This document shows positions 1 through 64,000 of a stretch of DNA of 64,000 nucleotides, in pieces. The notes under the pieces were generated by a model. The model worked only from the letters and a program-made list of their open reading frames with translations, ran no database searches and was not told the DNA's origin. Position 1 is the stretch's first letter, and every line of letters starts with the position of its first letter. This stretch comes from Hirudinaria manillensis. Taxonomy: Eukaryota > Annelida > Clitellata > Hirudinida > Hirudinidae. Position numbers and translations under genes: made by a program. The stretch is from contig CM067526.1 in assembly GCA_034509925.1 (NCBI GenBank), positions 13,464,510 to 13,528,509 of the forward strand, written 5' to 3'.

Positions 1-8
1 TACAATTT

Positions 9-31
9 TAATAATAATAATAATAATATTA

Positions 32-125
<94 letters not shown>
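9..125. repeat. (AAT)n microsatellite
   Basis: An imperfect AAT trinucleotide run of about 115 bp opens the window. From 126 to 362 the sequence is ordinary AT-rich DNA. An acceptor-like pyrimidine/AG ends at about 304, just before the first coding exon of the glycosyltransferase, so the coding exon may begin with a short 5' untranslated part from about 305. Confidence 0.9.
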
Positions 126-128
<3 letters not shown>

Positions 129-362
129 TAGCCTTCCCAACAATAAGGGCATCACTTGCAACGACGACAATAGCCATACTTGGAACTGTAAGTAAATAAA
201 AGGCATGAAATGTCTAGGAAAAGAAGTTTATTTTTACATCGCTAACATCAACGAACGATGATGAATATTCATGCCTAGTAATAAATTATGCTAATCAATT
301 CCAGGACTTGTAATGAGTAGACCCAGAAAAGAGCATTCCAGCAGCAAAATCAGGCAGAGGTC

Positions 363-3300
363 ATGAACTTGTTCGCATGTAGGACCGGAAGTTTCTTCAG
401 AGGGACGGTCCTGATAACCATCGTCTTCTTCTTCATCAACGCCACTCTGCTCTCACTCAGGTCCATGAGGCAAACGGTTCACGCCCCAGAGGACACCGAA
501 AAGAGGGAGCAGAGGTCAACCGAAGTTCGCGAAAAGGATCGCCAAAGTTCAATACCCGTTCCTCCCTTTCCAGACCGAATCCTCTACAGAAATACTTACT
601 GGCAGATTCATAGGTCCTTCGTAAACGATTCTGCTTGTAGCGAGAGCCGAGTAACATCTCAGACGTCCGGCGGTTGTCCTTTGAACGAGAACGAAGATGA
701 CAAAGGCGAGGAAGAAGCCTACAAAGAAGTCGTGGCCTACAGCAGTTTCTATGACGACAGATCGACGCTAGTCAGTCCCAGGTGGATTCAGGTCTTGGCA
801 GTGATCAAAATGGTACCGAAACTGGGTCCAATTTACTGCCAGATTTGGCTCAGAGAGAATTCCACGCTGACGAAAGAAAGCGATGTCGTTTCCTTCCTCA
901 GAAGCAACTCGAAAGGCAGCAAATCTCTCGAAGTCAGTCTGTCAAAAGTCCACCTGAACGAGAGCCGACTCTATGGCGAGGCTGAGAAGCCAGCCTGGCT
1001 CTTCCAAGTCGAGTCAGTGAGCCACGTTACGGGCAGGGACCACAACTTCGGCAATCTGTCCTACGGTCAGAGGCAGTTCTCGTGTCCCATGAAGGGTCTC
1101 CACCCGTCTTTGGCACCTACCTTCGTGTCCTTGGCCTTCGATTGGGGTCAAAGGTCGAGTATTCTCTTACCGGTTCAGTATCCTGAGGAGAAGAGAACAT
1201 CGTCTGCGAAGAAACTTCATGTTGACAAGAAAAACAACAACAGCGTTGACAACAAGAAAACCAACAGCAGCAACAACAACGATAACAATAGCGACAAAAC
1301 CAACGACGGCTCACCTTACGAGCACGAGTTCGTTGTGTGTGTCACGCAGGTGAGAGAGAGATAGGAGAGAGACCTTTATCGATTGAATGATTGATTTGAA
1401 GAGAATCTGTTTGCCAAATTATCGCTCTTAACAGGCAGATGGCATTTAATAAGCGGGAATACATTGAATCACTGTATTTGACCTTTTCTTGATGCATTCT
1501 TTTCAAAACGCATACCTTACACAACCAAGTGAATCGTGCATTCTCCAGGTAGATACCAGACTTGTAGAACAGTACTTTGTTTTCGAGTACAGTACTTAAG
1601 GTACTTAAGGTTCTAATACGTGCCCGGTACAACATAGTACCCAGTTTGGTACAGTACGATTCATACGGCATTCAGCACAATTTGATTGCAAACTGATTTA
1701 CTCAGGCTTCTTTATTTTGCATTTCTTTTGCATTTGAAACTCAACGCCAGTTCAGTTTGTTCAGTTTCGATTGATTCTTTTTAACTCTTTGTAAACTCTT
1801 AATGCTTCCTTGACGCTCTCGAAGCAGCAATAAATCGTTGTAATAAATAGTTTTTATCATTCGTTTTTATTATATAGCAGCAATATTGCAATTATGATAA
1901 ATGTAATAAACTATAATAATAATTATAATTACAATAATAACAATAATAATAACAATAATAATAATATAAATTTTTTAAAAAGAATTTTAATGCTGTAAAG
2001 AAATTAATTTTATTTTGAATATTTTAAAATTACGAAAAGAAAGAAACCTGAGGCCGCAGTGAAAGCAAAGACTACATTTATTTATTCTTATATTGAACCG
2101 AAACAAAAACAAACAAACAAAAAAACAAAAAAACACAGAGAAAGCGAAACTGAAACTGAAACAGCAAAAAAAAAGATATAATATAGAACGAAAAAGGTTT
2201 ACACCGACATCCTGTAATAATGAAAACATTAATATTTAATGGCAGCATCAGTGGCGGCACATTAAAATCATATTTTTGTTGCTATTATAAAATATTCCGA
2301 TTGATATAATTGCTTAATGCAATATAATAATAAGTTAGTTTAAATTAATATAAAAAAACATTTTATAATAACAATAATAATAACATTATGATGATAATGA
2401 TAATGATATGCGGTGGACCAAAGCCGTTCATGGAACTACTTTTCATCTTCATCCGCTTTTCCAGGCCTACGGACGTATTCATCCGCTGGAGTTGGTCGAG
2501 TGGATCGAACTCCACAGCATGCTCGGCGTGACGAAGATCAACATCTACAACGGCACCGTCCAGCCCGACGAGACCCTGGAATCGGTCTTGAGGTACTACG
2601 TCGGGACCGGTCTCCTCTCTCTCTACCAGATTCCACCGGCCGTTCTCAACCAGTCCAACGCCGTCGAGGCCACCAAGCTCAGCAGTCCGGCCTCGCTCAA
2701 CGACTGTATGATGAGGCACGTCAAGTCGGCCCGTTGGATCGTCATCGTCGACTTCGACGAAGTCATCCTGCCGACCCGAGTGGACACCTATTCGGCTCTC
2801 CTGGAACAGCTCAGAGAGCAGAAGAGGAAGTCGCTGCTGCCGGCGACGACGAAGAAGTCGAGTCAAAAAGAAGTCAAATTTTCCGCCAAAGCCGTGCCCA
2901 GTCAGAACCGCACGGCATCATCCCCGTTGCACGACAAAAAGTCATCCGCAAATCAGTCTACTTTACACCTAAACCAGCATCGCCTGGACAAGCGATCGTC
3001 GGACGTTGTGAAGCCCAAAATGGTCGCCGTTCAGTCGAAGACAAGAATGAGCGATGATGCCTTGACGCCCCATACCTACATGTTCCGGATGGCTTACTTC
3101 TTGAGGTGGCCATTTTGTTTGTTAATTGTCATTTGAATGTTTAAATATTATTATTAATATTATTTTTACACACTATGTTTAATTATATGACGACGATGAT
3201 GATGATGATGATGACGATGACGATGATGACTACGATGATGGTGATTACGTTTTAAATCACTTGCTCTTCCATACACTTACAAATCTGTAGTAGCGTCTCG

Positions 3301-4289
3301 AACAATTAAGTCAAAGACAAGAACTATTGAATATTCATTAACTCATTGACTATGCAAACGACCCATTAACATATTCTGATATCAAGAGAGATGAACTCGA
3401 AAGATGTCATCTCTCACCTCATTATCACGTGCACTCTATAACTCCCACGTTCCAAAGTCCCGAATTCCTGCATCTAATTAGCTGGCTAGCCATTAAAAGC
3501 AATTAAAACATTTTGCTACATTCGCTCCGCTTAGAATAACATTCCAATTGATCAGCCACCCATCCATTCATCCATCCATCCATCCATCCATCCATCCATC
3601 CATCCATCCATCCATCCATCCATCCATCCATCCATCCATCCATCCATCCATCCATCCATCCATCCATCCATCCATCCATCCATCCATCCATCCATCCATC
3701 CATCCATCCATCCATCCATCCATCAATCCATCCATCCGTCCGTCCGTCCGTCCGTCCATCCATCCATCCATCCGTCAGGCGGTCCGCCGATCCACCAGTA
3801 CGTTTATCCATCTAGCCAATGATACGTGAACTTTTTTCTTCAACCTCCACAAACAGAAACTCCAAACTCAACAACAACAGCAACAGGAACAACAACAACA
3901 ACAGCACCAACAACAACAACAGCAACAGGAACAACAACAACAGCACCACCAACAACTCCTCCTTGCAGCTGTTCACCTCCAAGTACCGCTGGAGGACGAA
4001 ACATCTGGAAATCGGCTTGAGTCCCAAGTCCTTCGTCGATCCGCGACACTGCCTCTCGGTCTTCAATCACAGGTGCTTCATCACCTGGGCAGGTGGGGCC
4101 CGGAACGAGCACTTGGTCGACCCCGACACGGCCTTCGTCCGCCATTACAGGAAGTCCTGCAGTATCGGCAAGGACAGGTGCGTCAAGCTGGCATCTGAGA
4201 ACATCTTGGATACCAATGCCGACAAATTCCAAAAGAGATTGCTGGAGAGAGTGACGAAAGTTGAGACGGAGATTCTTAAGAAGATTTGA
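363..4289 (+). CDS. Glycosyltransferase family 92 (DUF23) type II membrane protein
   Basis: Three coding exons, 363-1349, 2465-3105 and 3857-4289, join in phase to give about 686 residues. The N-terminus has a short cytoplasmic part and one hydrophobic anchor (about residues 14-32, [15 protein letters not shown]), as in Golgi type II enzymes, followed by a charged, serine-rich stem. Family similarity starts at FVVCVTQAYGR across the first joint and continues with [13 protein letters not shown] and the metal-binding VDFDE near residue 425 ([11 protein letters not shown]). The last exon holds an asparagine-rich run (about 544-575) and then the C-terminal part with VRHYRKSC, typical of GT92. GT92 enzymes are known to transfer galactose to glycans such as core fucose; the substrate here is inferred only. 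Oddities are the Ser/Lys-rich insertion (about 440-535) after VDFDE and the poly-Asn insertion, which lengthen the protein beyond usual family members. The start is the first ATG before the anchor. Confidence 0.85.
3553..3777. repeat. (ATCC)n tetranucleotide microsatellite
   Basis: About 220 bp of near-perfect ATCC repeat, with a few CGTCC and ATCA variants at the right end, lies in the second intron of the GT92 gene. Because the unit has no stop codon, both strands stay open, but the encoded SIHP and DGWM repeats are artefacts. The next exon acceptor is only about 80 bp downstream. Confidence 0.95.
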
Positions 4290-7200
4290 TATGGTGATTG
4301 TGACGGTGTTGATGATATTTGAAAGGATGGGAAGGAAGTATTATTGTTGTTGTTGTTGTGGATGGCTGGAGAGTTGTTGCTATTGTTGCCGGTGTCGATG
4401 TTGTTGTGATATCGTTGTGATGCTGCTGATGATGATGATGACGAGGACGATGATGACGATGACATTATGGGTAGCATGATGTTATAGTTTTGCAAGTTTT
4501 TCTGCTGCTGTGGTGGTTGCTGAGTCTTCCGTGTGACCGTGTGTTCGTGATGTGTCAATGTCATCATGTCAATGTCAATGTCAAGTAAGAGTGATAGTGA
4601 TTAGGTCGTTTCTTCATTGTGATCGTCCATATTTACAAAAGACATTATTTTTTGAACGAGGAGATCTTGTTACATTGCTTCGACTTAAAATGTTCCCCCG
4701 TCAAACCCCCTTTGACTTTAAATAATTCATTTGGTTTCAACCGTGGATTAGGTTTCGTTGAGTTGCATTTTTCAGTCGGTTTCTTTCCTTTTACGTCCTC
4801 CATATTTTATTTTATTTTATTTTAATTTTTTTCTTTTTGGTGAAAAAAGGTGGAAATATGTCGAACGTTGAGTATTGATGCCTCAAGGATCCGATGCGGA
4901 CCTCAGTTACAATGTGCTATTTTCATTTTTGCTTTTCCGAAAACATGAAACAACAACAACAACAGCAGCAGCAGCAGCAACAACAACAACAACAATAGCG
5001 ACGATCGTAGCAACAACAACAACACCAGCCGCAGATCGTCATTTTACTATTGTCCTTTCTTGTTCGAAGACCAGTCCTTTTGTTAAATTGTTGTTCTTTT
5101 CAGACAGTTCAATTCTGACAGAGTCACTTTTTTTTTTTGTTGCAGGATTACATCTAGATTGAGGACTTAAAAATATCGGATTGTGATGATCACAAATTTA
5201 AAAAATAAGAAGAAAAAAAAAAACAAAGCTTGCACTGTATTCGTTGATCCCACGATCGTCTATTTATTAAATCTATTCATTAAGTCAGCGAATAACCACG
5301 AGTTCATTAGGTAATCCATTATGTCTACATCCAATCATCATCGTCATCACCACCACCATCATCTTCATCATCTTCATCGCTTTCATCGTCGTCATCATTC
5401 CGGATCTCAATTTCCTCACTTCCGCAGTCATTCATCATCGAAAGGCTGGAAGCAGAGTGAATGCATGTCATCCTTGCCGTCATCGTCCTATCATCCTCCT
5501 CTTCATCATCACCACCATCATTATCATCATCATCGCCATCGTCGTCGTCGTCGTCGTCATCATCAGTATCAAGTGGAAAAGACGTTCGACTCATGACTCG
5601 TGCAGTGAGTAACTCAGTTCTCGTGAATCGACATTTTTAGTCGTTGATTGCTGCTGCTGCTGCTGATGCTACTGTCGTTGTTGCTGCTGCTGTTGTAGCT
5701 GGTGACGCCATTGGTCGTTGCGTGACGTTATCATCTTCTGCTGCCCGTAGTCAGTCAACCTCTGCCAATCTCCGTCAGCTTCTTTTTGACTTCTTTCAAC
5801 TTCTTGGACTTAATTTTACTTTATTCGGATTAATTAATTCGGGACGTCTCAAAAAGACAAAGAATCGAACAAATTCATGAATTTATAATCCTTTCTTGGA
5901 GATAATCGCAGATAGAATGCCAAATCTCTTTGGGTCTTGAATTGGAAAACTTGAATTTTAAAATAATAATAATAATAATAATGATAGTAATATACAGATT
6001 AAAGTCTTTATTAGTATCTTTAACAGCACCCAAAATGACTTTTTATTGTGTCTTTTTTTTTGTGAAAATTTGTGAACATTTATTTTTGAATTGAGCGTCT
6101 CTTTATTTTTGTGGTCAAATTTCCACTGGGAAATAAAAGTTGTGGAAAATTTGAAGATCCGTTGTTGTCATTGTCGCTGTGGTTACCACTGCTACTACCA
6201 TCACCACAGCTACTGCCGCTGACGTCGTGGTCGCCGTTGTCGTCATTGTTATGCAGTCGCGGCAATGATAGGATTTTCTGTTCGGAGGACATGAAAAGGA
6301 ATTGAAATGAAGTTAAGAGTCGTTAGGAAGAAAGCAGAATTTGAAACAATTTCTCTTGGAGCGTATGCACCTTTTCTGAGAATGTATTGATCATGTAAAG
6401 ATACATTTAAGTTGTTTTTGTTGTTGCTACTGTTGTTGTTTGTTTCTAAATAAGGTGCCGACCCTGGTCTCTAGTCTATCATCGTCGTCGTCGTCGTCAT
6501 CGTTCGTGGAAGTGGATATCCGTGACTTACGGTAATGGAAGATATCGAGTCATTGTTTCTAGAATGAGACCATTGCATATCGATTCCAAGAGACAGACCT
6601 TAATGGGTTTTTGGACATATTTGGGAGATTTTTAAATGTTGACTTACGTCCAGAATATAAAAACAGTGTGCATTTGTAGCTAGAAGTGAGGCACAGTTAT
6701 CGCCTGGGTGTGTTCGATTCGCCCGTGGTTATATTGCTTTCCAATAGGAAAAGACAGATTTACGATCTGAGGGCTAGACCTGCTTGGACAAATCCCATTA
6801 CTAGCGCTGTCGTATTTAGAACCGATGTTCCACGATTATGATGATGAGGACGATGACGACGATGAACAAAACTGATAACAAAGTTTTACAGAACAACAAT
6901 GCCGCTATGTATTGTTCAACGACCCTAGACGTTTATTTTAAGTTTACTAGACGCCGAGAAAAGTTCCTGACGATTAACTTCTATTGAAATTTAAAATCAC
7001 AGACGACATTAATTCTTCGTGCTTTCAGCCAAAACGAGACCCCAAGAAGAGGCGCAAATGTGTCTGAATCGTGAGTCTTCTCTAAGGTCTGAGGTTGACC
7101 TTTAGCGAGTCATCAGACGTTTGTCTTTGCAGTGTGCAAGCATAGAATGACGAACAACCTGGTACGAAAAGGCTTTTGTCTAGAAGACAATGATGGCCCA

Positions 7201-7293
7201 CGGTACCGTCAAATTGAGATTTATGGTAATGGGATTTTAGTTAAATTTAGAGCAATAATAATTAAAAAAAACAAAAAAAAAACAATAATAATG

Positions 7294-7324
<31 letters not shown>

Positions 7325-8314
7325 TAATAATAATAATAATAATAACAATGAATTTCTGTTAATTACAGTTGAACATTGATTCTTAAATTGCATCCCCATT
7401 TTGATGTACGAACGTAAAACAAAGCCTTGAACAATGGATATGCCTGACCGATCATTAATCATCTGAAATGAGTGAAATTTGAAAGAAATAAATATACGCG
7501 ATAAATCGTTTAATTATAATAATATATTATCAAATACATTAATTTTATGCAAATAGAATAAATTTAATGGTATTTATTTATTTCTAAATTTAATTTTTAT
7601 TATATTAAGATTGACAAAACAATAATAATAATAATCTCTGATCACTGGCAAATTTACGACCCGTAAAGTGCTTTGTGTACCTTTAGTAGCACCTGTACTG
7701 CTACCTTTGTCTGTATCTGCCAGTAGTATCCAAAAACAGTACACTCAGTAATCGATTGTACGTAATCTCAACATCATTATCGTAATCGCCATCGTCATCA
7801 TCATCATCATAATCGCCATCTTTTGCTCAGTCTACTGCAAAGATTTACAGCCCGATCATCCGATTATAAGCGGCTTTCTAGGATGCAATCAAGCGTAAAC
7901 GCTTTCCACTCCATTGTATCCGGTAAATCCCAGAAAATTGAAACCGAAAGCGAATCCAGTTTTTTGTTTCATGACGTTGTTTTGGTAGAGAAAGTCCCAA
8001 ACGGATAGAAATATTAAGAAATGAACATAGAACAACAAAAGAAAAGATTGTGTTGTTTGCAACAACAACAACAGCAACAACAACAACAACAGAATTTCAG
8101 AACTAAACATTCAAGGGCTCGACGTAAACGATGACGCTGATGATGGTGATGATGACAATGCTGATGACGACGACGACGACGATGATGGTGACAGCTACAC
8201 CGGCAAACGATTAGAAGTCTAGAAGCAATCTAACATCCATCTACCCATCAATCCATCATTCACTTTCTGAGGAACATAACACACACAGAGTGGTTTCCTC
8301 CTTCCAACGTTCTG
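4290..8314. other. Intergenic region with short repeats
   Basis: This 4-kb stretch lies between the convergent ends of the GT92 gene (+) and the EGF/laminin-G gene (-). It probably includes both 3' untranslated regions. It holds small CAA/GCA/CAT and ATG runs (4948-5035, 5335-5565, 7287-7350, 8060-8093, 8140-8190). These give spurious open frames rich in His, Asp or Asn. A possible AATAAA is at about 6132. I see no convincing gene. Confidence 0.6.
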
Positions 8315-23674
<15,360 letters not shown>

Positions 23675-23830
23675 AACAGCTCCAAAGGGGAGGTCTGGAA
23701 AAAATAGGTCGTCAAAAAGAGACTCTGAAAGCAATTTGTTTGCAAAAAAGAAAGTTGTCGCCGTTAATGCTGCTGTGTATCTATTTTCAGCTCGCTTTTT
23801 GTTTTTGTTTTTTTACAATTAACTGCTCAT

Positions 23831-23893
<63 letters not shown>

Positions 23894-24934
23894 TTTGTTT
23901 ATTTATTTAAATAATTCGTCTATTTATTTAATAAATAGGTTATTGCAACTTACGAAAGCAACAGCACGTCGGGTTAAAACAAAGCAAAAAAAAATAAAAT
24001 TAACAATAACATCGTCGTCATTGTCGTCATCATCATTGTCGTCTTCGCCATCATCATCGTCGTCGTTATCATCATCATCGTCATCATCACCATCATCATC
24101 GTCATCATCGTCGTCATCATCATCATCATCATCGGCCGCAACAGCAGCAACAACACCAGCGACAACCAACCTCCCGCTGAGCTTCCAAATGACCACTCAC
24201 GGTCTTCTCCCAGTGTCCACTTTATAAATACACGAAGGAGAAGCGATGGGCGGCAGAGATGACGTCATCATCAACCTCCTCGTCGTCGTCGTCTTCATCA
24301 TCATCGTCGCCATCTTCGTCGTCGTCGTCTTCATCATCATCGGTCGCCATCTTCGTCGTCGTGGTCGTCGTCATCGTCGTCGTGTCAAATGTAGAGGTGG
24401 TTTGGCAGCCTGTTGTACGAACTGGAAAATACGATGATGTGATCGTGAAGATGACGACGACGACGACGATGATGTCGATCCTGATGATGACGTTGAACTT
24501 TGAACTCGGTTTACTGCTTCTGCGGTCTGTAGCGCTTTCATCGATTCATTTAGCCAGATATCGTAAACATCATCGGCATCATTATCATCACCGTCGTCAT
24601 CATCATCATCACCGCCAAGTTGTTTCCAAGTGGAATCCCAGTTTCCAGGCAAACACATTCCAGCGCGCATCTGGCAAATAATAAAAAAATACAAGCGTAG
24701 CGCGGAACTCCATGGCAACCACGCACATCGGCGCCGAACATTTTCACGCTCCGCTGATCACGGACGTCTGTTGCCATTGGAAACGACCTTGACCTTGACC
24801 GAGATTGGGAGGGGGGTGGAGACGCGGGAAATTCCAAGTTAAGCCTATCAAGAGATTGAGCATATTCTGTCCTATCCTATTCGAAGTCTTTGCGGTCGAT
24901 TTGAGTCCAATTAAAATCTTATTATTATTCATAT

Positions 24935-25033
24935 AATGTGATTAATATTGATGTAATATGATTAATATTTATGTAATATAATTAATATTCATGTAATGTG
25001 ATTAATATTCATGTAATAAGATTAATATTAAAG
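24935..25033. repeat. 22-bp AT-rich minisatellite
   Basis: Four to five diverged copies of a unit close to ATGTGATTAATATTCATGTA. Each copy contains the palindromic core ATTAATATT or a one-base variant of it. Confidence 0.8.
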
Positions 25034-25577
25034 AGAAGTGAATTCATTGAGAATTAAAATTGATTTTATCCTTTAAATGTTATTTTTTATTCGATAAATT
25101 CTTCGTCAGGGGTGACCTCGGTGACCCTAACGGCGGTCTTGGTACCCCGCGACCTACCACATCACATCGCACCGCAAAAGGGTGTTACAACAGCAGGGTG
25201 ATATTTGAGCAATTAAAACGAACTATTGCAACACTTGTATTTTAAATGTTGTTGTTGTTGTTGTTTCTGTGGTTAAAAATGAAATGCTTGACTTAATTTC
25301 TTATTCTTTGGCCTAATCTTAGCTTGACGCAGATCCTCGGTAAACGATGTATTATAGTTCTTTGTTGTTATTTCTTTGTTGTGTGTTGTGATTATCGTTA
25401 ATTTATAAAAAAAATAACATGTCGGCGGAAGCGGACACAAAACTCTGGCACAAAAGTCTGGTCATTCCGAAATCAGCTGGAAATTTGACGGAGAAATTTC
25501 CAAGAAGCTGATGATTCAACTCTAGTAAAGGATTATCAATAAATTGTTATAAATAAGTTATCTTATAAATAAATAAA

Positions 25578-25706
25578 TGAATTATGTAACAATAATTAAC
25601 AAGAAGCCTTCCCCTCATTCTGTCTGTCAACATCTTCCATTACAATTATGTAACAATAATTAACAAGAAGCCTTCCCCTCATTCTGTCTGTCATCATCTT
25701 CCATAA
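25578..25706. repeat. Tandem duplication of about 66 bp
   Basis: Two adjacent, nearly identical copies beginning ATTATGTAACAATAATTAAC and ending CATCTTCCAT. They differ at one position (TGTCAAC versus TGTCATC), so the duplication is recent. Confidence 0.85.
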
Positions 25707-27254
25707 ATTTGTCAGAGCAGGAAGAAGACGGAATAAAATAATATTTCTTTTAGTTTTGCTTTTGCATTTCGCTAACGTGATACCTGGAAAAACCCAAGCC
25801 AACCACGTGCACCTGCCTCACGACCACCAACTTGACCAACCAATCACGGTTGACCGACGATGGAATATTTTCAATCTCTGACGATTCTTCTGTAAATTCT
25901 GAATTCAAAATGTACACAATGCACCTGTGCATGCACTTGTGTGTGCATTGTGTGCACAAGATTGAGTACATCTTGAGGTCAACAAAATAATTACGCCAAA
26001 CAAAGACAACGACGAGTAATCAATAATAACAATAATAAAAAAAATAATAATAACAATAATAATAATAATTAATGACCGCACGATAGATAAAATATTATCA
26101 GTCAAGCGCATAACTCTGAGAGACGTGAATAGCAAGAACAGCAGCAACAACAACAACAACAACAGCAACAATAAGGTACGTCACGCTCTAGTGACTCGGT
26201 TCATTCGACCGTGACGTCTCTTCCTAGCAGGGATGAATACTTTAGAAGGTTTAGAAGGAGACCAACAAGAACAAAGAAAAATTATGAAATGATGAAATAT
26301 AAAACAATTTAAAATTTTTAACAGGTAAAATATTCATTAATTTATTATTTTATTTATTAATTAATTTATTTATTAATTTATTATTTTATTTATTTATTTA
26401 TTTATTGTATATTATGGCGACGACATTTTAAGGTGAAAACTGTCCAATCGGATACTTTGATATTCACGTCAGTGGTGATGATGATGATCCTCGTTTCGAA
26501 GGTCTTACTGTTACCAATGGTTACGAATACTGTTACCAGTGGTCATGTTGATGATGACGACGACGACGATGATGTTGATGATGATAATGATAATGATGAT
26601 GATAATGATGATGATGACTATGATGATCACAGAGGTTATTTAATCGTCAGATTATTAATTGGCCCGGTGAGAACAGTTTCAACCGTGAAAACAACAAAAC
26701 AACAAAGAAAAAAAGAAAACAAAAGCAAAAAAAAAAAACAGTAAAAAATTTAAAATTAAATTTAAAATTAAAAACAAAACAATTCACGAAAAAGCAAACG
26801 ATTTTGCACTCGAAAATGCTTGCCGACTTCTTCCGATTAAAAGCGGAAAAGCGTCCTTAGAGACCAACGTCGTCTTCGTCATCACCTCATCAGACGACCA
26901 AAGCAACAACTCGGCACAACGACAACTCAAAGATCGACGACGACGACGACTTCAAGACGGACGACGACACGCGCGCGTGTACGACAAAATACGGAGCCGT
27001 CGACGCGACCTTTGACCTTCGAATGACCTTGAATGCCGTATCGACTTTTGAACACCTCTGACATTGGACGAAGGATGTCACACGTGACTGAAGTGTTGCC
27101 ACCGTCGTTGATACTGTTGTCTTCATTCATTCATTCATTTCTTCGTTCGTTCGTTCCTTCATTCGTTCGTTTCCTTTCCGAACTCAGAAAGATCTTCATT
27201 TGTGCCCGAACAAACCGAACCTCTTCGTCAGGAAGCAACATCTGAATGAAGCAT

Positions 27255-27342
27255 GTGATGGTGATGATGATGATTGTTATAATGGTGATGATGATGAATG
27301 TTATGACTGTGATGATGATGATGATGATGAATGTTATGACTG

Positions 27343-27374
<32 letters not shown>

Positions 27375-27480
27375 GTTATGACTGTGATGATGATGATGAT
27401 GATGAATGTTATGACTGTGATGATGATGATGATTGTAATGATGATGATGATGATGATGATGATGATGGTAACAATGATGA
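27255..27480. repeat. (ATG)n compound microsatellite
   Basis: ATG trinucleotide repeat interrupted at intervals by the same spacer (ATGTTATGACTGTG). This gives a higher-order unit of about 30-40 bp, seen four times. It lies downstream of the casein kinase gene and is non-coding. Confidence 0.85.
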
Positions 27481-27739
27481 TAATGTCTGTAAACACTAAC
27501 GATGCCGATGATGATCACGATGAAGATTATTACCATTTAACGATTTAATGTCAGTTAACAGCTGAATGATTGAAACGACCGTGATTATCATAACAAATGA
27601 GATTATTTATCAACATTATTAATTAATTAATTTAATTATAAATTAATTAATTAATAATATAATAAATAAAATAATTATATATAATTTATAATAATATAAT
27701 AATTAATAAATTAAATTAATTAATTTATTTATTATTTTG

Positions 27740-27745
27740 TTTATT
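27740..27745 (-). terminator. Candidate polyadenylation signal overlapping the CK1 gamma stop
   Basis: On the minus strand AATAAA overlaps the TAA stop codon of the casein kinase gene. Further AATAAA copies lie within the next 20 bases (27722-27735). If used, the 3' untranslated region would be very short; the surrounding DNA is AT-rich, so chance occurrence is possible. Confidence 0.35.
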
Positions 27746-29151
27746 GTAAAGGAGTGATCGAACGATGGACGTGTTCTGACGACGTGTACTTTGCTTCCGA
27801 AGTGTTGTCACATCTCGCGGCAAAAGGGTCGTTGGACCTGACGGCCTCGTCGTTGACCGTCGCGTCCGTGCTGTGTTGCGCGTGCTGCCCAAAAAAAAGG
27901 TAGGAGAAATCAGGGTGGGGGGGAGATGAGAGGAGAATTAATCAAGATCGGTCATAATTTCGGAATTATTACATTTTAAATTATAATTATAATTAGTCAT
28001 AATTTCAGAGTGATTTAAATTTCAATTTCAATGAATAAGCCAGACAATTGGATATGAATTCATCACCACCACCACGGTCATCATCATCACCACCATTACC
28101 ACAATCATCATCATTACCACCACTACCGCAATCATCATCATCATCAACCCAATCAACCGACCCACCTGATTGTTGCCCGACTTCTGATTGGCCACCTGCG
28201 AGTTCTTGTGCAGGACCCTCGGAGTTCGAGACGACGAAACGAAGGACGTGTCCGTGCGCATCGCCGCGTTCGCGTTCTGCACGGACTGCGAAAGAACAAC
28301 GACAACAACGAGGATGACGACGACGATGATGATGACGATAATAGCAGCAGTAGCAACAACTATTATCATCGTATTTTAACATTTTATATTGTAATTGAAA
28401 CAAATTGTTGTAATCTCTTATCGAATTTGATTGCAACATCAACAAGCAGACGACATTGTGTTACAACAATCAAGAGCAATTAAATAAAGTTAATAATAAA
28501 AACAATTTAATTAAATTGTACAACTAAATTATAATAACATGATATATTATAATAATGTAAAAAAATAATCTTTATACTAAGCCATAGAATACTATATCAT
28601 TATGCAATAAAGTCTCAAAGATTAATGCTTCAGACAGCAAAGGTTAGATTACGTCCAAAAACACATCCACGAGCCCCTTTTTTTGACTCCTCCCACCTGC
28701 TTGGCCGTCCAATCGAAGTCCTCCGTGACCTTCCAGCCGTTGCGCAGCATGAGGTTCACGAAGAGACTCCTCAGGTATTCGTAGTCGGGTTCTTCGAAGA
28801 AATCCAAGTTTCTGACGTAGCGGAGGTAAGTCGAGAACTCGGCTTAAAGAGGTCGATAAGGAAAACATCAACAAAGTTATCGATATTATTAATTAATTAA
28901 TTTATTAATTAAGTTATGGATGTCAATTATAGTTTTTTTTAGTAATAATCATTATTATTATCATCATCATCATCATCATCACCATCATCATCACCACCAC
29001 CACCACCACCACCACCATCACCACCACCACCATCATCATCATCATCACAACTATAACCACCAACAGAGTAGCAACCACCACCACCACCACCATCATCATC
29101 AACATCACAACTATAACCACCAACAGAGTAGCAACCACCACCACCACCACC

Positions 29152-29195
<44 letters not shown>

Positions 29196-29535
29196 CATCA
29201 CAACTATAACCACCAACAGAGTAGCAACCACCACCACCACCACCACTCACTCGGATGTCCCTGGCACAGGACTTCGATCGTCGTCTCCCTCTTCGTGTCC
29301 CCGATCTTCTGGTACCTTTCCTTTAGGACGTCTGCCTTGAGGCCTGATCATTGATTATCATCGTTATCGTCATCATCACCATCATCATGATCATCATCAC
29401 CACCATCATAATCACAAGCATCATGGTCATCACCACCACCAGCATCATCACAATCTTAATTACCATCAGAACCACCATCATCATCTTTGTCGTCATCATC
29501 CTCACCATCATCATCATCATCATCACCATCATCAC

Positions 29536-29591
<56 letters not shown>

Positions 29592-31188
29592 ACATGACAT
29601 TAATACCTGGCATATACCTGCTCACCTACCTTGCCATGGCAGACTGCCTCTCAGGAAGTACATGAACATGTGACCGAGGGCTTCAAGGTCGTCTCGTCTG
29701 CTTTGCTCTGATTGGTGGAAACAAGTGAAAGAGGTTATTACGATATTATAAACATCTCTCATTGGTCAGTGAAGCATTGAAGCAATAATTGGTCACCAAA
29801 AAATCGTTAATAACATTTATTTTATTTAATTAACACAACCTTAAATCTAAGATTTAAAAATAAAAACCCAAGAAAATGAAATCAAACAAACAAACAAAAC
29901 AAAAACAGAAACAAAAACAGATCCTGACCCCTGCCTAAGTGCGTGTTGATGCTCATGTACCGGGCAGTGCCGGTGAGACTCTTGTGCTCGCGGTAGGGTA
30001 TGTGCTTGTCCGTGGTCCTGTCCACGTATTCCTTGGCGAGACCGAAGTCGATGACGTGGATGACGTCGTGACGTCTCGTCGAGTTCCGACCGATCAAGAA
30101 GTTCTCGGGTTTCACGTCGCGGTAGATCAGCCGACGGCCATGAATGTACTCCATGCGGTCGAGCTGAACGGACGGGAGAAGCGTTGTTGTTTACAATCAT
30201 TAATCATCATCATCACCATCGTCGTCGTCGTCTTCTTCTTCATCATCATCACTATCATAAATAATAATTAGAACTGCACGAGGTCTCTGAAAGATGAGAC
30301 CTTGGCTCATCATCGGTACCAATCGGTTTTTATTTGGAAGGAAAATCCAAAAATACAGTGATATGATTGTAATTGCAAAAATATATATATATTAATAACA
30401 AAAATATATATTAATAACAAAATTAATTAAACATAATTAATAATAATAATTTTTATAAATTAACGATTTAATTTTAGTTTTAATCCGTTGACAACTGACC
30501 AGCTGGAGTGCTATTTTGGCGACGCACTTTGGCGTGAACTTTCGGTCGCAAAGGTCGAACAGGTCCTCGAGGGTCGGTCCGAGCAGTTCCATGACCAGGG
30601 CGTTGTACTTGGAACACGGGCCGAAGTAGTACACGGCCGGGAATCCTTCTGGAGAAATTGAAGAAAGAGTTTGTTGTTGTTGTTGTTGTTGTCATTATTT
30701 TGTTGTTGTTTTGTCTTGTTGTTCTGTTGTTGATTTGTTTTAACTAAAATACCAGGGGTGTTTTGGGGAAATTAGATGCTAAGCCATGTTGTTGTTGTCA
30801 TCATTATCATCCTCATCATCATCATCATCATCACCGTCACCGTTATCATCACCATCATCACCACTACCACCCCATCATCATCATAATCATCACCACCACC
30901 ATCATCATCATCATCTTCACCACTACCACCACAACCACCACCATAATCATCACCACCATCATCATCATCATCATCATCATCTTCATTCCTCACCTTTCGT
31001 TCCAAGCTGTTTATAGAATCGATATTCGAGATGCAACTGTGGCACCTTTGACTTTATTGGTTCCTGGAATTTAAAAGGAATTTTTATTTTAAATTTATTT
31101 TTGTTGTCATTGTTTGACATTATTGAAATAACAAATATATAACTTGGTTCGTCACCTCTAAATTTATGATAATAATTATTAATGATTT

Positions 31189-31233
<45 letters not shown>

Positions 31234-31682
31234 TTTACAGAATAATAAAATAAATGTCATCATCATCACAAACCTCCCTTATCATCATAATAATGATTTG
31301 CTAATATATCTCTTATTTCTCATAAGACATTCATAATATTTATGAATTCTATTCATAATATTCTTTATTATCAATTAATTAACATATTAATCAAATGAAA
31401 TTTCAAAACAAGAGATGTTGTTGTTGTTGTTGTTGCTCTCACCATCTTGATGGCTACGTGTTCATTGGTGACTATGTTCTTCCCCAATCTCAGCTCCCCG
31501 AAGTTCCCGCTTCCGATCTTCTTCCCCACCCTGAAGTTCGGGCCGACCCTGAGGGCGTTTTCCGAGTTCGCGAAAGCGGGGTGCATCCCCTGACTCGTTT
31601 GGGTGGTCGCGCCCACCCTCCTCTGGTTGGTCTCCGAGAGGGCGATGTTTTCGATTCTGCTCTCCTTGTAAATGGCGTTCAT
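27741..31682 (-). CDS. CSNK1G: Casein kinase 1 gamma (gilgamesh-type) serine/threonine kinase
   Basis: Nine coding exons in transcription order: 31443-31682, 30994-31063, 30500-30648, 29929-30163, 29630-29707, 29251-29343, 28697-28842, 28166-28285, 27741-27884. They join in phase to about 424 residues. The kinase domain starts at [18 protein letters not shown] (glycine loop about 57-67, lysine 79). It continues with the catalytic YRDVKPEN (167-174), IDFGLAKEY (DFG 192-194) and the CK1 signature [18 protein letters not shown] in place of APE. The block after the kinase ([20 protein letters not shown]) is diagnostic of CK1 rather than other kinases, and the overall match is to the gamma class. 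CK1 gamma acts at the plasma membrane in Wnt/LRP6 phosphorylation. The last exon lacks the expected cysteine cluster. The first coding exon has an acceptor 14 nt before the ATG, so a non-coding 5' exon lies upstream. Confidence 0.93.
28958..29245. repeat. CAC/CAT microsatellite with three-copy 32-bp spacer
   Basis: In a CK1 gamma intron, right beside the 29251 splice donor. CAC and CAT runs are punctuated by three near-identical blocks reading ACAACTATAACCACCAACAG then AGTAGCAACC, at about 29046, 29106 and 29200. This is a minisatellite built on a trinucleotide repeat. A second CAT-rich run fills 29357-29590, and others lie at 30805-30990 and 31195-31232 (AAT). Confidence 0.9.
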
Positions 31683-32614
31683 GTTTTGATCGGATGCTGG
31701 AAGAGAAACGTGGAGGCTCTCATTAGATATGAAAAATTCCTTTTAAGGTCATGCACATGTGTGTTTTGCAACAATTACTTGCAACTTAGCTGGAATTGTG
31801 TTGAAATTCAAATATATTTCAGAAAGTTCATATCTAAAAATGTATCTAGAAATACAATTCTTTGCAAAAATACTGCATGACCAGATATTTTATGACAATG
31901 CAAGCCATCCTGCAAATCTAACTGTGAAACTTTTGCTGATTGAATTCAATCAATCAGGATATAATTTAATGTTATATTTTTTTTTGCAAATAAAGTAGTT
32001 TAAACTAATGCCTGATTACTTGTCTTAACTGGAACGATGTTGTCATTTACGACAAGGAGATAAAACTATTTACCTAATTGTCAGTCAAGTGCTTTCAGTT
32101 TAAATTAATTCTTCCCATAAAAAATACTTTTTTGAACCAAATTTACAAACTAAAACATATAATACACGTCCATGCCAAACCAACGAAATCCATTACGGCT
32201 TAGGTAAACAAAGTAACAAATGTTACTTAATGAGGGTTAAAAATTTTCTGTAGTTTAAATTTGAGCATTTTTATTTATTTCAAAGATAATCATAGCTGGT
32301 TGCTAACCACATCATTTAATAAAGCCCGAATAGACTAATTAGATTGAGAGATAGCATTTCGTTTAACGTTGAATGTTACCAAATTAAAATAAAACATTAT
32401 CGAGTTGAGATATATTAAAATGAGATAAGAAATTATTTTTATTTTATTATTTAATTGCTTGATAATATTGCTAATATTTAAATATGTAAAAATATATATA
32501 TAAACAAATCAATAAATAAAAATTATTCAATTTATAAGTTTGCATAAAAAAATTGAATTGGCATACCTTACTACCACCACATGCTATTGACGCAGTGTTG
32601 TCTAAATCGCGAAA
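31683..32614. promoter_or_regulatory. Divergent promoter region, CK1 gamma / TMEM208
   Basis: About 930 bp separate the start codons of two genes transcribed away from each other. The region must contain the CK1 gamma 5' untranslated exon or exons (an acceptor sits at 31697-31700) and the TMEM208 promoter. It is AT-rich with no obvious TATA box or CpG-rich core that I can single out. Confidence 0.5.
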
Positions 32615-34456
<1,842 letters not shown>

Positions 34457-34723
34457 ATGCCTGGATTGCGTTTTGCTCCTCGTAACGATGACAGATTCAT
34501 CCGTTATCTCCCTGTATTCAAACCCGTCGCTCAAAGGATTTCCCTTTGCATTAGCAATTTATTTGTTCTGATCGTTAAGTGATTTTTGTGCTAGGATTTT
34601 GTTGATTGTGGTGTAAAAACACCATGAGATGTTTAAGACTGATATCATGATATCTACTTTATGTTTTAAATTGTCAATATTCTTGCGAGAGCATGCTATG
34701 AATAATATTCTTTCTGCCAATTC

Positions 34724-34729
34724 AATAAA
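34724..34729 (+). terminator. TMEM208 polyadenylation signal
   Basis: A canonical AATAAA lies 268 bp after the stop codon, in TTCAATAAAGAAC, and is the best-placed signal for the TMEM208 transcript. The remaining 34730-35108 is the spacer and presumed promoter before EXOSC2, with no other feature seen. Confidence 0.65.
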
Positions 34730-35108
34730 GAACACATGTTTGTAGAAATGACATATTGTGTTGGTTTAACTGCAGTTCATAAAGTTTACTGGAACTTCGA
34801 GCTATTGTGATGCTTGTGTTGAATTCCCGTCTGGTTGTATTTTAACTCCTGGCGCCTGATGGGATCTCTTAGAAGCTATCACAAGTGGTACCAAAAGAAA
34901 TTCGATTCGATCGTTATTTGAAGATGAACAGAAAAATATAAAAAAAATTGTTACGAATACTCCACTTTATAGAGATATAGCGGACATTATAAAAAAATTT
35001 AATGTCAAACAATTTTTTAAAAATAATTTAACTTTTAACAAGGTCTCCACCATCATGCCGCTACAATATAAACAAGCTTGCACGGTTTAAGGCTATCATA
35101 TTATCGTT

Positions 35109-36453
35109 ATGAACACACCGCGGATTAACATCGATTTGGCGAAGTTTCGCAAAACTTTAAAATTTTTGCATCCCCTGCCGAAGGATAAGGAAAATGAAAA
35201 CCTGAAAGTTGTTCCAGGAAGTATTGTGACCCAACAAACGGACTTGATGAGGTTGTTTATGAGCATTTGAAGTTGCAAAGCCAAGCATTACCCATTATTA
35301 TAGCGATATTTTACAAAATCTACAAAATTAAAATTCTATGCTTTAAACTGCAATAAAATATTATATAAGATACACGATATAATCGTGGCATTGCCTGCAT
35401 CACATGGATTTTTAACTAAAAATACACAACTGTTGTTGTGTTCCAGTCAGATAACTAATGCAAGAAATTAACTTAACATTGAAATGTTCATTTCCAGAGG
35501 CCACGGAACTTATCTTGATGAAACTAACGACGAAAAAGTCCTGAGGTCCTCAGTGATTGGCACAGTCAGCTGCGTCAACAAACTCATCACAGTCGCCCCT
35601 CGAAAGTCGAGGTAATTAACATTTAATTAATATTAATCAGCGGCTATTTCAATAACTTTTAATAACAGAACATTATGGCATATTGGTTTGCAGGGAAGAC
35701 AACTTTTATATCTTTATTTTTATATTATATATTATCTTTTTCCATAGAACTTGAATTTCTAGTTCCTTGTATGTCACAACTTCTTAAAAACATCATCATG
35801 ATCTGGTATCACTTTTCTGAAATCAATGTTAAACATCATCATCATTATCATCATAAGTAGCACCATAATATCTGTAATTATATATGTTTTATATATGATA
35901 AAATAATCAGAGGCAGTCAATCTGTTTATGGCACCATAGAAAGAAACCGCAATCAACATCGGATCGTTTCGTTTAACCAGGTACAACGGAGAAGTCGGCG
36001 ACGTGGTCGTCGGGCAGGTTTTGGAAGTCACGAAGAAGAGGTGGAGGGTTGACGTCCACGCCAATCAGGATGCCGTGCTTCTGCTTTCGTTCGTTGACCT
36101 TCCATCGGGAGAAATCGTGAGTTCGATTCTATTGTAAACCTTTGAAAAACACCATTCCAATTGGCCATTTTTTTTATATTTATTTATATTACATATTATA
36201 GCTTGGTTATTCATGGTTTGCATAGTTATAATATTATATTCATAAATATTTGCTATAATAATAAATATAATGTGATAATAATTATATTAATTAATAATAA
36301 TTATTGTAATTATAATAATTGTAGTAATTAAATGTTTTTATATTTAATGTGAGTTTGCTTTGGTAATGCACAAAGATGATGCTTTTTCTAGCAGCCATCA
36401 TATTTGTAGCTTATCTTTCGTGGTTTGTATGTTTAATACTGGTTATAATATTA

Positions 36454-36488
<35 letters not shown>

Positions 36489-38283
36489 AATATTTAAATA
36501 ATAATTGTTATAATAAAAAGTTTTGAATTAATTAGATATTATTTATACCCAATTGTTCTTCCTTAACGTTTAATCTTTGTAAACAAAAACATGTTGGCAA
36601 CACATGTATCGTATATCACCTGTTGGGATTGTTGGTGATTGCAAAATATTGTTGTTTGTTATTATTTTATTAATATCAGTTAATTATTTTAAAAATAATA
36701 TTTTAAATTTAACCGATTCAAACTGTCGTCTGCAGAGGAGGCAGAACGACGAAGACGAACTCTGGATGAAAGATTACCTCACGGACGGGGACTTTCTCTG
36801 CGTAATTGATTTGATTGTTTTAATTATTTTCTTTTTAATATTTATTTTATTAGTATTTATTATTATTATTATTATTTATCATTATTATTATTTTTATTGT
36901 TGTTATTTCATTGGGTACTAAATAAGCTTTTAGAGCAATTTGATGACTTAATGATGTTTACCTAGGCAGTAGATGAGTTTTAGCATTATGTTAAGATAAT
37001 TATTATTATTATTACTATTATTATTATTTAATATTGTTGTCATGGTTACATGTGTTTGTTTTAATCTCCAATTGATTTCCAATCCAGGCTCAGGTGTACA
37101 ACAGATACACTGATGGGAGTCTCTCACTTAGTGTCAGAGGGGAGAAGTTTGGAAAGGTTGGTGATGATGATGATGATGATGATTAATGTGGTGGTGATGA
37201 TGATGATTAATGTAGTGACACATTCACTTCATATGAGAACATTAAGCCATTCACCTCAACCAAAAACCTCAAGATGTGAAACCCAATCATCCTTAAATAA
37301 TAAAATACAATTTATTTAAAAATAAATCATAAATAAAAATATTAACAAAGTCAATGTCGGCAGCTCGGTCAGGGAGTCCTGGTAAAAGTTCCCCCGTCGC
37401 TGGTCAAGCAGAACAAAATACATTTCCACAGCATGACGTTCGGAATCTTCGTCATCACAGGCAGCAACGGATACGTCTGGATTTCCCCGTCGCACGACTA
37501 CATTGCAGACAATGACGTCCATCACCTCGAGGTATCATTTCCTTCGATAGCCTGTCGTGATAGATATCATGACATCTATCATCTATAATGATAGATATCA
37601 TGACATCGAGCCGTTGTTTCTGGACCGTTTGCCTCCTTAAGGTGTGCTTATGAAGGCCTATAATTAATTAAACTGTTTACTAATTGGCCAGAATTATAAT
37701 ATTATTTATCAGATATTATGTAATATAATTACGACACTACTGATTTCATTCATCGTGCCTGATAGGACCTCTAATCAATTAAACTGTTAACTGATTATAA
37801 TCATATTCGCTAACAACTCAGAGGCAGTACACTGAAGAGGAACACACAAAGGTATCGAGGATGAGGGCCTGCATCATCGCCCTCTCAGAGACAAACACCC
37901 CGATCTTCGACATGACCATGCTATATTCCTATGAGGCATCTCTCAACCATGAGGTGATTCACTAATTGTCGAAATGGCACATTTGAGCACAGCTATCCAA
38001 AAGTTGCTGACAGCTATGACATAGTATAACTGGCAGTATTAATAGTGCAGAATGGATACCAGGATACTTTAACTATTTACAAAATGTCTTTGGATCCTCC
38101 GTGCCATAGTCTTGTTTTATGCTTCCATAGATTACATTAACATCCATTGGATTATAAATATGGTGACAAGTACACCTGACACTTATCCATCTTCTCCAGG
38201 TGAGTGACCTTCAGAGGCCAGAGGTCATCAGCGAGGTGATGAACCTCACGAGGGAGATGTTTGCAGAAAACTCGACCAAGTGA
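35109..38283 (+). CDS. EXOSC2: Exosome complex subunit RRP4 (EXOSC2)
   Basis: Eight coding exons, 35109-35251, 35498-35611, 35981-36116, 36736-36801, 37088-37156, 37364-37531, 37822-37953 and 38200-38283, encode 303 residues against 293 in human. Order: N-terminal domain (LKVVPGSIV, then MRGHGTYLDE), an S1 RNA-binding barrel (NGEVGDVVVGQVLEVTKKRW, VHANQDAVLLLS) and a KH domain with the hallmark SLSVRGEKFGKLGQGVLVKVPPSLVK. The C-terminus carries SYEASLNHEVSDLQRPEV, as in the family. RRP4 is one of the three S1/KH cap proteins of the RNA exosome, which guides RNA into the core for 3'-5' decay in nucleus and cytoplasm. All joints keep phase. A short direct repeat lies in intron 6 (37558-37607). 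Confidence 0.95.
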
Positions 38284-40602
38284 ATCCGTTTTCCTGACAG
38301 TCGTTTGAATTTCTTTGACACTTAAAAAAAGTTTTAAAAACACCCGATGAAATGTGTTGTTGTTTTTCCATTTTTTCTTCTTGTGTTAGGGGCAGACTTA
38401 AGTCAATCTTCCTTTAAATTCAATCATCATTTGATTTGCACTCCCCCTCCTCGGCACTGTCCAAAAAGCTCCCATGGCATCAACACTTGACATTCTGACA
38501 TGTGTCCATCTCTTGAGAACAAGATCTGTCTGTTGAGAACTTAGGAAGTTCCTATTAGGAACCTATAGTTTTCTTTTTTGGGTGGTCAATCATTCTCCAT
38601 TGGTTCAAAATGTTTCTAAACTTAAAGAATCTCATCAAGGAGAATCAGTCAGCATAAGATGTACTTCTCGGTTGTCAGTTCAAATGAGTTCAAAAATTTC
38701 CTAAACTTGGATGACCTCAAACAACAACGAACTGAACTGAAACAATTGAAACGACAACAGAAACAGTCAGCGACAACATGACACACCATGCAGTTCATTC
38801 CCGTCGGAGATCTGCTCCATGTGATTCGATTTTAAGTATAATCCCTGTTCAAAGTATACAGCGCTACAGTATTCATCGTGGCGAGTCATCAAATGGCAAT
38901 ATTTTAATTAATCAATATCAGTGAAACCAACAACTACTACAATCATCATCATCATTGGCTGCATAACATTTAAAAAATGAATGTTCACAAACCAAGATGG
39001 AAACAGTCGTCCATTTTGATTTGAATCAGAAGCACTTCCTCTGAAAGTTCCAACCTCGCATTCTCTTGAAGGCAACCTCGGGGCCAGCAGCGACCTACTT
39101 AGAAACGAGGTCGGAACGAGTGAAAGTAGAAGGGGAGGAAGACGCTATCGGAAGGCAACGACAAACGACCACAATGTTGATATCACCTGTCTATTTGATT
39201 TTGTTGTTAAAATTAAGATCTGGAAATGGAAAGTGAAAGTAGAAACCTGGCAACTTAGAACTAAGAGAAGATATGTCTATGAATGTTAATGAGGTCTGAA
39301 GACCATGGCATTGGCGACCACGGGCTCAGCTCGCTTGAAGGCACACAACAAACCAGAGAGATTGAAGATCATGAAAATGAAGATAGTCTAATATTGCATA
39401 TGAAAAAGTGTGACTAACAATAATATAATATAACTGGTGATAATAAAAAATTAATTGGTATGAAGAGCAATATAATAATCATAATTGCATTGAAATTCAT
39501 TGGAATCGATATCAACAAAGCCTGAGAGGTCAAAGATCAAAAGTTCAGAGAAACGAGGTCAGGGTGACCCACCTTTTCAAGACGTCAACTGTTAAAAATA
39601 AAAGATCAGCCTTCTGCTTTCACAGTGCGTTTCAGGAAAGCATTGAAAACCAACCCCAGCATCACAGGTGATCTGTCAAAAAACCCTTCGCGGCTCGGAC
39701 AGAGGGACAGAAACGTTGTAAATATCTACAACAAGTGAAGGTATAAAAAAACTTGAAACACGGCACAACATACATACACAACATAAACGCATACAAAAGT
39801 GAATACAAAGATACTTTAAAACAACAACAATAGAAAGTAGAGTAGAGTTTCCTGGTGTTAAAGACTTATGTTCACCTCTGGCAGCAAAGGAGACTTAAAT
39901 AAGCTACAAGCACTAAAAACGAACTAAGGTTAACTTGAATTAATGTTGTTAAGTTCTAACACGAACGGGCCGTGAATGTCACGATGCACTGCAAAGCATG
40001 CTATTCATTAATAACTGCCACTTCCCTCTCCAATGAAGTTCTTTGCAGAGACAAATGTTTGCAGACAACATTTTGCGATTATAAAATACGCAAGACGAGC
40101 TCAAGATGTCCGACTATCGTACATTGCACCTGACACTAGAATGAAAACAGAAACTAAAAGACGTGCTCGATCGCTCGCAAGAGCACAACCTCCTCGTCGT
40201 TTGCACAGGAACTGCTTTGATTACTGGATCCATATTTTCATGGACATGTTTGAAAACATTTTGGCAAACTCAACACTCAAAAACACATGAGAGGTTATGA
40301 TGATGATAATAATAATAATAATAATAACATAGTCACACTGATAAAATATTAGCCCATTGCTAACTTTCCAAAGATCCACTGTAGGGGATATGCACTGCAA
40401 ACATCATTACCACGACCAAGATACAAGTGATGAACACAGATCTTGAAACAAAGTCAAGTTACTAAAATTCTAATCGTCACATCCGTGCTAATCCGATCGT
40501 CGGCGAGGTTCGGAAATCGTGAGCATTTCGATAGGTCGAACTTCGGCCAATCGGGGAGGGGGGAAGGAAACTCCGTCGGATCGGACGAAAACGTCGACGT
40601 TC
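38284..40602. other. Intergenic region between convergent genes
   Basis: Between EXOSC2 (+) and PPP1R14 (-), both ending here, so it contains two 3' untranslated regions. AATAAA occurs at about 39442 and 39597 on the plus strand. An 85-codon open frame (40033-40290) has no recognisable family and I take it as chance. No repeats stand out except a short AAT run near 40308. Confidence 0.55.
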
Positions 40603-43600
40603 TCATTTCAGCTCCTGCAGTTTTTCAATCAAGCTCTTCGTGAAAGTCTGTTGACAAAAAAATAAAAAATAAACAAATAATGGAATAAATAAAAGATAAA
40701 AAATACACGCATGTGTGTATGTATACATATACGAACGAACGAGCCAACATTTGCTTCTTAAAAATTCGTTAACGAAAACAAAACACGACTCTCTGAGAAA
40801 GCAGTCGCTTCCCAGAACGTAAACTTCCTGGCATTCCACGTTTTTATATTTCATTTTTTTTCCACAAGCAAAACTTAAGAGAAACAGGTTCCAAGAAACA
40901 GCTTTGCCAGAACTGCCAAAGTCAAAATGGAAGGACGATCTGTTTGTTATTATTTTGTCGAGCAGTTTTTGTTCTTAGCAGATTATCAATCACGATGCTT
41001 GTCTATGAATAGGTGCATAGATTTTTTTTACAGACAAATTCTTTGGCTCAGACTTAACAGTCTGTTGCCAGGATTCACAACTGCTGATCGATAAATTAAA
41101 TAAATAAATAAATAAAATAAGTAAATAAATAAAATATATAAAATAAATAAATGTGAAATGGTTCTTAAGAAATGATTAACGTTGGTTGGTTAAGTGTTAA
41201 TGTAAGTAAAAAAAAATGTGCATCAGCAACTTTATGAGTTGCAATTACAGCAATAATAATAATAATAATAATAAAAACAAGATATTATATAATAAAACAA
41301 TGTAATTTATATTGCATTTAATTAATGCTTTTAATTTATAATTTTAATACTAACTTTAATTAATAATAATAATTATAACAATAATAATAATAATAAATTA
41401 ACGTTTTTACATAACGTCTATTAGTTTCAATCCTATAGTACTTTAAAATAATAGAAACAAAATTCATTCTCTGCTGACAATTAAAACACCCAGACCAACA
41501 TCACTGCCAACAACAAGTCAACAGCGACACAACAGTCACGAGTCATCAACGTGCACTCACTCACCCCTATGGAAGTCGGGTCCGATGACCGAGAGAGGCT
41601 GGTCAGTTTGTTCTGAAAATGAGAATTTATAGGTTTTATGATGGCCATAATGACCAATGAATGATTTTTATGATCGATGTTTGTCACGTGATGAGCCAAT
41701 CGGATCATCATTTCTTGTGCTAACAGAAACATGATGATGAAATGTTGTTGGACATAAGTTATTCGATTGCTTGTGCTTTTGTGAGGTTGTGAGACGATAT
41801 GTTTGTAAACATGTTTGTAATATGTTTGCAAACATCTTTGTAATATGTTTGTAAACATCTTTGTAATACGTTTGTAAACATCTTTGTAATATGTTTGTAA
41901 ACATCTGTGTAATATGTTTGTAAACATCTTTGTAATATGTTTGTAAACATTTGCAATACTATTTCGTTTCAAAAAACTAATATTTTCTTTGATGTCAGAA
42001 GCACAATTTCAGAAATGCAAAGCATTTTCAGGAAAAGCTTTCAATGACTTGGCGATGATTCTATAGACAAATGCTGTTATCAACATGTTAACATCTCTGT
42101 AGAGACAGCCATCATATGCTTATCATCATCATTATCAATATCATCATCATCATCATCACCAGTCGCTCACCTTGATGTAATCTATCCTCTTGTCATCACC
42201 TTCGATGCTGAGTATCTCATCAAGGTCAAGAGATACATCATCGTCGTCTTCTTCATCTTCGTCCTGAATAAAATCATAAAATAATTTTAACGACGTAGTG
42301 ACATTCGAGCTTTGAATAATTCACAAAGCTAATTATTACTGCAATAATAATAATAATTAGTTAATTATTACTGCAATAATTAGTTAGACAAATTAATTAG
42401 TTAAGTAATTAACTAGAGTTAAATAATTGCCAGCAACATCAGAAAAAGAGAAGCAAGAGTGAAAGTGACTGTTGTGCTTTGAAGTTTCAGATGAAAAAGG
42501 TAAACTTGTCTGAGCACACGACTGGACAGAAGGTCCTTAACTAACACTAACGCTAAGCCAACGTAATTGGTAACCAGTTGGAAGAAACATTCAACGTTTA
42601 AATGTTGCTATGAAACAATGTTGGAACAACAATTCAACTTTCTGCATCGTCGTCATGATCATCATCACCATGGTCGTGACCGTCATCATCATCTTCGTTT
42701 GGAAATTATCACTATCACTGTCAGTAATGAATTGTGAAGATCAGCCACAGATAAACAAGATAATGGTTTGCAATTACGAGCCTCCATCATCTTTCGTTCA
42801 AGTAAATGCTACTTAATTGCCCTGAGTGTGGACTTGTTTGGTGACGATTGACTGATGGTCCTGGAAAAGATCAGAGATGCTTCCGGTGGAAGACTATAGG
42901 AATGCCACGGGCTACGAGACCATCATCATCATCACTGCCACCATCACTATCATCATCGTCGTTGCCAAAAAGATTGGAGCCTTGGATTTATGAATAGTGA
43001 TACAACATCAATTTACTTTGTGCCTTTTTACCTGGTTGCTAGATGATGATCATCATAACGAAATAATTAACTAATTAGATTAATTCAAACTACTGATGGA
43101 GTTTCTAATCGAATCATTGGATGTAATTCCATCATCTTCTGCTCCATCGAACCTGTCCACAACCAACTCATCCGTGAAGCTAAGCTTCATGGAACTTTGA
43201 ATGAACTAAAGATTAGTCTTGACTAAAACCAGTAAATACTTAATAAATGCAACTTAATAAGCAGGATGTTGCATAACAACGTAAACACATTTGCACAACA
43301 ATTCATGTATTAATACAAACTAATTTGCATAACATCATACAATACGATGCAAACAATGTAAACAACGAAACGCACCCTCTTGAGAACAGCAGGCAGTTCT
43401 TCTTCAATCCAGTCTTCAATGGCAATTCTTTTCCTTATCATTCCCATCTGCTGCTTCTGGTATTTGGCCGTTAGAAATCTCGAAGCGTCCTTCCTCGTGT
43501 CCCTGGAATCTTCGTCTTCGGGGCTGAACAGCACCCGACCGGGAGGGGTCTGAGGAGATCCGGGACCCTCCCCGGTACCGTTCTGCTGACCGGCGTCGCA

Positions 43601-43624
43601 TTTGTCGTTCTTCTTTGCAGACAT
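40603..43624 (-). CDS. PPP1R14: Protein phosphatase 1 regulatory inhibitor subunit 14 (CPI-17/PHI-1 family)
   Basis: Four coding exons in transcription order, 43376-43624, 42171-42263, 41565-41612 and 40603-40647, give 144 residues, close to human PPP1R14A (147). After a low-complexity N-terminus comes the inhibitory segment with RFLTAKYQKQQMGMIRKR. The threonine (residue 52) in LTAKY matches the phosphorylated inhibitory threonine of CPI-17 (VTVKY). IEDWIEEELPAVLKR follows, then the acidic helix DLDEILSIEGDDKR and a C-terminal helix with FTKSLIEKLQEL. These small cytosolic proteins inhibit the PP1 catalytic subunit when that threonine is phosphorylated by PKC or ROCK, raising myosin light-chain phosphorylation. 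The third exon is poorly conserved but splices in phase. ATG at 43622-43624 is chosen because the extended frame upstream has no ATG. The gene lies head-to-head with ATF6. Confidence 0.87.
41799..41955. repeat. 23-bp minisatellite of forkhead-like cores
   Basis: Five full and two partial copies of a unit close to ATGTTTGTAAACATCTTTGT plus AAT, in the intron between exons 2 and 3 of PPP1R14. GTAAACA occurs exactly in six copies and as GCAAACA in one. The unit lacks stops in some frames, giving spurious open frames on the minus strand. Confidence 0.9.
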
Positions 43625-45422
43625 CTTCACTGGATTTAATTAGTCGTGCTGTGTTATTAATTTAAGTTATGAAGAGTAACAAAATTGTTTAGGATAATTA
43701 ATTTTTATAATCAATGTCAATACAATAATAACTCAAGTAATAAAGTCAACATTGCTTGATGAATATGCCAGTAATAAACATAAACAGCTTGGAATGCAAA
43801 CATACCTGGTGAAAACAGAAATTCAAATGGATGGTCCCTTATGTGATTGCCTTATTGATTGGTTCCTGATAAAGTTACAACTGTTGAAGCACTTCAATGG
43901 ACAGGTGCCTGTAAACATTTAGTAAATTGACAACACGATAATAATAATAAATAATAATAATAATAATAAGAGTTGTCTTGACCGAGCTTGATTGCATAAT
44001 ACATTTTCAAATTGGAATCACATAAAAATCATGATATTGCAAATGGGCATGGCAGAGCTGTGGCTAATGACTCAACAGATCACTGGAGATTACTCAGGCT
44101 GATGAGCACAGACTTCGATTCTTCCTCACATTCCAAACATTCATCTAATTCTTTCTCACACTCCACTCTCCTTAATGTCACCATTAATTAATTTGAATTC
44201 ATTTGTTTGAGTAACTTTACTACGAACAAATGTGATTTTGTTCTCTGCTAGTTTATTCCAACTCAGGAATTAATGTAAAAATAAATAATGGCACAAATAA
44301 TAATGACGTAATTTAAAATAAGTATAAAGTAACATCATTTATATGATGTATGCAAAATGGATGCACACATATACATGTGTAACAATAAAATGTTTGGGTA
44401 TTAACAGAATACCAAACATTTTTTGGTAATTACATTAAAGAAAAACAATGGGCTACTTGGTCGATAAAGAATTAAGTTAGAAGAATAAAGGTTGAAGCGT
44501 GGGTTTGTAAAAAAAATAATTACATTTAAATGAAGAAATCACTGGCTGTTTTCGGCTATGATCGATATGGAGAGCATAAACGGTATAATAACAACAGCTA
44601 TTACGTGATATCCGTGCCTAGAGCTTCTGGTATTTCAATGACAATCTCTGTTAAATATTTGTCACGCTAGACGAAATAAAGAAAGGGGCTCGACAGATAT
44701 TCCATCCTAACGCTCTTAAATATTAAAAAAAAAAAGAGACGAAAAATATCAAATTGCAATCATTACCTGCTTCCAAATGTCTTCCGAGCGAATCCCCCGC
44801 ACACAACTCACAAGTTCTAAGAAACAAGAGATGAACAATTATGCTCTACAATAGAGGGTTCTTTCGGCACTTTGGGGACAAAAACCTCTAGAGGTTGCAA
44901 CAAATCGTGAAAAATTATCATTGTTAAATAAATGTTATTTAAACAGAGTAAAATGAACGTAAAATTTTGTCAACATATTGAGTTATTAAATTATTGAATA
45001 TTAAAGTTACACAAAATGGGCCTTTCTCATATATACTTGTTGCATTAATTTTATTTAATTTTTATAATATTGCGATTTAGTAAACGTAGTTTAATCATCC
45101 GAATTTTGCACTGGAAAAATCACACCTTAATAGAAGCTTACCTGCACAACAAATTATACAAGACCTAAATCAATAAATTCAAACGGTTATTATCATTAAT
45201 TAAATACTTTAAGTTGTATGAATAAATTAAATACAAATCAGAAGAGTTAGCTTCTTTTACTTTTAAATATGAGATGCCTTAAATCCGTTTGGTGTGCATG
45301 CGTTGTTCGTTACTTGCGCTTCCTGCGATATCGTTTGTGTTACGTGTTTTTACATCTTGATATTGCTATGCACTTTATTGTTTTTGTGTAATATTTTAGT
45401 CTTTTTAATTATAAACGTGAGA
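43625..45422. promoter_or_regulatory. Divergent promoter region, PPP1R14 / ATF6
   Basis: About 1.8 kb between two start codons facing away from each other. On the minus strand a possible non-coding exon of PPP1R14 ends at a donor near 43802 (CACCAG then GTATG) and another at about 44765. No canonical TATA box or ER-stress element was identified by eye. Confidence 0.45.
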
Positions 45423-47948
45423 ATGGATTTTGATGTCGGATCTATGCTTGGTAAGTAAATTCGAGAATTTATGAAGTATAAACAAGGGAAGTGAAGTAAT
45501 CAATTTGCTACAGTTATTATAATTTGAATTGTTTTAATATATGGAACGAAGATTCAAATGAAAACTTAAATTTAGAACACACCGAATTTTATAATAAGGC
45601 AGTTGTTTGTGGATTGGACAAATTGAATATTTATGGGAGATTCATATATAGGAAGTAAATTTTGTATGATTATAATGCATAAAAACATTTAATCCTGCAA
45701 TTGGCCTCAAGATAAAAAGAGATGATGGTTTCATGATTATTGACAGTAAGATTTTGGAACTTGAAAGTGAAGTTATATCTGATTTATTGGGTACTTCTTT
45801 CATTTGTTTATAATTAGCATTGATATCTTTTACATTTGGAACTGATGAGCAATTGGATGTTTCTGAAAGTGATTCCACCTATTGAGTAATGATGGGTAAA
45901 ACTAGCATTGATTAATTAATTTATTTTTATTTACATACTGAAGGGCATAACATAAGAACATAACATGTTCCCATTAATTCAAGACTGTGCATACTTCATT
46001 TATTCTGCATTTTAAATCCACATTGATTAGGATCAATTGGATCTATAATCTAGATTTGCATAATGAGATTTGAGGTTTTATGTAACTGGCATGTTGGTAT
46101 TATTATTATAATTGAGATGTTTGTTGCCAAACATTTAATAATTTATTAACATATTTATTAACAACTTTTAATATCTTTTGATATGATGTCTTGATTGGTC
46201 TTTCAGCTTTTCAGATCTAGAGGGGCATGCATTGTCAATAACATAAAACGCAATAGCAGATCAAAAATGCTAATTTTCACTTGCCATACAATATCAGAAC
46301 ATCTGCATTAAGCTTTTGGGAACTTAAGTCATGATGATTGTGGTTGTAGCCACCTTGGGCTTACCTTGATCATCATAATCAATAGTGGTTATGGTATATC
46401 ACCTTAGCAATCACATCCTTAATTGGACCATAATGATACATGCCATGTATCACTTACATCACCAGGGGCTTTATGGTCTCATTATTGATAATTAGCTGGT
46501 CTACGTACATGCACTCTATCAAGGGGTTAAAGCATGCTTATTGCTCGACCCTTATCAATCAAGCCAAACCATGAAACAACAAAACAATAGTAGAAAGTCC
46601 AGTTCTTATGCAATGAGTTATTAGTGATCACCTTATTAACTTATTATCAGCCAGCATTAATTAAGTATCAAACTGAATTATGATGATTAACGATTTCATT
46701 GTGGATGGCCTGCTGTGATGTCGTTTTTTGTCTTTTCTCAAGATCCGTGCCTGGATGGCCCTCTGAGCTACGGGAAACTGTCAGCCTTCAAGGACTCGAC
46801 TTTCCTCTCCGACCGACACTACCAGCAGGACTATGACGTAAGTTCCATTTCTGATTGATGACATTATTGAGTAGTAGTCAGGTGGATGGTGGTGGTGATA
46901 ATGATGAGGGTGGTGGTGGTGATGATAATGGTGGGAGGGAGCTCTATAAAGAATAGGCATTATGTCAGCTAAGTACAAGCTAGACCATTAATTGATTAAT
47001 CGGTTGATTGATTGATTTCAACCCAGATGGAGCTGTTCGATTCAATCGATCAGCCTCAGTCCGGGATGGACGGACCCGGAGACGTCTGGAGAGAAGATGC
47101 GAGCAGTGATAGTGGCATCGACTGTGAGCAACTTAATTTACGTTGTTTACACGCTTGTAGATGCCATCGTTGTTGTTGTTGTTGTTAGATCATCATATTT
47201 ACTGATCTTTATTCCTTATGTCGTACTGGTTGGTCAGAGATAAACTTTGATAGATGCAGCTCTTAATCAATGTATCAATGCTTAATCAACGTTTGGTCGA
47301 CATTTAACTGTAACTGTAAACACGAACTTTCCAAAATCAGGCTAAGCTTATTAGTTTATCTTTTGGAGATTAATGTGACGTGGCTTTGGGCGCTGGGCCG
47401 CAGGGGCGTTTTTATGTTGCGATAAACAAACACGATTACGAATTGATTGAAATCATTACTAAGTGCAAAGGACGTTGCTTTCTGTTTGTCATTATCAAAT
47501 GATAATGTGACTTTATCTGTTGTTTATTTTTTTCTCTGGCAATTTTGGAACTCATTAAACACTGCCTTAAGCCTATACTTCTAATCAATCAGTCACTTAT
47601 GGTCACCTTCCGTAAGACTAAAGACTCCATGAGATAGATCAAACATTAACTAATAGTTAGGCTGACAAATTAAAGAATAAAACTAGAATTATGTTGAGAA
47701 TTATATTATTATTAGTTAACATATTAGGAGAGGATGTGAAGAGCAATGCAATTAAATGCTAACTGATGAGCTGGCTCACCTTTGAGAACACCTGCCTGAA
47801 TTATATTTGATTTAGAAAGACCTTGATTGCCAGCGACCTGTATTGGCCATCAGTTGTTATGCACAAATCTCTGTTTGTACATTGAAAATCATTGAATTTG
47901 TTATCATCCCTTACTGTCATTATTATTATTATTATTATTATTATTACT

Positions 47949-48001
<53 letters not shown>

Positions 48002-48002
48002 T

Positions 48003-48050
<48 letters not shown>

Positions 48051-51000
48051 GTTGTTGTTGCTGTTGTTGGCTTCTTCATTATTCTTATTATCATTATTGT
48101 CATCAATTGCCATTCATCATCGTCATCAACACCATGGATCGCCGTGACATTAGAGTCCATTCCATCTGCAGGCATCCAGACGAAGGCAGAACCTCGTTCG
48201 CCGAGCTTCTTTTCCGATTCCCCGCCTCACTTCCAGGTCCGTTTGAATTTATTCCGTGCTCTGTCCGTCCTTCCGATTGCTCGGCCGACTTAAAAAATTC
48301 TTGTTCAATTCCCTGATCTCAGCCCAACTGGTTGTTATTGTTTACTTTTTCACCGTTCAAGGATTCCCTCCTCTGCCAGGACAGGGACTTGGTTCCCCTG
48401 CCGGACGACTTTGACTTTGGCGGCAAAATCGAGGGCCTGGACGAGATGCTCGACGACTGTTACCGAGCAGAGAGCTTCCTCGGTGACGAGAAAACCATCG
48501 TCGACGACGACCACCTGGGCATCCTGTCGCATCTTTCCCAACCGAGCTCTGCAGCCGACGAGGAAGTCATCTCAGGTGGTGGTGGTGATGATGATGATGA
48601 TGATAGTGATGATAATAATGATGATGGTGATGATGATGATAGTGATGGTGACAAAGTTTTATTAATAAGGATGGCAGATCAAAGTGATGAACATTCATTT
48701 CAAATGTATTCAACATCATTCTTATTTTTCTATCCTCCAGAGTTCTTTCGCAACGACAGCCTTTTCCAAAACCCTTTCCCCTCTTCGCCTACGGACGACA
48801 TGGTCTCGTGTACCTCTACCGGTTCCCTCTCTCCCGGACGGACGGAGCAGCCCCTGGTCCTTCGATCGCAAAAACACTCCGACGACGTTCGAAATCAGAA
48901 TCTGCAGCAACAACAACAGCCTCAGCAAGTCGGCACTTCGGGCCAGTCCCCGACGACCATAATAGTCATACAGCCGGGAAGCAACAAGTCGCAGAGTTCT
49001 GCGACCATCAGGAAGGGACCGAACGACCCCATCAGGATGCTCTGCTCCAAGGTTCAAATTCAGCCGAAGCCAGACTCCGCTCCAGCTCTGGAGAGCTTCT
49101 CAGGTGAAATCCATTGGTACCGAATGATGCTGGTGTTGATGATAGTAGTAGTATGATGATAGCACCGATGATGATGATGATGTGAATGATTATAATATTG
49201 CTGACAATCTACCTTGACCTTCAGTTCCCTTCCAAATGACCCCGCAAGTGCCCTGCCCGAACGCCTCCTCAAAGGTCAGCTTCTTCATACCTTCCGACTG
49301 CAACTCTCCGCTGCTCGGCTTCAACTCGGAAGTCGCAAACAAGTCGTCATCGTCCGACTTCAAGTACGTCGCGCAACAACAGTCGCCCACGGGCTCCAGT
49401 TGTCTCGAGTTCTTTGACGACATTGAGGTAAGGTGATGATGAGGACGCCGATGAAGGTGATGGTGGTGGTGATGATCAAAGGTGATAAAGAGATTGGTTT
49501 ATGTTTCTAAGGTCAATGTTGATCAAGCATTGACTGGTCTTAGCCTTTTTTTGCATTTATCGAGAGGTCATATTTTGACGACTCGTCATCATCATCATCA
49601 TCATCCTTGATTTTTTTTTATATGCAGTCCAAAGCCATAAAGAGACAGCAAAGGATGATCAAGAACAGGGAGTCGGCTTCGTTGTCAAGGAAACGGAAGA
49701 AGGAGGTGGGCGGAGCTTAAAAAAATTGATTTGCCTTTTTCCCCCTAATTTTTATAATTTTTTGTTGTGTACATTACAATCATTGTAAAGGTTTTAAAAA
49801 TACTTTTGCTGGTAATAATAATAATAATAATAATAGTAATATTAATGTTAATAATAATTCAATAACTGTATTAAATGACTGTAAATTGTAATATAATAAT
49901 GATGATAATAACTCAATAATTATATTAAATGGTTATAAATTATAATTCATCTTAAACCCATGACCTCTGCCAGTACCTGCAGTGCCTAGAAGATAGGCTG
50001 AGGCAGATGACGGACGAGAATCTCCGATTGAAGGCAGAGAACTCGGCCCTCAAGCAGAGGGTCTGCGCCCTCCAGAACGAGGTCAGCGAGTGCAGTCTCT
50101 TCTAATGGACCTGCTGATGATACGAATACAATCGAATGAGTGATGCCCTCTTGTGGTGTTATTCATCATCCTGCTTGATTTCATCATTTCTACGTGGTTT
50201 TCTCTCCCCCACCCCTCTCGTATTTCCTATCCCCAAAGTCCAAATTATTTGAATTGTATTTTACAAAAATTATTTTTCGTATTTTGCAAAATAAATCTTG
50301 TTTTAATTGTAATTAAAAATTTTTGGTTTATATTTGATATAAATATTTTTTTGCTGGAATCTCACTTTTCACTTTTTTCGTTGTTGTTGTTGTTATTATT
50401 TGCCTCTGATGTTTGCAGAGTCGTCGAGTTGTTGTCTTCGTCGTTACAGAGGTCTGCTCGTCGGAGATTTTGAAGTTTTAAAATGTTGTTGTTGTTGTTG
50501 TTGCAGAACGAGTCCTTAAAATCTGCCAAGAAGTCCTCCATAAAACCAGGGACCCTGCTCGCCATCTGCCTTCTCCTCGTTTTCAACTGCAGCTCGTTGA
50601 TGTGAGTTTCGGGAATTACAAAGATCTGGCTTGAATAAATTCTAATTCTAAAGCAACAGTGATAATGATATTAATAATAATAATAATTAATAATAATAAC
50701 AGTAGTAATATAAATTGCATTATTCATTGTATAATAATAATAAAAATAATAATAATAGTAAATAATAATAATAGGAAATTTATCAATAATTGTCATTCTT
50801 TGCTGCTCTCATTGCCTGATCCTATTCTCCTTCAGGTTTATTCCAGGTAACTTTTTTTCCAACGGAAACTCAGAAAGTTCCTCCACCACCTTGGACTCGT
50901 TCTCTCCCCACCTGGCGGGTCTGCCCGACTCCTCCCCGTTCCTTCCTCATCAAAGGGTGGGCAGGTCTTTGCAGGAGTTTGGTCCATCCTATCCCAACCA

Positions 51001-53199
51001 GTCCGCGCTCAAGCCGTCGTCTAGAGATCGCCTCGATTCGAGATTTCCCAGGGCACAGAATCGTTCCTCGCAAGACGGAGGCGTCCAGATGTGCTCGGAG
51101 GGTTACGTCAACAGCACCGAAGCCATGAGGTGATCCATTCTGAACGTCAAAGTGGATTTCATTCCAAAGGGATTTTAAACATTTGACGTGTTTATTTCCA
51201 CAAACATTCCTTTTAATTGTTTTAAAAAAAAACTAAATGCTGTTGGACAAGCTCTGTAAGTCTCATTGCTCTCTAGTTGGTCGCACGGTCTCTTTTGCAC
51301 CTATTGGCCTCTGATGGAGTGACTCACATGGCAATTAAATGACCCTAATTGAATTTTTGTTTTATTTTCCCGATTCAGGATGGTGGACGAGCTCAGAGGT
51401 TGGGCAAACAACCACAAAGTGGTTCTTCGCAGGAAGCTGGACCTGGAGGGCAAGAAGCTCACCAAGCCCAAACGGGCCGGAAACAGTTCTGCGGAGGAGT
51501 CCGGAAAGGATCCTCGTCTGGCTGCCCCGGATCGACGGAAGGAGTTCGGCCTCGACGGACGACTTCTTCCGAGCGACTTGAGTCGAGGCCATCGGAAAAA
51601 TCAACAGAACTTCGTCAGAGGGAGCCACCAGCACCATCAGAAGAAGAAGAAGGATGGATTCCTGTCTAGGTATATCTGTGCATGTGTTTAAGTGTGTGAG
51701 AGTTTGTGTGTGTGTGCATGCATGTCTGTCGCCCATTCAATACTAGTTCAACAATTTGTATTTGCATCAATCTAATATTTGGTTATTTACTTGAATTAAT
51801 TTTTATTTGGTTAATCACAATAATAATAATAATAATAATAATAAAAATCATAATGAAAGGAGAAGCCTCTTTGCCAACATCAACCCTAATTATGCCGGCA
51901 GCAGACGACCAACGACGTGAGTGATGTCCAGACCCATCTGCTTGATATTCAGCAAAAGAAGAGCAAGCCAATGCTCTTTACAAAGCTTCTTTACAAACCT
52001 TTGACCTTTAATCTTTAGATATCATTGTTATCATTTGAGTGATCATGAACTCTCACAAACACTTAAGACAACTCATTTGGGCAACCATACATCACCAAGG
52101 CAATCCATTTTTTTTAATGCCACTCCACTGAACTTGAATCTCTGCAGGGATGCAAACTACGAGGTGCAGGTGTTCGGAAGGTCCAACGGATGGTGGAACG
52201 TCTACGGTGACTTCCTGGACTCCATCAAGAGGAGGAACGATACATTCTACATTGTTTCCTTCCACAACGTTAGTCGTCGACAATGTTTTGTCGTCATCAT
52301 TTTGATTGTCACTTTTTGGCCCCTCCTATCATGGTTGGAATCGATTATGGAGAGTTTTCCCTTCCCTAAGAGGATTCCTTCCCTTTTTGAGTTTTTGATT
52401 TGTAATTTTTGTTGTTTTTTGTGTTAAATGCAAAAAACAACAAAAATCTAGAGAACTTTTTGGAAATTATCAAACCATTCCTCTTAACCACGAAAGGAGC
52501 ATTTATAGCCATCTTTAATGAGTCTTTGAGTTGGTTTTTATTTTTTGATGGAACTCTGAAGGATCACATCTTGCTGCCTGCCATCTCTCACAACAAATCC
52601 ACGAGGCCGAGAATGTCCGTGTTCATGCCTGCTCAAGGTGCGAGTGGTAGGTCGAAAGTCATTTGCCATGTTTCGTGAAAGCTTTCAGGATCAACAATCA
52701 CTCGAATTCGTTCAAAATACTTTACCATTTCTGCCTGTCACAATAAATTCTACTTTGTGTGAAATTTGCATGCGATATCTCTCATCAACTCTTTCTCTTT
52801 CGCTCCCCCGTTCCAGACCCGAGCCGACAGCACCTCCCCGACGTCCTGTCCATGATGCAGATCGACTGCGAGGTCACGGCCACCAACCTCATCTACCTCG
52901 ATCGTTCCGCTTCGCCCGGTCGCATCCTCGGCAACTTCAGCGAAGCGCGTCGGCCCCCTCGTTACGGGAACGAACGCCTCCGCGACCCGAACTTTTCCGG
53001 CGACGTGAACCCCGATGAGGGCTACGGCGACGAGGTGAGCGCGGACGAAGAGGAAGGCGGAAGTTCCGTCGAGGACTCGGAAAGAGGGAAGATCGTACCT
53101 TTCGGAGTCGACCTCGGCTATGAACTTCGCGACGTCAGGAGAGGTTCTCGTCGAAGAGAAAAGGACTGCAAGAACGGGAGCCACAGACAGGGTCGATAA
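45423..53199 (+). CDS. ATF6: ATF6, ER membrane-tethered bZIP transcription factor
   Basis: Fourteen coding exons: 45423-45450, 46743-46837, 47027-47123, 48172-48236, 48362-48575, 48741-49103, 49225-49427, 49628-49705, 49974-50081, 50507-50601, 50836-51129, 51379-51669, 52148-52268, 52562-52646, 52817-53199. The two pieces 45423-45450 and 46743-46837 form the N-terminus. The product is about 839 residues, longer than human ATF6 (670). The N-terminal half is an acidic activation region. The bZIP is clear at about 356-417: basic part KRQQRMIKNRESASLSRKRK, then the leucine zipper. One transmembrane helix follows (about 430-449, TLLAICLLLVFN). The lumenal part keeps the family blocks VNSTEAMRMVDELRGW (with an N-glycosylation site), FLDSIKRRNDTFYIVSF and DHILLPAISHNKSTRPRMS. 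On ER stress ATF6 moves to the Golgi, is cut by S1P and S2P, and the bZIP part activates chaperone genes. RDRL in the lumenal part is a possible S1P (RxxL) site. The donor of 52562-52646 could instead lie at 52637. Confidence 0.93.
47921..48050. repeat. (ATT)n microsatellite with two ACTCTC interruptions
   Basis: About 130 bp of ATT repeat in an ATF6 intron, split into three blocks by two copies of the same CTCTC-type interruption (about 47946 and 48000). This suggests internal duplication of a larger unit. It ends in a short GTT run. Confidence 0.92.
48576..48740 (+). other. In-frame, stop-free ATF6 intron (exitron candidate)
   Basis: The intron between the fifth and sixth listed ATF6 exons is exactly 165 nt, a multiple of three, and has no stop in the reading frame. 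It opens with GTGGTGGTGG and a GAT repeat encoding Gly and Asp runs, and ends with a good pyrimidine tract and CAG. Retention would insert 55 residues, mostly acidic, in the activation region. Confidence 0.5.
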
Positions 53200-54812
53200 G
53201 GATGGCTGATTTTCATTGGCTCCATCTGTAGAACCATTTTGACTGCATCGGTCGAGTTGTTTTTTATTTTCGCAGACTATTTGTTCTCTGGCGTCGGATC
53301 GGACTGCGTTGGAATGCAGAGACGGTTTCCACGCTGAGGCGCTCTGCTGTTAATTCGTTCGTCGCAAAGATTTTTGTTTTGAATTTTAAAGAGCTGTCTG
53401 CTCGGAGACGTTGCTTGTTTCTGAACGACCCCTTTGGAACGGTTCCTGGTTCTAGGTATTCGTTCTTTCGTTCATTCAAAAATGGCCTTTTGCCATCTTT
53501 CTGGTGGACAGAATGAGTTGCTTTCCGGCCCAGAAGAACAGGTGCTGGGGTCCCTTCCTCTGGTTTCGTGACTTTTCCTACCAAATGGAGTTTGTTTTTA
53601 ATTTACGTTTGCAATGGATGCACATTTTTTTTATTTTTCAAAGTAGGAGATGGATTATTTATTTAAATTAAATTCTGTCGATCTGTTCGGCCACGTATCG
53701 TTTTAATTCTCCACGGCGTTGTATATTATTTACATAATTAATGAACCAGTTGCTGATTCGTTTGATAACTTAGCGGACGTCGAGCGTTCTCTCGGAATGT
53801 ACATAGTCATTCTCACTGATGCATTATCCGTGGTAAATGTTGACAACTACGCCTGGAAAAGGTGGTAGTTATTGTTAATTTGTTAATAATCTGTAATTAA
53901 TTCAATGTGAATTCTTCACTGATGCATTAACCCTCGAGGTGTAGTTGTGTCCAACTCAATTCACTCTTGCTTCTGTTTTCATAAATTACTTTGTTTTTAT
54001 TGCTTATTTAGAATTCTGGCCTATAGTTGTGAAGTTGGTGATTTGTTTGTTTTTGGTGATTGGTCTAATTATTTTGTTTTTCCAATTTCTCTAACCCCGT
54101 CTCCTAATTATCATAAGCAATGTTTGATTAATTAATTACCTAACTTGTTCGGAGCATCGACGGTATGCATAGATTTTTAGATATTTTTGTTTTAGAAGAT
54201 CCTGATGCTGATGTCCTCATAAAACTCCATTTGTTTCCTCATTAGCAGCTCTGTATCTATGCCATTGTCACAACTTTTCCGGGCGGTCCTCGTGCGAACG
54301 TGTATATTTAATGGATTTATTTTGCTCGTTTAGTACTGGGTAGGTGTCTCTCGGATATTCGAGTTTGCGTTTCACGGCGTCAATTTCGTGCAGCCCAGTC
54401 GGGCATGTGCCAAAATGCAGAAAAAGAAATTGGATTGGTTTAGTAATATGGAAGGAATCTTTAATTGTATGCTATGAGTAGTCAGGCTTGGCACTTGGGC
54501 AATGTCCTGTTCGACGTCTTTTCATCCGGAGCGGAGTCTACGGACATCATAGTTACTTTCGTTTTCCTCTTCATTATTGGTCAAGGAAGCGAGAGCCATC
54601 GAACTGGGGGAGGGTGGGATTGTGTTTTGTTCTGCTTCGTCAGTGTAGAACTGAAGGTGTTGATTGTTTAAAAGTGTTATTTTGATTCTGGTGTAGTAGC
54701 TCAGCCGATTGAAGTGAGTAAGCTATTGATCTTTTATTCATAATATGGTGCTGGACGTTTATATGGAAGTTTACTTTTAACTCACATTTTACTTTCTATG
54801 TTTATTTGTATT
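53200..54812. other. ATF6 3' UTR and spacer before GATAD1
   Basis: No gene is recognised in this 1.6-kb stretch. It should hold the ATF6 3' untranslated region and the GATAD1 promoter. A phrase at about 54693-54730 (GTAGTAGCTCAGCCGATTG) resembles a tRNA A-box but lacks a matching B-box. No simple repeat stands out. Confidence 0.5.
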
Positions 54813-56416
54813 ATGCCTCAGATACCGACAATGGATGGGGCGAGCCCGGTTTTCTGTTCGGAGTGCAACTGTAGCGAGTCGGATTCCTGGGAAAGGTTGG
54901 AAAAGGAGGATTCTGATGCCGTAGACATTTTGTGTGGTTTATGTTACTCTGGGCGAAGTAAAGCTGTCGAGTCTGTTGAGAACAGCTGTGTTGTACCATC
55001 TGTAGATCCCACCATTTCCGAACCCATAGAAGCAAAGGAAGAGGAAACTTCAAAGCATTCAGAACCTTCAGCGACTCCACCAAGCGATAATAGAAATATC
55101 AAAGCCAATCTTCGTAGGTCTACATCGATAAACAGTAGCGAAACCAACAACACGGCAAAACTCATGCTGCGAAACAAGAACGTCAAAATGAAAAATACGA
55201 AAAATAAAGTGCTCAAGATTTTACCAACGAAAGGAAAGAGCAGACGACATACTCTCAAACGAAATGTTAATATAAAAAAAGTTATCACTTAGAACCTGTA
55301 ACTCATAATTCTTGATTTATTATCAATTCATACCAATATAATGCAATTTTTAAAGTAACTCATTTATCAGACTTGAGACTTATTCAATGAACTCTGCAAG
55401 CACATACATCATTGCTTTGTAACTTATGTAACAAAAATTCAGTCTTCTTTCAATGCTTTTAAATAGTAAAGTTGTTTTTTTCTTGCCATTACCAGCCTAC
55501 AAGGGCCCCAAACACTACGGCTTCTGTGACAACATCCGAGTTCATTTTCCACAAGGTTTGTGTGGCAGTTTGATCAGATCATTTGATCCATTTGAAAAAT
55601 GGCAGCTGAAGAACCCAGAGGCTCCATTAGACTTTCATTCAAATCAAGTCATTTCTTAACCTGATCATACCATTGTGTGACAATCACAATCATCTTAATT
55701 TTGGTTATTATCTGACCATTCATCACAAAGAATCATGAGGCTATCGCATACCCTAAATAAACATCTTGTCTCATTGCTTCCTTTCATCTCAGAATGTGTA
55801 CTGGCAAGTCGGAGATGTGGTGTCCATACTTGATGATGAGGACGGGGATATCTACTATGCCCAACTGCAGGGTTTTTTCCAGTCAGAAAACTTCAGCAAG
55901 AGTGCCATAGTTTCTTGGCTGCTTCCAGGACTCAACAGTCCAGAGCAAGGCTTTGATCCTAAAACATACACTTTAGGTGAGCTTTATGTTTTGTTGATGT
56001 TTTGCATTCCTTCTGATGGTGTGAAACCTCAGATTGGTAACAGACATAGTATGTAGCTACTTATTGGAGGTAAATTGGATTATGAGGGCATTATAATTGA
56101 TTGAAAGTGGTTAAATGCTTAAAGACTATGAAATATAAATCGAGCAGATGTTTATTATGTCTTAGTAATTTTAAAATGGAAAACTGTTAGGGGTATGCTT
56201 TTTTATACATTTTCTAGATATAGATGTTTTGATCTAGCTCATGTGATTTATATTTTTTCATTCTCTTTTATATGAGAAGGGCCTGAAGAGCCTCAGCCAA
56301 TCAGCATGGACTGCTTTGAATTTGTCTGTCACCGACCTTCTCTCCAGCCTCCACCCACGTTTCATAACCTCTCCAACAGGGATTCGGGTTACATTCTTTC
56401 CAGCGTTGGTCAATGA
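54813..56416 (+). CDS. GATAD1: GATA zinc finger domain-containing protein 1
   Basis: Four coding exons, 54813-55265, 55496-55555, 55793-55976 and 56280-56416, give about 277 residues against 269 in human. The N-terminus has a Cys4 finger (CSEC, then CGLC) followed by a Ser/Thr-rich and then basic region (KGKSRRHTLKRN), as in the family. The conserved C-terminal half reads TTSEFIFHK, VYWQVGDVVSILDDEDGDIYYAQLQGF, SAIVSWLLPGL, GPEEPQPISMDCFEFVCHRPS and ends GYILSSVG. Human GATAD1 binds chromatin carrying H3K4me3 and belongs to a histone demethylase/deacetylase complex. Without splicing, exon 1 would run on to a TAG at 55292. The first donor is weak (GTTAAT at 55266); a second, 12 bases downstream, would also keep phase. 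Confidence 0.92.
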
Positions 56417-57712
56417 TGGTTCTGAAAGTGTTAGGATAATTGACTCTAGCTTAACAATTAAATGACAACTTGATTTTTGTTTAAAAGTTTGGGTGTTGTG
56501 ATATTTTATTAAATAATATTTTCTTTTTATTTTGAGGTTCATCTTAGCTTTCAAGAAATCCTACAAAATGCCTAAACATTTTTATTTATTTATTTTTTCT
56601 TAATCATTTAGTAATCAGTCAATACCAGTGCAATGAGATGTTTTACAGTGACACATTGAGATTACGACACTGAAGTTAATTGAATTCATAGAAGAGTGAG
56701 ATTAATTTTGCCATTGTCACCTACAAACAAGGCAATAAATCCTGGGGTAGAAAGTATATTAGAGACACATTTTAAATGCAATTAATAAGTTGTTTGTTTC
56801 ACTTTTAAGGCCAATGAATCGATCAAACAAAGCTACCATCTTATATCAGACTTAACGTTTTGCGGGCTTGATGACCTTTATAATTTTTACACGGTGATAT
56901 TGTGGGAATATTGGCTGAATCTTCCAATGTCGTTTAGGTGTCAAACACATTCTGAAATTCTGAAGGGCGTTGCTTATTCAATCGAAACCTGATTATTTTG
57001 GTCGCCAAAGTGGACCGTCATTTACTTTCTCAAATTAACTCTTGTTCAGTCAGGTGGTTAAGGCATTAACACAGTGAAATAAGAAATGCATTTCTTGCTG
57101 CTGATGCTTCGCCAAAGGGGGACATAATTATCAAAATTTGCAAGTGTTTTGTGATTGATATGATAACCAAACCGGTACCCGCTAATACTGATCTATTGTT
57201 TGGTAGCCTGGGGATTAGCGCTAAATCCCGCTGGTTGCGTATTCAAAGGCCAAGTACTTGATAGATTTTTAATCTCGATTTCCTCAGGTGACCCGTGGCG
57301 CCTGACCAGTGCACCAAACGTTTGGAGACTTGCTAACTTAGCAGGTTTCATTGGATAAATCTGCTTCTAACCAGCCAAATCTTGAGTTTCTTATTGTAAT
57401 CGTAATTCGCAATTTTCATTTAATTGGCTTCGTGCTGATATAACAGATTATTATGGGTAAAAGTTAAATAGTAAGCGCTGCGAGACACCTAATACTTGTC
57501 GGACGTGAAGCATACCTATCGGCATCAGTTGTAAACAAAGTTGTCGGGAAGTTTTTAAGGTGAGAGATTTGACTGTGGACTGAGTTGTCGACTGATTTGA
57601 GAGTAACGGATTCAGTGTCGTTTGTATTTAAGAGGCGGACTGTCTCGCAACTGTGCGATTTGTACGTTTTTCGTGGAGTTATTGGAGAAACAACATTTTC
57701 AATCGAGCAAAC
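56417..57712. other. GATAD1 3' UTR and USP promoter region
   Basis: AT-rich spacer with no gene recognised. A polyadenylation signal AATAAA at 56734-56739 is well placed for GATAD1. A block at about 57195-57260 resembles a decayed tRNA-like or SINE-like sequence but lacks two clean internal promoter boxes. The last 150 bp before the USP start are GC-richer and probably 5' untranslated. Confidence 0.5.
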
Positions 57713-59224
57713 ATGACCAACCAGAGGGAGAGAAAATTTAGCATTTTTGACGTCGGAAGAAAGAGCAGTCTCAATTCGGAGATGGAGGGTTTGGCGAAAC
57801 AGATGACAAACTTGGAAGTATCACTAGGACAGGTAAACAACAACAACGCCGAAGGCGAAGGTGATGTTGTGATGATTGGTGTCGACGGAAGCAGAGCTGC
57901 TGATGAAGCCATCACTTGTAAGTTTATCAGTTTGTTTCAATCACTCGAGATCCCTTGACTTCTGCCTAAAACCTTTGTCTTGGTCCCAAACAATGTGTGT
58001 TTGTTACTAAAATTGTTAAATGCAGTTTGTGTCTACCAAAAGTTAAAATTTGGCATTTTGTTTCGCAAGTTTTGAGTCTTAAGAGGTTACCAAGTTTGGT
58101 GCTTATTATCAATTGTTTTTGGATGGAAGCTTTAAAGTAAATTAACTTCATAAAAGTTAGTGACTAATATAAATTATATTAGAGTGTGGAAAATTACTGG
58201 CCCAAAATTCATTGTAAATTATGACCATATCCAGTAATTCTCATTTATTCATTTATAACTTTGAGTTGACATTGTTCTTCGTAATGGAGCTCATTAAAAT
58301 ACCTTCAATGAATTCAATTCTGACGAGAACCTGTCATTGTTAGGGAAGCCAGTGAAAATGACAATCAATGCCCTGTGTTTTAACAACAATGAATGTCAAT
58401 TTTTAATGAATTTTTAAGTCATTATAAATTAAATGATTTATTTATTTATTTATTTGTTTCAATATCCTTAACAAATGTTGATCGACGTGTGTCTTCTATC
58501 CAGGGTATTTGGAACACCTCCACAAGAAAGAGAACATGCTGATCATCGTTTATGCTGTTGAAATGCCTCCCTCCGTGTCCAGGGATGGTTGGTGTTACCT
58601 TCTTTTGCCACACCCGAGTCCCTACCCGGGACTTGAACTCTGTGCCTTTGTGCCTCGATTATTTACCAATCCATTGATTCCAATTAAGATGTACAATTAA
58701 GTTGTTCACCCCAGTGGATTCGGTCATTCATTTATTTTTGGAGATAAATTTTTATTTTATATTTTTAATTATTTAATAAATATATTTAATGATATATATA
58801 AATTTTTATTATAACATTTTATATTGTTATTTATTATATAAATAATATTTTATAGTCAGATATTTGTTAATTATTAAATCAGGCTGGGAATCTCAGATTC
58901 AGATTGGAAAAAAGAAACAGGAGGAGTTACAGGAGAGGTACATCAAGAAGTTCAGAGAGCTCGGGGTTAGTCAACCGTGAAAATTTGTCTTTTTCCAGAA
59001 TCTGACCGGAACCTTTTGATCGCTTTCTGCAGCTGACCGGGGAATTCCTCTCCGAGATGGAAAAACCTGGAGATCTGATAGTCTCCTCCGCCAGGAAGAA
59101 GAGGGTGACTTACATCGTCATGGCGTCGCGGGGCTTCACGCGCGGCCGCAAGGCGGTCGTCGGAACCGTCAGCGACTTCGTCATCCACAATGCCGAGTGC
59201 CCCGTCGTCATGGCGAGGACATGA
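57713..59224 (+). CDS. Universal stress protein (UspA family)
   Basis: Four coding exons, 57713-57917, 58504-58587, 58883-58965 and 59033-59224, encode 187 residues. A polar N-terminal extension of about 50 residues precedes the USP fold. Strand 1 and its loop read VVMIGVDGSRAADEAI (about 53-68), strand 2 LIIVYAVEMP. The ATP/phosphate loop region is SRGFTRGRKAVVGTVSDFVI, with the G-x9-G-T pattern of nucleotide-binding members, and the domain closes with CPVVMART. The usual single domain of about 140-160 residues is thus complete at the TGA (59222-59224). Animal USPs are cytosolic ATP-binding stress proteins of unclear detailed function, common in lophotrochozoans and cnidarians and absent from vertebrates. 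The stop is in a leaky context with a long in-frame continuation (see the next entry). Confidence 0.92.
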
Positions 59225-60265
59225 CTATCGGGGAGTGGGGGAGTCGGCAAGGGGGTCGCGACCCCCGACTCGCTCACTCGCAACGAGGGCCGTGCTTGCC
59301 ACGACGACGGGGACAGATGCGATTACTTGTCCGATGGAATGATCGATGATGATGATGATGATGATTGTGATGATGACTATGATGGTGATGACGACGACGA
59401 CGATGATGGTGACAATGATGATGATATTAAGATGTCTGCCAGAAGGGGTAGTGGAGACGGGATGGAAGCAATACCTGAGAAATGCCTCAAGGCATCAGAT
59501 TGTAATCAGACGAGTGCTAATAAAGAGGAGGAGGAGGACGACGACGACGATGGTTGTTTCATAGCCAAAGCAAAACTTCAACGTTTCCATGGCAGGCCGA
59601 ATGTCATCGAAGTCGACGGAAGTAATGTCAGAAACGATGATTCGAGATTAATTTCAGAATACTCGAAACAAAAAAACAGGGCCTGCAGGGGCATTGAGGC
59701 GTCCACCTTTGACCCCGAGAGAGGTCAACACAGGGTCAGCCAGCACATGCCTTTACATAAAATGAAGCTGAACTTTGAGAGAAAAGACTTTCCAGCTCCC
59801 TCGGATTCGAAAGGATTCCTCGCCAAACGTTCGACTTGCGGCAAAACGCTCGTCGCAACCAAGACGAGCTTGACCTTGTCGAGGGTCGATCGCACCGAGG
59901 TGGTTCACGTAGAGCAGACGATGGCCACGGATGAAGGGGACTACGAAAGTACGAGGAGGACGATCGTCAAGCACACCTCGGAGGAGACCGCGGTCCTGCC
60001 GGAACACTTCCAGCATTTCCAGAAAACCTTTCGAGAGTCGGACTTCATCTTCTTCGTCAGGCTGCTGCCCCTGCTCTTCCTCTGCTGGTTCTTCTCGTTT
60101 ACGTCCGGGATCGCTTCAGTGGACTTCAAAAAGTTCATCGTCGTGCTCGTCCTCCTCTTCCTCTTCTTCGTGAGGTCCTCGGTCTCCGGCTACGTCGAGA
60201 AAGCGACGCTACCCGGGGTCGACGCCTTGGACCCTCGAGACCTTTCCCTCGACCATCCAGATTAG
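59225..60265 (+). CDS. In-frame C-terminal extension of USP, possible readthrough product
   Basis: Directly after the USP stop the same frame is open for 346 codons up to a TAG at 60263-60265. The extension has a Gly/Ser-rich start, a GAT-repeat-derived acidic run (about 59339-59430), a polar basic middle, and two hydrophobic segments near the end (FIFFVRLLPLLFLCWFFSF and KKFIVVLVLLFLFFV, about 60043-60172). A 28-residue tail follows. Codon third positions are rich in C and G as in neighbouring exons, arguing that it is coding. It could be reached by UGA readthrough, giving a 534-residue membrane-anchored USP, or be a separate ORF starting at the ATG at 59339. No homologue is recognised. Confidence 0.5.
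   Translation, partial: LSGSGGVGKGVATPDSLTRNEGRACHDDGDRCDYLSDGMIDDDDDDDCDDDYDGDDDDDDDGDNDDDIKMSARRGSGDGMEAIPEKCLKASDCNQTSANKEEEEDDDDDGCFIAKAKLQRFHGRPNVIEVDGSNVRNDDSRLISEYSKQKNRACRGIEASTFDPERGQHRVSQHMPLHKMKLNFERKDFPAPSDSKGFLAKRSTCGKTLVATKTSLTLSRVDRTEVVHVEQTMATDEGDYESTRRTIVKHTSEETAVLPEHFQHFQKTFRESDFIFFVRLLPLLFLCWFFSFTSGIASVDFKKFIVVLVLLFLFFVRSSVSGYVEKATLPGVDALDPRDLSLDHPD
59241..59271 (+). promoter_or_regulatory. GC-rich hairpin 16 nt after the USP stop
   Basis: Stem GAGTC/GACTC (59241-59245 with 59267-59271), a one-sided GGCAA bulge, then GGGGGT/ACCCCC closing a CGCG loop (59251-59266, a perfect 16-nt palindrome). It lies inside the in-frame extension. Stem-loops at this distance can promote stop-codon readthrough; the alternative is a chance palindrome. 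Confidence 0.55.
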
Positions 60266-62762
60266 TTTCTTTCGTACCTCTGGGAATTTCCGCCCACGTC
60301 TCACCTTTGAATGGTTTTCCTTTTTAAATCTTGGTTTTTAAATTAGATTAAATCTTCCCCATTGTTTTGCCTGCCACCACCATTCACTACCATCTTGACG
60401 TTTAATGTTTAATGATTTTCATGCATCGATTGACCTGCTAAGAACGAAGAGGTGTGCAAAGATTGTGACTGAGATTTCGCTTGTTGCGAGAGATTTTGAT
60501 TTACGACGAGCAAATGTTTTTGTACCGAACGACGAATGAATTCTTTTTGATCCGCGTGACAATAGGCTCGGATAGGGTTCGATGCATTCCATCTTTTAAA
60601 TCGACTTTAACACCCAATTTTTGTTGGATTTCCGTTTAATTTTTAGATTTGTTTTTAAACTTTCACTAATCCAGCGGCCCGACATCTGCACTGGAAAATT
60701 GTTGATAGTCTTAATGCATGCTCTCGTCTGCTGTTCCATATTTCACATTTTGTAATTTTTAGACTTCATTATCCTGAATTTATCGAAAACAACGATTTAT
60801 TGATGACTTAAGCCAAAACCCACGCAACTCCAAAACTTAAGCCAAAACTCCACAGTAATCAAGTCTCTCTCAGTACGCATTTGGCGATGGTCTTATTGAT
60901 TGAAGATATGACGGAGTTAAAATAACATTTATAAATTTTAGCATCTCATGTGCAAGCCTTCACTGTTCAAAACAGAAGCAACACGTCCACCAACAAATCC
61001 TAAATTAATTAAATTTGACTATCATCGATGTTTATTTAGAAGCTATATCCTGAAATGTTAGATATTTTGAGTATGATATTTTATGAAATAACTGTTCCTA
61101 TTAGTTATTATTATCTATCAATATCTCTCTACACTCTAAATGAACAATTTTCACATCAGTAAACTGTAAAAAAAATAAGAGATTATAAATTCAACATTTT
61201 TACCAAATACGCACGACCATTAAAAACGAATTTAAAATCTTTTTAATTTAAAAAAACTCACACAAAGTAATTCTGGGATTGGAATGTCATAATTAAAATA
61301 GATATTACTCAGAATGAGGTATAACAGGTAATTGTTGGCCATGGTTGTATTTGTTTTATCTGTAATATACTCAACCAGATGGTTTAACATTTGGTGGGAT
61401 TTCCACTAAAAAGTTGTTATTTTGGTTATTTACGTTGAGAATAACTCAGGAATGTGTCAGATAATAACAGTTGTTATATATTCAATTCTTAAAATAATAA
61501 TTTTTATAATTGTGTAATGTGTAAAATGGAAGCTGACCAAATCAAAGATCAAAACTAAATCTTGAGTTTCCATAAACTTAAGTGGCAGATTAAGTAAAAA
61601 AAGATTATCAGCCAGCATATTAACAATAATAAATAAATAACTATAATATAATCAGAAATACCTTTAAATGTAATGCATAATTTGTAATCACACTGCAGAA
61701 TTTCCTATAAAAATCCATTGATAATTATTATCATTACTTTTAATTATTATTCAATATTTTAATAATTATGATCAAAAGAATTTCAATTGAAATTATACGT
61801 GTAAGGCAATGAATTACGTTATAAAGTCTGTCGACCACTGATGATTTTTGTTGATGAATTTAAATACGTGGCTGTGAAATAGAATTTTGAGGTTGTCATT
61901 AATCGAGATTTTGTGTGGAATTAAATATAATATATTAATGGAAAATTTGATTACTTTAACTCAAAGCAGTTTTAAAGATCATTACATAATAATTATAATG
62001 GGTAATGTAACAGCTCATGTTATGTAGTGTATACCATTATGTAGTTTAATCAAGATAGTAAATACTAAGTGTACCATTGATAATGAATGTAATTATAATT
62101 AATTAAACAAAATTATAATAGTATTGAAATTACTTTGCACATGTTATTGCACTCTTCTCATTATCTTTCCAAAAGTAACGTACGACGTTCAATATGTACT
62201 AAAAAGTTAAACTATTGTAAATTTTGAGTCTGGATTAAAATTAAATTGATTTTGCTTAAAATATAAATGAAAGTTTTCTAAATTCCGTTTAATATGTTCT
62301 TCAAACCATTTCTATTCTTAACCATTGCTTAGAATTGACAAGAGTTGGATCATTCTTGATGTGATGAAATACTACAATGATCTCAGTGACGTTAAACGCT
62401 TCAAAACCTTGCATATGTTCGACGAACGTTAACTTTGAATCTAAATCATATTGTGAGCCGACCTTCGAAAATAATTTACTAATTAAATATTACCGAGCAT
62501 TAAATCGAGATGAGAAACAAATAATAAAACATGTTGGGAAGAAATAACGGATCACAAATAACGAGCAAACCGTCCGCGCATATGTTCCGATGTCAGGGAC
62601 TCCTATTGACGTTCGGTCATCATAATCCCAGAAACCGAAATATTTAAGTTTCTTGGATTTTACACAGCTAAAGTCCCGGCTGAAACTCGCACTACTAAAT
62701 ATATAAGATTAATAAATGTCACTTTAATGCACGTAAATGAGATCAGTATTTAATGGGGATAG
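60266..62762. other. AT-rich intergenic region
   Basis: About 2.5 kb with no gene, array or RNA gene that I can support. The first few hundred bases are GC-richer and probably 3' untranslated sequence of the USP locus; the rest is uniformly AT-rich, unlike the microsatellite-laden left half of the window. Confidence 0.6.
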
Positions 62763-63704
62763 TTACGTTTGGCTTTCGAATCCAAAATTGGTCAGCGTGA
62801 ATGACTGTAGATGTGGAAGGCCTCTTAAGATGATATCAATATATTCGGGGGAACTCGTACCTTCAGTTCTCACTATGTTTAGAGACCTAAAGTATAAAAT
62901 AGAAAAGTCAGAAATAATCCACCAAGAATATAATTTAAACACCATCCTACGAACTACATGAAATAGTTCCTTACCTAAGGCCTTGCAATTCATTGAATTC
63001 TTCATCAAGGAGAAGACAGCTATTTCCTTCTACATCATACAAGGTAAAATTCGCTAATCTTCGCATCATTTTAAATGATTTGAAAATAACTATCCTCACA
63101 TAGTCTCTCAGAAAAATGTCTTTGGCATAAAAACGAAATTTATGGAATTCAATGGTTTCCAAGGTTTCCGAGCATGATTCAAAATCAATGTAGGCCATTT
63201 TATATGCATAAACGACTTCAAAGTTAATTGATAACTTTTTCAGACGGGGATATTTTACTGGCCTGTAATACCTTTGAAACGGTTCATTCTTCAATTCCAA
63301 TTCATTTGCCTCGCTACAAGTGTGTCATCGACATTTTAGAAAAGGATTATAAATAAATTTACATAAATAATGGTCTCACTTCTCATTAATTCCACTCTCG
63401 CACTTTCCGATGCAAAGAATTTCGAGACTGTTGGAATATTGAACTATGAGGGACATCAGTTTTGGAGGCAATTCGTGTATACGAAACGAAAATTCTTTGA
63501 TTTTCAAACGGGATTTCCTGATCTTCAACAAGTCTTCAACGTCGTAATGACCTTGGAAAAGATTGATGCGCACCCAGTTGAGAGAGTCTCGGTGGGCAAG
63601 ACATGGCTTAAGGAACTTAGAAGCTATTGGCCAATATATTTCATCTCCTTTCGATATTATATCTTCGAACAAAAATGGAGGTAATCGTATCCCTCTTTTT
63701 AAGA
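62763..63704 (-). CDS. Leucine-rich-repeat-like protein, partial (possible F-box/LRR)
   Basis: Three exons in transcription order, 63380-63704, 62975-63313 and 62763-62886, join in phase and end at TAA (62763-62765). Introns are short (66 and 88 bp). The first exon begins after an acceptor with a codon split, so an upstream exon is missing and the N-terminus is not assigned. Its start, LPPFLFEDIIS, resembles the opening of an F-box. Later stretches repeat an LRR-like rhythm: YPRLKKLSINF, LETIEFHKFRF, RRLANFTLYDV, LRSLNIVRT and LPHLQSFTLTNFGF. Such proteins often serve as substrate adaptors of SCF ubiquitin ligases, but that role is inference. The base composition is more AT-rich than other exons in the window, hinting at a fast-evolving or recently arrived family. 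Confidence 0.6.
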
Positions 63705-64000
63705 CTGCAGTAAGAATAATTTGGGAATGTTAACGAAATTAATGATAAAAGATTTTTTCCTAGAGCGAGATCTATCGTCATAAATTGTATTTATTATGTT
63801 GAAGCTCAAGGCATTCTCACTTTTTAAAATTATAATAATAAATAGTATTAATAGATAATTGGATGGTAACTGCGAAAACAATTTTACATTATCCCTTAAT
63901 ACACAGATGGAAAAACTTCGAGAAGGGCAAAATTCAGGTCCTAAACTCGAATTGTCTACTCCAGCAATTCCTATGATGATGATGACGATGACAAACGCCA
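63705..64000. other. Upstream flank of the LRR-like gene
   Basis: AT-rich sequence that should be intron upstream of the 63380-63704 exon. I could not place the missing first exon here. A short ATG run ends the window (63972-63992). Confidence 0.45.

Follow-up and report, generated by a model that had tools for sequence, protein, structure and literature searches.

Does translation of a universal stress protein (USP) gene of the leech Hirudinaria manillensis always end at its UGA codon, or do some ribosomes continue into the long open frame behind it? The gene lies in a stretch of 64,000 nucleotides (the window), to which coordinates refer unless another contig is named.

USP gene structure and the frame behind its stop

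The USP gene at 57713-59224 (+ strand) has four coding exons with GT..AG introns and encodes a product of 187 residues. The gene and the frame that follows it comprise the following features:

57713-57917, + strand: USP exon 1, from the ATG to a GT donor; spliced frame and GT..AG junctions match an intronless copy on contig C9, alignable to this exon from about 57766
58504-58587, + strand: USP exon 2; frame and junctions compared with the C9 copy
58883-58965, + strand: USP exon 3; frame and junctions compared with the C9 copy
59033-59221, + strand: USP part of exon 4; Pfam Usp match at 59054-59218
59222-59227, + strand: TGA stop and CTA codon, a leaky context read from the sequence; the C9 copy has TGG CCA there
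59225-60265, + strand: in-frame extension of 346 codons plus TAG; open frame homologous to the fused protein on C9
59339-59560, + strand: acidic segment with an in-frame ATG at 59339
60041-60115 and 60128-60196, + strand: two hydrophobic segments, a proposed membrane hairpin; seen by hydropathy in the window and C9 copies and strongly conserved in C9

Exon 4 alone is recognised as a Usp domain (36.9 bits; Pfam cut-off 24), and the C-terminal residues of the USP, PVVMART, directly precede the TGA at 59222-59224. The stop is followed by CTAT, giving the leaky context TGA CTA T and bearing out the original prediction of a TGA followed by CTA. Because exon 4 has no intron after the TGA, a message terminated there has no downstream exon junction.

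Regarding the frame behind the stop, its predicted length and coding-like composition both hold: it runs open for 346 codons to a TAG at 60263-60265 in the same frame as the USP, and GC by codon position is 0.56/0.39/0.64 over the extension vs 0.36/0.43/0.37 after the TAG, with third-position GC reaching 0.8-0.9 in the majority of 120-base steps between 59840 and 60140. First-order Markov sequences of the same composition contain 12.5 stops on average per 346 codons, and none of 20000 simulated sequences stayed open (Poisson 3.6e-6). The extension frame is the fourth longest stop-to-stop frame in the 64-kb window. Elsewhere in the window, an 876-codon frame at 14003-16633 (- strand), by appearance a non-LTR-like element, has a reverse-transcriptase domain (RVT_1, E 1.2e-31), and an open frame at 8818-9594 (- strand) has a partial laminin G domain (E 5e-8).

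Residue counts and hydropathy reproduce the predicted order of an acidic run, a basic middle and two hydrophobic stretches: extension residues 39-112 contain 35 D/E and 6 K/R of 74, and the 113 residues that follow contain 23 K/R and 13 D/E. The two hydrophobic segments, called as helices from hydropathy and separated by a short loop, are among the best conserved parts of the extension between window and C9, and a long form would probably be held at the membrane with both ends on one side. A known domain was not found in the Pfam search of the extension (best match DUF2457, E 0.24, below cut-off) or in the PDB sequence search with 59561-60262 (best E 0.57). The acidic run at 59343-59440 derives its codons from a GAT/GAC-type repeat; similar repeats are numerous across the genome, and the run may have grown from a microsatellite. 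An AATAAA at 59519, within the extension, could, if used, mark the end of a short transcript and provide a second control over the long form.

The stop codon within the USP family

In the 148 Mb genome (23 contigs) the Pfam Usp profile detected 16 places, namely the window, the intronless locus on C9 and 14 others. In 15 of the 16 the match starts at profile position 77-90, the last-exon boundary, which makes introns the normal condition of the family. All 14 other USP genes were taken into a comparison of stops, in which five end in the same alignment column as the window TGA, five further genes one or two codons beyond it, and four run longer. The window USP thus stops at the normal place for its family, as originally proposed, and judged by this column its TGA looks retained, not new. 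It shares with other USPs the Usp domain, the last-exon boundary and the stop column of most of the 14 paralogues; unlike them, it is followed by a long same-frame extension with two hydrophobic helices, which is fused outright in C9. The next in-frame stop comes after 346 codons in the window vs within 4-45 codons in the 14 other genes, none of which has C as the base after the stop, and the codon score of the 342 nt after each paralogue stop, taken in the frame of that stop, is negative in all 14. Fusions of USP domains to membrane proteins are known from microbes. A separate search of the genome, in which 150 of 162 candidates were scored, gave 63 matches to the antistasin repeat.

An intronless copy joins USP and extension

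The locus on C9 encodes USP and extension in one open frame with no stop between them (418 codons from a TTG, 406 from the first ATG; Usp match of 43.5 bits). Its alignment with the window gene after splicing starts inside exon 1, at about 57766, and reaches the final TAG; all three introns are absent, each lost exactly. Such exact loss implies an mRNA intermediate, and thus USP and extension shared one message, as the original readthrough proposal requires. By its structure the C9 copy is a retrogene derived from mRNA; it contradicts, for the ancestral message only, two outcomes that the original prediction had named as speaking against readthrough, a transcript that ends early and splicing that bypasses the TGA. 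An AATAAA 214 nt and an A10 tract 252 nt downstream of the C9 stop would fit retroposition, and comparison of the C9 flanks revealed no shared word of at least 7 nt, a target-site duplication not being seen. The protein search with the extension (25 of 25 candidates scored) recovered the extension itself, two adjoining C9 pieces and one acidic stretch elsewhere, and the DNA search (40 of 1386 candidates scored) recovered the window with a self-complementary match, C9 and otherwise simple GAT-type repeats; among the candidates scored, neither search found another copy of the locus or a haplotig.

Beside the C9 copy, a 127-codon frame on the opposite strand (L013:2467-2850) resembles, by eye, what we take to be a piece of a MraW/METTL15-type methyltransferase. 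Another segment of the same contig, C9:3024946-3029286 (L022; 4341 bases), is over its whole length 99.7% identical to the mitochondrial contig C23, running across the point where the end of C23 joins its start, with a COX1 part identical at 1336 of 1341 bases, and appears to be either a recent nuclear mitochondrial DNA copy or a scaffolding error. In C23 (15,581 bases) COX1 reads with the invertebrate code and is followed on the same strand by what are presumably cox2 and the cox3 start, recognised by eye. Together with the antistasin repeats and the appearance of COX1, this gene order suggests an annelid and probably a leech.

At the stop site the window reads ACA TGA CTA TCG vs ACG TGG CCA TCG in C9, and the TGG CCA of the copy would count against readthrough. 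A recent nonsense change, a polymorphism or a sequence error, in a gene whose ancestor encoded the fused protein with TGG, would be a simple account of C9, since TGG becomes TGA by one transition; the frame past the TGA is intact, as expected behind a young stop, and the very stable GC-rich hairpin at this site could hamper sequencing. A chance stop, however, must hit the normal stop column of the family and must also adjoin CTA, a rare codon here (1 of 187 USP codons, 2 of 346 in the extension including this one, and 1 of 419 in C9), and we consider this account unlikely. Concerning polarity, the family stop column favours TGA as the older state, whereas the opposite arm of the hairpin, compared with C9 by eye against predicted pairs, agrees with C9 at TGG and CCA, a weak hint that TGG may be older.

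Insertion of selenocysteine, which would fit a UGA lying in frame ahead of coding sequence, is hardly credible, as the C9 paralogue has Trp and not Cys at this position. The search for a SECIS element in 57000-62500 gave no match at E up to 1, and this candidate was rejected on both grounds; the same search returned nothing but two snoRNA matches that fell far short of their gathering scores.

Coding evidence in the extension

A codon model was run on two sequences, the window gene and the C9 copy, a comparison that cannot place constraint on the window's lineage; it gave an omega of 0.263 for the USP part (166 codons) and 0.353 for the extension (241 codons; P 1.5e-7 against 1). Within the extension, omega is 0.249 for the last 113 codons (P 6.2e-6), 0.320 for the middle 66 (P 0.012) and 0.257 for the 62 codons before GMEA (P 0.043), and other estimators gave extension ratios from 0.25 to 0.58. 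For the first 24 codons aligned behind the stop, constraint is not significant (omega 0.428, P 0.18), while a third-position excess is found directly after the stop (P 0.03). The alignment of the extension has 11 gaps, 10 of them in C9, which are whole-codon gaps by construction because it was protein-guided; both frames are nevertheless open.

A codon score was trained on 1715 codons, drawn from the genome's USP genes and from two frames of the window whose identity is unconfirmed. It is positive in the middle (+9.4), in the C-terminal part (+19.1) and in the 105 codons that C9 lacks (+13.9), and negative in the linker, the 38 codons behind the TGA (-6.6), and in the acidic run (-14.4). Antisense frames also score positively in places (acidic run, +7.0; C-terminal part, +17.2), so that these scores are no more than suggestive of coding. 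Protein coding is thus well supported for the later two thirds of the extension, and for the first third, which is open, in frame and common to both copies, the indication is weak. Under simulated neutral substitution the frame stayed open in 6.2% of runs at 0.10 substitutions per site and in 0.05% at 0.30 per site. Silent divergence between the copies is about 0.6-0.8 in the USP part; given how rarely the frame survives neutral change, either the TGA arose recently or translation of the extension persists.

The weakness of the coding evidence before 59339 (38 codons) would also suit initiation of the extension as a protein of its own from an internal ATG, 59339 or 59462, on a bicistronic or shorter transcript, with fusion in C9 as a later event. 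In-frame ATGs occur at 59339, 59432 and 59462, the last of which is conserved in C9. Yet C9 has both parts on one message, the ATG at 59339 falls in a C9 gap, two out-of-frame ATGs lie between the stop and 59339, and the extension shares the USP frame with zero stops in its first 38 codons, which makes separate initiation an improbable explanation.

A predicted hairpin encloses the stop codon

The original prediction placed a strong hairpin 16 nt downstream of the stop. A stable stem is indeed predicted near the stop, but the inner stem starts 8 nt after it (59233) and forms the end of a larger hairpin within which the stop itself lies:

59198-59315, + strand: hairpin enclosing the stop, arms at 59200-59247 and 59265-59312; predicted fold
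59233-59279, + strand: inner stem, proposed readthrough stimulator; predicted pairs, +12 to +58 from the first base of the stop

The arms form a 48-nt inverted repeat that is 71% complementary without gaps. The fold of 59195-59318 reaches -74.4 kcal/mol (z -6.57, 0 of 200 shuffles), and repeat tests of the hairpin gave z -5.85 (0 of 300 shuffles) and z -6.17. The stretch 59233-59282 alone folds at -31.5 kcal/mol (z -3.53, 1 of 200 shuffles), with z -3.3 for another short piece. The 100 nt after the stop (59225-59324) are ordinary when taken alone (z -1.2), and judging the hairpin from them was rejected; it is the whole with its upstream arm that stands out. Folds around the stops of the 14 other USP genes range from z -2.26 to +1.03, and the C9 site gave z -1.71, with -2.21 (8 of 300 shuffles) for a longer and +0.22 for a shorter stretch. 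In a coarse scan of the window (2061 pieces of 124 nt in 31-nt steps), whose grid missed the exact frame of the hairpin that yields -74.4 kcal/mol, the lowest energy was -61.5 kcal/mol at 22352-22475 and the piece at 59211 came second (-55.6 kcal/mol). A ribosome with UGA in its A site would have opened the outer stem, leaving the inner stem.

In the minimum-energy fold A59224, the last base of the stop, is unpaired opposite C59290, between the pairs G59223-C59291 (probability 0.61) and C59225-G59289 (0.75); an alternative pairing has a probability of 0.43. A-to-I editing of this base in a share of the mRNAs would turn UGA into UGI, read as UGG (Trp), and C9, which carries G at the equivalent base, may descend from an edited message. 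The predicted fold, in which A59224 faces C59290 within a long imperfect duplex, would suit ADAR enzymes, which favour A opposite C, and four places in the genome code for adenosine-deaminase (A_deamin) domains. These enzymes prefer U or A as the 5' neighbour and disfavour G, however, and the 5' neighbour of A59224 is G; the register at the stop is uncertain in view of the alternative pairing, and TGG can arise without editing. In the amber/W editing of hepatitis delta, the A of the stop codon lies opposite C in a duplex and Trp results when it is edited, an arrangement that the predicted fold of the window resembles, with the difference that the window stop is UGA, hence the G as 5' neighbour. 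Among the papers listed by a literature search, none was on stop editing in annelids, and editing seems quite improbable here.

Readthrough as the preferred explanation

Programmed stop-codon readthrough at UGA 59222 is the explanation that we favour, with moderate confidence, as the best reading that accounts jointly for the context, the stem, the family stop column and the preserved extension. Of the readthrough interpretation as originally put forward, the one-mRNA origin, coding over most of the extension, the UGA-CUA context and the near stem stand, while the first 38 codons are weakly coding; the little constraint just past the stop (omega 0.43, P 0.18) would weaken it.

Readthrough, its rate, the membrane location and any regulation are matters that we infer, as follows. 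Ribosomes on the spliced USP mRNA would mostly stop at UGA 59222 and release the soluble USP of 187 residues, and a minority would decode the UGA via a near-cognate tRNA, since termination at UGA-CUA is weak and would be hindered by the stable stem 8 nt downstream. Ribosomes reading through would translate 346 further codons, giving the USP an acidic linker, then a basic middle and, at the C terminus, a pair of hydrophobic helices by which the long form would be tethered to a membrane. The message of the ancestral gene would have been copied back into C9, where TGG allows the long form only. A more speculative view, which we regard as doubtful, is that the stop is recoded in a self-complementary element serving possibly both as readthrough stem and as ADAR substrate, the C9 copy being a fossil of the recoded message and retroposition having made an optional membrane-tethered USP constitutive.

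Comparison with known readthrough systems

UGA CUA is the human high-readthrough consensus, and UGA CUA T was efficient in a reporter, according to the available text of PMC4359377; G after CUA is described as the strongest motif in that of PMC4132726. As far as these two sources are accessible, the site resembles vertebrate OPRK1, OPRL1, MAPK10, AQP4 and LDHB in having UGA then CUA and a coding signature past the stop (PMC4132726; PMC4359377). It differs from them in having U, not G, after CUA, in that readthrough is a prediction from sequence here, and in extension length, 346 codons vs 13 in MAPK10 and 18 nt in LDHB.

Regarding the stem, a predicted structure at +9 to +59 promotes readthrough in Drosophila dfr (drifter/vvl), where deletion, shifting or weakening of the stem lowers it, according to the accessible part of PMC13170385. 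Like dfr, the window has a stable stem right behind the stop and a coding pattern further downstream; unlike dfr, in which the stop is UAG, it has UGA, and its stem forms the end of a hairpin whose pairing extends into the coding sequence before the stop. Since a 3-nt shift of the stem lowered readthrough in dfr (PMC13170385), the start at +12 in the window vs +9 in dfr is only a rough match.

Among the species tested, abundant readthrough was reported for Pancrustacea alone, as given in the available portion of PMC5100048, which cites the EFLGa peptides of the annelid Platynereis as a case of proposed readthrough. In the available text of PMC3890597, retrieved by the annelid search, the word readthrough is present in a reference title alone. 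The open-literature search found neither readthrough of an animal USP, the matches listed including Francisella Usp and bacterial work, nor a readthrough-retrogene pair, and among the matches listed none was on leech USP genes by title.

From the retrocopy it follows, on DNA evidence alone, that one message carried both stop and extension, and a leaky parent together with a stop-free retrocopy in one genome would be a natural experiment separating an optional from a constitutive long form. If confirmed, the long extension would convert a soluble stress protein into a membrane-bound one, and the gene would be an annelid readthrough gene, outside the Pancrustacea in which, from the available portion of PMC5100048, abundant readthrough has been reported.
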